A stretch of 64,000 nucleotides of DNA, taken from contig JASCOE010000002.1 in assembly GCA_029959285.1 (NCBI GenBank), forward strand, positions 186,001-250,000. The letters run 5' to 3'. Shown here piece after piece: positions 1 through 64,000 of this stretch. Under the pieces are notes generated by a model. That model searched no databases. It was given only the letters and a program-made list of their open reading frames with translations, and had not been told where the DNA came from. Source of the stretch: Flavobacteriaceae bacterium PS02337 (GTDB lineage Bacteria > Bacteroidota > Bacteroidia > Flavobacteriales > Flavobacteriaceae). How positions within the stretch are numbered: position 1 is the first letter of the stretch; each line of letters starts with the position of its first letter. A program made the position numbers and the translations under genes.

Positions 1-225
1 GGAATCAAGATTACATACTACATCATTATAGGGTAGCTCTAAAGTATCGATTAGCATTTTTGCTGAAACACTATCACTATAAAGAATTAATTCTGGATAA
101 TATTTTTTAAGCTGTAAGGAACTTAAAGCCCAAGACATTAAATTATATTCAGGAGAAAGCCAGCCTGCATTAGAGGTTAACAAGTTTGATTTATTACATG
201 CCCATGCACTTTGAATTATCCTCAT
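1..225 (-). CDS. Partial gene, unknown function, cut by the window edge
   Basis: A reverse-strand reading frame starts with ATG at 225 and stays open for 75 codons to the window edge, so the C-terminus is missing. The N-terminus reads MRIIQSAW and later has NAGWLSPEYNLMSWALS. No signal peptide is seen. The style (an IQS start, a WLSPEYNLMSWALS-like patch, then a predicted alternating beta/alpha layout) reminds me of Bacteroidota proteins annotated DUF6734, thought to be glycosyltransferase-like. That recollection is weak and no catalytic motif is visible in this fragment. The reading frame is good; the function is unassigned. Confidence 0.55.
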   Translation of the reverse strand, partial: MRIIQSAWACNKSNLLTSNAGWLSPEYNLMSWALSSLQLKKYYPELILYSDSVSAKMLIDTLELPYNDVVCNLDS

Positions 226-327
226 CTTATGAAATTATACGCTACAATACTATAGGCATATTCTTTCATAAACTACCCCTATAAGACAATAAAGTAACAG
301 AATAAGACTTTATAATAAGTGCTACTT

Positions 328-558
328 TTATGGTTTAGGATATTCCTTCTTAATATTTCGGATCAGCTCTTCTAAACCATTCAATTTCAATTCATAGATT
401 AATTGTAATTGCTGCCCTAATTCTCCTTTTGGAAATCCTTTATTGTGATACCAAACGACGTAATATTCAGGAAGATTAATTAAATAGCGTCCTTCGTATT
501 TCCCGAAAGGCATTTTGGTGTGCGCTAATTTTATGAGAAGTTTTTTGTCTTGTTCCAT
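328..558 (-). CDS. DUF3820 family small protein
   Basis: A 76-residue soluble protein with no signal peptide or membrane segment. It carries the family hallmark near residues 15-30, MPFGKYEGRYLINLPEYY, followed by a W-x-x-x-KGFPKGELG stretch, which is typical of DUF3820 proteins (sometimes labelled putative quorum-sensing-regulated virulence factor). The molecular role is unknown; related short domains are found near nucleases and helicases. It stands alone, flanked on both sides by non-coding repeat-rich DNA, and its upstream side (570-613) is a GAAGCAAG-type inverted repeat. Family call is solid, function is not. Confidence 0.8.
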   Translation of the reverse strand: MEQDKKLLIKLAHTKMPFGKYEGRYLINLPEYYVVWYHNKGFPKGELGQQLQLIYELKLNGLEELIRNIKKEYPKP

Positions 559-907
559 AGTTTAGAAGAAAAAAGAAGCAAGAACAAAGACTAATACTTT
601 CTTCTTGCTTCTTATTACATGCAAAGCTATTATTATTTTTCTTTTTTTCTGCCACAGATTAAAAGGATTAAAAAGATTTTTTTCAAACAATCCGTGTAAA
701 TTCTTTTAATCTGTCATAAAAAAAATTAGAACCTCAGAATCTTAGTCCCGAAGCCTCGGGATAGCATCATTAAAAAAAAGAAGCAAGAAAAAAGAACTTA
801 TCATGATTCTCTCTCCCTGCTTCAAAAATATTATTTAAAAAAAGTTTTCAGTCACAGATTTCAGTCATAGTTATTAACTGAGACTGACACTGTAAACTGA
901 GACTTTT
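559..907. repeat. Gene-free cluster of short inverted repeats
   Basis: No gene is seen. From left to right the stretch holds: an inverted repeat with arms GAAGCAAGAA/TTCTTGCTTC (about 570-613); an imperfect inverted repeat built on CAGATTAAAAG/CTTTTAATCTG (651-716); a short octamer array of CTCAG/CTTAG units (726-749) joined to a CCCGAnnnnTCGGG palindrome (about 746-760); a second GAAGCAAG copy with CTGCTTC partner (778-823); and an inverted repeat of CAGTCACAG/CTGAGACTG units (841-907) that abuts the nagB stop codon. Several of these families recur elsewhere in the window (31, 35, 46 and 62 kb). Confidence 0.7.
726..749. repeat. Octamer array (CTCAG/CTTAG type), short copy
   Basis: Three 8-bp units with the pattern nAnCTYAG are seen in tandem on the + strand (cores CTCAG and CTTAG). 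The same unit recurs in longer arrays at 31234-31388, 46051-46086 and 62044-62226. This copy has no inverted partner and runs into a CCCGA/TCGGG palindrome. Confidence 0.6.
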
Positions 908-2836
908 CTAGTAATGCCATCTCACAAATGCTTCCATCGCTGCATAAGTTGCTAAACCTAATTGGTGATATAAAGCTGCTGTTTCGCGGTTTCTGTCTTC
1001 TGCTCTCTGCCAGAACTCTCTTGCGTCTGTTCCTTGAAAAACAACTCCATCTTTTTGAGATTGGTGTTTGAAGATTCCGTGACGTTTTTCTAAAACCTGA
1101 TCTGGACTCATTGGAACTGCCATTTCAACCTCATCAATTCCCCATTCTTGCCAAGCTCCACGGTATAACCATAACCAACAATCGTTCATGAATTCTTTTG
1201 GTTTTAAAACTTTTACAGCTTCAAAAATAGCATCTAAACAAACTTTGTGCGTTCCGTGCGGATCTGCTAAATCTCCAGCTGCATAAATTTGGTGTGGTTT
1301 AATTTTTTCAATTAAATCAACTGTCAGCTGAATATCTTCTGCTCCGATTGGTTTTTTCTCAATTGTTCCTGTTTCATAGAATGGCAATTCCATAAAATGA
1401 ATTTGAGAATCTGGCAAACCAACAAAATGACTTGTTGCTCTCGCCTCACCTTTTCTAATTAAACCTTTAATGTAACGAACCTCTGGAATATCAATTTCGC
1501 TATTCTTTTTATTCTCTAAAAATGATTCTGCTTTTTTGTAAATGTTATCTGCTTCCTCACTTTTGATTCCGAATTTTTCGTTGTAATCAATTACGAATCT
1601 TGCAAAACGCAATGCTTCATCATCTGCAACAGCAATATTTCCAGAAGTTTGGTAAGCAACGTGTACTTCATGTCCTTGCTCTTGCAAACGCATAAAAGTT
1701 CCTCCCATACTGATAATATCATCATCTGGATGCGGACTGAAGATCAATACGCGTTTTTTTGCAGGTTCAGCTCTTTCTGGACGGTTTGAATCGTCAGAAT
1801 TTGGTTTTCCGCCTGGCCAACCTGTAATTGTATTTTGTAATTTATTGAAAATCTTAATATTAATATCGTAAGCTGGACCAGAATCTGCTAACAAATCACT
1901 CATACCGTTTTCGATATAATCTGCATCTGTAAGCATTAAAATTGGTTTTTTAAGATCCAAAGCCAATCCTAAAACTGCTTTACGAGTTAATTTGTCTGTC
2001 CAAACAATTTTCTCCACCAACCACGGTTTGTTGATTCTTGTTAGTTTAGAAGATGCTTCTTTATCTAAAATAAATACCGCATTATTATGCTCTTGCAAAA
2101 ATGAAGCAGGAACTCTATTTGTAACTTCGTCTTCAACGGATTTTTTTACCACATTTGCTTTTCCTTCACCCCAAGCTAATAAAATCACTCTTTTTGCTTC
2201 CATGATTTTTTTAACTCCAAGCGTAATTGCTGTTCTTGGCGTATTATTCAAACCAAAGAAATCTTTACTTGCAGCAACTCTCGTAATATGATCTAAAGCC
2301 ACTAAACGCGTTTTAGAGTTTTGAAGCGAACCAGATTCGTTAAAACCAATATGTCCATTACCTCCAATTCCAAGAATCTGAAGATCAATTCCGCCTAAAG
2401 CTTCGATTTTAGCTTCATATTCGTGACAATAATCTGCAATTTGTTCTTTTGTTAAAAGTCCGTCCGGAACATGCGCGTTTTCTGGTAAAATATCGACGTG
2501 ATCAAACAAAAGTTCTTTCATAAAACGAACATAACTGTTGATTGAATTTGGTTCCATTGGATAATATTCATCCAAGTTAAAACTAATTACGTTTTTAAAA
2601 CTTAAACCTTCTTCTTTATGCAGACGCACTAATTCAGCATACAATCCTTTTGGAGAAGAACCTGTTGCCAAACCTAAAATACATGGTTTGCCTTCTTTTT
2701 GCTTTTCTTGAATTAAAGTTGCAATTTCTTGCGCCACTTCTTTTGAAGCATCAGTTGAGTTTTCAAAAACAACTGTGTTGATGTTTTCGAATCGTTTTTC
2801 GAAACCAGTTGCTTTGTCGATTTTACTTTTTAACAT
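908..2836 (-). CDS. nagB: Glucosamine-6-phosphate deaminase fused to a PIG-L/LmbE-type deacetylase domain
   Basis: Cytosolic enzyme of amino-sugar catabolism. Residues about 20-270 form the NagB domain that converts glucosamine-6-phosphate to fructose-6-phosphate and ammonia: NLDEYYP near 88-94 (active-site Asp89), GIGGNGHIGFNE at 156-167, and a lid segment PASFLQEH at 243-250. Residues about 360-620 form a second domain with the PIG-L metal motif HPDDD at 369-373 and a later DPHGTH motif, the signature of N-acetylglucosaminyl deacetylase-like enzymes. At 642 residues it is more than twice the length of E. coli NagB; this long form is known in Bacteroidota. No separate nagA is present, so the second domain may supply the deacetylase step (inference). 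It has its own 565-bp upstream region with phased TGCA motifs. Confidence 0.93.
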   Translation of the reverse strand: MLKSKIDKATGFEKRFENINTVVFENSTDASKEVAQEIATLIQEKQKEGKPCILGLATGSSPKGLYAELVRLHKEEGLSFKNVISFNLDEYYPMEPNSINSYVRFMKELLFDHVDILPENAHVPDGLLTKEQIADYCHEYEAKIEALGGIDLQILGIGGNGHIGFNESGSLQNSKTRLVALDHITRVAASKDFFGLNNTPRTAITLGVKKIMEAKRVILLAWGEGKANVVKKSVEDEVTNRVPASFLQEHNNAVFILDKEASSKLTRINKPWLVEKIVWTDKLTRKAVLGLALDLKKPILMLTDADYIENGMSDLLADSGPAYDINIKIFNKLQNTITGWPGGKPNSDDSNRPERAEPAKKRVLIFSPHPDDDIISMGGTFMRLQEQGHEVHVAYQTSGNIAVADDEALRFARFVIDYNEKFGIKSEEADNIYKKAESFLENKKNSEIDIPEVRYIKGLIRKGEARATSHFVGLPDSQIHFMELPFYETGTIEKKPIGAEDIQLTVDLIEKIKPHQIYAAGDLADPHGTHKVCLDAIFEAVKVLKPKEFMNDCWLWLYRGAWQEWGIDEVEMAVPMSPDQVLEKRHGIFKHQSQKDGVVFQGTDAREFWQRAEDRNRETAALYHQLGLATYAAMEAFVRWHY

Positions 2837-2923
2837 GATATATTTTTTTTAAAAATTTATTTTCTTACTTCTTTTCAACTTTGGTATACATAAACCTAAT
2901 ATCAAAAAACAACAATATTTATT

Positions 2924-2969
2924 TGCAAAGTTTTGCATTTTTTTTGCAAATATCTGCATTTTTATTGCA
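2924..2969. promoter_or_regulatory. Helically phased TGCA motif array upstream of nagB
   Basis: TGCA occurs at 2924, 2934, 2945, 2955 and 2966, so steps of 10, 11, 10 and 11 bp, which is one DNA helical turn each. Most copies sit in TTTGCAAA or TTTGCAT contexts. The array lies about 90-130 bp upstream of the nagB start. Two more copies with an 11-bp step are at 3285 and 3296. A multimeric protein binding one face of the helix is the simplest explanation (inference). Confidence 0.5.
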
Positions 2970-3320
2970 CTACGAAAATAAAATAGTAACTTTTATTTAT
3001 TTTTAACTAAGAAGCAGCTTTTTGTTAATGTTCTTAGTTGTTTAATTTGGAAATCTGCCTTATTCTATGCAGAAATTAATATTAATTATAAACCTACAAA
3101 TATTATTAAAACCGATTTTATTTGTTTCATTTAATACTTATTGTGATTTCACTCAAAATACTTAATTATAAAGTTAATTTAAATAAGACATATAAAAAAA
3201 CTTAACTATTTTTTTCATTAGCAACTCATATTCAATTCATTAATAACATCAAAAAAAAATAGATTCTAAGTCTAAGATACTTTTTGCATTAAATTTGCAT
3301 TTTACTTATTAAGTTTAAAA

Positions 3321-3352
3321 AAAATCCCCTGCACATGAGACAGGAGATTTTT
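3321..3352 (-). terminator. Terminator after the GH109 gene
   Basis: Arms ATCCCCTG and CAGGAGAT flank a short loop with A/T tracts on both sides. On the reverse strand the stem is followed by a T run, placing a rho-independent terminator 50 bp after the GH109 stop and ending the susC operon before nagB. Confidence 0.75.
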
Positions 3353-3401
3353 ATAGCTAACAAAAAATAATAACTAAACAACCCATTTTAATAGCTTTAT
3401 T

Positions 3402-4805
3402 TTATTTGGAAAATTCAACCGTTTTGAGTTTTTGCCATGCTCCTCTTGTAAAATCAGGGATTTCAACTGGAGCTGAATTATTATCTAATGAAATCTCTGT
3501 TAACGGACTTAAACAAGACCATTCAGCCAAATCGTAAACATCCATATCAAGCGGAAGTCCTTTTTGCAGACAATAAAACATTCTGTAATCCATAATAAAA
3601 TCCATACCGCCGTGACCGCCGACTTTTTTAGCCAGTTCTTCGATATCTTTTACAATTGGATTTTTATATTTTTCCATTAAAATCTTTTTCACCTCTTCAG
3701 AAACATATTCTTCGGCATTCAGATTTTGATAGTTTTTTGCAATTTCTGCTCCAGCTTCTTTTGCATCTATTGCATAACCTTCTACTGGATATTTATTAGC
3801 AAATCCTTTTGTTCCAGACAATTGATACATTCTACTGTAAGGTCGTGGACTTGTAACATCGTGCTGAATTTGGATTGTTTTTCCCATTTCAGTACGAATC
3901 ATCGTCATCGTGTGATCTCCGTTTCTAAAATCGGTTACGACTTCTCCCGTTTTTTCTTTTATGAATGCCGGATTCCCAACTGCTTTTGTATCCATCGAAA
4001 CCAAGAAATTCATTTTATCTCCTCTATGAATGTTTAGCGCTAAACAAGCAGGTCCCATTCCGTGTGTTGGATAAACATCTCCTCTATGTGCGCGATTATA
4101 ATCCATTCTCCAGTTGTTCCAATAATTTCCCCAATACGGTTGCAATCCATGAATATAAGAACCTTCTGCGTGAAGAATTTCACCAAAAACACCCTGTTGT
4201 GCCATATTTAAAGTAGTCAATTCGAAGAAATCATATACACAGTTTTCAAGCATCATACAATGTTTTCTGGTTTTTTCAGAAGTATCTATAATATCCCAGA
4301 TTTCTTTCATGGTTAAAGCTCCTGGAACTTCAACTGCTACATGTTTTCCATCTTTCATTGCTTGCACCGCAATATTCGCATGGTGTTTCCAATCGGTTAC
4401 AATATAAACCAAGTCTACATTGTCTAATTTTGTTACTTTTTTCCAAGCGTCTTCTCCAAAAAATTCCTGCGCTTTTGGCGCTCCAAGTTTGGCTAAAGTA
4501 TCGTTTGCTGCTTTTGTTCTTTCTTCGAGCATATCGCATAAGGCAACAATTTCTACTCCTGGAACATGCGGAATACGTCCTACGGCGCCTGTACCGCGCA
4601 TTCCAAGACCAATAACTGCTACACGAACGTGCGGAATTGCAGGAGTCGCTAAACGCAAAACATCTGTTTGTCCTTTGTCTCTTTTTGGTGCTTTTGTTTT
4701 AATAAGCTGCGCCGATGTGTCGCAGACTTTGAATAGCAAAAGTGCTATTAGTAAAAATCTTAAACTTTTCATTTTTTTTATTTTTGCGATATTTTTGTTT
4801 GACAT
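3402..4805 (-). CDS. Exported Gfo/Idh/MocA-type glycosidase, GH109 (alpha-N-acetylgalactosaminidase type)
   Basis: An NAD-dependent glycoside hydrolase fold. After a signal peptide there is a Rossmann domain with VAVIGLGMRGTG, then the KHVAVEVPGALTM segment that holds the cofactor-side residues, and a C-terminal domain containing GHGGMDFIMDYR and LPLDMDVYDLAEWS, which is characteristic of GH109 enzymes such as the Elizabethkingia alpha-N-acetylgalactosaminidase. These use a bound NAD+ and an elimination mechanism to release terminal alpha-GalNAc. ATG at 4805 or at 4772 could be the start; the latter puts MKSLRFLLIALLLF at the very N-terminus and makes the better signal peptide. It is the last gene of the susC operon and 24 bp after nagX. 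Substrate is inferred; oxidoreductase-like relatives exist. Confidence 0.85.
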   Translation of the reverse strand: MSNKNIAKIKKMKSLRFLLIALLLFKVCDTSAQLIKTKAPKRDKGQTDVLRLATPAIPHVRVAVIGLGMRGTGAVGRIPHVPGVEIVALCDMLEERTKAANDTLAKLGAPKAQEFFGEDAWKKVTKLDNVDLVYIVTDWKHHANIAVQAMKDGKHVAVEVPGALTMKEIWDIIDTSEKTRKHCMMLENCVYDFFELTTLNMAQQGVFGEILHAEGSYIHGLQPYWGNYWNNWRMDYNRAHRGDVYPTHGMGPACLALNIHRGDKMNFLVSMDTKAVGNPAFIKEKTGEVVTDFRNGDHTMTMIRTEMGKTIQIQHDVTSPRPYSRMYQLSGTKGFANKYPVEGYAIDAKEAGAEIAKNYQNLNAEEYVSEEVKKILMEKYKNPIVKDIEELAKKVGGHGGMDFIMDYRMFYCLQKGLPLDMDVYDLAEWSCLSPLTEISLDNNSAPVEIPDFTRGAWQKLKTVEFSK

Positions 4806-4829
4806 TTTTATTTATAACAATTTGTTTGA

Positions 4830-5927
4830 TTACACTTTTATATAGGTTTTGTTTTTGTGCATGTACCAAAGTATAAAATAAAGGATTCCGAATCCAACTA
4901 AATCACAAAAGGCATCATAATAAGCTCCTGTAAATTGCTCAAAACCAAAGAAAATCTGTTTGGCAATTAAAGAGAAATTAAAAACATGAGAGCCAACATA
5001 AGCTGCGATTGCATTTAAACCAATTACTCTAAATGGATAAGCCCATTTTGTATATCCCTGCACATCGACTATCCAATAGAATACAGCTAATAAAACAAAG
5101 CTGATTCCTGATGAAAAAATCACAAATGAACTTGTCCATATTTTTTTAATTATTGGATGCCAAATACCAATTATTAATGAAAGAACAATTGCAACGATTC
5201 CGATTAATAAAAGGTAAAGTGCGATTTTTTTTCTTGAGTTGGAAGATAAAAGCAATTCTCCTGCAAATAATCCTGATAATGTTGTGGCTGTAAATCCTAA
5301 TCCTGTTAAAAGCCAAGAATATTGTGTTTGATCGTAAAACTGACCAAAGACCTGCTGGTCTATAAATATTGGCAAATTCTTTTCTGGTAATAATTCAAAA
5401 GTATGACCAAAGTAATTCGGAATAGATAATAATACTGCATAAAAAACTAAACAAATTACAAAAAAGATATATCTTCCTTTCTTGGACAAATTCAAATAAG
5501 CAATACAGGAAAATAAATATCCAACCGCAATAGCTTGAAGTGTATTACTGAAAATGTGGAATTTCGAAATATTCAATTCGAGAAGATTTCCCTGCACGAT
5601 CCATCCTAATACAAAAAGAATTACAAATCGTTTTAAAATATGTTTGTATAGTGTAAAATCTGATCCCGATTCTTTACTTCTTTTTCCTAATGAAAACGGA
5701 ATTACAACGCCTACAACAAATAAGAATAAAGGCATTATGACATCATACAAATGAAAACCAATCCATTCTGGATGCTCAAACTGGTCTGCAAGTGTTTTTG
5801 TTAGACTGGTGTTTGCCGCTGTATTCAAATTATAGAAAAATCGGTCTGCTACTATAATCATCAAAAGATCAAATCCTCGGAGTACGTCTACAGACATTAA
5901 TCGGTTATTGGCAATTGTTTTAGTCAT
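4830..5927 (-). CDS. NagX-type membrane acyltransferase (DUF5009, heparan glucosaminide N-acetyltransferase-like)
   Basis: A 365-residue polytopic inner-membrane protein with about ten hydrophobic segments. The N-terminus RLMSVDVLRGFDLLMII and the following LYDVIMPLFLFVVG are hallmarks of the DUF5009/NagX family, distantly related to lysosomal heparan-alpha-glucosaminide N-acetyltransferase. In other bacteria these genes sit in GlcNAc or chitobiose use loci and are thought to act on amino sugars. Here it lies between a PKD lipoprotein and GH109 in the susC operon, consistent with handling HexNAc in the periplasm. The exact reaction is not shown by the sequence. Confidence 0.85.
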   Translation of the reverse strand: MTKTIANNRLMSVDVLRGFDLLMIIVADRFFYNLNTAANTSLTKTLADQFEHPEWIGFHLYDVIMPLFLFVVGVVIPFSLGKRSKESGSDFTLYKHILKRFVILFVLGWIVQGNLLELNISKFHIFSNTLQAIAVGYLFSCIAYLNLSKKGRYIFFVICLVFYAVLLSIPNYFGHTFELLPEKNLPIFIDQQVFGQFYDQTQYSWLLTGLGFTATTLSGLFAGELLLSSNSRKKIALYLLLIGIVAIVLSLIIGIWHPIIKKIWTSSFVIFSSGISFVLLAVFYWIVDVQGYTKWAYPFRVIGLNAIAAYVGSHVFNFSLIAKQIFFGFEQFTGAYYDAFCDLVGFGILYFILWYMHKNKTYIKV

Positions 5928-6002
5928 ATTATTTTCTATTTCTTTAAAAAAATAATCCCAGTTTTATATTTAATCAACTGGAATTATTTTAATTATCTAA
6001 AC

Positions 6003-6083
6003 TCGATAGCTTATGCCATTTGGGTTAAAAAATTAATTTTCAAAAACTCTTCGCCAAATGGCACATTTTTGACCGGCTATCGA
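6003..6083 (-). other. Nested inverted repeat between the PKD lipoprotein gene and nagX
   Basis: Two pairs of perfect arms are nested: outer TCGATAGC (6003-6010) with GCTATCGA (6076-6083), inner TGCCATTTGG (6014-6023) with CCAAATGGCA (6054-6063). In the operon transcript this would fold into a long interrupted hairpin. There is no U tract, so it is more likely an RNA stability or processing element than a terminator (inference). Confidence 0.55.
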
Positions 6084-6090
6084 TGACAAA

Positions 6091-6966
6091 CTACAATTGT
6101 AATGTAGAGAACTTAGGCGCCTCTGGGAAGTTAGCAACTAATCCCCATCCTGCATTCATCTCGGTAATGGCAATACCTATTGAACTTCCTAATGTTCCTA
6201 ATTGTGATTTAGGTATACTGAATTCGATCGCATTGGTTGTGCTGTTTAAACTAACAATTGATGATGCTTTTAAATTTACTCCAGAGCCTGCAATAGCACC
6301 CCAGCCCCATCCTCCATTTGGATCAGTATGCTTATAAAATTCTCCCCAGCCACCAGTTACAACAGGACCTTCGAATAAAAATTCGGCTCCAGAACCTTGC
6401 GCCCAATTGCTATGCAGGAATCCAGTTTGGGTATTTCCATCTGTATTAATGTACATATCAACCAATTCCATTAGCATTTTTTTGTTTCCTTCAAGGTATA
6501 CATTAACATTTGGACCTCCCGCCCAGATTTTAATTTTTTGGATAGAACCGTTTCCAGACGTATTTTGATCGGTTACCTCAACGTCATCCCAATCTGTAAA
6601 TTTTCCGTCGATTTTAATGTCAATAATTATAATTCTTGGAGCAGTAATGGTTTTAGTGATAAAAGCTTCTTCTCCTTTTTCGTTGGTTACAGTAAGTGAA
6701 ACTCTGATTTCACCTCCAATTTTATAGGTATAAACCGGATCTTTTTCGCCTGATGTATAATATAAATCTCCAAAATCCCATCTGTACTTTGTACCGTTTG
6801 TAGAAAGATTGGTAAATGTAAATGTACTTCCATCATTAGAAAATGAAAAGTCTGCAGTTGGTTTGGTTGCTGAATCATCTGATGATGCACCATCGCTCGA
6901 ACAAGCTGTCAGCAATAACAAAGCGGCAAGCAATGTTATGTATTTGGTTAGTTTTATTTTTTTCAT
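6091..6966 (-). CDS. PUL lipoprotein with PKD domain and CBM9-like C-terminal domain
   Basis: A 291-residue surface or periplasmic lipoprotein. The signal peptide ends at a lipobox LLLTAC followed by SSDG, an acidic-side context common for exported Bacteroidota lipoproteins. Residues about 37-110 are a PKD-type beta domain (ADFSFSNDGSTFTF, KYRWDFGD, VYTYKIGGEIRVSLTVTN). The remainder begins IDGKFTDWDDVEV, the usual opening of CBM9-like sugar-binding domains, and contains a Trp/Gly-rich patch GGWGWGAIAG. It occupies the position of a SusE/SusF-type glycan-binding lipoprotein in the operon, 26 bp after the DUF4832 gene. Binding target is unknown. Confidence 0.75.
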   Translation of the reverse strand: MKKIKLTKYITLLAALLLLTACSSDGASSDDSATKPTADFSFSNDGSTFTFTNLSTNGTKYRWDFGDLYYTSGEKDPVYTYKIGGEIRVSLTVTNEKGEEAFITKTITAPRIIIIDIKIDGKFTDWDDVEVTDQNTSGNGSIQKIKIWAGGPNVNVYLEGNKKMLMELVDMYINTDGNTQTGFLHSNWAQGSGAEFLFEGPVVTGGWGEFYKHTDPNGGWGWGAIAGSGVNLKASSIVSLNSTTNAIEFSIPKSQLGTLGSSIGIAITEMNAGWGLVANFPEAPKFSTLQL

Positions 6967-6992
6967 GGTTTTTAATTTAAATATTTTAATAA

Positions 6993-8360
6993 CTATTTAA
7001 TGATAACCGTTTGTGATAATTTATTGAAACCTGTTGTCGCTTCCCATACTCCTGTATTTGCAAAACGAATACAATAGTCAGGTCGATCAACTAGTTTTGC
7101 AGCGCTATCTTCGATCTTTAATAACAATTCATAAGTTCCAGCTGGAATTCCAGATAAGCTTACAGATTCTTTTAAATCGTACGTTACTCTTGGCACGACT
7201 TTTCTAACATCGAAGTTTAATTTTTTCTTATAAACCGTTCCTCCAGAAGTTGCTCTTAAAATTAAATAAGCATTTTTTGAATTATAAACTGGGGCAAAAC
7301 CACCATTATTCAGCAATGCTTCAAACTCTAAAGTTCCATTTAAAGTTGCTTCTTTTTTAACGCTTGAAGATGCTAAAGAAAGTCTATAACCTAGTTTTCT
7401 CTCAAAATCGGCAAAGCAGTTATTATTTCTCCATTCTTGTAAAACGGGACCATAATAATCTAAATTTAAATACGTCCATTTTAACATTGTCATTTCTTTT
7501 TCAGCAATACTACAGCTTGCAATAGGCACATCTGTTGGCGGGCAAGTTTCTCCTCCTGTAGGGACATAAAGGGCTTCATTACTTATGTATGTTTTTTCGG
7601 CAGTAACGTTGATGTATGTTCCGTAATCGTCAACACTTGCCATAAAGCAGTCGTTGTGAAAACCTAAACGAGCTGTATTTGTAGTTCCATAACCAACTGT
7701 TGCGTCCATCGCTGTAGTCGTGGCAACATAGTCTTGTTTGATTTTTGGCGTTCTTACCTGAATTTTTACTTCTTTTGGAAAAGATTCTAATATTTTATCT
7801 AAAATCAGTTTCTTGTTTGCTGGAGTTGTAAGCTGGTTTGTAGTATAATACCACTCTCCCCAAGCTCCTACAAAACCTGCCTGAACAAAAGCAATTACAT
7901 CTTTGTTTTCTTCCAAAATTGGCTTTAACTGATCTAAATGTCCTGAGATAACAGCCACAGAAGCATCTGAACCATCTTGCGCATCTGTATAAGCAAAACG
8001 TAAAACACATTTTAAACCTGCTTCTCTTAAACGAGTAAAATCAGTTTTAATAAGATCTAATTGTGCTTGGCTTAAAGCCGAAGTTTTAAACTTTTCTAAA
8101 TAATACAAACGCAGAATAAGACTTACATTTTCTTTTTTTAAGTTACTCAAAGACGCAGCGGTCATTACAGCTCCTTCAGAATTTACCTGCCAAGTGTGCA
8201 TAAAACCACGCTCTGGATTGGTAAAAATTTCGTTGGAAGCCGTGTATGTTACCTTTTCAACTCCGTTTACTCCTCCGCCTTCATTTTTATCACCGCCATC
8301 GCTTTGACAGCTTGACGCGACATTAAGAAAAAGGCAGATTAACATTAGTAAATTTTTCAT
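6993..8360 (-). CDS. DUF4874/DUF4832 lipoprotein, putative glycoside hydrolase
   Basis: A 455-residue lipoprotein with signal peptide ending at VASSC. It has the DUF4874 hallmark EIFTNPERGFMH at about residues 46-57, then a TIM-barrel-like region with LILRLYYLEKF and GFVGAWGEWYYTTN, and a C-terminal DUF4832 beta domain (about 320-455). Acidic residues in GAWGEWY are candidate catalytic groups by analogy with retaining TIM-barrel hydrolases; no activity is established that I know of. It follows susD by 63 bp. Its presence in a HexNAc locus makes an endo- or exo-acting hydrolase plausible. Confidence 0.75.
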   Translation of the reverse strand: MKNLLMLICLFLNVASSCQSDGGDKNEGGGVNGVEKVTYTASNEIFTNPERGFMHTWQVNSEGAVMTAASLSNLKKENVSLILRLYYLEKFKTSALSQAQLDLIKTDFTRLREAGLKCVLRFAYTDAQDGSDASVAVISGHLDQLKPILEENKDVIAFVQAGFVGAWGEWYYTTNQLTTPANKKLILDKILESFPKEVKIQVRTPKIKQDYVATTTAMDATVGYGTTNTARLGFHNDCFMASVDDYGTYINVTAEKTYISNEALYVPTGGETCPPTDVPIASCSIAEKEMTMLKWTYLNLDYYGPVLQEWRNNNCFADFERKLGYRLSLASSSVKKEATLNGTLEFEALLNNGGFAPVYNSKNAYLILRATSGGTVYKKKLNFDVRKVVPRVTYDLKESVSLSGIPAGTYELLLKIEDSAAKLVDRPDYCIRFANTGVWEATTGFNKLSQTVIIK

Positions 8361-8423
8361 TTTAGTATAATTAAATTATCTGATTTATTTTGTTCTTCAC
8401 CAATTGTGATATCCGTCTTTTAA

Positions 8424-9896
8424 TTAATTATATCCAGGATTCTGAATAAATTTACCTTTTCCTTCACTTATTCTGTCTAATGAAAATGGAAACAATGCTT
8501 TGTAAGGAGCGCTTTGACTAGCTGCACCATTTAAGGCAAGAGCATGTTCTGTATATTTTCCGTGTCTGATTAAATCTGAACGATATTGTCCGTTTTCGCA
8601 CCAGTATTCATGAGATCTTTCTAAAAGAATCATGTCGTTAAATTTAGCAAGGGTATTATAATTAGCCAATTGAATTTCGCTAATTTGGGCTCTCTTTCTT
8701 ACGATATTTACCAAATCGATTGCTTCCTGAGTTGGAGTTCCGGTTTTGTTTACCAATGCTTCTGCTTTTGATAAAATAACATCAGCATAACGATATACAA
8801 TGATATCTACCGTTGTCAAAGCTGTCGTTCTTGCTACATCTGGATCTATTTTTAATGGAATTGGTCCTAATTGCATATAATTTGCAGGATTTGCTCTGTT
8901 ATATGTTACACCATCAGTTCCTGTAAACTCTGCGACCAGTGCCGTTTTACGAATATCTGTCGCTTCAAAAGAATCATAAAATTTCCATGAACTTTGAATA
9001 GTTCCATAACCACCACGACCTGGAAAATTATTTGGTAATGCCATTAACTGCCATTGGTTTTCACTTGTTCCTGCGTAATCTGCTGGAACTGCCCAAATTA
9101 CTTCTTTGCTATCAACAGGCGCTTTAATATCCCATAAACCAACATAATTTGATTCTAATGCGTAGTAATTCATTGCCATAATAGCATTTGATTGTTCTTC
9201 AACTTCTGCCCATCTTTTTTCATGAAGATATAGTCTAATTAAAATCATTCTTGCCATACCGTTACTAAATCTTCCGTACGCAGTTTCTGCAGGAGCTTTT
9301 AAATCGGCTGCAGCATCTTTCAAATCATTTTCAATAAAACTCACCATTTCGGCATTTGAAAGTCTTGCCAAAGGTTCTTCTTTTAAAGGATTTTTAAGTA
9401 CATCCAAAGGTGCAACTACAAGAGGTCCGTATAAGTCAAAAAGCTCATAAGCCAATAATCCTCGCGCACATTTAATTTCGGCAATAGCCTGTTTTTTAAT
9501 TAACTCATTTACATTAGATGACTGGATTCTGTCGATACTCAAAGTCATACCGCTTATTTTATTGTAAAATACATCGTAAAAACGTGTAAATGCAGTCGAA
9601 GTGGCTTTATAACTATGTAAAGATGCTTCTTGTTGTACACCATAAGGTCCTTGAAGAATTTCGGTTGTAGCATCTAACATAAACATTAGTCCATTTTCTG
9701 ATGTTGTATGAATTCCATTTCCATAAGAACCTCTAAGCGGATAATATGCCGAAGCTACTATCGCCTGAATATCAGCTTCCGAGCTAGGAAAAATACTCGG
9801 ATTAATCTCATCGTAATTGATAGACTCTAAATCTTCGCTGCACCCACAAAATGCAAGCATCAATACTACTATTATATAACTTTTTAAATTTTTCAT
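8424..9896 (-). CDS. SusD/RagB family outer-membrane glycan-binding lipoprotein
   Basis: A 490-residue lipoprotein partner of the adjacent SusC channel. The lipobox is FCGC after a short hydrophobic stretch. SusD-type features include the TPR-like helical core, the GLLAYELFDLYGP segment near residue 155, VDIIVYRYADVILSKAEAL near 385, and the C-terminal YNPGYN-like ending. An upstream in-frame ATG at 9923 would overlap susC by 17 bp; ATG at 9896 gives a normal lipoprotein signal MKNLKSYIIVV and a 10-bp gap, so I chose it. It captures oligosaccharides at the cell surface and delivers them to SusC. Confidence 0.93.
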   Translation of the reverse strand: MKNLKSYIIVVLMLAFCGCSEDLESINYDEINPSIFPSSEADIQAIVASAYYPLRGSYGNGIHTTSENGLMFMLDATTEILQGPYGVQQEASLHSYKATSTAFTRFYDVFYNKISGMTLSIDRIQSSNVNELIKKQAIAEIKCARGLLAYELFDLYGPLVVAPLDVLKNPLKEEPLARLSNAEMVSFIENDLKDAAADLKAPAETAYGRFSNGMARMILIRLYLHEKRWAEVEEQSNAIMAMNYYALESNYVGLWDIKAPVDSKEVIWAVPADYAGTSENQWQLMALPNNFPGRGGYGTIQSSWKFYDSFEATDIRKTALVAEFTGTDGVTYNRANPANYMQLGPIPLKIDPDVARTTALTTVDIIVYRYADVILSKAEALVNKTGTPTQEAIDLVNIVRKRAQISEIQLANYNTLAKFNDMILLERSHEYWCENGQYRSDLIRHGKYTEHALALNGAASQSAPYKALFPFSLDRISEGKGKFIQNPGYN

Positions 9897-9906
9897 ATCT
9901 TTTATA

Positions 9907-12900
9907 TTAGAACTTAAGATCAATTCCTACTGTGTATGTTTTTACATTTGGATATGCTGCTGCATAACCATCTGTTTCAGGATCAATACCATCGTATTTG
10001 GTAATGGTGAAAAGATTTTGTCCATCTAATCGAACTGCTGCTCCCTGCATGTATTTACCAAACCATTTTTTTGGAAGATTGTAGCTTAATGATAAATTTT
10101 GCAAACGAACAAAAGAAGCATCTTGCATAAAGAAATTTCCAGAACCATATTGTGTATAACCAAAATGCGAACCTGGACGCGTATTTGTTGGGTTATCTGG
10201 TGTCCATCTATTGTATACATTTCTTATGGCGTTTCTACCATTTTGTGCTACTCCTACTGCTGTAACACCGTAAGCAAAATCGGTTTGGTCTACAATTTTT
10301 CGTCCAAACATTCCATTAAATTGAAAATTCAATTGAAAGTTTTTCCAAGTAATTGTATTGTTTAATCCTGCTACAAAATCAGGATCAGATGATCCAAGTA
10401 AAACAGTATCCGCTTCATCAATTTTTCCGTCTGGCGCGCCTGTTCTTAAGAATATTCCATTTTCATCTGTTACTGGATTTCCTGCTGCATCTCTAACAAA
10501 ACCGTTAAGATCTTTAATTTTAATTTGTCCTGGATATAAATCAGGCTGTGCTGGAACTACTTCTCCTGTCTGCATTACACCATCGGAAATTTGACTGTAT
10601 TGTGCACGAACTGGATCATTATATGACATATAAACTGAAGGTTTCCAATCTGGTGCTCTTTCTTTCCAATTGGTTTTAAAATGCGAATACGTAAGTGTTG
10701 TTCTCCATTTAAAATCAGGACGATCAATATTTAAGGTACTCAAAGTAAGCTCAATACCTTTACTTTGCGTACTTCCAATATTTGCCCAAACGGTATTTAT
10801 TTCCTGATAACTGTTGATAGGTTTAACAGTCAACAAATCTGAAATTACTCTATCATATATTTCAAACGAACCCGAAACTCTTCTATTAAAAAGCTCAAAA
10901 TCAATTCCTAAGTTTTTCTCAGTTGTAGTTTCCCATTTCAAATCAGGATTTTCGAGTCTTGAAGGAAAAACTCCAATTAATATCGATTCATCTGGATTTA
11001 AATAAGCAGGCTGTGCATAAAAAGCTCCAAAGGCACTTCCTCCAATTGAGGCATTACCAGTTTGTCCGTACCCAAATCTAATTTTAAATTGCGACACATA
11101 TTTTTCAATAGATTTCATAAATGATTCCTGAGAAACATCCCATCCTACTGCAACAGAAGGAAATAATCCGTATTTATTGTTCTTTGCAAAAACACTCGCA
11201 CCGTCACGACGAATTGTCGACGTTAGCATGTATTTATCTTTATATGAATAACTAAATCTTGTGAAATAGGAAATAAAATTGTTTTCAGATTTTGAAGAAG
11301 ACGTAACTTTTGTTCCAGCACCGGCATTCATATTATTCCATAAAAAAGCATCTGTAATAAAGTTGCTGTTTCCTAATGTTGCTGCTTCTGTTCTATAGGT
11401 TTGCTGAGAATAGCCCACCATTAAACCAAAAGTGTTGTCTTCCATTAATTTTGTAGTATAATTTAATGTAAAGTCAAATAAATCATCATTTTTTTCTTGA
11501 GAATTAATAGTCGCTTTACCATTTTCTAATGCTCCGTATAAAGTTGTTCTTGGCAAATAAGTACTTCTTTTTGAATTTCCCTGATCAAAACCTGCTTGAA
11601 ATCTTGCAGTAAGACCTGTAATTGGTTTTATTTCGGCATAAAAATTTGTCAATGTTCTATCGATAACACCTTCATCCGATATTGTTAATAAAGAGTATGG
11701 ATTAGGTTCTAAAGCGTTATCTGGATTAATTGGATAATTTCCGAAATCATCGATCGCTAAAACCTCAGGACTCTGTTGTATGGCAGATCTTATAATTCCT
11801 GAATTTTCGTATTGATCTCCTCCTAATTGTGAATTTTGATTTTTGATTCGGCTTTTGGTCATGTTCATACCAAAATTGATGTAATCCGTTAATTTCTGAT
11901 CAAGGCTAAAATGAACCGTACTTCTCTTTAAACCTGAATTTTTAATAACCCCGTCTTGATTAAACAAGTTTCCAGACAAAAAGTATTTAGTAGATTTTGT
12001 TCCTCCGCGAAGCGATAAGTTATTTTGCTGAATAATTCCATCGCGTGTAACCAACCCAAGCCAGTCTGTTCCTCTTCCAGCATTTCTAATCTGTTCATCA
12101 GAGTAAAGTCTTTTGTACGGAATTCCATTTACTGGAGCCGCATTTGCTTCTTCTACTGTTTTTGGAGAATATGGATATACTTTGTTTATAAATTCCCAAT
12201 TTTCTTTAGCTGCATCGTTTCTTAACTGCATCCATTCTGTCAAATCTAAAACTTCATAACTGTTGTTGTATTTTTGATAAGAATACGATCCAGAATAGTC
12301 AACTCTAACATCTCCTTCTTTTCCTTTTTTGGTTGTAATTAAGATCACACCATTTGCTGCTCTAGCTCCATAAATAGCCGTTGAACTTGCATCTTTTAAA
12401 ACCTCAATTGATTCAATATCATTTGGATTAAATGAATTTAAAATACTTTGTGTTCCACCATTATAACGGTTACCAGTTCCTGGTTGCTCTAAGTTTGTAA
12501 CTGGAAAACCATCAATAACAATTAACGGATCATTACTTGCATTTATAGAACCCGCACCACGAATTTGGATATTAAATCCTCCTCCTGGTTGTGCACTATT
12601 TTGAGAAATCTGTAAACCGGCCACTTTTCCTTGAAGTCCAGTTAAAACTGAAGGTGCAGAAGATAACACCAAAGCATCTGATTTTACAGAAGAAATCGCT
12701 CCTAATACATTCTTCTTTTTCTGCGTTCCGTAACCTACAATAACTACCTCATTCAAACTTTTCGAAGATGGCACCATCGAAACAGAAATATTCGTTTTAT
12801 TCGCTATCGCAACTTCTTTGGTATCGTATCCTACGTAAGAAAATAATAAAGCTTCTGTGGTAGCAGAAACTACAATCGTAAAAGTTCCATCAAAATCAGT

Positions 12901-13161
12901 TGTTGTTCCTCTTGGAGATCCTTTTGGCACAATTGTAACACCAATCATTGGCTGTCCCAACTCGTCTAAAACTACTCCTTTAATAGTAATATCTGCTTCC
13001 GAATTTTTATTTTCTATTGCTATTTTTTTGCTGCTGTCTGTAAAAGAAGCTGCATTTACTTTTAATGTTGCTACCATCAAAAAGAATACTGCGAATAATG
13101 TCTTTAAATTCGATTCTATATTCTGATAGTTACAGCATAATAACTTGTTACTTTTTTTCAT
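9907..13161 (-). CDS. SusC/RagA family TonB-dependent oligosaccharide importer
   Basis: A 1084-residue outer-membrane beta-barrel. After an N-terminal signal segment there is a carboxypeptidase-D-like domain (ITIKGVVLDELGQPMIGV, about 58-140), then a plug domain with VVIVGYGTQKKK and STAIYGARAANGVILITT, then a long 22-strand-type barrel ending in aromatic YTVGIDLKF. It imports large glycan fragments with TonB energy in a pedal-bin complex with SusD. It is the first gene of the operon and is preceded by paired LacI-type operators (13509-13545) and a likely promoter at 13467-13497, which implies a leader of about 300 nt. Confidence 0.95.
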   Translation of the reverse strand: MKKSNKLLCCNYQNIESNLKTLFAVFFLMVATLKVNAASFTDSSKKIAIENKNSEADITIKGVVLDELGQPMIGVTIVPKGSPRGTTTDFDGTFTIVVSATTEALLFSYVGYDTKEVAIANKTNISVSMVPSSKSLNEVVIVGYGTQKKKNVLGAISSVKSDALVLSSAPSVLTGLQGKVAGLQISQNSAQPGGGFNIQIRGAGSINASNDPLIVIDGFPVTNLEQPGTGNRYNGGTQSILNSFNPNDIESIEVLKDASSTAIYGARAANGVILITTKKGKEGDVRVDYSGSYSYQKYNNSYEVLDLTEWMQLRNDAAKENWEFINKVYPYSPKTVEEANAAPVNGIPYKRLYSDEQIRNAGRGTDWLGLVTRDGIIQQNNLSLRGGTKSTKYFLSGNLFNQDGVIKNSGLKRSTVHFSLDQKLTDYINFGMNMTKSRIKNQNSQLGGDQYENSGIIRSAIQQSPEVLAIDDFGNYPINPDNALEPNPYSLLTISDEGVIDRTLTNFYAEIKPITGLTARFQAGFDQGNSKRSTYLPRTTLYGALENGKATINSQEKNDDLFDFTLNYTTKLMEDNTFGLMVGYSQQTYRTEAATLGNSNFITDAFLWNNMNAGAGTKVTSSSKSENNFISYFTRFSYSYKDKYMLTSTIRRDGASVFAKNNKYGLFPSVAVGWDVSQESFMKSIEKYVSQFKIRFGYGQTGNASIGGSAFGAFYAQPAYLNPDESILIGVFPSRLENPDLKWETTTEKNLGIDFELFNRRVSGSFEIYDRVISDLLTVKPINSYQEINTVWANIGSTQSKGIELTLSTLNIDRPDFKWRTTLTYSHFKTNWKERAPDWKPSVYMSYNDPVRAQYSQISDGVMQTGEVVPAQPDLYPGQIKIKDLNGFVRDAAGNPVTDENGIFLRTGAPDGKIDEADTVLLGSSDPDFVAGLNNTITWKNFQLNFQFNGMFGRKIVDQTDFAYGVTAVGVAQNGRNAIRNVYNRWTPDNPTNTRPGSHFGYTQYGSGNFFMQDASFVRLQNLSLSYNLPKKWFGKYMQGAAVRLDGQNLFTITKYDGIDPETDGYAAAYPNVKTYTVGIDLKF

Positions 13162-13466
13162 ATTATTCTGGTTAGTTTAATGGTTAATGTAAAAAGCAAG
13201 CTTTGAGTAAGTTTAAATTGGTTAAGGTTTTATCAAACTCAAAGCGAAATGTTTTGTCATGTTTTTTTTGATTTCATAATTCTTTTGTTTTTGTTTTTTG
13301 TTTGATTTTTTTATTGGTATTTTTTTCGTTTTTCTGTATTGATCTGCTCTTTCTTTTGGACTGATTTTTTTTGAATTCTTATCTCATAAATTGAATTTCA
13401 AAATTGAATTTTCAACTTAACAAAGTGAGAATTAAAAAGCTGTTTTTCAACTAACTTTTGGCTAAA

Positions 13467-13497
13467 CTAAAGAATATTTTTTAATAAACAATGTCAA
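13467..13497 (-). promoter_or_regulatory. Candidate susC promoter
   Basis: On the reverse strand TTG (13495-13497) is followed after 18 bp by TATTCTTTAG (13467-13476), close to the Bacteroidota -33/-7 pattern TTG...TAnnTTTG. A similar CTTTAG-ended -7 box is seen at 24028-24035 and a TTTTAG-ended one at 20056-20065, each 33-41 bp from a LacI-type operator. Confidence 0.45.
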
Positions 13498-13508
13498 AAT
13501 CGAAAAAA

Positions 13509-13522
13509 TGTGTTCGTGCACA
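13509..13522. promoter_or_regulatory. LacI-type operator 1 (susC)
   Basis: Palindrome TGTGTTCGTGCACA, one base from the consensus TGTGTTCGAGCACA found at 20103 and 24076. It lies 12 bp upstream of the TTG of the susC promoter candidate. Confidence 0.75.
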
Positions 13523-13531
13523 TGAAAAAAG

Positions 13532-13545
13532 TGTTTTCGAGCACA
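13532..13545. promoter_or_regulatory. LacI-type operator 2 (susC)
   Basis: TGTTTTCGAGCACA, one mismatch from the consensus palindrome, 23 bp (about two helical turns) from operator 1, which would place both on the same helix face. Confidence 0.7.
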
Positions 13546-13778
13546 TTTTTTCGAAAAAGTATTATTAAATTCTTAACGATTTCAAATAATTGGAATCTAA
13601 AAATTCAAATAATTATTAAAATAAATTGACAATGTTTTAAAAATTAGGTCATTTTTTTTGATATTCATTTAATTAAAAATCTCAATGAAAACCTTATTTC
13701 ATCTTATTTATCAAATATTTAGCTATTATTTCTAAATATTTTCTTTTTTGTAAATGTCCTTTTATTCAACACAATTCG

Positions 13779-15161
13779 TTACAATAAACTAGAGATTACA
13801 TTGATAAATTCTTGAGCCAATTTATCTGCTTTTTGCTGCGAAATACTCTCTGTGTAAATTCTAATAATTGGCTCTGTATTCGATTTTCTTAAATGAACCC
13901 ATTCTTCATCAAAATCTATTTTAACACCATCGATACAATTGGGTTTTTCTTTACTGAATTTATCGGCAATTTTTTCTAAAATTGCATCTACGTCAATTGT
14001 GGGTGTCAATTCAATTTTGCTCTTACTCATAAAATATTCAGGGTAACTTTCTCTAAGCGCTTTACAGGAAATTTTAAGGTTTGCCAAATGAGATAAAAAT
14101 AAAGCTACACCTACTAAAGAATCTCTTCCGTAATGCGATGCCGGATAAATGATTCCACCGTTTCCTTCTCCTCCAATAACCGCTTTTGTAGTTTTCATTA
14201 ATTCAACCACATTGACTTCTCCCACTGCGCTGGCTTCGTATTTTCCGCCATGTTTTATCGTAATATCTCTTAAAGCTCGCGAAGACGACAAATTAGAAAC
14301 GGTATTGCCTTTTGTTTTTCCTAAAACATAATCTGCGCAGGCAACCAAAGTATATTCTTCGCCAAACATAGAACCATCTTCGCAAATAATCGCCAGTCTG
14401 TCTACATCGGGATCTACCACAATTCCAAAATCGGCTTTTTCAGTTACTACCCATTCAGAAATATCAGTAAGATGTTCTTTTAAAGGCTCTGGATTATGCG
14501 GAAAATGTCCATTTGGCTCACAATACAACTTAATACATTCTACGCCAAGTTTTTCTAACAAAGCTGGAATTGCAATTCCTCCAGTCGAATTGACTGCATC
14601 AACAACAACTTTGAAGTTTGCTTTTTTGATTGACTCAATATCAACTAATTGTAATTTTAAAACTTCTTCAATATGTCGGTTTATATAACCTTCTTTTTTT
14701 TCATAATTACCTAAATCATCAACTTCTGCAAATAGAAAATTTTCATCTTCAGCTATTTTAAGGATTTTTTCTCCTGCCGATGCATTTAAAAATTCACCTT
14801 TATGATTCAACAATTTTAAAGCGTTCCATTGTTTCGGATTATGACTTGCGGTTATTATAATTCCGCCATCAGCATTGTCTAACGTTACAGCGACTTCAAC
14901 TGTTGGTGTGGTTGATAAACCAATATCAATTACATTAATTCCTAGACCTACGAGTGTATTAGCAACTAGATTACTGATCATTTCTCCCGAAATACGGGCA
15001 TCTCTTCCTAAAACTATGGTTAAAGATTTTTCTCCGCTAGCTTCTTTGAGCCACATTCCGTAAGCAGCAGCAAATTTTACGGTATTAATTGGAGTTAAAT
15101 TTTCATTTACAACTCCTCCAATTGTACCTCTTATTCCTGAAATTGATTTTATTAAGGTCAT
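13779..15161 (-). CDS. Phosphohexomutase (phosphoglucosamine mutase / phosphomannomutase family)
   Basis: A 460-residue cytosolic alpha-D-phosphohexomutase that interconverts sugar 1- and 6-phosphates. The catalytic phosphoserine loop is ITASHNPKQWNALK, the metal loop is DPDVDRLA, and the sugar-binding loop is GEGNGG; the C-terminal phosphate loop contains RKSNTEPIIRIY. Length and order of the four domains are normal. It is the last gene of the nucleotidyltransferase operon, 177 bp after the transporter. In this setting it would link HexNAc-1-P or Hex-1-P from the kinase or nucleotidyltransferase reactions to the 6-phosphate pool used by NagB. GlmM as the housekeeping form cannot be excluded from sequence alone. 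Confidence 0.87.
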   Translation of the reverse strand: MTLIKSISGIRGTIGGVVNENLTPINTVKFAAAYGMWLKEASGEKSLTIVLGRDARISGEMISNLVANTLVGLGINVIDIGLSTTPTVEVAVTLDNADGGIIITASHNPKQWNALKLLNHKGEFLNASAGEKILKIAEDENFLFAEVDDLGNYEKKEGYINRHIEEVLKLQLVDIESIKKANFKVVVDAVNSTGGIAIPALLEKLGVECIKLYCEPNGHFPHNPEPLKEHLTDISEWVVTEKADFGIVVDPDVDRLAIICEDGSMFGEEYTLVACADYVLGKTKGNTVSNLSSSRALRDITIKHGGKYEASAVGEVNVVELMKTTKAVIGGEGNGGIIYPASHYGRDSLVGVALFLSHLANLKISCKALRESYPEYFMSKSKIELTPTIDVDAILEKIADKFSKEKPNCIDGVKIDFDEEWVHLRKSNTEPIIRIYTESISQQKADKLAQEFINVISSLL

Positions 15162-15338
15162 TGTTTTATTTTATTTTTTTTTCTGTTTTGAATGTAACTC
15201 CTTTTCATGTCTTTGTAGATAAATAAAGGCATAAGTTGGGCATAAGCAATCCAAAAACAATATTTGAATACTTTGTTTTGATCTTTCTTTAAGATCTAAT
15301 TATTAAAAAGAGGATTAAAACGGTGAGTTCAATTTTAT

Positions 15339-16709
15339 TTACCAGCTCCTGTATTTATGGCCTTTAAATGCAAAAAACACAATCATTAAATAGGCAGGAA
15401 GTAAAATTAAATAAGCCAATTGATTACCACTTTTTGCTGTTAATTCAATTCCAGCTACTTGATTTGATGTGTTGATAGTATCTGCCAGTATTCCATAAAG
15501 TAATGGAAAAACGGCACCTCCAATAATTCCCATAATTAAAATTGCGCCTCCAATTTTTGTAAAACCGCCTAAATCCTGAAGTGCCATTGGCCAAATTGCC
15601 GGCCAGCAAAGTGCATTAGCCAATCCTAAAAACGCTACCAAAATAATAATTAAAGGCATATTTGGAATTCCAGGCAATTGAATCATGATTTTTGGAGAAA
15701 GTAAAACAATTAGTGAAACTAGAATAATACCTAAAAAACCAGAAATCTTAAGCGCAAAAACCTGAGAAATGTATTTTGGAATCAGGGTAATTCCTAAAAT
15801 ATATCCAATAACCATAAAAGTCATGGTAAACGACGTTAGTTTTAAATAAAAAGAACCATTTTCTCCATTAACGCCCAATTGTTTTCCAAATCCGCCAATA
15901 GAATCTCCAGCCAGAACTTCTGCTGCAACGTAGACCATCAAAGTAATAACTCCAAAAACCAGTTGAGGATGTTTAAATGCTTCTTTAATTTGTTTAAAAA
16001 TACTTAGGTGTTCAACCAAGCCTTCATTATCTAGATTAATTTCTGGAAGCGGTGAATATTTTACCAAAACTGCCAATACAAGCATTATCACAGCCATATA
16101 AATATAGGGTGTTTGTAATTGTAAAGCGAGTAAATCTAAAGCGGTTTCTTTTTGAGCCGAGGTCATTACTGCAATTTTATCTGCAGAATATTCTCCAATA
16201 TTTGACAACACTAATGCAGTTAATAATAACGGAGCCAGAAAACCTGCCAGCTTATTTGCAATTCCCAAAACACTAATTCTAGCTGCTGCACTTTCGCGCG
16301 GTCCAATCACCACAACATACGGATTGGCAGCTGTTTGTAAAACTGCTAAACCAGTTCCCATTACAAATAAAGCAATTAGAAAAAGGATGAAAGTTCGCGC
16401 TTCGGCAGCGGGATAAAATAATAAAGCACCAACTGAAATTACTGCCAATCCTAAAGAAATTCCGTTTTTGTAGCCTACTTTTTCAATTAAAAATGAAGAT
16501 GGAATCGCCATTACAAAATAAGCAATATAAAAGGCAAAAGTCACAAAATACGATTGTGATTCGGTTAGTTCACACGCTAATTTAAAAAATGGAATCAGCG
16601 GTCCGTTGAGCCAGGTTACGAATCCAAAAATAAAAAATAATGAGGTCAAAATAACCATTGGAATCAAAGTACTGTTTTGCTCTTTTAAGGTAAGATCGAT
16701 TTGTGACAT
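15339..16709 (-). CDS. FucP/GluP-type sugar:proton symporter (MFS)
   Basis: A 456-residue inner-membrane transporter with twelve hydrophobic segments. It has LTSLFFIFGFVTWLNGPLIP at the start, the FucP/GluP-type motif TGLAVLQTAANPYV and a split of two six-helix halves around residue 230. The family imports glucose, galactose, fucose or N-acetylglucosamine (NagP is a member). An upstream ATG at 16790 would add 27 residues with no membrane signal character, so the ATG at 16709 (MSQIDLTLKEQ) is preferred. Position between epimerase and mutase in the operon suggests it brings in the monosaccharide released by the locus, probably a HexNAc. Confidence 0.87.
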   Translation of the reverse strand: MSQIDLTLKEQNSTLIPMVILTSLFFIFGFVTWLNGPLIPFFKLACELTESQSYFVTFAFYIAYFVMAIPSSFLIEKVGYKNGISLGLAVISVGALLFYPAAEARTFILFLIALFVMGTGLAVLQTAANPYVVVIGPRESAAARISVLGIANKLAGFLAPLLLTALVLSNIGEYSADKIAVMTSAQKETALDLLALQLQTPYIYMAVIMLVLAVLVKYSPLPEINLDNEGLVEHLSIFKQIKEAFKHPQLVFGVITLMVYVAAEVLAGDSIGGFGKQLGVNGENGSFYLKLTSFTMTFMVIGYILGITLIPKYISQVFALKISGFLGIILVSLIVLLSPKIMIQLPGIPNMPLIIILVAFLGLANALCWPAIWPMALQDLGGFTKIGGAILIMGIIGGAVFPLLYGILADTINTSNQVAGIELTAKSGNQLAYLILLPAYLMIVFFAFKGHKYRSW

Positions 16710-16747
16710 ATTTTTGGTTTTGTTTGGTTTGTTCTTTGTTAGTAATT

Positions 16748-16885
16748 TTAACACATAGAAACATAGATTTGGTCGGTTTAAAAAAGACATTCACTTATTC
16801 AAAAAAACATAGCTATGTGTGGGAAACTTGTTTCTTTGGTATTCTTTTTTATACACATTTAAACCTTTGTTTCTATGTGTTTAAA
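16748..16885. repeat. Inverted repeat ACACATAGAAAC between epimerase and transporter genes
   Basis: ACACATAGAAAC near 16750 is repeated as GTTTCTATGTGT near 16870, with an internal ACATAGCTATGTGT palindrome around 16808. It looks like a dispersed intergenic repeat, here inside an operon, and may affect expression of the transporter relative to the three upstream genes. Confidence 0.5.
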
Positions 16886-16921
16886 TATTGTATTTCAATT
16901 GGTTAATTATATTGATAAAAA

Positions 16922-17848
16922 TTATTTACTGACTAATTCCTGATGATAAAAAAGAATGGTTTCTTCTAATGCTTCATCGATTGTGTATTCTGGTTTGAAT
17001 CCTAATTGATTGAATTTTTCGGGATTGGCTTTGGAATGTTTGATATCGCCAGGTCTTTCGTCTAAAAATTTTATCTGAGATTTAGAATTGGTGATTTTTA
17101 TAATTTTTTCGGCCAATTCTAAAACTGATGTACTGTGTCCTAAAGCAACATTATAGGTTTCATTTCCTTTTTGAGAAGCCAAAATATTAGCTTTTACTAC
17201 ATCTTTTACATATATAAAATCTCTGGTCTGCGAACCATCTCCGTAAATTGTAATTGGTTCATTTTGAAGCGCTTTATTAATAAAAATAGGAACTGCCGCC
17301 GCATAGGCCGATTCTGGATTTTGTCGCGGTCCAAATACATTAAAATATCGTAAAGAAGCTGTCGGAACCTGATATTGGTCGAGATACATTTTTAAATAAT
17401 ATTCGCCGTCTAACTTCGTAATAGCATACGGTGTCATTGGTTCTGGAAACATGGTTTCAACTTTTGGTAAAATAGGATTGTTACCGTAATTCGCCGCCGA
17501 AGTCGAAAGTACCACTTTACAATCAGCATTGTTTTTTGCCGCTTCTAGGATATTTATTGTTCCTATCGTATTAATTTCTATACATTCTTTAATTTTCAAT
17601 AAGGATTCTGGAACACTCACTAAAGCTGCCAAATGAAAAACGCCGCTCGCACCACTTATTACTTCATTTACTAAATTTTCGTCGCGAATATCCCCTTTTA
17701 CAAATTCAACATTTAATCCGTTTAGGTTATTTTCAAATCCCGTTCTAAGACTATCAAGTATCAAAACCTGATGTCCTTCGTTTGATAAATATTCTGCAAT
17801 ATGGCTTCCTATAAAACCGGCACCTCCGGTAATTACATATTTACTCAT
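16922..17848 (-). CDS. NAD-dependent sugar-nucleotide epimerase (GalE-like, extended SDR)
   Basis: A 308-residue cytosolic extended short-chain dehydrogenase. The N-terminus has the NAD loop GGAGFIGSH, the active-site Tyr-Lys pair is in PYAITKLDGEYY, and SSAANYG supplies the catalytic Ser/Thr region; RYFNVFGPRQNP is typical of UDP-hexose and UDP-HexNAc 4-epimerases. In the operon it starts 3 bp after the kinase gene, so the two are almost certainly co-translated. The likely job is to interconvert the 4-epimers of the nucleotide sugar formed by the neighbour nucleotidyltransferase, for example UDP-GalNAc to UDP-GlcNAc. Substrate is inferred from context. Confidence 0.87.
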   Translation of the reverse strand: MSKYVITGGAGFIGSHIAEYLSNEGHQVLILDSLRTGFENNLNGLNVEFVKGDIRDENLVNEVISGASGVFHLAALVSVPESLLKIKECIEINTIGTINILEAAKNNADCKVVLSTSAANYGNNPILPKVETMFPEPMTPYAITKLDGEYYLKMYLDQYQVPTASLRYFNVFGPRQNPESAYAAAVPIFINKALQNEPITIYGDGSQTRDFIYVKDVVKANILASQKGNETYNVALGHSTSVLELAEKIIKITNSKSQIKFLDERPGDIKHSKANPEKFNQLGFKPEYTIDEALEETILFYHQELVSK

Positions 17849-17851
17849 TTT

Positions 17852-18958
17852 TTATTCTTTTAATGATCCAATAAAATCCAAATTGTACTCTTCCATTTCT
17901 TTAAATTGTTCAGTAAGACTTTCAATTAATTTAAATTGATTTTTAGAACGATCTAAATTGTGTTCAGAATATTCCGTTTTATAATACACATCATTGTTCA
18001 AAAAATCAGTCAAAAAACGAAGTGCCATTATAAATACCATTGTTTTTGCCCCAAGAGGAAGATATTTTATTTCAAGTGCCGAAAGTGATGAACTAGTCTT
18101 TTCTAAAAAACCTTTTACATAAGCTTTGTAAAATTGTAAATTAAAACAAACCAATTCTAGATTTTTTTCATCCTCAGCAGCTGTGTTACAAATTGTTCTT
18201 ATCGCATCTCCAAAATCATAATGAATAATTCCGGGCATTACGGTGTCTGTATCAATTACACAAAGTCCTTTTTTATTGGTATCGAAAAGTGCATTTGAAA
18301 TTTTGGTATCATTATGCGTAACTCTCAGTTTTATTTTTTCAGTATCTTTCAAGTACTGCAAAACATGCATTTCTTCTTTTAAATCCTGTGCGATTTTAAT
18401 CAAGTCTTTGGCTTGTTCAATTCTTTGTTCAGAAGCTTGTTTCAGTGCGCTATCAAACTGGTCATAACGAAAAGCCATATTATGAAAATTCGGAATTACT
18501 TCAATTAATTTTCTGGCATCAAAATCACTCGTAAGATTTAAAAATTCTCCAAACAATTTACCTCCTTCATAAGCAATTTCTTCATTATTTACGGTTTCAA
18601 AAGTCAAACTTCCTTCAATATAAACCATTACATTCCAGAAATTTCCCTCTTTATCCTGATAATAATAAACACCGTTTTTTGTTCCTATAAAAGTTAAAAC
18701 ACGACGTTTCAGTTCTGCTTCAGATAACTGATCTAGTTTTTTCAGCAAATGCTGACTCACACTTACTTTATTTGCAATAAGTCCCGGAACGTCTTTAAAA
18801 ACGCCTTCATTTATTCGCTGTAAAATAAACTGTTTACAACTATCAGTTGTCACTAAGTAAGTATCATTAATATGACCTGAAGACAGTTCTTCAAAAGTTT
18901 TAAAGACCTCAATATGGTCAAACTGTTCGAATATAAATTTTAATTTTTCGGCTGTCAT
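17852..18958 (-). CDS. APH-fold sugar kinase, N-acetylhexosamine 1-kinase (NahK)-like
   Basis: A 368-residue cytosolic phosphotransferase of the aminoglycoside-phosphotransferase fold. The catalytic loop reads THNDTKISNALFD (Asp as base, Asn for metal) and the metal motif is DTDTVMPG followed by YDFGDAIR, which matches the pattern of Bifidobacterium NahK that makes GlcNAc-1-P and GalNAc-1-P. N-lobe features are less obvious. It is 1 bp from the nucleotidyltransferase upstream and 3 bp from the epimerase downstream. The three-gene order kinase, nucleotidyltransferase, epimerase strongly supports a Leloir-like HexNAc or galactose salvage. Aminoglycoside resistance is not suggested. Confidence 0.8.
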   Translation of the reverse strand: MTAEKLKFIFEQFDHIEVFKTFEELSSGHINDTYLVTTDSCKQFILQRINEGVFKDVPGLIANKVSVSQHLLKKLDQLSEAELKRRVLTFIGTKNGVYYYQDKEGNFWNVMVYIEGSLTFETVNNEEIAYEGGKLFGEFLNLTSDFDARKLIEVIPNFHNMAFRYDQFDSALKQASEQRIEQAKDLIKIAQDLKEEMHVLQYLKDTEKIKLRVTHNDTKISNALFDTNKKGLCVIDTDTVMPGIIHYDFGDAIRTICNTAAEDEKNLELVCFNLQFYKAYVKGFLEKTSSSLSALEIKYLPLGAKTMVFIMALRFLTDFLNNDVYYKTEYSEHNLDRSKNQFKLIESLTEQFKEMEEYNLDFIGSLKE

Positions 18959-18959
18959 A

Positions 18960-19868
18960 TTACCAGAGATTAGTTGGATACACTTTTTGGGCTCTTAATT
19001 TTTCAATTTCTTTTTTTACTATTTCTTTATCTTCTTTATAGGTAACTCCAAACCATTTTGCGTTTGACTGAAGTACTTCAACAGACGCATTATCAGATTT
19101 TAAAATTTCATTTACAACTGAAGTAATAAAAAATTCTGCTTTTAAATCGTGTTCGTTTTCTTTTAGGAATTGTTCAAAAAGAGTACCTCCAAATTCAAAA
19201 CATTTTGGTGTAAAACCCCAGAAATTCATCGAAACGATGGTATTTTCATCAATAGGAATAAATTCACCATTATCATCTTTACGCATTAATTTTCCGTCTA
19301 TTTTTTCGATATGGGTTCTTTCTGTAACATCTGTCAAATAATTATTTTCATCAACCTGACATTCTCCTCTAGAAACAAAACCATGATCTGAAACGGTATT
19401 TTTAAGCAGATATGCCATCATATTAAAATTGTACGATTCTTTATCCATTTCAGTTAAAGCTTTTGCCATGATTTCAAAAGCTTCTTTTCCGTAAAAATCA
19501 TCTGCGTTAATTATAGCAAAGTTTTCAGTCACTTCATCTTTTGCCATTAGCAGCGCATGTCCGGTTCCCCAAGGTTTTTTTCTTTCTGGATTCAGATACT
19601 GCGGCGGTACATTGTCAATTTCCTGAAACACATATCCTACTTCTGCTTTTCCTTCCAGTTTTTTATTAAATATCTCTTTGCATTCTTCTTCGATATTTTT
19701 ACTTATAATGAATACGAATTTTCCAAAACCTGCCTGTAATGCATCATATATCGAAAAATCCATTATTGTATCTCCTTCAGGCGTAAATGTATCTAACTGT
19801 TTTAATCCTCCATATCGACTTCCAATACCTGCCGCCAAAATCACGAGTGTAGGCTTATTTTTGCTCAT
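18960..19868 (-). CDS. Sugar-1-phosphate nucleotidyltransferase
   Basis: A 302-residue cytosolic enzyme that joins a sugar-1-phosphate to an NTP. The N-terminal signature is LAAGIGSRYGGLKQ, the metal/nucleotide motif is NADDFYG near residue 123, and GTGHALLMAKDE supports nucleotide binding. The family is annotated as NTP_transferase and related to UTP-glucose-1-phosphate uridylyltransferase. First gene of a five-gene reverse operon, divergent from the LacI-type regulator, with operators at 20103-20137 in the shared 319-bp region. Nucleotide and sugar specificity cannot be read from sequence; UTP and HexNAc-1-P are the best guess. Confidence 0.82.
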   Translation of the reverse strand: MSKNKPTLVILAAGIGSRYGGLKQLDTFTPEGDTIMDFSIYDALQAGFGKFVFIISKNIEEECKEIFNKKLEGKAEVGYVFQEIDNVPPQYLNPERKKPWGTGHALLMAKDEVTENFAIINADDFYGKEAFEIMAKALTEMDKESYNFNMMAYLLKNTVSDHGFVSRGECQVDENNYLTDVTERTHIEKIDGKLMRKDDNGEFIPIDENTIVSMNFWGFTPKCFEFGGTLFEQFLKENEHDLKAEFFITSVVNEILKSDNASVEVLQSNAKWFGVTYKEDKEIVKKEIEKLRAQKVYPTNLW

Positions 19869-20055
19869 TTAAATTGTATTATTAATGGGTTATTTTTTTA
19901 ATTTTCTTTGGTCAATTTTGTATTTATTTTAATCTCTCTTTTTTTTGAGAATTTTCAAAGGAGCGCTTTTTGAAATTTTCTTTCTCAAATTGAAAAATAT
20001 ATAGTAATCTGCTATTTTTTAAGTTAATTTTATAGACTATCTGATTAATATTCGG

Positions 20056-20065
20056 CTAAAATATA
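20056..20065 (-). promoter_or_regulatory. Candidate -7 box for the nucleotidyltransferase operon
   Basis: Reverse-strand TATATTTTAG, 38 bp from the nearer operator edge. No TTG is visible at the expected -33 position. The placement matches the susC and beta-helix promoters. Confidence 0.35.
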
Positions 20066-20102
20066 TATTAATATTCTATAAAAAAAGAAAAAAGTGTTAA
20101 AA

Positions 20103-20116
20103 TGTGTTCGAGCACA
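20103..20116. promoter_or_regulatory. LacI-type operator 3
   Basis: TGTGTTCGAGCACA, identical to the copy at 24076-24089. It is an imperfect palindrome with TGTG/CACA ends and a CG step inside, the usual form of LacI/GalR sites. Confidence 0.8.
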
Positions 20117-20123
20117 ATAAAAA

Positions 20124-20137
20124 TGTTATCGAACACA
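20124..20137. promoter_or_regulatory. LacI-type operator 4
   Basis: TGTTATCGAACACA, a divergent copy of the palindrome, exactly 21 bp (two helical turns) from operator 3. Confidence 0.7.
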
Positions 20138-20172
20138 TTAATTTTAATATTTTATAATATTCGTTTTTTATA

Positions 20173-20180
20173 TATATTTG
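20173..20180 (+). promoter_or_regulatory. -7 box TATATTTG of lacI, suggesting a leaderless mRNA
   Basis: A perfect TAnnTTTG box ends 7 bp before the ATG at 20188. With the usual 5-7 nt from box to start site, transcription would begin at or next to the start codon. No -33 TTG is seen. Confidence 0.45.
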
Positions 20181-20187
20181 TTTTTAT

Positions 20188-21228
20188 ATGGAAAAAATTT
20201 ATACTATTAAGGATATTGCAGAACTAGCAGGTGTTTCAAAAGGAACTGTTGACCGCGTTTTGCACAAAAGAGGAAAAGTATCCGAAGATGCCTTAAATAA
20301 GGTAAATGAAGTATTGGATAGAATTGATTATCAGCCCAATTTAATGGCTAGGAGTTTAAAGAAAACGCAAATTTATTCTATTTGTGTCCTTATTCCAGAT
20401 TCTACAAATGATCCTTACTGGCAGCCTTGTATAGATGGTATAAATGAAGCGAAAAAAGAATTTAAATCTTTTAATGTTAAAATTGAAATTTTTCTTTTTG
20501 ATCCTACTAGCACCTCTTCTTTTGTAGAAACCAATAAAAATGTTCTCAATAGCGCGCCAGATGCTGTATTATTAGTACCATTATTTCACAAAGAAGCTAT
20601 TGATGCTATCGAAATTTATAACTCAAAAGGGATTATTTCGAGTATTTTTAATAATCAGCTTAAATCGAGCAGCATTAGAAGTTTTGTGGGCCAGGATTTA
20701 TTTCAAAGTGGCAGAATTGCTGCACGATTATTAGATTTATTAATCAAAAAAGGTACAGTTGCCATTGTTCATATTGATGAAGATTATGAAAATGCAATTC
20801 ACATGCAGGAAAAGGAAAAAGGTTTCAGAGATTATTTTGACAGTCTTAATAATACAGATTTTGAAATTAAAACTTTCAAGGTTAAACATCCACAATTTAA
20901 AAGTACGCTTAAAGAATTTTTAGAAGCAAATCCTGCTATAGAAGGTCTTTTTGTAACGACTTCGAAAGCATATCAGGTAGCAAAAATTATTGCAAAAAAA
21001 CCAGAAAAGAAAATTGCGCTTATTGGATATGATTTATTAGAAAACAACCTTGAATATTTAAACAATAAAACAATTGATTTTTTAATTCATCAAAATCCCA
21101 AAAGACAAGCTTATTTGGGAGCAACAAGTCTGATTGAGCATTTTATTTTTGAGAAAGAAATTAATACCGAGATTCTTCTTCCAATCGATATTATCAATAC
21201 CGAAAATGCTAAAGATTACTTTTTATAA
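20188..21228 (+). CDS. LacI/GalR family transcription regulator of the glycan locus
   Basis: A 346-residue DNA-binding protein. Residues 4-50 form the LacI helix-turn-helix and hinge (YTIKDIAELAGVSKGTVDRV then NEVLDRIDYQPNLMARSL); residues about 62-345 form a periplasmic-binding-protein-like sugar domain with DSTNDPYWQPCIDGINEA and GYDLLENNLEYL. It would sense a sugar or sugar phosphate from the locus. It is the only forward-strand gene in the locus and divergent from the nucleotidyltransferase operon. Six 14-bp palindromes at three promoters are its likely targets, including its own promoter. Members of this family can repress or activate; see findings. Confidence 0.9.
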   Translation: MEKIYTIKDIAELAGVSKGTVDRVLHKRGKVSEDALNKVNEVLDRIDYQPNLMARSLKKTQIYSICVLIPDSTNDPYWQPCIDGINEAKKEFKSFNVKIEIFLFDPTSTSSFVETNKNVLNSAPDAVLLVPLFHKEAIDAIEIYNSKGIISSIFNNQLKSSSIRSFVGQDLFQSGRIAARLLDLLIKKGTVAIVHIDEDYENAIHMQEKEKGFRDYFDSLNNTDFEIKTFKVKHPQFKSTLKEFLEANPAIEGLFVTTSKAYQVAKIIAKKPEKKIALIGYDLLENNLEYLNNKTIDFLIHQNPKRQAYLGATSLIEHFIFEKEINTEILLPIDIINTENAKDYFL

Positions 21229-21256
21229 TCTTTAGCATAAACAGTAAATCATTTAT

Positions 21257-21892
21257 TTACATTAAAGTTAAAGTTCCAAAAGAACTTGCAATATGAAAAT
21301 TTGGCGTTTCTGTATTTGGATTTACCCAAGAAATCCAAACTGGTTCATAACTCAAATTGGACTGTTGAATGTATTTTGCTCTATAAAGTCCTGCTTCTAT
21401 TTTATTGTCTTTTATCAAGTTAAGCTTTTTTAGAGAATCAATACTAATGCTGATTTCAACTGTAAAAAAATCTTTTTGAATATTTGACTTTACTCTTAGA
21501 TGATTTTCAGGCCAATTCCAATCATAATTAAACTTTCTGTCGGGATACGCTATAAAATCCATAATTCTTGGTTCAGGATCGATTTCCAAACAATAATACG
21601 GATTCAATAAATCATCTTTTCTAAAAAAAATCTCTACTCGATCTGATTCTGCAATACTTTCAACAGAATTGTCTGTTCTGTCGATATGAATATTCCCATC
21701 ATATACTTTATATAAAAAGAAAATGTGGTCAAGATCCCACAAAGCTCTTAGTTCAATTTTTGCTGGCGTTAGATCATCCCACGGTGAAGTAAAGTCTGTT
21801 AATACTTCGGCTTTTTCCCATAGAATATGATCTCCCAAACCGTTGATTTGCAAACTATTTTTTTCAATTTGGCTTATATTGTAATTTTTCAT
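21257..21892 (-). CDS. CBM9-like carbohydrate-binding protein
   Basis: A 211-residue protein of the carbohydrate-binding family 9-like fold: LRALWDLDHIFFLYKVYD, then ESDRVEIFFRKDD, YYCLEIDPEPRIMDFIAYP, and a C-terminal FGTLTL strand. No signal peptide with the ATG at 21892 (MKNYNISQIEKN). An upstream ATG at 21967 gives a hydrophobic N-terminus, but those codons would be made from the hairpin and T tract of a terminator (21919-21959), so I reject it. It follows the beta-helix gene and ends convergently with lacI. Such domains bind or report cell-bound sugar; function here is unknown, probably glycan binding. Confidence 0.7.
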   Translation of the reverse strand: MKNYNISQIEKNSLQINGLGDHILWEKAEVLTDFTSPWDDLTPAKIELRALWDLDHIFFLYKVYDGNIHIDRTDNSVESIAESDRVEIFFRKDDLLNPYYCLEIDPEPRIMDFIAYPDRKFNYDWNWPENHLRVKSNIQKDFFTVEISISIDSLKKLNLIKDNKIEAGLYRAKYIQQSNLSYEPVWISWVNPNTETPNFHIASSFGTLTLM

Positions 21893-21918
21893 TCGAAAAA
21901 GGTAAGGAATTTTAAAAA

Positions 21919-21959
21919 TAAAAAAAGGGAGCAAATAAGAAAATCTCTTTTTGCTCCCT
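21919..21959 (-). terminator. Terminator between the beta-helix and CBM9-like genes
   Basis: Arms GGGAGCAAA (21928-21936) and TTTGCTCCC (21950-21958), followed on the reverse strand by a run of Ts. It sits 15 bp after the beta-helix stop and would cut expression of the downstream CBM9-like gene. Confidence 0.75.
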
Positions 21960-21973
21960 AAAAACATTTTTTA

Positions 21974-23833
21974 TTATTTTAAATATATTTTAGTATTGCT
22001 GATTTCGTTATCAGCATTAATTTGAAGAATAACCAATTGTGATTTTTTTAAATCAGAAACATTGATAGTCGCTGTATTAATTGCACCATATTCTTCTTTT
22101 AAAAGCACTCGGCCGTTTAAATCTGAAACAGAAATTGTTGCAGCCTTTACGTCTTTTCCAAAATTAATAGTAATTACATCTGAAGCTGGATTAGGAAAAA
22201 CCGCAAAAGCAGGCGAAATTTCTTCTGTTGTTTTTGCAGTAGCAGCAGATTTTGCAGTAGATCCCGTTTGTAATTCTGAACATCCAATATCAATACGACC
22301 ATTTCTCTTACGATTATTATCGTCAAAATCTAATGTTCCTGAATAAGTGGCGTTGTAAGTTGTATCTCCTTTGTCGGCAGCAAAAGCGCCTGAAACTAAT
22401 GAAAAATCAAAAATAGCAGCATTTACAAATCCTGGAAGACCAACTACCGAATTTACATCCTGTCCTGTAGCGGTTGCAAATTGCGCTGCATTATAAGATC
22501 CTGTTGCAGAACTGCCATTGAAACTAACTCCTGTTAAATCGATTATAAAATCGGTATTTCCTTCTCTGTAATACAAATTATAATTGGAAACAAAATTTGA
22601 AATTGTATAGCCATAAGATGCTAAAAATGCTTTTTTACCCGTTGTCGCGTAAAGGATATTATTTTTGAAGGTAATTCCTGAGCTATTCTGAAAATGAACT
22701 TCACCTCCATAAACATCTGCAATCGTACTTACGGCAGTACCTCCAATAGTTGTAACACCATTAATAGTAGCACCTGTTCTATTTTTATAAAATGTATTAT
22801 TGAAAATTTTGGTATCACTAACACTTGTTGTGTAACCGCTGCCAATAACTCCACCAAAAATTGCTCCGGTGATGACGTTATTATAAACTGAATTATTGTT
22901 TACAATGTGTCCTGTAGACTGACCTCCATTTCCTGTCGCCGTATTTTGTTCAGCTCCAACAGCAAGTCCGACACCACAATTATAAACTTCATTTCTTTGT
23001 ATGGTAACATTTAATGCGCCATCTACATAAATACCAGCACTATTGGCTACGGCACTCATACAATCAAAAACTTCATTTGAAGCAATGATTCCGTTTCTTG
23101 CCTGATTATTGCTCGCAGCTCCTGTTGATGTGTAATTTCCTGCCGCCACAATTCCAATATTAGCAATATCGTAAACCGTATTTCCTAAAACCGAAAAACC
23201 ATTTACATTTCCAGTTAAAGTTACCGCTTCTCCCCAGCCTGTGGCACAATTGTTTACTTCACTATTTTCAATTTTTACGTTGGTAATGGCATAAGTCCCG
23301 CTTCCTCCATCGACTTTTATAGCATTCGCAACTATGCCGCTATTTGCAGGAATCGCAGATAAATTGTTGCTGATCCATCCAATGTTTCTTACAATACAAT
23401 TCTTAATCGTTATGTTGTTTAGATTAGCTGCAGCTCCTGAATTTGCAAGAATCCAGATTCCTTTACTTCCGTTACCAATTTTATTTGATATCGTTAACCC
23501 GTCAATGGTAACATTGCTTGTGTTTACAATTCCCAATACGTAAGTATCTGTACTTGTCCAGCCTGAAGCGTTGACAACTACAGCACCAGAACCGCTTTTT
23601 TGAATGGTTAAGGGTTTCCCCACATAAATCGGTCCCGTTACAGGATAAGTTCCTGAAAGAACTAATACAGTTCCTCCAGACGGAGCAGCTTGTACTCCTT
23701 TTACAATAGTTTTAAATGGCAAAGCAGACGTACCTGTACCAGTTGTATCGTTTCCGGTTGTAGAGACATAGGTCTGCGAAAAACCTTGTATAAAGCAAAA
23801 TAAAATAATAAGTGTAATTTTCTTGACTTTCAT
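21974..23833 (-). CDS. Secreted right-handed beta-helix protein with type IX sorting tail
   Basis: A 619-residue secreted protein. The signal peptide is IILFCFIQGFSQ. Residues about 25-80 contain YVSTTGNDTTGTGTSALPF and LVLSGTYPVTGPI, the start of a DUF1565-type parallel beta-helix whose repeats (many NVTIDG, IKNC, VENSEVNNC and NNNSVYNN turns) fill 80-440. The last 75 residues (FAVFPNPASDVITINFG to NTKIYLK) are a type A T9SS C-terminal sorting domain, so the protein is exported and anchored or released by the type IX system. Beta-helix folds are common in polysaccharide lyases and hydrolases; catalytic residues are not evident. The promoter carries two operators of the LacI-type regulator. 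Confidence 0.85.
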   Translation of the reverse strand: MKVKKITLIILFCFIQGFSQTYVSTTGNDTTGTGTSALPFKTIVKGVQAAPSGGTVLVLSGTYPVTGPIYVGKPLTIQKSGSGAVVVNASGWTSTDTYVLGIVNTSNVTIDGLTISNKIGNGSKGIWILANSGAAANLNNITIKNCIVRNIGWISNNLSAIPANSGIVANAIKVDGGSGTYAITNVKIENSEVNNCATGWGEAVTLTGNVNGFSVLGNTVYDIANIGIVAAGNYTSTGAASNNQARNGIIASNEVFDCMSAVANSAGIYVDGALNVTIQRNEVYNCGVGLAVGAEQNTATGNGGQSTGHIVNNNSVYNNVITGAIFGGVIGSGYTTSVSDTKIFNNTFYKNRTGATINGVTTIGGTAVSTIADVYGGEVHFQNSSGITFKNNILYATTGKKAFLASYGYTISNFVSNYNLYYREGNTDFIIDLTGVSFNGSSATGSYNAAQFATATGQDVNSVVGLPGFVNAAIFDFSLVSGAFAADKGDTTYNATYSGTLDFDDNNRKRNGRIDIGCSELQTGSTAKSAATAKTTEEISPAFAVFPNPASDVITINFGKDVKAATISVSDLNGRVLLKEEYGAINTATINVSDLKKSQLVILQINADNEISNTKIYLK

Positions 23834-24027
23834 AATTTTAAAATTTTAGGATTAATAGTTAAAAAAATCTATAGTTAAATATTGCAATATTTCTATATCT
23901 GTAAGGAAACCTGATTGTTCTTTTTGTTTTCAAAATCAAATATGACATTCTTTCAATTAATGTTAATTTGTTGATTTTAAAACTATAATTTACACAAAAA
24001 GCAAACTAAAAACTGGCTTATTTCTGA

Positions 24028-24057
24028 CTAAAGTAAATAATGTTTTTTAACCTGCAA
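24028..24057 (-). promoter_or_regulatory. Candidate beta-helix gene promoter
   Basis: Reverse-strand TTG (24055-24057), then 19 bp, then TACTTTAG (24028-24035). The operator at 24076-24089 lies 19 bp upstream of the TTG. Confidence 0.45.
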
Positions 24058-24075
24058 CAAAAAATTAAAAAAATA

Positions 24076-24089
24076 TGTGTTCGAGCACA
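24076..24089. promoter_or_regulatory. LacI-type operator 5
   Basis: TGTGTTCGAGCACA, identical to operator 3. It sits just upstream of the beta-helix promoter candidate. Confidence 0.8.
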
Positions 24090-24162
24090 AAAAATATGAG
24101 ATTTATTATTTTTTGTACTATTTTTCATATAGTAAAACTCTAAAATAATTAAAACCCTTAAA

Positions 24163-24176
24163 TGTGCTTGAACACA
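24163..24176. promoter_or_regulatory. LacI-type operator 6
   Basis: TGTGCTTGAACACA, a variant lacking the central CG on one side, 87 bp from operator 5. The wider spacing (about eight helical turns) would allow DNA looping. Confidence 0.6.
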
Positions 24177-24314
24177 TATAGAAAAAATACTACACGGAAA
24201 AAATATAGGAAGATTTTAAAATATATTTTTTGATGAAATACAACCTAATTCAGTATTTCAAAAAAAGAAGAATTATAAGATTGATTTTTACATTTAAAAC
24301 AAATAGTTTATGCC

Positions 24315-24348
24315 AAAAAAAAAAGGTACTATATAGTACCTTTTTTTT
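24315..24348. terminator. Palindromic terminator after osmC
   Basis: A perfect 16-bp palindrome GGTACTATATAGTACC (24325-24340) flanked by an A run and a T run. It can act in both directions and ends the osmC transcript 20 bp after its stop. Confidence 0.8.
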
Positions 24349-24367
24349 AATTTTATAACTTAGAAAA

Positions 24368-24769
24368 TTAATTCCAGTTAAAAGTAATTTTCTTTTCGAT
24401 TTCTGAACTTAAACTCAAAAACACTGGACAAGTCATTGCGGCGCGTTCTAAAATAGTTCTGCTTTTTTCATCAGCAACACCTTGCATTTCAAATACAATT
24501 TCGATTGCACCAATTCTTCTTGGTTCTGCATTCATAATCTTTGTTACTTCTGCTGTGGAGCCAACAAAATCAGCTTCTAAATCACGAGCTTTAATTCCCA
24601 TAATGGTCATCATACAACTTGCTAAAGCATTTGCTACTGTATCTGTTGGAGAAAAAGCCTCGCCTTTTCCGTTATTATCTAATGGTGCATCAGAAATGAT
24701 TTCACTTCCTGATTGCACATGAATTGATTTTGTTCTTAAATCGCCTAAATAGGTTACTTTTGATGTCAT
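24368..24769 (-). CDS. OsmC family peroxiredoxin-like protein
   Basis: A 133-residue cytosolic protein of the OsmC/Ohr superfamily. The two redox cysteines are seen in ALASCMMTIMGIKA (about residue 52) and AAMTCPVFLSLS (about residue 115), in the expected spacing for thiol peroxidases that reduce organic hydroperoxides. Length is normal. Its ATG overlaps the stop of the upstream LysM gene by one base (a TAATG arrangement), so translation is coupled, though a functional link is not obvious. It ends at a strong palindromic terminator. Confidence 0.88.
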   Translation of the reverse strand: MTSKVTYLGDLRTKSIHVQSGSEIISDAPLDNNGKGEAFSPTDTVANALASCMMTIMGIKARDLEADFVGSTAEVTKIMNAEPRRIGAIEIVFEMQGVADEKSRTILERAAMTCPVFLSLSSEIEKKITFNWN

Positions 24770-26868
24770 TAATTTGCTACTTTTAAAGTTAAGTCACTAT
24801 CGTAATACAAGATGTAAACACCTTTATTAGCGTGTCCGCCATCTTCTTTTCTGTAATATTGAAATTTATTATCTACTTGCTGTGTCGTCATAGAATCGGC
24901 AGTTTCCTGAAATGTTTTTCCTTGTACCAAACGCATCATCGTATCAAACGTTACATCAAATCCTCTTGTTGCATAAGTCGTCGGATTTGCCTTATTTTTC
25001 AAACGGTATTGTTTTTCAAAAATTAAAACCGCTTGTTCGTCACTTTCACGTGTTACTGACGGATACATTAATTTCAATTTAACCAAATTATCAAAACTGA
25101 TTTCGTCTGTATCTAATGTGCTGTTGGGTTCTAAAATTACCAATTGTACCTGACACGTTTTCTGAGAATCAAGCAAAGCTTTTATTGTTGCTTTGATCAT
25201 GGCAGTATTTCCAGTTTCCATAACAACGTAATTCATTCGATTTGGTATCAATAAGCTTTTTAAATTTGCTACATCCAAACCACCAGTTTCTGTCAAAGAA
25301 GCAAACGCAACTCCTCTTTGATTTTGTTTGATGTAATTAATAACCGATTCTTTTTTCTTATCGACTACAGCTACAATATTTCCGTTTTTAGAACGCATAT
25401 AGTCAAAAACTGCATTTCTGATTACATCATTTGCTGGTATTGACTGATACAGATTCTCAATCGGATTAGCGATATCTTTTGATAAAGGAGAAATAACCGG
25501 AACATTATACATACGAAGCGTATTTGCAGTTGCTTCAGCATTATTTTGATAGAATGGTCCAACTACAGCATCTGCATCTTGAAGCTTAGAAACCAAACTA
25601 GAGATATTAGATGTAGTTTTAGTTTCCTGAGAATCGTAAATCGCAACATCAATTGGCAATTTTAATGTTTTTGCAGAATCGATTGCCATCATAGCTCCAG
25701 CATAAAAATCTAAAGTCATGTTTAAGAACTTATCGTTTTTAATTCTGTTGCCTGTTCCAGTAGTATCGCTTTGAATTTTTGACATATTAAAAGGCAACAA
25801 CAGTACCACTTTTTTACGTTCGTTTGCTCCTCTTTTTTTGCTCAATTCTACAATTTCTGCAGTACTATTTTCAGATGATTTTACTTTATCAACAATTTTA
25901 ATTCCTCCTCCAGTAGTTTCAACGGGTTTACTAACAGAAGAATCTGCTGGTTTTTCGGTTGGTACTTGTGCTGCAATAATTGGAGCTGGCGCTATATATC
26001 CTACAGGAACTTTTAAAACCATTCCTTCTTTTACTCCTTCAGAAAGTGAAGGATTTAAAGCCACCAATTCATCTTGTGACAAATGAAAAACTCTTCCTAA
26101 ACTATAAAAGGTTTCTTTTGGTTTTACTTGATACTCCATATAAGAAACTGCTTTTTTAGAAGTTTCAACAGGTTTTTTACTTTCTACAGGTTTTGCTGTT
26201 TCTGTCTGAACATTTTCTTCTTTAGGCGCTATTCCCTTGATTATTAACCTATATCCAACAGGCAAATTAGAAACTATAGAAGGATTACGTCTTTCTAAAT
26301 CTTCAACAGTAGTATTATACTTTTTAGCAATTGAATATTTTGTTTCTTTTGGCTGCACATCATGATAAACATATTTTTCCTGTGCTCTTTCTTTTATTGT
26401 TTTGTTTGGTAAAACAGCTTTTGGCGCACCTCCCTTTGCAGGAATTACCAATTTCTGTCCAATTTGAACTCCTGTTTTCTCTAAAAACGGATTTGCCGCT
26501 TTTAAAGCTTCATCCGAAATTCCGTATTTTTTTTCAATGCTGTAAAACGTTTCTTTTGCCTGTACTTCATGAATAATTTCTTTTCCAGAAGCTACAACAG
26601 TTTTAGGTTTTACCGTTTCTTCTTTCATAGTTTCTTCCTTTTTCGCTTCAACGTTTTTAGTCGGAATCAACAATACAGAATTTGGAGAAATTCCTGTTCT
26701 TGCATCTGGATTTAATTGGTAAATATCATAAGGCGTTACCTTAAATTTCTGTGCAATCTGATTAATAGTTTCACCGCTCGAAACTTTATACTTCACCACT
26801 TTTTCTTGAGAAAACGCACTCGAAGTAATAAAAAATACAAGAGACAATAATGTTAAATAATATTTCAT
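24769..26868 (-). CDS. Exported protein with four LysM domains and a periplasmic-binding-protein-like domain
   Basis: A 699-residue secreted or periplasmic protein, signal peptide ending at SAFSQ. LysM domains at about 24-69, 98-143, 167-211 and 244-288, each with the KETFYSI or GETINQI-type core, bind peptidoglycan. A Pro/Lys-rich linker leads to a type I periplasmic-binding-protein-like domain (about 351-699: KKVVLLLPFNMS, DFYAGAMMAIDSAK, DADAVVGPFYQN, TYATRGFDVTFD) resembling LpoA/LppC-type or amino-acid-binding folds. This combination could make it an envelope regulator of peptidoglycan synthesis (inference). It is co-transcribed with osmC and lies 93 bp after the next LysM gene. Confidence 0.8.
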   Translation of the reverse strand: MKYYLTLLSLVFFITSSAFSQEKVVKYKVSSGETINQIAQKFKVTPYDIYQLNPDARTGISPNSVLLIPTKNVEAKKEETMKEETVKPKTVVASGKEIIHEVQAKETFYSIEKKYGISDEALKAANPFLEKTGVQIGQKLVIPAKGGAPKAVLPNKTIKERAQEKYVYHDVQPKETKYSIAKKYNTTVEDLERRNPSIVSNLPVGYRLIIKGIAPKEENVQTETAKPVESKKPVETSKKAVSYMEYQVKPKETFYSLGRVFHLSQDELVALNPSLSEGVKEGMVLKVPVGYIAPAPIIAAQVPTEKPADSSVSKPVETTGGGIKIVDKVKSSENSTAEIVELSKKRGANERKKVVLLLPFNMSKIQSDTTGTGNRIKNDKFLNMTLDFYAGAMMAIDSAKTLKLPIDVAIYDSQETKTTSNISSLVSKLQDADAVVGPFYQNNAEATANTLRMYNVPVISPLSKDIANPIENLYQSIPANDVIRNAVFDYMRSKNGNIVAVVDKKKESVINYIKQNQRGVAFASLTETGGLDVANLKSLLIPNRMNYVVMETGNTAMIKATIKALLDSQKTCQVQLVILEPNSTLDTDEISFDNLVKLKLMYPSVTRESDEQAVLIFEKQYRLKNKANPTTYATRGFDVTFDTMMRLVQGKTFQETADSMTTQQVDNKFQYYRKEDGGHANKGVYILYYDSDLTLKVAN

Positions 26869-26961
26869 AATATGGCTTAAAACAATTTAATTTCTAATTC
26901 TAAAATAAGTTACAATTTCACCAAAAGCAAAATTCGCGCCGTTTGTTTATTTCAATAAAAA

Positions 26962-28872
26962 TTACCTCAAATCGATTTCAACTTTGGCAATCATAATATC
27001 TTTATATAACTCATCTTCTTCTTTTTTCTTGCATTTATAAAGCACTTCTTCCATATTTTCGAACTTATCGGCGTAAACATAGTACGAAAGACTGTTAATG
27101 TTAAAAAAGAAACTAGCGTTAAATTCGCCAGAATCAATGAGTTTCATAATAAACTTATCACGGTCTACTGCGTCTGTAAATATACCTAAAACTAAGTAAT
27201 ACCCGTTTGAAACTTCTCTAAGATTATCATAAACTTCAACTTTTACAGTTTTATCAGTTCGTAACGGATTGTCTTTCAATTCTTGTTTCATTTCTTCTAA
27301 TGAAATTGTTTTTGAATTTTCTTCACCATTATTTTTTTGCTGTTTTTTAATGGCTTCATTCTGATACTTTTTCAATTTCACCAAAGCCAATTTATCATCA
27401 AATTTTCTCGCTTCCATACTATAATATGAAGCTTTACTGATATGCCTTTTCACTTCAATTTTTTTCTGAATATCCAAAGAATCTATTTTAGCAATCAAAA
27501 GCTGATTTTGCGCATCGCCTTGTTCTTGCTCTACTTTATAACGTTTAATTTCTTCTAATGATAAACGTTGCTGTAAAGAAGTGGTGTTATTCGTTTTTTC
27601 GCTTTCGCGGATTTTCTTCTTGTATTCCTGATTTTCCTCAACTGCGATTTTTTCAACCTTATTCATCAAACCAGCGTATACTTTTCTGTTTTCAGCCAGT
27701 TCTTTTTTCAATTGAGAAGACAACTCATTCGTTTTATTTATTCCTTCTGAAGATTGTTTTTCTAATCTTTTAGATTCTTCCACATTGAGAATATCCATTC
27801 GTTTTAATTCTTTCAAATCATTATTCATAGAATTAACCAACGAATCTAATTTTGCCATTAAAATATCCTGAACATTTTTATTTGCTTCTAAAACCAATCG
27901 CAATTTTTCAACCGAATTTTCTTTAGAACCATTCATATCATTCAGATTCACTTTCAAATCATTAATTTTTATAATTTTCTGATTCATTTCTTTCTGAACA
28001 ATTAAACGATCTTTTAAATCGTCAATTTCAACAGTTTTGGCTTTTGTTTTCTCCACCACAACTTGTTTTTCCGCTAAAGCCAACATCAATTCTTCGCTTT
28101 CGTTTGCGGGTTTTATTGCTGTAGTATTTATTGCTAATTTATTGCCGACAATTAATCCGTTTACAATTTCTGGATTTTGAGATTCTAATTGATCAATTGA
28201 AATTCCGTATTTCTTAGCAATAGAAAATTTGGTTTCTTTTGGTTCTACGATATGAAAAATAGTTTCCTGATTAATAACGCGAACTCTTCCATCCAACGTT
28301 TTTCTTTTGTTTGGAATTGAAATGGTTTGTCCGATTTGCAAACCATTAATCAAAATTTCTTTATTGAGATTTTCTAAATCCTGAACCGAAACATTGTATT
28401 GTCTCGCAATACTAAAAAGTGATTCTTTCGCCAAAACCTGATGAGTAGTTTTAGATGAAATAATATTTTCTTGTTTTGAAGAATTATCTGAATTCTGAGG
28501 AATTATTAATTCTTGACCGATTTGAAGTCCGTTGGCAAGAATTTCTTGATTTGCATTTTGAATGGCTTCAACCGAAACATGATATTGTTTAGACAAACCA
28601 AACAAAGTTTCTTTAGCTGCAACAACATGAATCTGCTGTTTTGAATTTGTTTTTTCTGAATGAACAGGAATCTTTATAATCTGATTATCCTTGATTCCTT
28701 TTTGAGATTCGGGGTTGAGTTTGTAAATCTCGTCGACAGAAACCTTGTATTTTTGGGCTATAAAATAAGCAGTTTCTCCTTTTTGAATTTGATGTTCAAT
28801 AATTGAATCTTGCGCAGTTATTTTGTTAAAAGACAAAATAAAGACAAGAGAAATTGTTAAAAGTTCTCTCAT
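26962..28872 (-). CDS. Exported LysM/coiled-coil protein with SPOR-like C-terminus
   Basis: A 636-residue exported protein, signal peptide ending at FNKITAQ. Four LysM domains (25-69, 81-125, 142-187, 205-249) with GETAYFIAQKY, KETLFGLSKQY, KESLFSIARQY and KETKFSIAKKY cores. Residues about 260-520 are Lys/Glu/Leu-rich and predicted coiled coil. The last 95 residues (KVEVYDNLREVSNGYYLVLG onwards) look like a SPOR-type domain with the YYLVLGIF and SYYVYAD strands. It is the upstream neighbour of the LysM/PBP gene and both probably bind peptidoglycan. In Flavobacteria, LysM proteins with such tails occur near gliding/T9SS genes, but no specific role is known to me. Confidence 0.75.
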   Translation of the reverse strand: MRELLTISLVFILSFNKITAQDSIIEHQIQKGETAYFIAQKYKVSVDEIYKLNPESQKGIKDNQIIKIPVHSEKTNSKQQIHVVAAKETLFGLSKQYHVSVEAIQNANQEILANGLQIGQELIIPQNSDNSSKQENIISSKTTHQVLAKESLFSIARQYNVSVQDLENLNKEILINGLQIGQTISIPNKRKTLDGRVRVINQETIFHIVEPKETKFSIAKKYGISIDQLESQNPEIVNGLIVGNKLAINTTAIKPANESEELMLALAEKQVVVEKTKAKTVEIDDLKDRLIVQKEMNQKIIKINDLKVNLNDMNGSKENSVEKLRLVLEANKNVQDILMAKLDSLVNSMNNDLKELKRMDILNVEESKRLEKQSSEGINKTNELSSQLKKELAENRKVYAGLMNKVEKIAVEENQEYKKKIRESEKTNNTTSLQQRLSLEEIKRYKVEQEQGDAQNQLLIAKIDSLDIQKKIEVKRHISKASYYSMEARKFDDKLALVKLKKYQNEAIKKQQKNNGEENSKTISLEEMKQELKDNPLRTDKTVKVEVYDNLREVSNGYYLVLGIFTDAVDRDKFIMKLIDSGEFNASFFFNINSLSYYVYADKFENMEEVLYKCKKKEEDELYKDIMIAKVEIDLR

Positions 28873-28890
28873 AAATAGTAGGTTATAAAA

Positions 28891-28922
28891 ATTAAGGCCT
28901 TACAAATGTAAGACCTTAATTT
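28891..28922 (-). terminator. Terminator after guaA
   Basis: Arms ATTAAGGCCTTAC and GTAAGACCTTAAT with one mismatch around a short loop, between guaA and the LysM gene on the same strand. Confidence 0.65.
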
Positions 28923-28934
28923 TAAAATATACTA

Positions 28935-30464
28935 CTATTCCCACTCAATTGTTGCAGGTGGTTTTGAACTAATATCGTAAACAACACGATTCACACCTTT
29001 TACTTTATTGATAATGTCGTTTGACACTTTCATCAAGAAATCGTAAGGTAAATGAACCCAGTCAGCAGTCATACCGTCTGTTGATTCTACAGCTCTAAGC
29101 GCTACTACTTTTTCGTACGTACGCTCGTCGCCCATAACTCCAACACTATTTACCGGAAGCAAAATTGCTCCAGCCTGCCAAACTTTATCGTATAATCCCC
29201 AAGATTTTAATCCTTCAATAAAAACAGAATCAACATCTTGTAAAATTTGTACTTTCTCTGGAGTAATATCTCCTAAAATTCTAATTGATAATCCTGGCCC
29301 TGGGAAAGGGTGTCTTCCTAATAATTCAGGATCAATTCCCAAAGTAGCTCCAACTCTACGAACTTCGTCTTTAAACAACATTCTAAGTGGTTCTACAATT
29401 TTTAATTTCATATAATCTGGCAATCCACCAACGTTGTGGTGTGATTTAATAGTTGCCGATGGTCCTTTTACAGAAACAGATTCGATAACGTCTGGATAAA
29501 TTGTTCCTTGCGCCAACCATTTTACGTCTTCTAATAAATGTGATTCATCATCAAAAACTTCGATAAAAACACGACCGATTGTTTTACGTTTCGTTTCTGG
29601 ATCACTAATTCCTGCTAATTCGCCAAGAAAACGATCTCCTGCATCTACTCCTTTTACGTTTAATCCCATTCCTTTGTATTGATCTAATACACTTTGGAAT
29701 TCATTTTTACGTAAAAGTCCATTGTTTACGAAAATGCAATATAAATTTTTTCCGATAGCTTTGTTCAATAAAACTGCCGCTACAGTAGAATCTACTCCTC
29801 CAGATAAACCAAGAACGACTTTGTCATCTCCTAATTTTTCTTTTAATTCTGCTACCATTTCATCAACGAAAGCATTTGGAGTAAAGTTCTGAGGAACTTC
29901 AGCAATTTTCACTAAGAAGTTTTCCAACATCTGTTTTCCATCTGTAGAATGGTAAACTTCTGGATGGTATTGAATTGCGTAAGTAGTTTCGCCTTCAATT
30001 TTGTAAGCTGCATATTCTACGTCATGCGTGCTTGCTAATTTTACAGCATTTGTTGGAAGCGCTTTGATACTATCGCTATGGCTCATCCAAACTTGGCTGT
30101 TTTCTGAAACTCCTTCAAAGAAAGTTTCACCTTCTTTAATATATGACAAGTTTGCTCTACCGTATTCTCTAGTATTTGAAGCTGCCACTTCTCCTCCGCT
30201 GAAATGCGCTAAATATTGAGCTCCGTAACAAACGGCAAGTAAAGGCATTTTACCTCTAATTTGCGATAAATCAGGATGTGGAGCATCTTCTCCTCTAACA
30301 GAAAAAGGGCTTCCTCCTAAAATTACGGCTTTATAACTTGATAAATCACTTGGAATGTGATTGTAAGGAAAAATTTCGCAGAATATATTTAATTCGCGAA
30401 CTCTACGCGCAATAAGCTGAGTATATTGCGATCCGAAATCTAAAATAAGTACGTTGTGTTGCAT
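28935..30464 (-). CDS. guaA: GMP synthase (glutamine-hydrolysing)
   Basis: Converts XMP, ATP and glutamine to GMP in the cytosol. The N-terminal class I glutamine amidotransferase domain ([20 protein letters not shown], nucleophile Cys in [11 protein letters not shown], His-Glu pair in YHPEVYHS) is followed by the PP-loop ATPase domain with [14 protein letters not shown] and a dimerisation domain ending KPPATIEWE with [11 protein letters not shown]. Length 509 is normal. ATG at 30464 ([10 protein letters not shown]) matches the family start better than the ATG two codons upstream. A near-perfect 24-bp-arm hairpin lies at 30495-30545 just upstream. Confidence 0.97.
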
Positions 30465-30494
30465 GCGCAAAAATACTTTTTATATTCGAAATTG

Positions 30495-30545
30495 AAAAAT
30501 AGGAACGTTGAAAAAAAATATTTTTTTTTCAACGTTCCTATTTTT
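30495..30545. repeat. Long near-perfect hairpin upstream of guaA
   Basis: About 24 bp (30495-30518) pair with 30521-30545, with cores AGGAACGTTG and CAACGTTCCT and A8/T9 tracts at the centre. It is 30 bp from the guaA start in a divergent intergenic region and abuts an octamer repeat pair. Confidence 0.65.
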
Positions 30546-30546
30546 A

Positions 30547-30642
30547 GGTTCAAAGGTACAGAGTTACAAAGGTTCAGAGGTTTATATTTTTTTTTAAACA
30601 TTATTTGCTTTGTTCCTTTGAACCTTTGCATCTTTGAACCTT
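30547..30642. repeat. Inverted pair of octamer arrays (CTTTG/CTCTG type)
   Basis: The left arm (30547-30582) reads as 8-bp units GGTTCAAA, GGTACAGA, GTTACAAA, GGTTCAGA; the right arm (30608-30642) is the inverse, with TTGAACCT and TTGCATCT units. The unit on the other strand is nAnCTYTG. It lies between guaA and the divergent lipoprotein gene. Confidence 0.65.
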
Positions 30643-30705
30643 AAAAACAAAAATCCAAAAACTAATTTATTTCGTATCTAGAGAAAAACCCATTTAAAAT
30701 TAACT

Positions 30706-31233
30706 ATGAAATCAAAATTTATTGCCCTGACCCTTTGTCTATCAGTATTTTTAACTTCTTGTGATGCTGTAGACGATTTATTAACTTTTACAATTTCGAA
30801 TGATACTTCGATTAAAATTAAAAGCACATCTCCAGTAAATCTTCCTTCGGAAATTATTATGCCAGAAGTTACAACCAATTCTTCTGCCGAATTTGAAAAC
30901 AACAAAACGAAAGCAAGTTTGGTAAAAGATGTAAAAATCAGATCGCTAAAATTATCAATTACCGATCCGTCTGATAAAACTTTTACATTTTTAAAATCAG
31001 TTCATTTGTACATTTCTACAACAGATTCTAATGAAATAGAATTGGCGTATCAAGACAATATCAATGTAACAACAAATTCGATTGATTTAATTTGTACTGA
31101 TAAAAAATTGGACGAATACATAAAAGCAAGCAGTTATAAAATCAGAACTCAAGTTACTTTGAAAGAAACTTTAACTAAAGATGTAACTGTAAAAGCAGAC
31201 ATGAAGTTTAGAGTGACTGCGGATCCGTTTTAA
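30706..31233 (+). CDS. Hypothetical lipoprotein
   Basis: A 175-residue protein with a lipoprotein signal (LCLSVFLTSC, Cys at 19). The rest is rich in Thr, Ser and Lys and beta-strand-like (SSAEFENNKTKASLVKDVKI, SLKLSITDPSDKTF, SVHLYISTTDSNEI), suggesting a beta-sandwich. I recognise no family. Similar stand-alone lipoproteins are common in Flavobacterium. It is divergent from guaA and convergent with the next gene, with a bidirectional terminator at 31288-31331. Confidence 0.75.
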   Translation: MKSKFIALTLCLSVFLTSCDAVDDLLTFTISNDTSIKIKSTSPVNLPSEIIMPEVTTNSSAEFENNKTKASLVKDVKIRSLKLSITDPSDKTFTFLKSVHLYISTTDSNEIELAYQDNINVTTNSIDLICTDKKLDEYIKASSYKIRTQVTLKETLTKDVTVKADMKFRVTADPF

Positions 31234-31388
31234 TCTGAGGTGCTAAGTTTCTAAGATTCTGAGATACTAAGCTTATAAAATTTTAATCAAAAAAAAGAAG
31301 GTTCTGATTATTTTCAGAACTTTCTTTTTTTGTTAATCTTAAAGTTAAAAAACTTAGAAGCTTATTATCTCAGAAGCTTAGAAGCTCA
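31234..31388. repeat. Inverted pair of octamer arrays (CTAAG/CTTAG type) flanking a terminator
   Basis: The left arm (31234-31273) is CTGAGGTG, CTAAGTTT, CTAAGATT, CTGAGATA, CTAAGCTT; the right arm (31351-31388) is its inverse with CTTAGAAG and CTCAGAAG units. Both flank the hairpin terminator at 31288-31331, so the ends of two convergent genes are embedded in one large foldback. Confidence 0.7.
31288..31331. terminator. Bidirectional terminator
   Basis: GGTTCTGA/TCAGAACt arms with A-rich and T-rich flanks between two convergent genes. Confidence 0.75.
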
Positions 31389-31394
31389 AAAAAA

Positions 31395-32108
31395 TCACTC
31401 TTTCGTAACCACAATAGACGCTCTAAATCCTGCCGCAAGATTGTCCCAATAATCATTGGTAACTAATGAGCCTTTGTCGTCGTAAACTTGTATTTCGGCA
31501 GTATTTCCGCCTAATGAACCTATATTTAAAGCTTCGAAATCTAATTTATTGAAACCTAGTTTTAGATCAATTTTTACCTGTTGAAAACTCGCATCCAATA
31601 AAAGTCGATCGCGAATTACGGCATCGTTTGATGAAACTCTAACTAAATCGCCATCAATTGCTCCAAAATCACGAAATTTCACAATAAAATATTCCGATTT
31701 GGTTTTAAAATCTCCCAAAGAAATATTTTTCTTCACCAAAACTCCTCTGCCTTCTCTTAGTCCAGCATCTTTTAAAGCTTTATTCAGATCTTTTTCCATT
31801 TTCGCTACGTAACGATCGCCAGGATTAGCAAAATCGGTTTCGGTAGACATGGTAAATTTGCTTTTTTCTTCTCTAATCTGAAATTTAGATTTTGGAGTTA
31901 TCGTAGTATTTTCGAAAACATTTGGAGTTTTAATCGCCGGAATATCACTCACTTCTGCCTGCGGATCTTTGACTTCTGGAATTGGAGTTTTTTTAGGCTT
32001 TGCACTAAACTTTGGTGCGGGAATAGCTTTGAATTTTGAATTAAATTCTACTTGGGCTGATACTGACATTGCAGTAAAAAACAATATGAATAATAAAATG
32101 TGCTTCAT
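31395..32108 (-). CDS. Hypothetical secreted protein
   Basis: A 237-residue exported protein with signal peptide FILFFTAMSVSAQ. It contains a Pro/Lys-rich segment (PAPKFSAKPKKTPIPEVKDP, about 30-55) and a conserved-looking C-terminal beta domain with DGDLVRVSSNDAVIRDRLLL and LGGNTAEIQVYDDKGSLVTNDYWDNL. I do not recognise the family; the last part looks like a cell-surface beta-sandwich. Located convergent to the lipoprotein gene. Confidence 0.7.
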   Translation of the reverse strand: MKHILLFILFFTAMSVSAQVEFNSKFKAIPAPKFSAKPKKTPIPEVKDPQAEVSDIPAIKTPNVFENTTITPKSKFQIREEKSKFTMSTETDFANPGDRYVAKMEKDLNKALKDAGLREGRGVLVKKNISLGDFKTKSEYFIVKFRDFGAIDGDLVRVSSNDAVIRDRLLLDASFQQVKIDLKLGFNKLDFEALNIGSLGGNTAEIQVYDDKGSLVTNDYWDNLAAGFRASIVVTKE

Positions 32109-32425
32109 TGAAATAGTTTTATCGAATCGGCTTTTATATTAAAATAAGATCAAAAGTCCAGCATCACAAAAATAGTATAATTTAATTAGGCTCGGCAACT
32201 TTAGGAGTTTTATAACAATAAATTAAGCTAATTTTTGGAATCAAAAAACCTGCCAAGATTTTGTACTTCGCAAAAAATAATTTTTAAATTCTAAGATTTA
32301 AAATTTCAAGAGTCCGCTTTTAAAAACCTTATTTTTAACATTAATATCAAATTCATCATTTTGATTATTAACAACTTATTCTTAACTTCAATACTTTATT
32401 TTACCATTTATAAAACTACCAGAAA
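32109..32425. other. 317-bp gap before cbpA
   Basis: No gene, hairpin or repeat is seen. It is AT-rich DNA that must contain the divergent promoters of the secreted protein gene (reverse) and cbpA (forward), but I cannot place them. Confidence 0.5.
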
Positions 32426-33343
32426 ATGGATTATATCGATTATTATGAAGCATTAGATGTTACAAAATCTGCTACCGAAGCAGAAATCAAAAAAGCATAT
32501 CGAAAACTGGCTCGAAAATACCATCCCGATTTAAATCCGAATGATCAAGAAGCCGAAAAGAAATTCAAAGAAATCAATGAAGCAAACGAAGTTTTAAGCA
32601 ATCCTGAAAATCGTAAAAAATACGACAAATACGGAAAAGACTGGAAACATGCTGACGAATTTGAAAAAGCAGGATACGATCCGAATCAGCAACAAAGCAG
32701 ACAACAAAGCGGTTCTCAATATTCTGGAGGCGATTTCTCTGGTTTTGGCGGCGGAGATTTTTCTGGAAGTGATTTTTCAGATTTTTTCAATTCAATGTAC
32801 GGCGGCGGCAGAAGCAGATCGCAATCTAAATATAGAGGACAAGATTTTAATGCTGAATTAGAATTAGATCTTGCATCGGCTTACACCACTCACAAACAAA
32901 ATTTAACCGTAAACGGAAAAAATATCCGAATTACAATTCCTGCAGGTGTAGAAAACGGGCAGATCATTAAAATTCCAAACCATGGCGGTCCAGGCGTAAA
33001 CGGTGGCCCAAACGGAGATTTATTTATCACTTTTTCTATTGCCAATAATTCAGATTTTAAACGCGAAGGCCATAATTTATATACCGATGCTCCGCTAGAT
33101 TTATATACCGCAGTTTTAGGCGGTGAAACGTATATCAATACTTTTGATGGAAAAGTAAAAATTAAAGTTCCCGCAGAAACTCAGCCTGGAACAAAGGTAA
33201 AACTGAAAGGAAAAGGATTTCCGATTTATAAAAAAGAAAACCAATTTGGCGATTTATACATTACTTACACGATAAAAATCCCAACAAAACTATCCGATAA
33301 AGAAAAAGAATTATTTGAAGAATTAGCAAAACTTAAAAGATGA
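32426..33343 (+). CDS. cbpA: DnaJ-type co-chaperone CbpA
   Basis: A 305-residue J-domain protein. Residues 1-70 are the J domain ([24 protein letters not shown] with the HPD motif), followed by a Gly/Ser/Phe-rich linker (about 90-135) and two C-terminal client-binding domains ([33 protein letters not shown]), without the DnaJ zinc finger. This is the CbpA architecture. Its stop overlaps the start of cbpM by 4 bp (ATGA), so the pair is translationally coupled. Confidence 0.92.
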
Positions 33344-33645
33344 AAAATAAAAATTTAATCCAGATAAAGCAGTTTTGTTTGTATCACGAAATTGAAAATA
33401 CTTTTATAACCGAACTTCATAATTACGGACTAATACATATTATTATGGAAGAAAACGATCAATATTTGGAACCCGAACAGCTTCCAACGGTAGAAAAAAT
33501 GATTCGAATGCATTATGATCTTAAAATTAATTTGGAAGGAATTGATGCAATCGCCAATCTTCTGAATAAAATTGAGTCCTTGCAAAAAAACATAAATACG
33601 ATACAAAATAAGCTTCGCCTTTATGAAGAAAGAGAAACCGAATAA
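33340..33645 (+). CDS. cbpM: CbpM-type modulator of CbpA
   Basis: A 101-residue MerR-HTH-like small protein with [20 protein letters not shown] (about 10-30) followed by a helical region ([23 protein letters not shown]) and a coiled-coil tail, as in CbpM proteins that bind the CbpA J domain and inhibit it. It overlaps cbpA by 4 bp. Terminator at 33661-33699 ends the pair. Confidence 0.85.
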
Positions 33646-33660
33646 CATATTTATATCACA

Positions 33661-33699
33661 AAAAAGCTTGATTTCCGATTTGATTTCAAGCTTTTTTTA
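33661..33699 (+). terminator. Terminator after cbpA-cbpM
   Basis: AAAAAGCTTGA and TCAAGCTTTTTT arms with a T run, 15 bp after the cbpM stop. Confidence 0.75.
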
Positions 33700-33793
33700 G
33701 CTTCTTTCAAAACCGTAATTCTTAAATTGCGGTCTATTAATTAACCTGAATTTGCTTTTAAAACGCAACAAACAAATTCGCAAATTATACAAA

Positions 33794-34177
33794 ATGAAAA
33801 GAGAAAACATCTTAACTGGATCTCCGTGGGAAGACAAAATGGGATATTGCCGCGCAGTAAGAATTGGAAATATCATTGAAGTTTCTGGAACCGTAGCTAT
33901 AGTTGACGGTGACAAAGTAAAAGCAGACGACGCTTATGCTCAGACTTATAATATAATCGAACGTGTTGAAAAAGTTTTAGAAGATTTGAATGTTGGGATT
34001 AAAGATGTGATCAGAACTCGAATTTTCACGACTGACGTTTCTACTTTTGAAGAAGTGGCAAGAGCACACGCTTCATTTTTTAAAGATGTAAAACCAACAA
34101 CAGGTTTCTACGGAATCAATCAATTAGTTGCTCCTGAATATTTGGTTGAAATTGAATTTACAGCTGTTATTCAGTAA
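33794..34177 (+). CDS. RidA/YjgF family enamine/imine deaminase
   Basis: A 127-residue cytosolic protein of the RidA superfamily, trimeric hydrolases of reactive enamines and imines. Signatures are the catalytic Arg in DVIRTRIFTTDVS and FYGINQLVAPEYLVEIEFTAVI at the C-terminus. ATG at 33794 (MKRENILTGSPWEDKMGY) fits the family; an upstream ATG at 33752 would add 14 non-conserved residues. Confidence 0.87.
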   Translation: MKRENILTGSPWEDKMGYCRAVRIGNIIEVSGTVAIVDGDKVKADDAYAQTYNIIERVEKVLEDLNVGIKDVIRTRIFTTDVSTFEEVARAHASFFKDVKPTTGFYGINQLVAPEYLVEIEFTAVIQ

Positions 34178-34183
34178 TATTTT

Positions 34184-34311
34184 TTTGCCACGAATTGCAT
34201 TAATTTACACTAATTAATTTTTGCCACTCCCGATAGCTATCGGGATAATGGATTTAAAATGATTATTTTTCCTTTTAATTCGTGAAAATTGGCGAAATTC
34301 GTGGCAAACTT
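34184..34311. repeat. GCCACGAATT inverted repeat with internal palindrome
   Basis: Outer arms GCCACGAATT and AATTCGTGGC, plus an internal CCCGATAGCTATCGGG palindrome at about 34228-34243. It fills the space between the RidA and CLC genes. The same outer arms are at 45924 and 60118-60166. Confidence 0.6.
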
Positions 34312-34319
34312 TTTCTTTA

Positions 34320-35555
34320 ATGAATTCCCAAAATCTAAAACAATTTCTTCTTTCTCTTCCAAAATGGATTCTTATCTGTGTCTTAATCGGAATACTTTCT
34401 GGATCTGCATCAGCATTCTTTTTAGTTTCTTTAGAATGGGTCACTCAATTTAGAATTCAGCACGATTGGATTATTTGGCTTTTGCCTTTCGGCGGATTTT
34501 TAGTTGGTTTGAGTTATTATTATTGGGGAGAATCTGTTACAAAAGGAAATAATTTACTTTTAGAAGAATATGAAAACCCAAAGAAAGTGATTCCTTTTAA
34601 AATGGCGCCTTTAGTACTTTTAGGAACCTTACTTACACATTTATTTGGAGGTTCTGCTGGTCGCGAAGGGACTGCAGTACAAATGGGAGGCGCAATAGCC
34701 GATCAATTTACCAAACTTTTCAAACTCGATAATTCAGAACGTAAAATTTTAATCATTCTCGGAATTAGTGCTGGTTTTGCCTCCGTTTTCGGAACACCTT
34801 TGGCGGGCGCTATTTTTGCTTTAGAGGTTTTATATTTCAGCAAAATCAACTTCAAAAGCATTTTACTTTCTTTTCTAGTCGCTTACACAGCTTATTTTAC
34901 AGTAGAATTTTGGAAAATAAAACATACACATTACAGTATTCCTGTTGTTCCAGAACTTAGTTTAAACAATATTATTTTTACCATTATTGTCGGAATCTTA
35001 TCTGGATTTGCCGCTTTATTATTTTCAAGAACAACCCATTTTTGGGGTTCACTTTTTTCAAAAAATATTAAATATCCACCGCTTCGTCCCGTTATTGGCG
35101 GTGTGGTTTTAGCTATTGCCATTGCAGGTTTTGGATTTACAAAATTCTCAGGATTGGGAGTTCCTGTAATTGTTGAAGCTTTTTCAACTCCAAACGAATG
35201 GTACGATTTTCTGCTAAAAATCTTATTTACAGGATTTACTTTAGGAGCTGGTTTTAAAGGCGGAGAAGTAACTCCATTATTTTTTGTAGGCGCCACTTTA
35301 GGAAGTGCATTATCAACCGTAATCCCGATGCCGATTGCGCTTTTAGCTGGGATTGCTTTTGTTGCCGTTTTCTCTGGCGCAACCCACACGCCTATCGCCT
35401 GCACCATTATGGGAATGGAATTATTTGGAGTTGCTCCCGGAGTTTTTATCGCAATTGCTTGTACAATCGCTTATTTCTCTTCTGGTTCTGTCGGAATATA
35501 TAAATCGCAAATTGTAAAAGGTGCGAAATATAGATTATATCAAAGATTTCTTTAA
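34320..35555 (+). CDS. CLC-family anion transporter, possibly fluoride type
   Basis: A 411-residue inner-membrane CLC protein with about ten membrane segments. The gating-glutamate motif is GSAGREGTAVQMGG (Glu116) and the C-terminal pore motif GGEVTPLFFVGATLG. The usual GSGIP selectivity motif is not seen; its position reads KGNNLLLEE (76-80). As I recall, GNNL-type replacement together with GREGT is the hallmark of the CLC-F fluoride/proton antiporters, so fluoride export is my preferred reading. No fluoride riboswitch is seen upstream and a chloride transporter cannot be ruled out. Confidence 0.75.
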   Translation: MNSQNLKQFLLSLPKWILICVLIGILSGSASAFFLVSLEWVTQFRIQHDWIIWLLPFGGFLVGLSYYYWGESVTKGNNLLLEEYENPKKVIPFKMAPLVLLGTLLTHLFGGSAGREGTAVQMGGAIADQFTKLFKLDNSERKILIILGISAGFASVFGTPLAGAIFALEVLYFSKINFKSILLSFLVAYTAYFTVEFWKIKHTHYSIPVVPELSLNNIIFTIIVGILSGFAALLFSRTTHFWGSLFSKNIKYPPLRPVIGGVVLAIAIAGFGFTKFSGLGVPVIVEAFSTPNEWYDFLLKILFTGFTLGAGFKGGEVTPLFFVGATLGSALSTVIPMPIALLAGIAFVAVFSGATHTPIACTIMGMELFGVAPGVFIAIACTIAYFSSGSVGIYKSQIVKGAKYRLYQRFL

Positions 35556-35559
35556 AGTA

Positions 35560-35706
35560 TCAGTTTTCAGTCACAGTCACAGTTTACAATCTCAGTTTTA
35601 AAAATAAAAAAATCCGTCAAAATCCGCGATAGCGAATCCGTTTCATCCGCGTACTATTTTTTAAACCCTAAAATATCTGAAAACTGAAACTGAAAACTGC
35701 GACTAA
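35560..35706. repeat. Inverted repeat of CAGTTTTCAGTC type with direct CCGT/CCGCG repeats inside
   Basis: Left arm (35560-35600) CAGTTTTCAGTCACAGTC and right arm (35667-35705) GAAACTGAAAACTG pair imperfectly. Inside are two copies of an AATCCGTnnnATCCGCG unit (about 35611-35652). It lies between the CLC and DHH genes and resembles the repeat at 841-907. Confidence 0.55.
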
Positions 35707-35748
35707 ATATTTTCAGCATTACATTAAAAAAATGTAAATTCGCACACT

Positions 35749-36753
35749 ATGAAAATACAAGACATTCAAGCGATTCAATTATTACTCGCAAGCCCAAAGA
35801 AAATTGCTATCATTCCGCACAGAGGACCAGATGGCGACGCAATGGGATCAACATTAGGTTTGTACCATTTTTTAATTAAAAATAATCATCAGGCAACAGT
35901 AATTGCTCCGAATGATTTTCCTAATTTTTTAGCTTGGCTTCCTGGATCAGAAACAGTAAAAATTTTCGAAAAAGAAACTGAAATCAGTACAAAGATTTTA
36001 GAAGAAGCCGACATCATTTTTACTCTTGATTTTAATGCTTTTCATCGCACAGGCGAAATGGAACATACTTTAGCAAAGCTAAAAGGAACTTTCATTATGA
36101 TCGATCATCACCAAAAACCTGATGATTATGCCACATACATGTATTCTGACACCGCGTATGGTTCAACTTGCGAAATGGTTTATAACTTTATTAACTTTTT
36201 AAACAAAAGAGAAGATATTGATAAAACTATCGCGACTTGTATTTATACAGGAATTTTAACCGATTCTGGTTCATTTCGTTTTCCTGGAACAACTGGAAAC
36301 ACACATAGAATTATAGCCGAATTAATTGATTTAGGTGTTGAAAACACTCATATTCCGGTTTTATTGTTCGATAATAGTTCGTTCAGCAGATTACAGCTTT
36401 TAGGGCGCGCTCTGCAAAATATGAAGATCTTCGAAGAACATAAAACGTCTTATATGACGTTAACACAAGAAGAGCTAGATTCTTTTAATTATGTTAAAGG
36501 TGATACAGAAGGAATTGTTAATTATGGTTTAAGTATAAAAGATATTGTTTTTACTGCTATTTTTATCGAAAATAAAGACGAAGGAATTATCAAGATTTCA
36601 TTCCGTTCTCAAGGCGGTTTTGACGTGAATCAATTTGCCAGAGATCATTTTAATGGAGGCGGACACAGCAACGCTGCTGGCGGAAGATCTGAAGTTTCGA
36701 TGCAAGAGACAGTTCAAAAATTTGAAGATTTAGTAAAAAAATTAACATTATAG
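35749..36753 (+). CDS. DHH/DHHA1 phosphoesterase (NrnA-like)
   Basis: A 334-residue cytosolic metal-dependent phosphoesterase. The DHH domain has PHRGPDGDAMGSTLG and IMIDHHQKPDDYA (DHH near residue 122); the DHHA1 domain has NGGGHSNAAGG at about 303-313. In NrnA enzymes this hydrolyses short oligoribonucleotides and 3',5'-pAp. It is the first gene of a tight block with gldI 9 bp later. Confidence 0.9.
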   Translation: MKIQDIQAIQLLLASPKKIAIIPHRGPDGDAMGSTLGLYHFLIKNNHQATVIAPNDFPNFLAWLPGSETVKIFEKETEISTKILEEADIIFTLDFNAFHRTGEMEHTLAKLKGTFIMIDHHQKPDDYATYMYSDTAYGSTCEMVYNFINFLNKREDIDKTIATCIYTGILTDSGSFRFPGTTGNTHRIIAELIDLGVENTHIPVLLFDNSSFSRLQLLGRALQNMKIFEEHKTSYMTLTQEELDSFNYVKGDTEGIVNYGLSIKDIVFTAIFIENKDEGIIKISFRSQGGFDVNQFARDHFNGGGHSNAAGGRSEVSMQETVQKFEDLVKKLTL

Positions 36754-36762
36754 CCCAATCTA

Positions 36763-37407
36763 ATGAATAACCTAAAACTGAGTATCTATAGTTTGCTTTT
36801 TGCTGCTTCTGTAATCAGCTGTAAGCATCATGAAGAAGCCAGAAGACCTATTTCTAGTGCTTCGGGAACATTCATGAAAACATCGGCAGATCGAAATAAA
36901 AAATTAGTGGCAAGCGAGGAAGATGTCATTAAAAAAATAATCAAAAGCAATCCGAAAGTAAAATATTATGCTACTCCGAAAGGCTATTGGTTCAGTTACG
37001 ATGAAAGAAATACCACAGAAACCGCTGCACCAAGAAAAGGAGATATTGCCTACTTTAATATGGAAGTAAAAGATCTTGAAGGCAAAATAATTTACTCAGA
37101 ATCTGATCTTGGTCCGCAAACATATTATGTAGACAAACAAGACATCATGATGGGACTTCGTGACGGAATAAAAAGATTGCACAAAAATGAAACTGTGACT
37201 TTCTTATTTCCTTCGCATATGGCTTATGGCTATCATGGCGATAACAAAAAAATTGGAACAAACGAGCCTTTAATGGTTACCGTTACATTGAGAAATTTTG
37301 TTCCAGATCCAGCTGCTCAAACTGCAGTAGCTCCAAAAACAACAACACCAAAACCTGCAGCTGCAAAACCGGCCGCACCAGCAAAAAAAGATACATTAAC
37401 TCCATAA
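36763..37407 (+). CDS. gldI: Gliding motility FKBP-type prolyl isomerase lipoprotein GldI
   Basis: A 214-residue periplasmic lipoprotein (lipobox VISC; Cys at 20) with an FKBP-type prolyl isomerase domain at about 75-190 (KGDIAYFNMEVKDLEGKIIY, GLRDGIKRLHKNETVTFLFP, HMAYGYHGD). The C-terminus is an Ala/Pro/Lys-rich tail. GldI is required for gliding and folding of secreted proteins in Flavobacterium johnsoniae. The neighbours are two further cyclophilin-FKBP genes. I recognise it with good confidence from the domain plus lipoprotein arrangement. Confidence 0.85.
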   Translation: MNNLKLSIYSLLFAASVISCKHHEEARRPISSASGTFMKTSADRNKKLVASEEDVIKKIIKSNPKVKYYATPKGYWFSYDERNTTETAAPRKGDIAYFNMEVKDLEGKIIYSESDLGPQTYYVDKQDIMMGLRDGIKRLHKNETVTFLFPSHMAYGYHGDNKKIGTNEPLMVTVTLRNFVPDPAAQTAVAPKTTTPKPAAAKPAAPAKKDTLTP

Positions 37408-37423
37408 AAAACAATATCTTAAA

Positions 37424-38500
37424 ATGAAAAAGATTATTTTATTATTACTAATAGCCGTTAGCTCATTTTATTCTTGTAAAGACGATCACAGTAATCTACC
37501 TGATGGTTTATATGCCGATATCGAAACAAACAAAGGTCATATCATTGTTGAACTTGATTATAAAAAAGCACCAATTACAGTTGCAAACTTCATAACATTA
37601 GCTGAAGGAAAAAGTGAATTTATTACTCACGAAAACCTTAAAAAGAAACCGTTTTTTGATGGTTTAAAATTTCATAGAGTTATTGAAAATTTTATGATTC
37701 AAACTGGAGATCCTTTAGGAACAGGTTCTGGAGATACTGGTTATAAATTTAAAGACGAATTCTCAGACTTAAAATTTGATAAAGCTGGTGTTTTAGCAAT
37801 GGCAAACAACGGACCTGGAACCAACAGCAGTCAGTTTTTTATCACTCACGTTGAAACTCCTTGGTTAGACAACAAACATACTATTTTCGGGCATGTAGTT
37901 GATGCAAAAACACAAGAAGTGGTAAATAAAGTAGTTCAAGGTGACAACATCGTTACTGTAACTATTATTAGAAATGGTGAAGCTGCAAAGAAATTTGATG
38001 CTGTAAAAGTATTCCATGATTATTTTGCTGACATTTCAAAAGAACAAATCAAAGCTGCAGCAGTTCAAAAAGAAAAAGTAGCTTCTTATGTAGCTTTAAA
38101 AGCAAAAGCAACTAAAACAACAAGCGGTTTAGCATTTGCAATTACAGAAAAAGGTTCTGGTAAAAAACCTGCACCAGGAAGCCAAATCTATATTCACTAT
38201 GCTGGTTTTCTTGAAGATGGAACTTTATTTGATACAAGTATTGAAAGTGTTGCGCAACAATTCGGAAAATTTGATCCTGCAAGAGCAGAACAAAAAGGAT
38301 ATCAACCAATTCCTTTTAAAGTTGGAAGCAAAGAAGGTTTGATTCCTGGTTTTATTGAAGGAGTTGAACAACTTTCATTAGGAGATAAAGCAGTTATTTT
38401 CATTCCATCTCATTTAGCTTATGGAGAAACTGGAGCTGGAGGAGTAATTCCGCCAAATGCGAATATTATTTTCGAAATTCAAATAACAGAAAAACCGTAA
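37424..38500 (+). CDS. Cyclophilin-FKBP fusion prolyl isomerase, lipoprotein
   Basis: A 358-residue periplasmic lipoprotein (lipobox FYSC). The cyclophilin domain (about 28-190) has FHRVIENFMIQTGDP and GPGTNSSQFFITHVETPW; the FKBP domain (about 245-358) has IHYAGFLEDGTLFDTS and AYGETGAGGVIPPNANIIFE. Two isomerase types in one polypeptide is unusual outside Bacteroidota. Spacing to gldI is 16 bp, to the next paralog 31 bp. Confidence 0.88.
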   Translation: MKKIILLLLIAVSSFYSCKDDHSNLPDGLYADIETNKGHIIVELDYKKAPITVANFITLAEGKSEFITHENLKKKPFFDGLKFHRVIENFMIQTGDPLGTGSGDTGYKFKDEFSDLKFDKAGVLAMANNGPGTNSSQFFITHVETPWLDNKHTIFGHVVDAKTQEVVNKVVQGDNIVTVTIIRNGEAAKKFDAVKVFHDYFADISKEQIKAAAVQKEKVASYVALKAKATKTTSGLAFAITEKGSGKKPAPGSQIYIHYAGFLEDGTLFDTSIESVAQQFGKFDPARAEQKGYQPIPFKVGSKEGLIPGFIEGVEQLSLGDKAVIFIPSHLAYGETGAGGVIPPNANIIFEIQITEKP

Positions 38501-38531
38501 AAAGTTAATCAAAGACTTAAATATCAAAGTA

Positions 38532-39671
38532 ATGAAGTTTAAATTTTTATTTTTATTTTGCTTGGCAATAGTAAATATTCAAGCACAAACTAAAAAACCT
38601 GCAGCTAAACCTGCGGCAAAAGCAAAAACGACAACGGCGGCAAAACCTGCTGCGAAACCAAATCCTGAAGACGGAATTTTTGCAACAATCTCTACTTCAA
38701 AAGGAGATATTGTGCTTTCTTTAGAATATGTAAAAGCGCCTGTAACGGTTGCTAATTTCATCTCTTTAGCAGAAGGAAAAAATCCTTTTGTGAAAGCTGA
38801 TAAACTGAAAGGAAAACCATTTTACGATGGATTAAAATTTCATAGAGTTATCAATGATTTCATGATTCAAGGTGGAGATCCAGATGGAAACGGTACTGGA
38901 GGTCCAGGATATTCTTTTAAAGATGAATTTGTTCCAGAATTGAAATTTGAAAAAGGCGGCGTTCTTGCTATGGCAAATTCTGGCCCAGCAACAAACGGAA
39001 GCCAATTTTTTATCACACACAAAGATACTCCTTGGTTAAATGGAAAACATACTATTTTTGGTCATGTAGTTTCTGGAATGGACAATGTAAATAAAATTGT
39101 TCAAGACGATATTATTACTAAAATTACAATTACTCGCAAAGGAGCTGCTGCTAAAAAATTTGACGCTGTAAAAGTTTTCAATGACGAGATGAAAAAAGGA
39201 GATTTGCAAAAAGAAGAAGCAAAAAAAGTAATAGCCTCAAAATTGGCTTATTTTGCAGCAACAAAAGCAAAAGCAACTACAACTACATCTGGTTTAAAAT
39301 ATGTGATTACTAAAAAAGGAACAGGAGTTAAAGGTGAAGAAGGATCTACTATTTATTTCCACTACGCTGGATATTTTGAAAATGGAGATTTATTTGACAG
39401 CAGCATGGCTAGTGTAGCTAAAACTTACGGAAAATACGATGCTAACAGAGATGCTCAAGGCGGTTACAAAGCATTTCCTTTTACAGTTGGTAAAAAAGAC
39501 GGCATGATTCCTGGTTTTATTGAAGCACTTGATATGATGACAGATGGCGAAAAAGCAATTTTCTTTTTACCTTCAAACTTAGCTTACGGTGAAAAAGGTG
39601 CAGGAGGTGTAATTCCGCCAAATGCTACTTTGATTTTTGAAATTGAAACATATCAAAATCAACCGAAATAA
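38532..39671 (+). CDS. Cyclophilin-FKBP fusion prolyl isomerase, exported paralog
   Basis: A 379-residue paralog of the preceding gene. It has a signal peptide (LFCLAIVNIQAQ) rather than a lipobox and an Ala/Lys/Pro-rich linker (about 22-45) before the cyclophilin domain (YDGLKFHRVINDFMIQGGDP; ATNGSQFFITHKDTPW) and the FKBP domain (FHYAGYFENGDLFDSS; AYGEKGAGGVIPPNATLIFE). Probably a tandem duplicate, soluble in the periplasm. A terminator follows at 39706. Confidence 0.88.
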   Translation: MKFKFLFLFCLAIVNIQAQTKKPAAKPAAKAKTTTAAKPAAKPNPEDGIFATISTSKGDIVLSLEYVKAPVTVANFISLAEGKNPFVKADKLKGKPFYDGLKFHRVINDFMIQGGDPDGNGTGGPGYSFKDEFVPELKFEKGGVLAMANSGPATNGSQFFITHKDTPWLNGKHTIFGHVVSGMDNVNKIVQDDIITKITITRKGAAAKKFDAVKVFNDEMKKGDLQKEEAKKVIASKLAYFAATKAKATTTTSGLKYVITKKGTGVKGEEGSTIYFHYAGYFENGDLFDSSMASVAKTYGKYDANRDAQGGYKAFPFTVGKKDGMIPGFIEALDMMTDGEKAIFFLPSNLAYGEKGAGGVIPPNATLIFEIETYQNQPK

Positions 39672-39705
39672 TTAAATACTAGAATATTTATTCTTCATTC
39701 ATACA

Positions 39706-39738
39706 AAACCATCAGAATTATTTTTGATGGTTTTTCTT
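39706..39738 (+). terminator. Terminator after the PPIase cluster
   Basis: AAAACCATCA and TGATGGTTTTT arms followed by a T-rich stretch, 35 bp after the stop of the last isomerase gene. Confidence 0.75.
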
Positions 39739-39855
39739 TTTTATATGAAGTTTAGTTTATTAAGAAATTCTTAATTAAAGACTTTAAAATTCAACTTTAT
39801 TAGTATTAAATCAATTTTATCAACATAGTACGACAGAATCCTCAACAAAATAACT

Positions 39856-39863
39856 TACCTTTG
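39856..39863 (+). promoter_or_regulatory. -7 box TACCTTTG
   Basis: A perfect TAnnTTTG box 30 bp before the EamA transporter start at 39893. No clear TTG -33 is seen. Confidence 0.5.
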
Positions 39864-39892
39864 CCGGCTTGAATTTTTAAAAAAAGATAAAT

Positions 39893-40792
39893 ATGACGTC
39901 GCAAAATAATGTATTAAAAGGTGTTTTTTTCGTTGCCTTAGGAGCAACAACTTACGGAATGTTAGCCACTTTTGTAAAAATGGCTTATTCTGAAGGATAC
40001 ACAACTGCAGAAGTTACGACATCTCAATTTATTTATGGAATTACAGGTATTTTGTTAATCAATCTTTTTCAGAGAATTAAAAACAAGAATCAAGCAGTAA
40101 AAGCAACTCCAAAAAACATTTTCAGTTTGATGCTTGCTGGAACTTCTTTAGGAATGACCAGTTTATTTTACTATTTGGCAGTAAAATATATTCCCGTTTC
40201 TATTGGAATTGTTTTATTAATGCAAACCGTTTGGATGGGTGTTTTACTAGAAATGATCTTAGAAAAAAAATTGCCTTCAAAACAAAAAGTCATTGCCGTA
40301 TTTATTGTCCTTTTCGGAACTGTTTTAGCAACAAACCTCATTAATAGTGACATCCAATTAGATTGGAGAGGTTTAGCTTGGGGAATTATGGCGGCAGCAT
40401 CTTTTACCACCACAATGTTTACCGCGAATCGTGTCGCAACTGAGATTTCGTCGGCACAAAGAAGTCTATATATGCTTTTGGGCGGATCAATAATTGTTTT
40501 CTCTTTTGCATTTGCAACACAGGTTACTCCTTTTAATTTAGAAATATTCCTAAAATGGGGAATCGTATTGTCATTATTCGGAACTATAATTCCTCCAATG
40601 TTAATGAATATTGGTTTTCCTTTAACTGGTATTGGCCTTGGAAGTATCGTTTCTGCACTAGAATTGCCCGTTTCTGTTATGATGGCGTATGTTTTATTAA
40701 ATGAAACAGTAATTTTTTCTCAATGGGTTGGAATTGTTTTGATTATTCTTGCTATCATTATTATGAATGTAAATTTCAAGTCTAAAAAATAA
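39893..40792 (+). CDS. EamA/DMT family transporter
   Basis: A 299-residue inner-membrane protein with ten hydrophobic segments in two EamA repeats (GATTYGMLATFVKMAYSEGY in the first; LAWGIMAAASFTTTMFTANR in the second). Drug/metabolite transporter fold; substrate unknown. It has a good promoter box at 39856-39863. Confidence 0.85.
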   Translation: MTSQNNVLKGVFFVALGATTYGMLATFVKMAYSEGYTTAEVTTSQFIYGITGILLINLFQRIKNKNQAVKATPKNIFSLMLAGTSLGMTSLFYYLAVKYIPVSIGIVLLMQTVWMGVLLEMILEKKLPSKQKVIAVFIVLFGTVLATNLINSDIQLDWRGLAWGIMAAASFTTTMFTANRVATEISSAQRSLYMLLGGSIIVFSFAFATQVTPFNLEIFLKWGIVLSLFGTIIPPMLMNIGFPLTGIGLGSIVSALELPVSVMMAYVLLNETVIFSQWVGIVLIILAIIIMNVNFKSKK

Positions 40793-40880
40793 CTCAAAAT
40801 ACGCATTCTTAAAAAAAGAGTTTCTGTAATGCAATAATTGTTAATTTTTTTCATAAATTCGTGATAAACAATACGCTATC

Positions 40881-41237
40881 ATGACTCTACCTTGGCATTT
40901 ATATTTAATGGCTTTTTTATATATTCTTGCTGGTATTAATCATTTTAGAAAACCTGGAATGTACATTAGAATCATTCCCCCAGTATTTAATAATCCTAAA
41001 TTAATAAATATTTTAAGTGGAATTGCCGAAATAGTTTTAGGCATTCTGCTCACAATACCTGCGACAACACTTTTCGCCGCCTGGGGAATTATAGCATTAC
41101 TTATTGCTATTTTTCCCGCAAATATCTATATGTTTCAAAATAAAAAAGCAGGTTTTGGTTTACCGAAATGGATTTTATTTGTACGTTTGCCTTTACAAAT
41201 TGTTTTAATTTATTGGGTTTACCAATATACATTCTAA
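40881..41237 (+). CDS. DoxX-like small membrane protein
   Basis: A 118-residue protein with four membrane segments (LYLMAFLYILAGINHF, LSGIAEIVLGILLTIP, LFAAWGIIALLIAIFP, RLPLQIVLIYWVYQ). The AGINHFRKP and SGIAEIVLG patches are typical of DoxX/DUF-type membrane proteins of Bacteroidota. Function unknown. Probably in a transcription unit with aqpZ, 28 bp downstream. Confidence 0.75.
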   Translation: MTLPWHLYLMAFLYILAGINHFRKPGMYIRIIPPVFNNPKLINILSGIAEIVLGILLTIPATTLFAAWGIIALLIAIFPANIYMFQNKKAGFGLPKWILFVRLPLQIVLIYWVYQYTF

Positions 41238-41265
41238 CATTAACCATTAATTAAATTATTTTATT

Positions 41266-41988
41266 ATGAAAAAATTATTTGCTGAGTTCTTCGGAACTTA
41301 CTGGCTTGTTTTTGGCGGTTGCGGAAGTGCCCTATTTGCTGCGGGATTTCCAGAATTAGGTATTGGATTTGCAGGTGTTGCACTTGCTTTTGGTCTTACA
41401 GTAGTAGCAATGGCTTATGCCGTTGGACACATTTCTGGAGGACATTTTAATCCCGCGGTTTCTTTTGGATTATGGGCAGGAGGAAAATTTCCGATTAAAG
41501 ATCTTGTTCCCTATATAATAGCTCAATGTATCGGAGCTATAGCTGCAGCAGGTACTTTGTATACTATTGCATCTGGAAAAGCAGGTTTCGCAATTGACAA
41601 CACTAAAGCGGGAGCATTTGCATCAAATGGTTTTGGAGCGTTCTCTCCAGATGGTTATTCTTTACAAGCATGTTTTATTGCTGAATTTGTTCTAACGCTC
41701 TTCTTTATTTTAATTATCCTTGGTGCAACAGACAAATTTGCTAATAGTAATTTTTGCGGTATTGCAATTGGCTTAACTCTAACTGTAATTCATTTAGTTA
41801 GTATTCCAATTACAAATACTTCGGTAAATCCTGCGAGATCACTTTCTCAGGCAGTTTTTGCGGGAGGCGGTCCATTATCTCAAGTTTGGCTTTTTTGGGC
41901 AGCACCAATTTTGGGTGCAATCGTAGCAGGATTTATCTATAAAAATCTTTTACAGCAAGCGGGTGAACCCGAAAAAATAGTATTATAA
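41266..41988 (+). CDS. aqpZ: Aquaporin Z
   Basis: A 240-residue water channel. Both NPA boxes are seen: [12 protein letters not shown] (about 60-70) and [18 protein letters not shown] (about 185-200), in six membrane segments. The Arg of NPARS forms the selectivity filter, which fits a pure water channel. Terminator-like stem at 42033-42074. Confidence 0.93.
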
Positions 41989-42032
41989 AAATCAGTTCAT
42001 AATAATTATAAATTAGTCAATAATTTATTTCG

Positions 42033-42074
42033 AAAGAGAAAATCAGATATATTTATATTTAGTTTTCTCTTTTT
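42033..42074 (+). terminator. Hairpin terminator after aqpZ
   Basis: Arms AAAGAGAAAA and TTTTCTCTTT with a T-rich end. Confidence 0.6.
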
Positions 42075-42125
42075 CTTTGGATAAAACTTGAAAGAAAACT
42101 GTATTTCAATTCAAATATTTATATT

Positions 42126-42953
42126 ATGAACGAAATTATTTCTTACTTCAGCACAATTCCATCTTCTCATAGAAGTCTGATTCTCGTTGGCGGAATCACC
42201 ATTTTTTGGTTAATCGAAAACTCTTTTCCTTTATTCCGAATGCAGTACAAAAAATGGCCACATGCGGGAATAAATCTCTTTTTTACTTTTACCACGATTG
42301 TTATCAATTTTATTTTAGCTTTCATTTTAATAAAAACAGCAAGCTGGACTATAGAAAATCATTTTGGAATTTTACAATGGCTTCCTGAAATTCCAGTTTG
42401 GCTTTATACGATAATTGGTTTATTGCTTTTGGATTTAATTGGTGCCTATTTAGCTCATTTTGTGCAGCATAAATTCAAATTTCTCTGGCAATTTCATTTA
42501 GTGCATCATACCGATACTTGGATTGATACCACAACTGCCAATAGACATCATCCGGGTGAAAGCGTAATTCGATTTATTTTTACCACTTTAGGCGTTTTAA
42601 TTGTGGGTTCTCCCATTTGGATGGTTTTCCTTTATCAATCTTTGTCTGTTGTGGCTTCACAATTTAATCATGCGAATATTTCTTTGCCTAAAAAACTAGA
42701 TATTTTCTTGAGTTATTTTATCGTTTCTCCCAATATGCATAAAGTGCATCATCATTATGTTCTGCCTTACACCGATAGTAATTATGGTAATATATTTTCG
42801 GTTTGGGACAGACTTTTTGGAACTTTTACCTATTTGCCAAAAGATCAATTGATATATGGTGTAGATACTCATATGAAGCCTGAAGAAAACAATATATTGA
42901 AGAATCTGTTAAAAATTCCATTTCAAAAATCACGATCCTTCAAAAACAGTTAA
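42126..42953 (+). CDS. Sterol desaturase/fatty acid hydroxylase family membrane protein
   Basis: A 275-residue integral membrane di-iron protein. The eight-histidine motifs are seen: HFVQH, HLVHH, NRHHPGE and HKVHHHYVLPYTDSNYG. Family members hydroxylate or desaturate lipids. Which substrate is used here is unknown. Confidence 0.87.
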   Translation: MNEIISYFSTIPSSHRSLILVGGITIFWLIENSFPLFRMQYKKWPHAGINLFFTFTTIVINFILAFILIKTASWTIENHFGILQWLPEIPVWLYTIIGLLLLDLIGAYLAHFVQHKFKFLWQFHLVHHTDTWIDTTTANRHHPGESVIRFIFTTLGVLIVGSPIWMVFLYQSLSVVASQFNHANISLPKKLDIFLSYFIVSPNMHKVHHHYVLPYTDSNYGNIFSVWDRLFGTFTYLPKDQLIYGVDTHMKPEENNILKNLLKIPFQKSRSFKNS

Positions 42954-43074
42954 AAACATTAAAAAAAATATACTCTACCGAAACAACTTATTCTTTTTTT
43001 TTTTAATATTGATACATAAATTGAGAATCAATCTATTAATAATTAACACCCTATTTTGAATTAATTTTCACGTG

Positions 43075-43353
43075 ATGAAAAAGAGTAGCCGCAAAGAATT
43101 GACTTGGGAGCAAACCGAAAGACTTGTTTCGTTAGCTTTAGAAGAAAAAAATCCATTTGAAATTATAAAAAAAGAATTTGGATTAGCAGAAAAAGAAGTT
43201 CTGGAAATCATGAAAAAGAAAATGCCTCTTGAAAAATTTGAGATGTGGAAAAAGAAGGCAGTTGCGAACAAACCAAAACCAAAACCAGTAAAAATAGATG
43301 ATTTTGATGAAGATTTGGATGGAAAATATTATATAAAAAATAAACTAGACTAA
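43075..43353 (+). CDS. DUF2805/TIGR03643 family protein
   Basis: A 92-residue soluble protein with SRKELTWEQTERLVSLALEE and PFEIIKKEFGLAEKEVLEIM, the pattern of the TIGR03643 family (DUF2805), which has a helix-turn-helix-like look. A Lys/Pro-rich tail follows. GTG at 43072 precedes the ATG at 43075; I chose ATG. Function unknown. Terminator at 43361-43389. Confidence 0.8.
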   Translation: MKKSSRKELTWEQTERLVSLALEEKNPFEIIKKEFGLAEKEVLEIMKKKMPLEKFEMWKKKAVANKPKPKPVKIDDFDEDLDGKYYIKNKLD

Positions 43354-43360
43354 ACTTTTA

Positions 43361-43389
43361 AGCTCCTGTTTTTCAGGAGTTTTTTTTTA
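43361..43389 (+). terminator. Terminator after the DUF2805 gene
   Basis: CTCCTG and CAGGAG arms around a T-rich loop, then a T run, directly after the stop. Confidence 0.8.
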
Positions 43390-43464
43390 TTTTAAATTTA
43401 TTGTTATTTTTTAGTAACTTTTCGATACTTTTTGTGACAAATACTATTAACTAAATATATACAA

Positions 43465-45321
43465 ATGAAAAAAATACTTTACACCTTAGCTCTAGCGGTT
43501 ACATTTTGGAGCTGTAAAACAGGTAGCACTGGAGCCACAAAAAGCAATACGGTAGAAGTTAATATTAATCTAACCGACGTTAAAGACGATAAAGTTCTGG
43601 TAACGGTAACTCCGCCAGCCATTAAAACCGATGAAATAATTTATAGTATTCCGAAAACAGTTCCTGGAACTTATTCTACAGATAACTACGGAAAATATGC
43701 TGAAGATTTTAAAGCATTTGATGCTAAAGGAACTGCATTAACTGTAAAAAGATTAGACGACAATTCTTGGTCAATTTCTAACGCTAAGACTTTAAAGAAA
43801 ATTACTTATTTAGTAAACGACACTTTCGATACTGAAAAAGGAACAGGATTTGGAAATGATGACGTTTTCTCTCCAGCAGGAACTAACATTGATGCAGGAA
43901 AAAATTTCATGGTAAATACGCATGGTTTTGTGGGGTATTTTCAAGACAAATTAGATGTTCCGTACAAAGTTACAATTACGCATCCTGAAACGCTTTGGGG
44001 CGCAACTTCTATGACAGACGAAGATGCAAGCAAAACTTCTGATGTATTTTCAACTTCTCGTTATGCGATTTTAGTCGAAAATCCGATTATGTATTCTAAA
44101 CCAGATTACACTACATTTAATGTAAACGGAATGGATATTTTAATCGCTGTTTACTCTCCAACTGGAAAATATACTGCTGAAAGTATTACGCCAGAAATGA
44201 AAACAATGATGACGGCTCAGAAAAACTTTTTAGGAAAAGTAAATTCTACTAAAAAATATACCGTTTTATTGTATCTGTCAAGCATGGCTAAAGATGATGC
44301 ACATGGTTTTGGAGCTTTAGAACATCCGACTGCTACAACAGTTGTTTTACCAGAATCAATGCCAAAAGAAAAATTGGTAGAATCGATGAAAGACGTTGTC
44401 TCTCACGAGTTTTTCCACATTGTAACTCCATTAACGATTCACTCAAAAGAAATTCAATTCTTTGATTACAATGCGCCAAAAATGTCTGAGCATTTATGGA
44501 TGTATGAAGGTGTAACAGAATATTTCGCTAATCTTTTTCAAATTAACCAAGGTTTGATTGATGAAGCAGAATTTTACTCTCGTATTGCAGATAAAATAGA
44601 TCAGGCAAAAGGTTTAAATGATACAATGTCATTTACTTTAATGAGTAAAAATGTTTTGGAGCAACCTTATAAAGATCAATACTTAAATGTGTATCAAAAA
44701 GGAGCTTTAATTGGAATGTGTATTGATATCATTATCAGAGAAAAAAGCAATGGTGAAAGAGGAATTCTTGACTTAATGCATAAATTATCTGATGAATATG
44801 GTGTTGAAAAACCGTTTAACGACAACGAATTATTCGCTAAAATTACTTCATTAACATATCCTGAAGTTGGTGAATTCTTAAATAAATATGTAGCTGGAAC
44901 AACTCCAATTCCTTACGATTTCTATTTAGCTAAAGTTGGTGTTACAAAAGCGACTGAGAAAAAAGCTGGAAATGTTTTCATTAAAGGACAAGTTCCAAAT
45001 ATTACCATCGACAAAGCAACAAAAGAAATTGCTGTTCGTCCTGAATCAGAATCACTTGAATTTTTCAAAAACTTAAACTTAAAAGCTGGCGATAAAATTT
45101 TAGCTATAAACAACAAATCATACAATTTAGATAACATTTATGATTTGATTACTGAAAGTGAAAACTGGAAAGAAAACGACGCAATTACGCTAAAAATAAA
45201 ACGCGGTGCTAAAGAAGAAACCATTAAAGGAACTGTAAAATTACCATACGAAGAGTCTGAAACTTTTAAAGCGACTGATGCTTCAAAAGATAAACTTAAA
45301 AATGCATGGTTAAAAGGATAA
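43465..45321 (+). CDS. M61 family metallopeptidase with PDZ domain, lipoprotein
   Basis: A 618-residue lipoprotein (lipobox FWSC; Cys at 17). The zinc site is HEFFH at 314-318 with the downstream glutamate helix MYEGVTEYFANLF near 350, typical of M61 glycyl aminopeptidases. An N-terminal beta domain (about 25-210) precedes the catalytic domain; a PDZ domain is near 495-600 (LKAGDKILAINNKSYNL, DAITLKIKRG). It trims peptides in the envelope. Terminator at 45338-45371. Confidence 0.9.
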   Translation: MKKILYTLALAVTFWSCKTGSTGATKSNTVEVNINLTDVKDDKVLVTVTPPAIKTDEIIYSIPKTVPGTYSTDNYGKYAEDFKAFDAKGTALTVKRLDDNSWSISNAKTLKKITYLVNDTFDTEKGTGFGNDDVFSPAGTNIDAGKNFMVNTHGFVGYFQDKLDVPYKVTITHPETLWGATSMTDEDASKTSDVFSTSRYAILVENPIMYSKPDYTTFNVNGMDILIAVYSPTGKYTAESITPEMKTMMTAQKNFLGKVNSTKKYTVLLYLSSMAKDDAHGFGALEHPTATTVVLPESMPKEKLVESMKDVVSHEFFHIVTPLTIHSKEIQFFDYNAPKMSEHLWMYEGVTEYFANLFQINQGLIDEAEFYSRIADKIDQAKGLNDTMSFTLMSKNVLEQPYKDQYLNVYQKGALIGMCIDIIIREKSNGERGILDLMHKLSDEYGVEKPFNDNELFAKITSLTYPEVGEFLNKYVAGTTPIPYDFYLAKVGVTKATEKKAGNVFIKGQVPNITIDKATKEIAVRPESESLEFFKNLNLKAGDKILAINNKSYNLDNIYDLITESENWKENDAITLKIKRGAKEETIKGTVKLPYEESETFKATDASKDKLKNAWLKG

Positions 45322-45337
45322 TTTCTTTTATAACAAT

Positions 45338-45371
45338 AAAAAAAACCGACAATCACTTGTCGGTTTTTTTT
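45338..45371 (+). terminator. Terminator after the M61 peptidase
   Basis: AAAACCGACAA and TTGTCGGTTTT arms around a short loop, then a T run. Confidence 0.85.
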
Positions 45372-45383
45372 ATGGCTCATAAG

Positions 45384-45416
45384 AACTTTGTCAAAGTTTA
45401 AAACTTTGACAAAGTT
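45384..45416. repeat. AACTTTGTCAAAGTT palindrome
   Basis: Arms AACTTTGTCAAAGTTT and AAACTTTGACAAAGTT, 11 bp before the stop of the convergent hypothetical gene. Looks like a dispersed short repeat; it has no T run, so it is not a standard terminator. Confidence 0.55.
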
Positions 45417-45426
45417 TTTCTATATC

Positions 45427-45870
45427 TTATTTCTTCGCTGGAAATTTCCAGTCAAATTCATCTTTGTCATTAATAATAGCGCCAATTTCGAATTTTACAA
45501 CCTCATCATATTCAGTTTGAAGAATAAACCAATTGTCTTCGTTGAAGTAATTTTCGAAAGTATCAAAAGTTTCTTGATTGTATTTCGTAATTCCTTTTGT
45601 TGCTAAATCTTTCTTTACATCAGCAATTTTTCTTCCGATTAATTTGTATCCAAAAATTTCCAAGTCATTACTTGAAGCTACTAAATAACCTAATTTCAAG
45701 TCCTCTTCTTGATAAAATGTCAATCTGATTTTGTGTGCATTGTATACAAAAATCACATTATCATCTTCATCTTTATAATTTTTATCAGGTTTTCCTAAAG
45801 CAGCCGTTACATCATTCTGCTTCATTCCGAAAAGTAATTTATCAATTCCTGATTTTAGATTTATTTTCAT
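45427..45870 (-). CDS. Hypothetical cytosolic protein
   Basis: A 147-residue protein with no signal or membrane segment. It starts KINLKSGIDKLLFGMKQNDVTAALGKPDK, which resembles the SmpA/OmlA-like 'GMKQNDVTAALGKPD' pattern seen in many small bacterial proteins, then a beta-rich region ending WKFPAKK. No family is assigned with confidence. Single-gene unit, convergent with the M61 gene. Confidence 0.7.
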   Translation of the reverse strand: MKINLKSGIDKLLFGMKQNDVTAALGKPDKNYKDEDDNVIFVYNAHKIRLTFYQEEDLKLGYLVASSNDLEIFGYKLIGRKIADVKKDLATKGITKYNQETFDTFENYFNEDNWFILQTEYDEVVKFEIGAIINDKDEFDWKFPAKK

Positions 45871-45920
45871 ATTTCGTTTTCTTTATTTGAAATGCAAATT
45901 TCGTGAAGTTTTTTGTTGTT

Positions 45921-46036
45921 CCGCCACGAATTACACAAATTTTCGCGAATTTTAATTTTATTCATTGTCAAGCTGAGCGAAGTCGAAGCCTTTTTTTCAT
46001 AATAATGCTCCTTCGACTTCGCTCAGGATGACAATT
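45921..46036. repeat. Composite repeat: GCCACGAATT arm plus TCGACTTCGCTCAG inverted repeat
   Basis: A single CGCCACGAATTACAC arm at 45921-45955 is followed by a long inverted repeat (45964-46035) with cores AGCGAAGTCGAAGC and CTTCGACTTCGCTCAGG. The latter is a frequent dispersed element in Flavobacteria. Together they fill the gap between the hypothetical gene and the first GH92 gene. Confidence 0.65.
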
Positions 46037-46050
46037 AGTAAAAGAAAAAA

Positions 46051-46086
46051 CTTAGCACCTCAGAATCTTAGAACCTCAGTACCTTT
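46051..46086. repeat. Octamer array (CTCAG/CTTAG) at the end of the GH92 gene
   Basis: Units CACCTCAG, AATCTTAG, AACCTCAG and TACCTTTT run directly into the GH92 stop codon. No inverted partner is found. Confidence 0.65.
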
Positions 46087-48425
46087 TAATAATTCTTTTT
46101 ATTCGGCTTGTTGCTCATATAAAAAGTAATTTTTCCTCCGTTTATAACATCTTCATGTTTCAAGAAAGGTCTAGAAAGTTCTTTTCCATTCAAAAGCACT
46201 TTTGATACAAACACATTTTTATCTGATTGATTAACCGTTGCAACTTCAAAAGTTTTTCCGTTTTCTAAGTTTAAAATTGCATTTTTCATTAACGGACTTC
46301 CTAAAGCATATTCGTCAGAACCTGGCGCGACTGGATAAAATCCTAAACTGCTAAAAATGTACCACGCACTCATTTGTCCGAAATCGTCATTTCCGCCTAA
46401 ACCATCAGCACCGTTTCTGTACATTTTTTTCAAAATCATTCTGATTTTATCTTGAGATTTCCACGGTGAATCGGTCCAATTGTACAAATAAACCACGTGA
46501 TGCGAAGGCTCATTTCCGTGAACATAATTCCCAATAATTCCGTCTCTTGTAATATCTTCAGTATTTTCAAAATATTTATCTGGAAGATGCATGTTAAATA
46601 AAGAATCTAAACGAACTTTAAACTTCTCATTTCCTCCCATTAATTTAATCATATCAGCAGGATCTTGCGGAACGTACAAACTGTAATTCCAAGAATTTCC
46701 TTCAATAAAACCTTGTCCGTGCGTATCTAAAGGATCAAATTCTTTTTTGAAAGTTCCGTCATTTAATTTCGGACGCATGAAACCAGTTTTTTCATCGTAA
46801 ACATTTTTATAATTTTTAGATCTTGCGATGAATTCATTATAAACATCTGTTTTACCCAATTTTTTCGCCGCCTGCGCAATTGCCCAATCGTCATAAGCAT
46901 ATTCTAAAGTTTTAGAAACCGAAGCGCCATTTTTATCTTCAGGAACATAACCTTTATTCATATAAAATTCTAAGCCATCGTAATAAGGCACTTTTGCAGT
47001 GTTGATACAAGCTTGAAGCGCTTTTTCGGCATCAAAATTAATGTTGCCTTTTACAATTGCATCGGCAACCACGGAAACCGAATGATACCCAATCATACAC
47101 CAATTTTCATTGGCATAATGCGACCAGATTGGAAGCATTTTATGCACACTTTGATCTGAATGAGCTAACATTGAACTTACCATATCGGCGTTTCTTTTTG
47201 GCTGTACAATGTTGAATAATGGATGTAAAGCACGATAAGTATCCCAAAGTGAATAACTTGTGTAATTAGTGAAGTTTTCTGCTTTGTGAACATTCATATC
47301 TAGACCTTTATAATTTCTGTCTAAATCCATGTATTCTGTTGGTCCTAAAAAGGCATGATACATTGCCGTGTAAAAATTAACTAAATCTTCTTTTTGAATC
47401 GTTTCAACTTGAACTTTATTCAATTCTTTATTCCAAACTTCCTGACTTTGTTTTTTTACTTTTTCGAAGTCCCAACCTGGAGCTTCTTTTTTCATATTTT
47501 CTAATGCTCCCGCTGAACTTACAGGAGAAAGCGCCATTTTAATTTTGATTTTTTCGCCTTCATTTGTATCAAAATCAAAAAACAATTTTAGATTTTGTCC
47601 TGCCATTTCTGGAAAGTTTTTCGTTTGATCAAATCTTCCCCAAAAACCTCTGTAAACACTTTTTTCAAGAGCAGCTTGTCCGTATTTTTTTATCGGTTTA
47701 CTAAAAGACATCGCAAAATAAACCGTTCTCGTTCTTGCCCAACCGTTAGTTTGGCGATAACCCGTAATTAAAGTATCGTTTTCTACACGAACAAATGTCC
47801 AAACATTTTTCTTATCGTAATTGTAAATTCCAGAAGTCAAGTCTAGAATAATATGTGCGTCATCAGATTTTGGAAAAGTATATTGATGCATTCCAACGCG
47901 AGTTGTCGCTGTCAATTCTGCTTTAATTTTATGATCTTCCAGAAAAACGCTGTAATACGCTGGTTCTGCTTTTTCCGTCGAATGTGAAAATGCCGATCTG
48001 TAACCTGAAAGCGGTTTTGAAGCAACACCCGGATTCAATTGTAATTTTCCAGTTGTTGGCATAATTAAAAAATCACCCAAATCAGAATGTCCAGTTCCGC
48101 TAAAATGCGTGTGACTGAAACCTACAATTGTTTTGTCTTCGTATTGATATCCAGCGCAGTATTTATAAACATCTCCGTTATATTTTCCGTTGACGCTATA
48201 CGCAATTGTATCGGTTTCTGGGCTTAATTGAACGCTTCCGAAAGGAACAGTTGCTCCAGGATATGTATGTCCCATTCTTGCTGTTCCAATCATTGGATCA
48301 ACATATTGGATTAGATTTTTTAGGTTCTCTGTTTTCTTCTGAGCATATATTTCAGAAAAACAATTCATTATCAAAAACAGTAATAACATGTTTTTTGAAA
48401 ACTTTAGAAGACAATTTTTATTCAT
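46086..48425 (-). CDS. GH92 alpha-mannosidase, conventional active site
   Basis: A 779-residue exported exo-alpha-mannosidase. The signal peptide ends near SEIYAQ. It has the GH92 pattern YVDPMIGTARMGHTYPGAT at the N-terminus, the general acid Glu639 in GNEPSHH and the base region GGNDDFGQMSAWY (Asp680, Asp681). Family enzymes are calcium dependent and remove terminal alpha-mannose. 15 bp separate it from the upstream GH92 paralog, so both are probably one operon. Confidence 0.93.
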   Translation of the reverse strand: MNKNCLLKFSKNMLLLFLIMNCFSEIYAQKKTENLKNLIQYVDPMIGTARMGHTYPGATVPFGSVQLSPETDTIAYSVNGKYNGDVYKYCAGYQYEDKTIVGFSHTHFSGTGHSDLGDFLIMPTTGKLQLNPGVASKPLSGYRSAFSHSTEKAEPAYYSVFLEDHKIKAELTATTRVGMHQYTFPKSDDAHIILDLTSGIYNYDKKNVWTFVRVENDTLITGYRQTNGWARTRTVYFAMSFSKPIKKYGQAALEKSVYRGFWGRFDQTKNFPEMAGQNLKLFFDFDTNEGEKIKIKMALSPVSSAGALENMKKEAPGWDFEKVKKQSQEVWNKELNKVQVETIQKEDLVNFYTAMYHAFLGPTEYMDLDRNYKGLDMNVHKAENFTNYTSYSLWDTYRALHPLFNIVQPKRNADMVSSMLAHSDQSVHKMLPIWSHYANENWCMIGYHSVSVVADAIVKGNINFDAEKALQACINTAKVPYYDGLEFYMNKGYVPEDKNGASVSKTLEYAYDDWAIAQAAKKLGKTDVYNEFIARSKNYKNVYDEKTGFMRPKLNDGTFKKEFDPLDTHGQGFIEGNSWNYSLYVPQDPADMIKLMGGNEKFKVRLDSLFNMHLPDKYFENTEDITRDGIIGNYVHGNEPSHHVVYLYNWTDSPWKSQDKIRMILKKMYRNGADGLGGNDDFGQMSAWYIFSSLGFYPVAPGSDEYALGSPLMKNAILNLENGKTFEVATVNQSDKNVFVSKVLLNGKELSRPFLKHEDVINGGKITFYMSNKPNKKNY

Positions 48426-48440
48426 TATTCAGGGTTTAAT

Positions 48441-50726
48441 TTATTTTGTATTAGAAAGTGAGAAAGGTGCCGTTTTAGGTTTTTTACTTTTATTTTCCGT
48501 ATTATTCATATCAAAATCAATGACAGCACCATTCATTAAATCTTGGTGCGTAAAGAAGTTTTTATCGTATTCTACTCCATTAAGAGTTGTTTTTTGAATG
48601 TATTTATTATCTACACTATTTTTTGGCGCATTGATAACGATTTGCTTTCCGTTTTCTAAATTGATTGTCACTTTTTTAAACAAAGGTGCGCCAATTACGT
48701 ATTCGTTGCAAGTCGGACAAACTGGGTAAAATCCTAACGCAGAGAAAACATACCACGCAGAAGTCTGACCATTATCTTCGTCTCCGCAATAGCCGTCTGG
48801 CGTTGGTTTGTACATTCTATTCATAGTTTCACGAACCCAATATTGTGTTTTCCAAGGTGCATCCGCGTAAGCGTACAAATAAATCATGTGCTGAATTGGC
48901 TGATTTCCATGCGCATATTGTCCCATATTCGCAATTTGCATTTCACGAATTTCATGAATAACTTCTTTATAATATGCCTCATCAAAAATAGGTTCTAAAG
49001 AAAAAACTTCATCTAATTTTTCAACAAATTTTGTTTTTCCTCCCATTAAATTAATTAAACCGTCAACATCGTGAAAAACCGACCATGTGTAATGCCAGCT
49101 ATTTCCTTCTGTAAAAGCATCGCCCCATTTAAAAGGATTAAACGGACTCATAAATTTTCCGTTTGCCAGTTTACCACGCATTAATTTAGTTTCTGGATCG
49201 AATAGATTTTTATAGTTTAAGCTTCTTTTTTTGTATAAATCTATTTCCTTTTTTGGCTTTCCTAATGCTTTCCCTAATTGGTAAATAGAAAAATCATCAT
49301 ATGCATATTCTAAAGTTCTGGCCGCACTTTCGTTAATCGAAACATCGTATGGAACATAACCCAGTTTATTGTAATAATTAACGCCAAATCTTCCAACAGC
49401 ATTTAGCGGTCCTTCATTATTTGCGCCGTGAATTAAGGCTTGATATAAACCTTCAATATCATATTTGTATTTTTCTTTATTTTTTAAATATGCTTCTGCA
49501 ACAACCGAAGCCGAATTATTTCCAACCATCACATTTCGTAAACCCGGACTTCCCCATTCTGGAAGCCAGCCACTTTCTTTATACGCATTCAAAAGTCCCT
49601 CTTGAATATTTGAATTTAATTCGGGTTGCAGGATATTTAAAAGCGGAAATAAGGCTCTAAAAGTATCCCAAAAACCAGTATCCGTAAACATATAACCAGG
49701 AAGTACTTCGCCATTGTACGGACTGTAATGCACGATATTTCCGTTTTTATCGTATTCAAAAAACTTTCTCGGAAAAAGCATTGTTCGGTACAAACAAGAA
49801 TAAAAAACCTGATTTTGTTCTTTAGTTCCGCCTTCGGTAATAATTGTTCCCAGTTTTTTATTCCACGTTTCTCTTCCTTTTTCTTTAACGGTTTCAAAAC
49901 TATCAGAACCAATTTCTTTTAAGTTTAATTCTGCTTGTTCAAAACTGATAAATGACGATGCCACTTTTGCGGTAACAACTTGTCCTTTTTTAGTTTTAAA
50001 ACCAATAACTGCTCCCGAATGATCGGCTTTGACTTCTTTTTCTTTGCTTAATGTTTTGTCATTAAAACTATTTATTTCTTCAAAAGGCGTGTCAAATTGA
50101 ATTACAAAATAGTTTTTAAAATTGGTAGGAACTCCTCTGCTATTTTTAGTAGAATAACCAATTATTTTATTTTCTTCAGGAATAATTTTGATGTACGATC
50201 CTTTGTTAAATGCATCAACAACAACGTAGGATTTATCATTTTGAGGGAAAGTAAATTTGAAAAAAGCAGCTCTTTCTGTTGGCGTTATTTCGGTCGTTAC
50301 ATCATAATCTGCGAGATAAACGCTGTAATAATACGGTTTTACAGTTTCAGATTTATGCGAAAACCAACTTGCTCTTTCATCTTCATTAAAAACAGGTTTT
50401 CCTGTAACGGGCATTATCGAAAATTGCCCGTAATCGTTCATCCACGGAGATGGCGCGTGCGTTTGTTTGAAACCGCGAATTTTATCTGATGAATATGTAT
50501 AAATCCAACCGTCGCCCATTTTTCCCGTTTGTGGTGTCCAGAAGTTCATTCCCCAAGGCAAAGCGATTGCGGGATAAGTATTTCCGTTTGAAAGATCTGG
50601 TTTAGAATCACTTCCCATCAACGGATTGACAAAATCTACTGGTTCATGGTATTCTGTTGTAGTTATTTTTTGTGCATTAATAAACTGATTGTAAAAGAAC
50701 AACGAGCAAAGTATTAATAACCTCAT
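48441..50726 (-). CDS. GH92 family glycosidase with Gln at the acid position
   Basis: A 761-residue exported GH92 protein, signal peptide ending at QFINAQ. The fold motifs are intact (DFVNPLMGSDSKPDLSNGN, TDTGFWDTFRALFP, CGDEDNGQTSAWY), but the acid motif reads GNQPIQH with Gln609 in place of the Glu seen in the neighbour (Glu639). In a characterised mannosyl-1-phospho-mannose-cleaving GH92 the same Glu-to-Gln change is reported, as I recall, because a phosphate leaving group needs no acid. Substrate is therefore possibly a phosphodiester mannose (inference). Confidence 0.9.
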   Translation of the reverse strand: MRLLILCSLFFYNQFINAQKITTTEYHEPVDFVNPLMGSDSKPDLSNGNTYPAIALPWGMNFWTPQTGKMGDGWIYTYSSDKIRGFKQTHAPSPWMNDYGQFSIMPVTGKPVFNEDERASWFSHKSETVKPYYYSVYLADYDVTTEITPTERAAFFKFTFPQNDKSYVVVDAFNKGSYIKIIPEENKIIGYSTKNSRGVPTNFKNYFVIQFDTPFEEINSFNDKTLSKEKEVKADHSGAVIGFKTKKGQVVTAKVASSFISFEQAELNLKEIGSDSFETVKEKGRETWNKKLGTIITEGGTKEQNQVFYSCLYRTMLFPRKFFEYDKNGNIVHYSPYNGEVLPGYMFTDTGFWDTFRALFPLLNILQPELNSNIQEGLLNAYKESGWLPEWGSPGLRNVMVGNNSASVVAEAYLKNKEKYKYDIEGLYQALIHGANNEGPLNAVGRFGVNYYNKLGYVPYDVSINESAARTLEYAYDDFSIYQLGKALGKPKKEIDLYKKRSLNYKNLFDPETKLMRGKLANGKFMSPFNPFKWGDAFTEGNSWHYTWSVFHDVDGLINLMGGKTKFVEKLDEVFSLEPIFDEAYYKEVIHEIREMQIANMGQYAHGNQPIQHMIYLYAYADAPWKTQYWVRETMNRMYKPTPDGYCGDEDNGQTSAWYVFSALGFYPVCPTCNEYVIGAPLFKKVTINLENGKQIVINAPKNSVDNKYIQKTTLNGVEYDKNFFTHQDLMNGAVIDFDMNNTENKSKKPKTAPFSLSNTK

Positions 50727-50853
50727 AGTTGGATTTGTTTAGGAATTTGAAAATGTAACTTCTGGTTAGAAAATTACAATAAAATCGCGTTTCCTAAAAA
50801 ATTTTAACTTAAAATCTATTTCAATACCTTTGATTACCTTAAAATTTGTTTTA

Positions 50854-51477
50854 ATGAAAAAAATATTTTCGATTGTATTTCTAATAAGTTCATTATGTGT
50901 GTTTTCACAAAAAGTAAAAAGTACTAAATTATCAAAAGAGGAAATTCCACAGAAAGAACTTGAAAAAATAACTGAGTTTCCTGTTTACAGAGCTTATGAA
51001 TTGGAGGATAAAAATGGCGTAAGTAGCTTAGTTTTATGTGAAAATCAAAAAAGCATTTCTAAAAAAGATACTTTAAACACTAAAATTCAAGCAAGTTTTG
51101 CAACGATCGAAAATGATAAGCTTCAGATAAAATGGAAGATTGTGGATATTCTTGAAGATTACATCCCAAAAGAAACTACCATTTGGTTTTGGACAAAATA
51201 TTGCAGCACAAAAGATCTTGATGGCGACGGTTATATTGACCCTGTAATTGTCTACGGTTCAAAAACTGAATATGGAGAAGTAAGACGTGTGAAAATTATA
51301 ACGGTTTACAAAAACAAAAAATATGCAATTCGCGCAATCGAATGCGATTTAGACGATTGCAGAAGTTTCAAAAAAGATAAAAATTGGAATACCCTTCCGC
51401 AGAAAATAAAAACCTATCTCGATCAATTGGTTGTTAAATTGAGAAAAGAACAGAATTTGCTTTTGAAAGACGGGTAG
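50854..51477 (+). CDS. Hypothetical exported protein
   Basis: A 207-residue protein with signal peptide IVFLISSLCVFSQ. It contains FPVYRAYELEDKNG, ETTIWFWTKYCSTKDLDGDGYIDPVIVYG (an EF-hand-like Asp-Gly loop near 120-140) and a Lys-rich C-terminus. The look is of the Bacteroidota M949_RS01915-type 'surface polysaccharide biosynthesis' proteins, but I hold this only weakly. ATG at 50854 (MKKIFSIVF) is preferred over an upstream ATG at 50830. Confidence 0.65.
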   Translation: MKKIFSIVFLISSLCVFSQKVKSTKLSKEEIPQKELEKITEFPVYRAYELEDKNGVSSLVLCENQKSISKKDTLNTKIQASFATIENDKLQIKWKIVDILEDYIPKETTIWFWTKYCSTKDLDGDGYIDPVIVYGSKTEYGEVRRVKIITVYKNKKYAIRAIECDLDDCRSFKKDKNWNTLPQKIKTYLDQLVVKLRKEQNLLLKDG

Positions 51478-51487
51478 ATTTAATTAT

Positions 51488-51559
51488 TAATTGTTAATGG
51501 TGAATTGTTAATGATTGATGATTATTAATTCATAATTAACAATTCACCATTAACAATTA
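51488..51559. repeat. AATTGTTAATGG inverted repeat between convergent genes
   Basis: Arms with AATTGTTAATGGTGAATTGT and ACAATTCACCATTAACAATT pair with few mismatches across a short AT-rich middle. It probably acts as a hairpin between the convergent genes at 51477 and 51563. Confidence 0.6.
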
Positions 51560-51562
51560 TTT

Positions 51563-51919
51563 TCACTCGTTCATTTCGTCGTAACGCTCTGGAACTTGAG
51601 GATCGTAAAGCGGACATTTGAATTCTTCCATGACGTCTACTAATTTATTCATGGTTTTTCCTTCTGTTCCGTAACAATCTATTTTTACGCTTTGAGGTGT
51701 TGTAATAACTTGAAACGCACCTTTTCCTTTTGGATTTTTCCAGCTGTTTTCATCTACTCTTTCCCAATCAGAAAAAACAGAATTGATTCTATTTACGATT
51801 ACTTCAACTTGGAGTTCAGCTAAACCTTCTACTTCTTCTTTTTCAAGTAGCGCTTCGTAAACTTCTTGATTATTCAGGTAGATTTCTTCTAGATATTTCC
51901 AAAAAAGTAATTCGTACAT
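51563..51919 (-). CDS. Hypothetical cytosolic protein
   Basis: A 118-residue acidic protein, no signal or membrane segment. Features: YELLFWKYLEEIYLNNQEVY at the start, a SVFSDWERVDENSWKNPKGKG segment in the middle, and DPQVPERYDEMNE at the end. No family is recognised. It is close to purM but not clearly linked. Confidence 0.65.
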   Translation of the reverse strand: MYELLFWKYLEEIYLNNQEVYEALLEKEEVEGLAELQVEVIVNRINSVFSDWERVDENSWKNPKGKGAFQVITTPQSVKIDCYGTEGKTMNKLVDVMEEFKCPLYDPQVPERYDEMNE

Positions 51920-51993
51920 AATGTATAGTATTTAAAAACATAGAGATGCACAATTGCGCATCTCTAAATATAATAATTATTTTAAAAGTTACA

Positions 51994-52034
51994 AAACCTT
52001 TGCAACTCTGAACCTTTGAATCTTTGCAACTAGA
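51994..52034. repeat. Octamer array (CTTTG/CTCTG type) at the purM end
   Basis: Units AACCTTTG, CAACTCTG, AACCTTTG, AATCTTTG and a partial CAACTAG run directly up to the purM stop at 52035. The unit is nAnCTYTG, the sister form of the CTYAG units elsewhere. Confidence 0.65.
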
Positions 52035-53213
52035 TTAATAATTGAATGTTCCGTATTCGCTTGTAATAGTAAGTTTCTTCTCTTCTGAAGCTTCTACTCT
52101 ACCAACGATTTGCGCATCAACATTGAATGATTTTGAGATTTCAATAATATCTTGTGCAATATTTTCTGGAACATAAATTTCCATTCGATGTCCGCAGTTG
52201 AAAACCTGATACATTTCTTTCCAATCTGTTTTTGATTGTTCTTGAATTAACTTGAACAATGGCGGAACTGGAAATAAATTGTCTTTTATAATGTGTAAAT
52301 CTTTTACGAAATGTAAAATTTTTGTCTGAGCTCCACCGCTGCAATGCACCATTCCGTGAATTTCGTTTGGAGTATATTTATCTAATATTTTCTTGATAAT
52401 TGGCGCGTAAGTTCTTGTTGGAGAAAGTACTAATTGTCCCGCATTTATTGGACTATTTTCAACTTCATCCGTTAAATTTACTTGTCCAGAATAAATCAAT
52501 TCTTCTGGAACTAATGCATCATAACTTTCAGGATATTTTTTAGCCAAATATTTTCCGAAGACATCGTGACGTGCAGAAGTAAGTCCGTTACTTCCCATTC
52601 CACCGTTGTATCCTTTTTCGTAAGTTGCTTGTCCGAAAGAAGCCAAACCAACAATTACGTCGCCAGCTTTGATATTTGCATTGTCTACAACATCGCTTCT
52701 TTTCATACGAGCCGTAACAGTAGAATCTACAATAATAGTACGAACAACATCTCCAACATCGGCAGTTTCTCCACCAGTTGAATGAATCGTAACTCCGAAA
52801 GTTTTTAATTCGTTGATTAATTCTTCTGTTCCGTTGATAATTGCAGAAATTACATCAGCCGGAATTAAGTTTTTATTTCTTCCAATAGTCGAAGAAAGCA
52901 AAATATTATCTGTTGCACCAACACACAATAAATCATCAATATTCATGATTAATGCGTCTTGCGCGATTCCTTTCCAAACAGAAAGATCTCCAGTTTCTTT
53001 CCAATACATATAAGCCAAAGATGACTTTGTACCTGCTCCATCGGCGTGCATGATAAGGCAATGTTCGTTGTCCTGAGTTAAATAATCTGGAACAATTTTA
53101 CAGAATGCTTGTGGAAATAAACCTTTGTCAATGTTTTTTATGGCGTTGTGTACGTCTTCCTTTGATGCCGAAACACCTCTTTGTGCGTACCTTTTGCTAG
53201 AATCTGAACTCAT
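52035..53213 (-). CDS. purM: Phosphoribosylformylglycinamidine cyclo-ligase (AIR synthetase)
   Basis: A 392-residue cytosolic purine enzyme, ATP-dependent, making AIR from FGAM. It is longer than E. coli PurM. Motifs: MHADGAGTKSSLAYMYW, NIDDLLCVGAT, IHSTGGETADVGDVVRT and HCSGGAQTKI, with CGHRMEIYVPE near the C-terminus. Stands alone; its 3' end meets an octamer array. Confidence 0.9.
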   Translation of the reverse strand: MSSDSSKRYAQRGVSASKEDVHNAIKNIDKGLFPQAFCKIVPDYLTQDNEHCLIMHADGAGTKSSLAYMYWKETGDLSVWKGIAQDALIMNIDDLLCVGATDNILLSSTIGRNKNLIPADVISAIINGTEELINELKTFGVTIHSTGGETADVGDVVRTIIVDSTVTARMKRSDVVDNANIKAGDVIVGLASFGQATYEKGYNGGMGSNGLTSARHDVFGKYLAKKYPESYDALVPEELIYSGQVNLTDEVENSPINAGQLVLSPTRTYAPIIKKILDKYTPNEIHGMVHCSGGAQTKILHFVKDLHIIKDNLFPVPPLFKLIQEQSKTDWKEMYQVFNCGHRMEIYVPENIAQDIIEISKSFNVDAQIVGRVEASEEKKLTITSEYGTFNY

Positions 53214-53602
53214 GAAAATTAGTTTGTGTTGATGTGGTGCAAAGATAATCCCTTTTTTTAATTCTTTTGCTTATTCGAATATTTGATTCATAAAAAAATC
53301 GGCAGATTGGAATATCGCCGATTTTTCACAGATTAAATTATGTTGGTTATTGTGGTATTTCTATTTTATTTTTTCAATTTCTTAGATTAAAATTAGAAAA
53401 CTTCATGAAACTCAAATCAAGCTTAATTACTTTTTTTTCAAAATAATATCTTCTTTTCGACAAAATGCAAATTATCTCGATGAATTGCTATTTTTCAAAG
53501 ATAATTTCACAAGAAAAAAATTACTTATTTCAAAATAAACTACCATATAATTAAAAAAGTCTGCCTTAAAAGACAGACTTTAGTTAAATAAATTGTTTAC
53601 TA
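53214..53602 (-). other. 389-bp gap between purM and glutamine synthetase III
   Basis: No gene is seen. It holds a hairpin AAAATCGGC/GCCGATTTTT at about 53294-53330 and the terminator of the glutamine synthetase gene at 53553-53583. The middle is AT-rich and should hold the purM promoter. Confidence 0.55.
53553..53583 (-). terminator. Terminator after glutamine synthetase III
   Basis: Arms AAGTCTG and CAGACTT followed on the reverse strand by T-rich DNA, 20 bp after the stop. Confidence 0.75.
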
Positions 53603-55792
53603 TTATTTAGTAAACAATAATTCTCTGTATTTAGTTAGTGTCCAACTTTCGTCATCTACCAATAATTCTAATTTATCACAATGATTACGAATGTCTTCAA
53701 AATAAGGTTTTACTTTATTGCAATACGCTTCTGCCATTTTTTGAGCATCAGTCAATTGGTTTGATTTTTTTCTTTCATTGGTCATGGCTAATACTTTTGT
53801 ATTAATTCCTTCAATATGACCTGAAATTTCTTTGATTAAAGCAATCTGTTCTTTTGCAATCGTTTCAAATTCTTTCCCGAAGATTTCCTTTAATCCTTTT
53901 ACATTTTCTATTAAAGTGTTTTGGTAACGAATCGCAGTCGGAATCACATGATTTCTAGCAATATCTCCTAAAACTCTTCCTTCAATCTGGATTTTTTTAG
54001 TGTATTCTTCCAATTCAATTTCGTAACGAGCTTCTGCTTCAACATGATTAAAAATACCCAATTGCTCAAATAAGTCTAATGCTTGTTTCGAAACTTTAGC
54101 TTTTATGGCTTCTGGAGTTGTTTTGAAGTTACTCAAACCTCTTTTTGCTGCTTCTTTTTCCCAAGCTTCGCTGTAACCGTCTCCTTCAAAAAGAATCTTT
54201 TTAGATTGTTTGATGTATTCTCTTAAAACATTGAAAATAGCATCATCTTTTTTCATGTCTTTCGTATCGATCAAATTCTCCACTTCGTTTTTAAAGTCAA
54301 TTAACTGTTTTGCTACAATCGCATTTAAAGTCGTCATCGAATTCGAACAGTTTGAATTCGATCCAACAGCTCTAAACTCAAATTTATTTCCTGTAAAGGC
54401 AAAAGGCGAAGTTCTGTTACGATCGGTGTTATCTAATAATACGTCTGGAATTTTTCCAACAACATTTAATTTTAAATCTGTTTTTTCTTCTGGCGAAAGT
54501 TTTCCAGTTGTTACACTTTCCAATTCAGATAAAACTTTTGTCAATTGCGCTCCAATAAATACAGACATAATTGCTGGCGGCGCTTCATTTGCTCCTAACC
54601 TATGATCGTTACTTGCTGTTGCAATTGAGGCTCTTAATAAAGTTTCATTATCATTTACCGCTTTAATCGTATTAATAAAGAAAGTCAAAAACTGCAAATT
54701 ACTCATCGGCGTTTTGCTCGGACTTAACAAATTAACTCCAGTATCTGTAGCCAAAGACCAGTTGTTGTGTTTTCCTGAACCGTTTACACCTTTAAATGGT
54801 TTTTCATGAAATAACACTTTAAAGTCATGGCGTTCTGCAACTCTCTGCATTACATCCATCAATAAAGAGTTATGATCTACCGCTAAATTAGTTTCTTCGA
54901 AAATCGGAGCCAATTCAAACTGATTTGGTGCTACTTCGTTATGACGTGTTTTTACCGGAATTCCCAATAACATACATTCTTGCTCTAAATCTCTCATATA
55001 AGTAAGAGCGCGAGTTGGTATAGATCCAAAATAATGATCATCTAATTGCTGTCCTTTTGCAGAAGTGTGTCCTAATAAAGTTCTTCCCGTCATCATTAAA
55101 TCTGGACGTGAATTTGCTAAAGCTTTATCAATTAAAAAATACTCTTGTTCCCAACCTAAAGTTGCGGTTACCTTTTTTACGTTTTTATCAAAATATTTAC
55201 AAACTTCTGTTGCCGCTTCATCAATTGCAGATAATGCTCTTAATAAAGGTATTTTATTATCTAAAGCCTCACCTGTATAAGCGATAAATACGGTCGGAAT
55301 ACATAAAGTTGTACCATATATAAAGGCTGGCGAAGTTGGATCCCAAGCCGTGTAACCTCTTGCTTCAAATGTATTTCTGATTCCTCCATTCGGAAAACTT
55401 GATGCATCTGGTTCTTGCTGAACCAATTGCGCTCCTCCAAACTTTTCTACAGGATCACTTCCATCATAAGAAGTATCAAAAAAAGCGTCGTGTTTTTCTG
55501 CAGTTGTTCCTGTAAGCGGTTGAAACCAGTGTGTATAATGTGTAACACCTTTTGCCAAAGCCCATTCTTTCATTCCCATCGCAATATAATCTGCCAGTTT
55601 CCTATCAATTTTAGTTCCGTGCTGAATGGCATCTCTTACTCCTTTTAAAGCATCTGAAGTTAAATACTGCTTCATTGCTTTTTCATTAAATACATTTGAA
55701 CCAAAAAGATTCGATTTTCTATCAATTTCTTCAAAATGCACTGGCTTTCTGTTTGAAGCTTGTTGTAAAGCTTGGAAACGTAATGTTGACAT
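53603..55792 (-). CDS. glnN: Glutamine synthetase type III
   Basis: A 729-residue cytosolic dodecameric glutamine synthetase of the GSIII class common in Bacteroidota and cyanobacteria. It has the GSIII signature segments FEEIDRKSNLFGSNVFNEKA, ATLGWEQEYFLID (glutamate binding), ETNLAVDHNSLLMDVMQRVA and NGSGKHNNWSLATDTG (ATP/Mg site), and the C-terminal helical region. Length is normal for GSIII and nearly twice GSI. It is divergent from a second glutamine synthetase at 56222 and shares the intergenic 16-bp inverted repeat. Confidence 0.95.
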   Translation of the reverse strand: MSTLRFQALQQASNRKPVHFEEIDRKSNLFGSNVFNEKAMKQYLTSDALKGVRDAIQHGTKIDRKLADYIAMGMKEWALAKGVTHYTHWFQPLTGTTAEKHDAFFDTSYDGSDPVEKFGGAQLVQQEPDASSFPNGGIRNTFEARGYTAWDPTSPAFIYGTTLCIPTVFIAYTGEALDNKIPLLRALSAIDEAATEVCKYFDKNVKKVTATLGWEQEYFLIDKALANSRPDLMMTGRTLLGHTSAKGQQLDDHYFGSIPTRALTYMRDLEQECMLLGIPVKTRHNEVAPNQFELAPIFEETNLAVDHNSLLMDVMQRVAERHDFKVLFHEKPFKGVNGSGKHNNWSLATDTGVNLLSPSKTPMSNLQFLTFFINTIKAVNDNETLLRASIATASNDHRLGANEAPPAIMSVFIGAQLTKVLSELESVTTGKLSPEEKTDLKLNVVGKIPDVLLDNTDRNRTSPFAFTGNKFEFRAVGSNSNCSNSMTTLNAIVAKQLIDFKNEVENLIDTKDMKKDDAIFNVLREYIKQSKKILFEGDGYSEAWEKEAAKRGLSNFKTTPEAIKAKVSKQALDLFEQLGIFNHVEAEARYEIELEEYTKKIQIEGRVLGDIARNHVIPTAIRYQNTLIENVKGLKEIFGKEFETIAKEQIALIKEISGHIEGINTKVLAMTNERKKSNQLTDAQKMAEAYCNKVKPYFEDIRNHCDKLELLVDDESWTLTKYRELLFTK

Positions 55793-55805
55793 TGGTTATA
55801 TATTT

Positions 55806-55821
55806 TAAATTCGTAATAATT
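55806..55821 (-). promoter_or_regulatory. 16-bp shared element, GSIII-side copy
   Basis: AATTATTACGAATTTA read on the reverse strand, 14-29 bp upstream of the GSIII ATG. Identical to the forward copy at 56035-56050. Confidence 0.55.
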
Positions 55822-56034
55822 TTCACTAAAAAAATGAGGAACAAAGATAAGCAATAATTAAGGGTGTTTTGAATATAAATTTTAGATTTTTGAACTAGAA
55901 TATTTCAATAGAAAATGCTTTTTTCAAAGAATAATGAATGTTATACAAAGAAATATAACAAAACTGTACGGTTATATTGATTAAATAAACATTTTTTCAT
56001 AATTTCTTAACTCAGAAACTCAAAAAAGTATCGT

Positions 56035-56050
56035 AATTATTACGAATTTA
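56035..56050 (+). promoter_or_regulatory. 16-bp shared element, GSII-side copy
   Basis: AATTATTACGAATTTA read on the forward strand, 172-187 bp before the second glutamine synthetase start and part of a longer palindrome. Confidence 0.55.
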
Positions 56051-56174
56051 TTTTTTTAAGGTGAATAAAATTGCTTTTTTAAAAATATACCCCTCCCAAA
56101 ATTGCGCTTATCCAAAAAATTATAGTTCAATAAACAAAATAGCCCCCTAATTTTTAGGACTAAAAAAATAAATC

Positions 56175-56182
56175 TATATTTG
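56175..56182 (+). promoter_or_regulatory. -7 box TATATTTG of the second glutamine synthetase
   Basis: A perfect TAnnTTTG box, 40 bp before the ATG at 56222. No TTG -33 is seen, which may mean it needs an activator. Confidence 0.45.
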
Positions 56183-56221
56183 ACCCAACGAAAAAAAACA
56201 AAAAAATTAATTTATATTATT

Positions 56222-57238
56222 ATGGCTAAAATTAAGTTAGAGTACATTTGGTTAGATGGATATGAACCAACTCAAAATCTTAGAAGTAAAACTAAAGTTG
56301 AAGAACATGAAAATTTCAAAGGAACATTAGAAGAACTTGGAAATTGGTCATTTGATGGTTCGTCAACAAAACAAGCTGAAGGTGGTTCTTCTGACTGTCT
56401 TTTAGTTCCTGTTGCAATTTATCCAGATCCAACTCGTATTAACGGATATTTAGTTATGTCTGAAGTTATGTACGCTGATGGAACTCCACACCCTTCTAAC
56501 GGTAGAGCTACAATTGATGATGATAATGATGATTTTTGGTTTGGTTTCGAACAAGAATACTTCATCATGGATACTAAAACTTTATTGCCTTTAGGTTTCC
56601 CAGTTGGAGGTTATCCTGCTCCACAAGGAATGTACTACTGTTCAGTAGGTGGAAAAAATACACACGGAAGAAAATTAGTTGAAGAGCATGCTGATTTATG
56701 TATCGCTGCTGGAATCAACTTTGAAGGAATCAATCAAGAGGTTGCTTGTGGACAATGGGAATTCCAATTATTCGCTAAAGGTGCTAAGAAAGCTGGAGAC
56801 GAAATCTGGGTTGCTCGTTACCTATTAGACCGTTTGACTGAGAAATATGGTTACTATATTGAATATCACCCAAAACCTCTAGGAGATACAGACTGGAATG
56901 GTTCTGGAATGCATGCTAACTTCTCTAATGAAGTATTAAGAACATGTGGAGACCAAGCAACTTACGAAAGAATTTGCGAAGCTTTCCGTCCTGTAACTGC
57001 TGAGCATATCGCGGTTTACGGAGCTTACAACGATCAACGTTTAACTGGTAAACACGAAACTGCATCTATCCACGATTTCTCTTACGGAGTTTCAGACAGA
57101 GGATGTTCTATCAGAATTCCTTTAATGACTGTTCAAAAAGGATGGAAAGGATGGTTGGAAGACAGAAGACCAGCTTCAAACGGAGACCCTTACAAAATTG
57201 CAGCTAGAATTATCAAAACTGTTAACTCAGCACTATAA
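56222..57238 (+). CDS. Glutamine synthetase, type II-like (eukaryote type)
   Basis: A 338-residue cytosolic enzyme of the GSII-like class. It starts MAKIKLEYIWLDGY with NWSFDGSSTKQAEGGSSDC in the N-terminal beta-grasp domain, then FGFEQEYFIMD, GINQEVACGQWEFQLF, HAN and PLGDTDWNGSGMHANFS (active-site loop) and SDRGCSIRIPLM. ATG at 56222 is favoured; an upstream ATG at 56180 adds 14 unrelated residues. Two synthetases of different classes side by side suggest nitrogen-dependent division of labour. Confidence 0.93.
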   Translation: MAKIKLEYIWLDGYEPTQNLRSKTKVEEHENFKGTLEELGNWSFDGSSTKQAEGGSSDCLLVPVAIYPDPTRINGYLVMSEVMYADGTPHPSNGRATIDDDNDDFWFGFEQEYFIMDTKTLLPLGFPVGGYPAPQGMYYCSVGGKNTHGRKLVEEHADLCIAAGINFEGINQEVACGQWEFQLFAKGAKKAGDEIWVARYLLDRLTEKYGYYIEYHPKPLGDTDWNGSGMHANFSNEVLRTCGDQATYERICEAFRPVTAEHIAVYGAYNDQRLTGKHETASIHDFSYGVSDRGCSIRIPLMTVQKGWKGWLEDRRPASNGDPYKIAARIIKTVNSAL

Positions 57239-57262
57239 TTCAAAGCTTAAATTATATTATAG

Positions 57263-57297
57263 AAAATGCCAGCATTATTTGCTGGCATTTTTTTTTA
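57263..57297 (+). terminator. Terminator after the second glutamine synthetase
   Basis: ATGCCAGC and GCTGGCAT arms, short loop, then a long T run. Confidence 0.85.
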
Positions 57298-57419
57298 TAA
57301 TTAAATCTTAATAAACCACAAAATCTTGATTTTTAAACTTTAAAATACTAACTTTAAAACTATTAACTCTCAATTAATACTCATAACCTAGTTTTGTAAT
57401 TCATTTAAAAACAAAAACT

Positions 57420-58388
57420 ATGATAGTCTGGATTTTATTTTTGGTTGCCGTCTTTTTTATTCTTGCTTTAGATTTAGGCGTATTCAACAAAACACCCCAT
57501 ATTATTAGTACCAAAGAAGCCAGCAAATGGACCTTAATCTGGGTTACTATGTCCTTTTTATTTTCTGGAGTTATTTATTGGCTGTACACTACAAGTTATA
57601 TTGAAAATCCGGATAGTTTAAAACCAGCCGTTGCGGCGATGAAATTTATTACCGGGTATTTAATTGAACTTTCGTTAAGCGTTGATAATATTTTTGTAAT
57701 TGCCATTATTTTTGCTTCGTTTAAAATTCCGCAAAAATACCAGCACCGAGTTTTGTTTTGGGGAATATTGGGCGCCATTGTTTTCCGTGGTTTGATGATT
57801 TTCTTTGGTGTTATGTTAATCAATAAATTTACTTGGACGACTTACGTTTTCGGACTATTTCTTCTTTTTACCGCTGCAAAAATGTTGTTTTCTGGTGAAG
57901 ATGAAGATTTTCACCCAAAAGATTCCTTTATTTATAAAATGCTAGGAAAAATTATTCCGATTACTTCAGAAACAGATGGCGAGAAATTTTTCATCAGAAC
58001 AGAAAAAGGAAAAAAAGCAGCGACTTCGCTATTTGTAGCTCTAATTGTAATTGAAGTAATGGATGTTCTTTTTGCTGTAGATAGTGTTCCCGCGATTTTA
58101 GCTATTACTTCTGATCCCTTTTTAGTATTCAGCTCTAATATTTTTGCCATTTTAGGATTACGTTCTATGTATTTCTTCTTAGCCAATATGCTGGCGAAAT
58201 TCAGTTATTTAGAATACAGCTTGGTTGCTATTTTAGCTTTCGTCGGATTAAAAATGCTCCTACACGATTGGATCCACGTGCCAGAATGGGCTTCTTTAGG
58301 ATTTATCGCTTTGTCACTTTTAGTGGGAATATTGGTTTCGCTGAAATTTGGAGAAGAAAAAGTATTGACAGATTCGGATAAAGATTAA
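57420..58388 (+). CDS. TerC/Alx family membrane protein
   Basis: A 322-residue inner-membrane protein with about nine hydrophobic segments. The hallmark ELSLSVDNIFVIAIIF (about 78-93) and DVLFAVDSVPAILAI (about 217-231) carry the conserved Asp residues of the TerC/Alx manganese exporter family. Tellurite resistance is the historical name; manganese transport is the better reading. Shares a bidirectional terminator (58411) with the next, convergent gene. Confidence 0.9.
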   Translation: MIVWILFLVAVFFILALDLGVFNKTPHIISTKEASKWTLIWVTMSFLFSGVIYWLYTTSYIENPDSLKPAVAAMKFITGYLIELSLSVDNIFVIAIIFASFKIPQKYQHRVLFWGILGAIVFRGLMIFFGVMLINKFTWTTYVFGLFLLFTAAKMLFSGEDEDFHPKDSFIYKMLGKIIPITSETDGEKFFIRTEKGKKAATSLFVALIVIEVMDVLFAVDSVPAILAITSDPFLVFSSNIFAILGLRSMYFFLANMLAKFSYLEYSLVAILAFVGLKMLLHDWIHVPEWASLGFIALSLLVGILVSLKFGEEKVLTDSDKD

Positions 58389-58410
58389 GTTTTGGAAATA
58401 TATAATCATA

Positions 58411-58442
58411 AAAAAAGGAAATCTTTCGATTTCCTTTTTTTT
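58411..58442. terminator. Bidirectional terminator
   Basis: GGAAATC and GATTTCC arms around TTTC, with A and T runs on either side, between convergent terC and the lipoprotein gene. Confidence 0.85.
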
Positions 58443-58460
58443 GTGTATTTCAATTAAAAA

Positions 58461-58964
58461 TTAATTTAACTTCTTAACATTACTATCATCAATGTTATAT
58501 CTTTTAATAACTTCATTATAATTTGAATAATCAGGTTTATTAGCTGATTTTCCAAAAACAGTTCCTGGAATAATAACTACTCTAAAAGTTTTATTATTTG
58601 TAAATGAAGCAGGCAATGAACTCAATGTAAGATTAGAGTCAATAAAAATTGAAAATTGATCAAATGAAAAATCAAAATTATATTGTGCTGTTCCATTATT
58701 GAAATAATAAACTTGAGGCAAAAGTGCCCAAGTATCTATCCCATTATTTGTATTAACTAATTCATATACCAAAATGTTATCATTAACACCTATTACTGGA
58801 TTCAAAACAAAAGTTCTTCCATAATTATTAGCACTAGTAAAATCGAAGGTAACTTCAAAAATTTCATTAGCATCGCCATCTCTTCCTGGAGGTCCTTCCG
58901 GTCCTTCACAACTCGAAAATGCAATTAAACCAATAACTGCAAATAGTGTAAGTATCTTTTTCAT
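58461..58964 (-). CDS. Lipoprotein with a short collagen-like segment
   Basis: A 167-residue lipoprotein (lipobox FSSC). Immediately after the lipid Cys comes a short run of GXX triplets (GPEGPPGRDGDAN), as in many short Bacteroidota collagen-like lipoproteins, then a beta-rich domain (EIFEVTFDFTSANNYGRTF, NVVIPGTVFGKS-like end). Function unknown. Confidence 0.75.
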   Translation of the reverse strand: MKKILTLFAVIGLIAFSSCEGPEGPPGRDGDANEIFEVTFDFTSANNYGRTFVLNPVIGVNDNILVYELVNTNNGIDTWALLPQVYYFNNGTAQYNFDFSFDQFSIFIDSNLTLSSLPASFTNNKTFRVVIIPGTVFGKSANKPDYSNYNEVIKRYNIDDSNVKKLN

Positions 58965-59055
58965 AATTATTTTTTTTTAAAGGATTATACTATAAAGATA
59001 TTCCAAAAATCAAACCAAAAAAAGTGATTCGGTTTATTTTATGTAAAAAAAGACT

Positions 59056-59925
59056 TTATTTTTTTGCAGTTACCTGATTTTTAAGCAATATTTTATTGAA
59101 AAATAACACATGATACGGTAATGAGTTTTCCCAATAATCCCAAGTATGTGCTCCTGGACGTTCTGTATAATCGTGATCTACTTTCGTATACACCAATCTT
59201 CTGTGTAATTCTCTATTTGGTTCAATTAAAAAATCATCAACCCCGCAATCTATAACCAAAGGAAGTTTGTTGGCTTTTAATTTATCAATCATTCCTAACA
59301 CGGCATGTTGTTCATACAATTCTGTGCTTCCGCTTCTGTCTCCAAAAACAGGTTGCATTAATTTAACAACTTGCGCAGAAGAATCTCTATTCAACATTAC
59401 ACTCATATCTACAGCGCCGCTCATACTTCCAGCCGCGCAAAATAAATCTGGATGTTTCGCAGATAAATACAAAGCGCCGTGTCCGCCCATAGAAAGACCT
59501 GTAATTACTCTTCCGTTTTTATTGGCAATTGTTCTGTACGTTTTATCTACTTTTTGAATAACTTCTTGAGTTATAAAAGTCTCAAACTGACTTTCTTTGT
59601 TTACCGGACTATCCAAATAAAAACTAAACGTTTCTCCTTCTGGCATTACAATAATCATATTATACTGATCTGCAAGATTGTGCACTAATTTTTTATTTGG
59701 AGTATTTTTAAGCCAATCGCTAAAATGTCCGTAAGCTCCGTGCAATAAATACATTACAGGATAAATCGTTTTACCTTTAGTATAAGAATTTGGCAACACA
59801 ACAGCAGCTTTATAGGTTTTACCCATTGCTGTGCTCGCAACTTGTAAAGTGTCTACTTTTGCTGCGTATGTCATGGTGGTAAGACAAAGCAAAAATGCAG
59901 ACAACAGCATTTTAAATTTTTTCAT
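59056..59925 (-). CDS. Exported esterase (esterase D/feruloyl esterase-like alpha/beta hydrolase)
   Basis: A 289-residue alpha/beta hydrolase, signal peptide ending near TYAAK. The nucleophile Ser145 is in GLSMGGHG; the Asp and His triad partners are DCGVDDFL (about 225) and RPGAHTWDYW (about 262). The YPVMYLLHGAYGHFSDW region is typical of esterase D/tributyrin esterase-type enzymes. Substrate unknown; acetyl or feruloyl esters of polysaccharides are plausible. Confidence 0.87.
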   Translation of the reverse strand: MKKFKMLLSAFLLCLTTMTYAAKVDTLQVASTAMGKTYKAAVVLPNSYTKGKTIYPVMYLLHGAYGHFSDWLKNTPNKKLVHNLADQYNMIIVMPEGETFSFYLDSPVNKESQFETFITQEVIQKVDKTYRTIANKNGRVITGLSMGGHGALYLSAKHPDLFCAAGSMSGAVDMSVMLNRDSSAQVVKLMQPVFGDRSGSTELYEQHAVLGMIDKLKANKLPLVIDCGVDDFLIEPNRELHRRLVYTKVDHDYTERPGAHTWDYWENSLPYHVLFFNKILLKNQVTAKK

Positions 59926-60017
59926 TTTATGTTTTTTTTCTGATTACGGAATGTAAATATAACTTTTTTCAGAATAGCATATATGAAAAATCCGACCTTG
60001 ATTAACGCTAAAAGAAA

Positions 60018-60166
60018 TAGCCACAAATTCACGAATTTCATTATTGAGTGATTTGATCAGAAATGAATTTCGTCAATTGATTAGTAATAATCAGTGTAAT
60101 TCGTACAAGACAAAAAAAGCCACGAATTCATGAATTTATTTAATATTAATTCGTGAATTCGTGGCT
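60018..60166. repeat. GCCACGAATT inverted repeat
   Basis: The right part (60119-60166) is a near-perfect foldback with arms GCCACGAATTCATGAATT and AATTCGTGAATTCGTGGC. A degenerate copy of the arm is at 60018-60045. The element lies between the esterase and AraC genes. Confidence 0.65.
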
Positions 60167-60187
60167 AAAAATCTTTTAAATAATTAA

Positions 60188-61057
60188 TTAGCTAATTATA
60201 ATCTTATGTTCGTGACGGTATTGCGAAGCACTTTTACCTGTATATTGTTTGAATGATTTACTGAAATGGCTAAAATTGTTAAAACCACTTTCGTAACAAA
60301 CCTCATTAATACTCATTGGCTGTTCTGCTAAAAGTTTAGATGCGTGCACCAATCTGTATTCATTTACAAACTCTGTAAATGTTTTGTTTGAAATCTTTTT
60401 AAAATATCGACAGAACGAAGGCGTAGTCATACTTACCAAACTCGAAACTTCGTCTATAGAAATTGATTCTTGAAAATGATCTTTCACAAAATTAAAAACC
60501 ACATTTATACGATCGTTATCTTGAGTTTGAAGTTCTAATGAAAATCCGTCGGCATTTAAAATGGTATAATCCTCAGCCGATTCCAATTCGTCTAAAACAC
60601 TCAAAAGTGTCATAAGACGTTGAAACGGAGGTTCATTTTCCATCATTTCAATTTTTTTTCCAATACGTTTTTTTGTTTCACCTCCAAAAGCGATTCCGCC
60701 TTTAGCTTGGTTCAAAATATTCTGAACTCTTTTCATTTCTGGAGCAACAAAAAAGTCACTTCCTAAAAATTCAGGTTTTATATGAATAACAGTTTCTGTT
60801 GTATTTCCTGTTTGTTCATTTGTAAAACCGCAATGCGGCAAATTAGCTCCTATTAAAAGTAAACTACCATTGGTATAATAAGAAACATGGCTTCCTATTT
60901 GTCTCTTCCCTGCCCCACCATTAATATATACCAACTCGATCTCTGGATGATAATGCCATAAATGAGCTTTGCTATTGGTCTTTTCGGCGTGTTTAGCGTA
61001 GGTAAAAGAACTTCCGTATGAGTTAGTTATCACTTCAAGAGCTGGGGCAATTGTCTT
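60188..61057 (-). CDS. AraC family transcription regulator with cupin domain
   Basis: A 289-residue regulator. The N-terminal cupin has AHLWHYHPEIELVYINGGAGKRQIGSH; the C-terminal AraC DNA-binding domain (about 190-285) has VSSLVSMTTPSFCRYFKKIS and INEVCYESGFNNFSHFSKSFK with the typical PxxYR-like end (SASQYRHEH). ATG at 61057 (MKTIAPALEV) is preferred over an upstream ATG at 61102, as the extra 15 residues are hydrophobic and non-conserved. A 39-bp motif 60 bp upstream, also present before the three tandem paralogs, suggests that it regulates itself and them. Confidence 0.9.
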   Translation of the reverse strand, partial: KTIAPALEVITNSYGSSFTYAKHAEKTNSKAHLWHYHPEIELVYINGGAGKRQIGSHVSYYTNGSLLLIGANLPHCGFTNEQTGNTTETVIHIKPEFLGSDFFVAPEMKRVQNILNQAKGGIAFGGETKKRIGKKIEMMENEPPFQRLMTLLSVLDELESAEDYTILNADGFSLELQTQDNDRINVVFNFVKDHFQESISIDEVSSLVSMTTPSFCRYFKKISNKTFTEFVNEYRLVHASKLLAEQPMSINEVCYESGFNNFSHFSKSFKQYTGKSASQYRHEHKIIIS

Positions 61058-61117
61058 CATGATAATTTCTTTAAAAAATAATAGCAAATTTAACAAAAAC
61101 ACCTAAAATAATTTAAA

Positions 61118-61156
61118 TTTTAACCTATAACGGTTTCGTAAATGAGAATTTTGCAT
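61118..61156 (+). promoter_or_regulatory. 39-bp motif copy 0 (araC side)
   Basis: Contains AACCTATAACGGTT followed by TCGTAAATGAGAA. It differs from copies 1-2 at two positions near its end (TTTTGCAT instead of TATAGCAT). 60 bp upstream of the araC ATG. Confidence 0.7.
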
Positions 61157-61380
61157 TAAAATTCAACATTTTACACTGATGATTTTTCATCAAAACAGAC
61201 ATTTTTTTAGAGTCTCGTTTTTTTCTTTCACTTTTTTTTAAGAAATCATATTTTAAAGTGTGATTTTATACCGATATGGTATTTTTTGTAGGAAAGAAGG
61301 AAATTTTAAGAAGAATCAAATTTTGAATAAACTTTGAAAAATAACAACCAAATTAACAGAAACATAACATTAAACGCAAA

Positions 61381-61419
61381 TTTTAACCTATAACGGTTTC
61401 GTAAATGAGAATATAGCAT
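61381..61419 (+). promoter_or_regulatory. 39-bp motif copy 1 (paralog 1)
   Basis: Same core AACCTATAACGGTT. Its end is exactly 45 bp from the -7 box start of paralog 1. Confidence 0.75.
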
Positions 61420-61463
61420 AGAAATTGGAAAATATAGTTGTTAAAATAACACACATGCTGCTA

Positions 61464-61471
61464 TAACTTTG
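61464..61471 (+). promoter_or_regulatory. -7 box TAACTTTG of paralog 1
   Basis: A perfect TAnnTTTG box, 46 bp before the ATG. A TTG (61438-61440) is 23 bp upstream. Confidence 0.55.
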
Positions 61472-61509
61472 CCTCAGAGAATTGAAACAAAAATTTAAAC
61501 ACTAAGAAT

Positions 61510-61875
61510 ATGAAAAAGATTATGAAATTAAGTTTAGTATGTGCGGTACTTTTAACTGGAATGAGTACTTATGCAATTGATGGAAATGAAGCATTAAATC
61601 TTCATGTATTAAAAGGAAATGGCAAGGTTATTGCATTTGGAATTAATCAGATTCAAAAAGCTGTTATCAGCATCTATGATACTAATGGTAATTTAATCTA
61701 CACTGAAAATGCTTCTGGAAAGGAAGGAATTTTAAGAACTTTCAGTTTAGAAGAATTTCCACAAGGAAAATATATCTTAGAAGTTGCTGACAATTACAAA
61801 AAAGTAAAATACGATATTACTGTAGATGCTAAGAATTCAATTTTGTCTTCTAAAGGAGTTTCTTCAGTAAACTAA
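61510..61875 (+). CDS. Small secreted beta-sandwich protein, paralog 1
   Basis: A 121-residue exported protein: signal peptide to TYA, then one domain of about 90 residues. The domain has AVISIYDTNGNLIYTENASG and GILRTFSLEEFPQGKYILEV, strand patterns typical of T9SS C-terminal sorting domains and DUF3244-like beta-sandwiches. There is no catalytic motif. The C-terminus is shorter than in paralogs 2 and 3. Function unknown; it may be a secreted or surface adhesin-like domain. First of three tandem copies. Confidence 0.75.
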   Translation: MKKIMKLSLVCAVLLTGMSTYAIDGNEALNLHVLKGNGKVIAFGINQIQKAVISIYDTNGNLIYTENASGKEGILRTFSLEEFPQGKYILEVADNYKKVKYDITVDAKNSILSSKGVSSVN

Positions 61876-61987
61876 GAAAATATTAAAGTTAAGTGCTACT
61901 CTTCACGGCACTTAAAAATTTTATACTCTAATACAGTATAAAAAGTGAGGTTAGATAGTTAGTAAGTTAAAAACTTTCAAAAGTTTT

Positions 61988-62025
61988 AAAAACAGCTCTT
62001 TGTGGTTACTGAGCTGTTTTTTTTT
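61988..62025 (+). terminator. Terminator of paralog 1
   Basis: AACAGCTC and GAGCTGTT arms around a 12-nt loop, then a T run. The loop is identical in paralog 2. Confidence 0.8.
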
Positions 62026-62043
62026 GCTTTATACTTTTTTAAA

Positions 62044-62226
62044 GATTCTAAGGTTCTGAGATGCTAAGCTTCTAAGTTTTTTAGTTTATTATTTTCCTTT
62101 ACTCTTATATATAAATATGTATTCTTGACAAACCGAATGTTACACACAATTGCATTGTGTCTCTACCATTATATTCACAAAAGAAAAATCTCAGAACCTC
62201 AGCATCTCAGAACCTTAGAACCTTTT
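62044..62226. repeat. Inverted pair of octamer arrays (CTAAG/CTTAG type)
   Basis: The left array (62044-62083) has CTAAGGTT, CTGAGATG, CTAAGCTT and CTAAGTTT; the right array (62189-62226) is inverted with TCTCAGAA and CCTTAGAA units. About 105 bp of AT-rich DNA lies between. Confidence 0.7.
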
Positions 62227-62336
62227 TACCTATTCTTACATTTTTAAAGAAATTGTTATCTAAACATAAATTAAAAAATAAGAAAAACGTTGAAAAATAA
62301 TAACCGAATTAACGAAAAAGATAAATATAATTCAAA

Positions 62337-62375
62337 TTTTAACCTATAACGGTTTCGTAAATGAGAATATAGCAT
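62337..62375 (+). promoter_or_regulatory. 39-bp motif copy 2 (paralog 2)
   Basis: Identical core to copy 1; its end is 45 bp from the -7 box of paralog 2. Confidence 0.75.
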
Positions 62376-62419
62376 CGAAATAGGAAAACACAGGATATAA
62401 AATATTCTGACAACTGAAG

Positions 62420-62427
62420 TAATTTAG
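62420..62427 (+). promoter_or_regulatory. -7 box TAATTTAG of paralog 2
   Basis: A TAnnTTnG-like box, 48 bp before the ATG. It is in the same position relative to the 39-bp motif as in paralogs 1 and 3. Confidence 0.45.
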
Positions 62428-62467
62428 CATCAGAGAATTAGAACTATTAATTTAAAAATTAAGTCCC

Positions 62468-62872
62468 ATGAAAAAGATTGCAAAAATTAGTTTAGTAGCA
62501 GCGTTGCTTTTTACAGGAATTAGCACTTACGCAATTGATGGAACGTCGGAGTTTAATCTTCACGTATTAAAGGCAAATGGTAAATTGATCACGTTCGGTC
62601 TTAACCAAACACAAAAAGCCAACTTATCAATTTATGATAAAGAAGGAACTTTAATTTATTCTGAAACTGCTTCTGGTAAAGATGGCATTTTAAGAACATT
62701 TAGTTTAGAAGAATTTCCAGAAGGAACTTATTTCTTAGAAGTAGAAAACAATACAAAAAAAGCAAAATACGAAATCACTGTAACCGACGAAGTAACTGTT
62801 TTATCTAAAAACGCAGTTTCTACAGTTTACAAATCAAGTTTTGCAAAAAATACTAGTGTGGCAACACGCTAA
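62468..62872 (+). CDS. Small secreted beta-sandwich protein, paralog 2
   Basis: A 134-residue exported paralog. Signal peptide to TYA, then domain with ANLSIYDKEGTLIYSETASG and GILRTFSLEEFPEGTYFLEV. It is about 62% identical to paralog 1 and clearly closer to paralog 3. The C-terminal extension VYKSSFAKNTSVATR is absent in paralog 1. No enzyme motif. Confidence 0.75.
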   Translation: MKKIAKISLVAALLFTGISTYAIDGTSEFNLHVLKANGKLITFGLNQTQKANLSIYDKEGTLIYSETASGKDGILRTFSLEEFPEGTYFLEVENNTKKAKYEITVTDEVTVLSKNAVSTVYKSSFAKNTSVATR

Positions 62873-62947
62873 AAAATTTTTATACTCTCATACAGTATAA
62901 AAAGTGAGGTTAGATAGTTAGTAAAGTTTAAAAACTTTTAAAGTTTT

Positions 62948-62984
62948 AAAAACAGCTCTTTGTGGTTACTGAGCTGTTTTTTTT
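62948..62984 (+). terminator. Terminator of paralog 2
   Basis: AACAGCTC and GAGCTGTT arms, the same 12-nt loop as in paralog 1, then a T run. Confidence 0.8.
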
Positions 62985-63002
62985 GTTTTAAACTTTTTTA
63001 TT

Positions 63003-63154
63003 TAACCGCAAAGACGCAAGTTTTTTTCAAAGATTATAATATAAACGCAAAGTTCGCAAAGCTTTATCTATATAGCTTTGCGAACTTTTATTCTATAGAA
63101 TTTACTCAAAAAATTTAGTGTGCTTTGCGTAAATCTTAGCGCACTTTGCGTTAA
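63003..63154. repeat. GCAAAG-type inverted repeat
   Basis: Units such as CGCAAAGTTCGCAAAGCT (63045-63062) face AGCTTTGCGAACTTT (63073-63087), with outer AACCGCAAAGACGC and GCACTTTGCGTT arms. This is a dispersed intergenic family in Bacteroidota. Confidence 0.65.
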
Positions 63155-63263
63155 AACCACAAAATAATATGTAAATAAATTCTTAAGCCGATGTAAAGCT
63201 AAAATCAAGCGAAACATTAAAAAATAACAAACGAATTAACAAAAACGTTAAATATAATTCAGT

Positions 63264-63302
63264 TTTTAACCTATAACGGTTTTGTAAATGAGAATATAGC
63301 AT
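63264..63302 (+). promoter_or_regulatory. 39-bp motif copy 3 (paralog 3)
   Basis: Same core with one change (GGTTTTGT for GGTTTCGT). Its end is 45 bp from the -7 box of paralog 3. Confidence 0.75.
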
Positions 63303-63346
63303 ATAAATAAGAGAATACAGTTGCGTTTTTTTACGCATATCATAAC

Positions 63347-63354
63347 TAATTTAG
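63347..63354 (+). promoter_or_regulatory. -7 box TAATTTAG of paralog 3
   Basis: Same box as paralog 2, 48 bp before the ATG, with a TTG 23 bp upstream (63321-63323). Confidence 0.45.
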
Positions 63355-63394
63355 CATCAGAGAATTAGAACTAATAATTTAAAAATTAAGTCCC

Positions 63395-63793
63395 ATGAAA
63401 AAGATTGCAAAAATTTTAGTAGTAGCGTTGCTTTTCACAGGAATAAGCACATACGCAATTGACGGAACGTCGGAGTTTAACCTTCACGTATTGAAAGCTA
63501 ATGGAAAACTGATCACTTTCGCTCTTAACAAAGTACAGAAAGCCAACTTAGCAATTTACGACAAAGACGGAACACTTATTTATTCTGAAAGCGCTTCGGG
63601 TAAAGACGGAATATTAAGAACTTTCAGTTTAGAAGAATTTCCAGAAGGAACTTATTTCTTAGAAGTAGAAGACAACGTAAAGAGAGCAAAATATGAAATT
63701 ACAATAAAAGAAAATGCTTCTTTATCTAAAAATGCAGTTTCTTCAGTTTACAAAGCTGGTTTTGCTAGAAACACAAATGTTGCTGCACGTTAA
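63395..63793 (+). CDS. Small secreted beta-sandwich protein, paralog 3
   Basis: A 132-residue exported paralog, about 85% like paralog 2: ANLAIYDKDGTLIYSESASG and GILRTFSLEEFPEGTYFLEV, with C-terminus VYKAGFARNTNVAAR. Signal peptide to TYA. No enzyme motif. It ends the tandem series in this window; more copies may lie beyond 64000. Confidence 0.75.
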   Translation: MKKIAKILVVALLFTGISTYAIDGTSEFNLHVLKANGKLITFALNKVQKANLAIYDKDGTLIYSESASGKDGILRTFSLEEFPEGTYFLEVEDNVKRAKYEITIKENASLSKNAVSSVYKAGFARNTNVAAR

Positions 63794-64000
63794 AAATTTA
63801 TGCTTTGAAAAAAGTATAAAACAAGGTTAAAAAAAATTAAAATTATTTTATTGTTTGAAGAAAAAGAACAGCTCTCGACGCTTACGGAGCTGTTTTTTTT
63901 ATGCCAAATTAAATGTGGTTTTTACACTAAATTACGTTTCTGAAAAAATATTCTTATTAATTCAACTCGTTGATTTTTAGGCATTAAAAAAATATTAAAA
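63794..64000 (+). other. 3' end of the window after paralog 3
   Basis: No gene is seen. It holds the paralog 3 3' UTR, which is unlike that of paralogs 1 and 2, and the terminator at 63866-63902. The remaining 98 bases are AT-rich with no recognisable element. Confidence 0.5.
63866..63902 (+). terminator. Terminator of paralog 3
   Basis: AACAGCTC and GAGCTGTT arms with a different 12-nt loop from that of the other two, then a T run. Confidence 0.8.

Follow-up and report, generated by a model that had tools for sequence, protein, structure and literature searches.

Does a 39-bp motif that stands upstream of an AraC-family gene, and again upstream of each of three small-protein genes divergent from it, mark a regulatory unit, and if so, of what kind? 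The locus lies in the window, by which we mean the whole 64,000-nucleotide stretch that was analysed (G000:C22:186001-250000 of a 5.7-Mb genome with relatives in Flavobacterium), and its features are collected in Table 1; the signal-peptide-like starts of the three targets listed there were judged by eye. A sequence-only reading had taken the regulator, the motif as its operator, and three secreted proteins for one compact unit. A conserved unit is indeed found across loci, whereas the number of targets is not a fixed part of it: the three genes are an expansion of a mostly one-target divergent unit. We consider it probable, at roughly four in five, that the locus is an autoregulated and probably activating AraC-type divergon with a tandemly duplicated target.

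Table 1. Coordinates of the regulator gene, predicted control elements, and target genes in the window.
Feature	Position	Strand	Remarks
AraC/XylS-family regulator, 290 aa, N-terminal cupin-like domain and C-terminal HTH	60188..61060	-	HTH_18, HTH_AraC scores
Inferred araC -7 box, TAAATTTG on - strand	61085..61092	-	59 bp from site anchor, as in 77/77 clade copies
Operator copy 1, araC side	61118..61156	.	First half intact, second half degenerate
Spacer, copy 1 to copy 2	61157..61380	.	Motif-to-motif 263 bp; moderately conserved T-tracts
Operator copy 2	61381..61432	+	39-bp motif and conserved extension to GAAAA
Target 1 -7 box, TAACTTTG	61464..61471	+	57 bp from anchor 61407
Target 1, 121 aa, signal-peptide-like start, DUF3244 / T9SS-tail-like domain	61510..61875	+	
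Terminator-like hairpin AACAGCTC..GAGCTGTT, then T-run, after target 1	61988..62024	+	Repeat family D3; absent from a terminator scan restricted to loops of 3-8 bases
Operator copy 3	62337..62388	+	
Target 2 -7 box, TAATTTAG	62420..62427	+	57 bp from anchor 62363
Target 2, 134 aa, signal-peptide-like start	62468..62872	+	
Terminator-like hairpin after target 2	62948..62984	+	Same sequence as target 1 hairpin
Operator copy 4	63264..63315	+	
Target 3 -7 box, TAATTTAG	63347..63354	+	57 bp from anchor 63290
Target 3, 132 aa, signal-peptide-like start	63395..63793	+	
Terminator-like hairpin after target 3	63864..63900	+	81% identical to target 1 hairpin

The paralogy of the three target genes extends to their upstream regions (repeat families D1 and D2). 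A fourth, distant paralog (40% identity) begins just beyond the window end, from G000:C22:250179 onward (L005:6180-6566), and no motif copy was found upstream of it. Targets 1 and 2 are each followed, ahead of the terminator-like hairpin, by a 79-nt stretch that is 81% conserved (61914-61992 and 62873-62951), and intergenic inverted repeats occur at 62041-62225, 63040-63152, and 60018-60167, with, for example, 47-nt arms of 85% complementarity. A search for RNA elements across 59900-64000 returned four matches at E up to 1 and none at gathering score, while a sigma-70 promoter scan, which is uninformative in this phylum, found 16 sites versus 20.3 expected. On the far side of the regulator, a lipoprotein-like gene (58461-58964) shows 31-76% identity among related loci, compared with mostly 78-99% for its esterase and AraC neighbours, and is apparently fast evolving.

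The four motif copies begin exactly where the sequence-only reading had placed them, with the core AACCTATAACGGTT at 61122, 61385, 62341, and 63268 on the + strand, and they are as close to identical as it had claimed (pairwise 92-100% over 39 nt). The motif stands out because identity falls to 21-45% at core positions 49-78 (29 nt) and to 53-76% over the 66 nt before it; among the three targets, identity returns to 69-94% at core positions 78-110, where the -7 box and leader lie. A genome-wide search, which had been proposed as a check, yielded four matches in 5.7 Mb, whether no mismatch or up to 3 were allowed over 28 nt; a reversed-control search on the same terms yielded none. Occurrences at unrelated promoters, which would have told against a dedicated operator, were absent from the genome in searches with this 28-mer and with a 24-mer from the second half of the site. 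A wider regulon in the same genome was thus considered and set aside, each pattern matching the cluster alone at up to 3 mismatches; since the 24-mer reached just two of the three target copies, weaker genomic sites could be missed. The motif is therefore real, but its 39 bp do not delimit the operator: in the target copies, conservation extends to core position 48 (GAAAA), and the motif is part of a predicted operator of about 50 bp with two halves.

To place the locus among its relatives, we searched a collection of one genome per species (84,980 species) with the second target as query and took the best 80 of 87 relatives, which gave 77 loci, two of them from one genome split into contigs, or 78 with our own. 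The AraC gene, the site, and tandem targets occur together in 76 of the 77 related loci, the exception being a locus at a contig start that is without araC. The unit is also carried by Flavobacterium johnsoniae strain CI04 (L034). Assigning a copy to araC if it lay within 110 bp of that gene and to a target if it lay 60-240 bp before one, we counted 297 motif copies in the 78 loci (74 araC-only, 220 target-only, and 3 shared), which are best not taken as independent events because the copies are related by descent, both within a species and between species. Distances from copy to ATG are tightly held, at 61-65 bp for araC (77/77) and 125-130 bp for targets (223/223). In the window itself, the copy said to lie 60 bp before the AraC start is near that gene as claimed, but the distance, counted to the first base of its ATG (61060), is 58 bp. 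Each locus has one to six motif-bearing targets, three being the number in 58 of 78, and 75 of the 78 have a further, motif-less paralog whose closest counterpart among the three targets is 35-53% identical.

Across 300 Flavobacterium genomes, the motif (up to 3 mismatches) is present in 57, an AraC orthologue (E 1e-60 or better) in 111, and a target relative (E 1e-5) in 114. The 57 genomes with the motif are the same 57 that encode an AraC of at least 78% identity, as judged by comparing the lists by eye. All of the remaining 54 AraC-bearing genomes have a divergent target-like gene (weak, at 28%, in one), and the region between araC and target measures 179-203 bp in 48 of them; in those intergenic regions a diverged site can be aligned, for example AACCTAAAACGTTTTCGTAAAAGGTAATATAGCAT. 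One shared site is thus probably the older state. Four genomes have a target without an AraC match: three of these carry a target of the distant type with neither AraC orthologue nor site, and the fourth is a contig edge bearing an AraC fragment and the site. In G162, where the motif matched on two contigs, the best reading is one cluster broken at contig ends.

Beyond the genus, an AraC relative (E 1e-50) was found in 210 of 349 genomes of the family. We examined 67 loci from other genera, not as a random draw but as the 27 best returned as loci plus 40 hand-picked at 49-59% identity, and found a divergent candidate target gene in 66, L296 being the exception. The site in these loci is GTTAAAATAGCACAnAAATnGGAAAA, which matches the second half of the window operator; no convincing site was found in two of the 67 (L265 and L267). 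In a second family (L315-L326), the same layout was seen in 12 of 12 loci examined, of 18 listed; the target frame beside araC is interrupted in L324. A survey of the class matched 15 of 295 genomes, and eight loci from further families were examined. Where AraC identity was 43-64% (four loci), a gene of 153-198 aa stands divergent from araC, and three of these loci also show the site with a -7 box 57 bp away; in the other four, from two families and with AraC homologues at 38-42%, we found no gene of the target kind and no site.

The geometry of the site relative to both promoters was assessed with an anchor set from the site alone and the -7 box pattern TAnnTTTG, exact or with one mismatch. 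The distance of 45 bp from motif end to -7 box that had been reported for all three targets was recovered at each of them. Across the wider set, a target -7 box lies at 57 bp, allowing one mismatch, in 217/218 distinct clade copies, 50/54 loci from the rest of Flavobacterium, and 59/67 loci of other genera (65/67 if 58 bp is also accepted), compared with means over other offsets of 3.06, 0.38, and 0.43, respectively. The exact pattern stands at 57 bp in 25/218, 25/54, and 50/67 of the same sets and in 12/12 loci of the second family. In the clade, a competing offset of 26 scores 137/218 at one mismatch because it falls inside the conserved operator. On the other side, an araC -7 box at 59 bp is found with one mismatch in 77/77 clade, 41/54 other Flavobacterium, and 37/67 other-genus loci, and exactly in 75/77, 35/54, and 31/67; offsets 41, 50, and 71 reach 60-68 of 77 in the clade at one mismatch, as the flanks are conserved, and at most 18 exactly. 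In other genera, a candidate at 92-93 bp occurs almost as often as one at 59; in the second family (n = 12) candidates lie at 38-39 bp in six loci, at 66-67 in four, and at 57 in one, with none found in the twelfth. Of the two distances, the one to the target box is therefore the firmer constant.

According to the available portions of two studies, the -7 box of F. johnsoniae begins at -12 (PMC6847099; likewise PMC9723704), which would place the target starts near 61476, 62432, and 63359 and the araC start near 61080. On this rule the operator stops some 44 bp short of the predicted target starts, with a half GAGAATATAGCATAnAAATnnGAAAA, and some 42 bp short of the predicted araC start, where the araC-adjacent half AACCTATAACGGTTTCG would begin. 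The placement of an activator near -33 that had been suggested for the targets does not hold, the site lying instead at about -44 to -91 from the predicted target start.

The two halves have fared differently in different copies. Identity to the consensus is 98% for the first half and 67% for the second in araC-side copies (n = 74), and 98% and 95% in target copies (n = 218). Likewise, a target -7 box at 57 (one mismatch) accompanies 3/74 araC-side copies versus 3/3 shared copies, and the exact araC -7 box at 59 accompanies no target-only copy versus 3/3 shared copies. From this pattern of retention, each duplicated copy would have kept the parts required by its own promoter. Only in Flavobacterium can the first half be recognised; elsewhere the site consists of the second half. 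Some other-genus loci have the start of the target frame 400-666 bp from araC, and in six of them (L281, L288, L290, L292, L294, and L295; 508-666 bp) the site occurs twice, about 110 bp from araC and again near the target, both sites having an exact TAnnTTTG at 57 bp and lying 370-520 bp apart. No sizeable reading frame was found between the two sites in these six loci, and the transcript of the first promoter may therefore be non-coding; possibly, this doubling of the operator is a second, separate one. In the window clade, the araC-side copy is followed by the next copy at 260-264 bp in 67 of 74 loci, while target-to-target distances range from 723 to 1847 bp. A distance of 260-264 bp, about 25 turns, would suit DNA looping, though the constant length may instead stem from conserved spacer sequence or ancestry. 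The spacer (61157-61380), which has conserved T-tracts and TGTAAGAA and is near-constant in length in related species, could also harbour a further element.

The C-terminal double HTH of the regulator scores well above the cut-offs (HTH_18, 73.8 bits vs 33.6; HTH_AraC, 56.8 vs 26.6), as in the AraC/XylS family (PF12833, PF00165), but unlike that family its N-terminal cupin falls below them (Cupin_2, 20.6 vs 27.2; AraC_binding, 17.0 vs 21.1). In an alignment of 210 loci, one of which is without araC, H36, H38, and H76 are invariant in 209/209 regulators and E42 is present in 207/209, a set of H-H-E-H that we take to be the metal-binding cupin pattern. These conserved cupin-like histidines suggest that the signal may be a metal or a metal-bound small molecule. 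The regulator is just distantly related to AraC-family members of solved structure: 13 distinct PDB sequences matched at E 1e-3 or better, the best being 3oou (2.3e-10), with E. coli AraC (2k9s) at 1.8e-4. None of the 25 NCBIfam models listed, of 34 matched, reached its cut-off. An AF2 model of the regulator (pLDDT 53.7) was too poor for use.

All three targets exceed the cut-off of 23 for TIGR04183, the T9SS type A C-terminal domain (26.1, 27.1, and 23.2 bits), and targets 1 and 2 exceed the gathering score of 25 for DUF3244 (PF11589; 26.3 and 29.3), with the third, at 22.1, below it. The TIGR04183 match starts at residue 36-38 and ends at 99/121, 100/134, and 96/132. Unlike type A tails, the domain stands directly behind the signal-peptide-like start, with 22-36 residues after it. 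A sorting tail behind cargo was accordingly rejected, as the domain is not at the extreme C-terminus and leaves no room for a cargo domain; since the domain is no tail on cargo, we do not claim the targets as T9SS substrates. Each target has one such domain, and one other-genus example has two. The AF2 model of target 2 has eight strands, with a mean pLDDT of 79 and blocks of residues 41-120 at 90-96, and forms an Ig-like beta-sandwich like the DUF3244 structures from Bacteroides to which it is closest, namely 4g5a (E 1.4e-3), 3sd2 (4.6e-3), and 3d33 (8.8e-3), weak matches at 13-19% identity. It also resembles, again weakly, chain D of the translocon with bound substrate (8glk, TMt 0.74, E 8.8e-3; 8gl8, TMt 0.63, E 7.1e-2); the available text of PMC10994853 names RemZ, Fjoh_0803, as the trapped substrate of the extended translocon of F. 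johnsoniae. No PDB fold matched the target 2 model at E 1e-3 or better, and a profile of the target family matched nothing among PDB sequences at E 0.1.

Could the four copies reflect something other than activation by the neighbouring AraC protein? The paralogy of the three targets and their upstream regions might suggest that the copies are a mere trace of recent duplication with no regulatory role, but the motif is far more identical than the sequence that follows it, and the site and its geometry persist in genera and families with a single target; on these two grounds we rule out recent duplication without function, leaving this explanation next to no probability. A more global regulator might instead bind the site, with araC a mere neighbour. 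A first half that differs between genera would fit such a regulator, which we nonetheless regard as highly unlikely: site and AraC orthologue are co-present or co-absent in the Flavobacterium sample, the gene divergent from the target is araC throughout the loci examined, and further sites, to be expected for a global regulator, were not found elsewhere in the genome with the two search patterns.

The AraC protein might also act on the same site mainly as a ligand-released repressor of the target and of itself, and conservation by itself cannot separate an activator from a repressor. A site between divergent promoters is a classical layout for repressors too, and the copy beside araC is close to that gene's promoter. 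The conserved block on the target side, in contrast, ends near -44, clear of the -7 box and the start as placed by the rule given in the available part of PMC6847099, and activation is described as the main mode among AraC-family regulators in the available part of PMC8151288. On balance, a mainly repressing regulator seems unlikely to us.

In the activating divergon that we favour, the AraC-family protein would bind an operator of about 50 bp composed of two different halves, most likely activating the target promoter, with its Bacteroidota-type -7 box, and would also control its own gene. The older unit probably had a single site shared by araC and one secreted-protein gene. In the window clade, target and promoter would then have multiplied by duplication to as many as six per cluster, with both halves kept in the target copies and the araC half alone in the araC-side copy. 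A more speculative extension, which we hold to be rather improbable, is a closed envelope-sensing loop in Bacteroidia, in which the target, as a stand-alone T9SS-tail-like module, would monitor or load the T9SS route or the surface and its level would feed back to the regulator, together with a DNA loop that in the window clade would join the operator beside araC to that of the first target, which in most species lie 263 bp (about 25 helical turns) apart.

AraC-family divergons are known from E. coli, in araC-araBAD and melR-melAB. Like these, the present locus has a regulator divergent from its target, a shared control region, and, as predicted here, control of the regulator's own gene; unlike these, it has Bacteroidota-type -7 boxes, its target is a small secreted protein and no sugar operon, and that target has been tandemly copied along with its operator. 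The kind of system is thus known, while this deeply conserved member was not found described: the accessible parts of the literature searched held no account of the present AraC/target unit. To our knowledge, known regulator binding sites are scarce in Flavobacteriales. In the present case, sequence comparison by itself yields a regulator, its likely site, both promoters, and a target, with a spacing from site to target promoter that is near base-pair exact between genera and families. The locus also offers a natural case in which the two halves of an operator parted roles after duplication, and a widespread, uncharacterised family of small secreted proteins becomes open to testing by way of its own switch.
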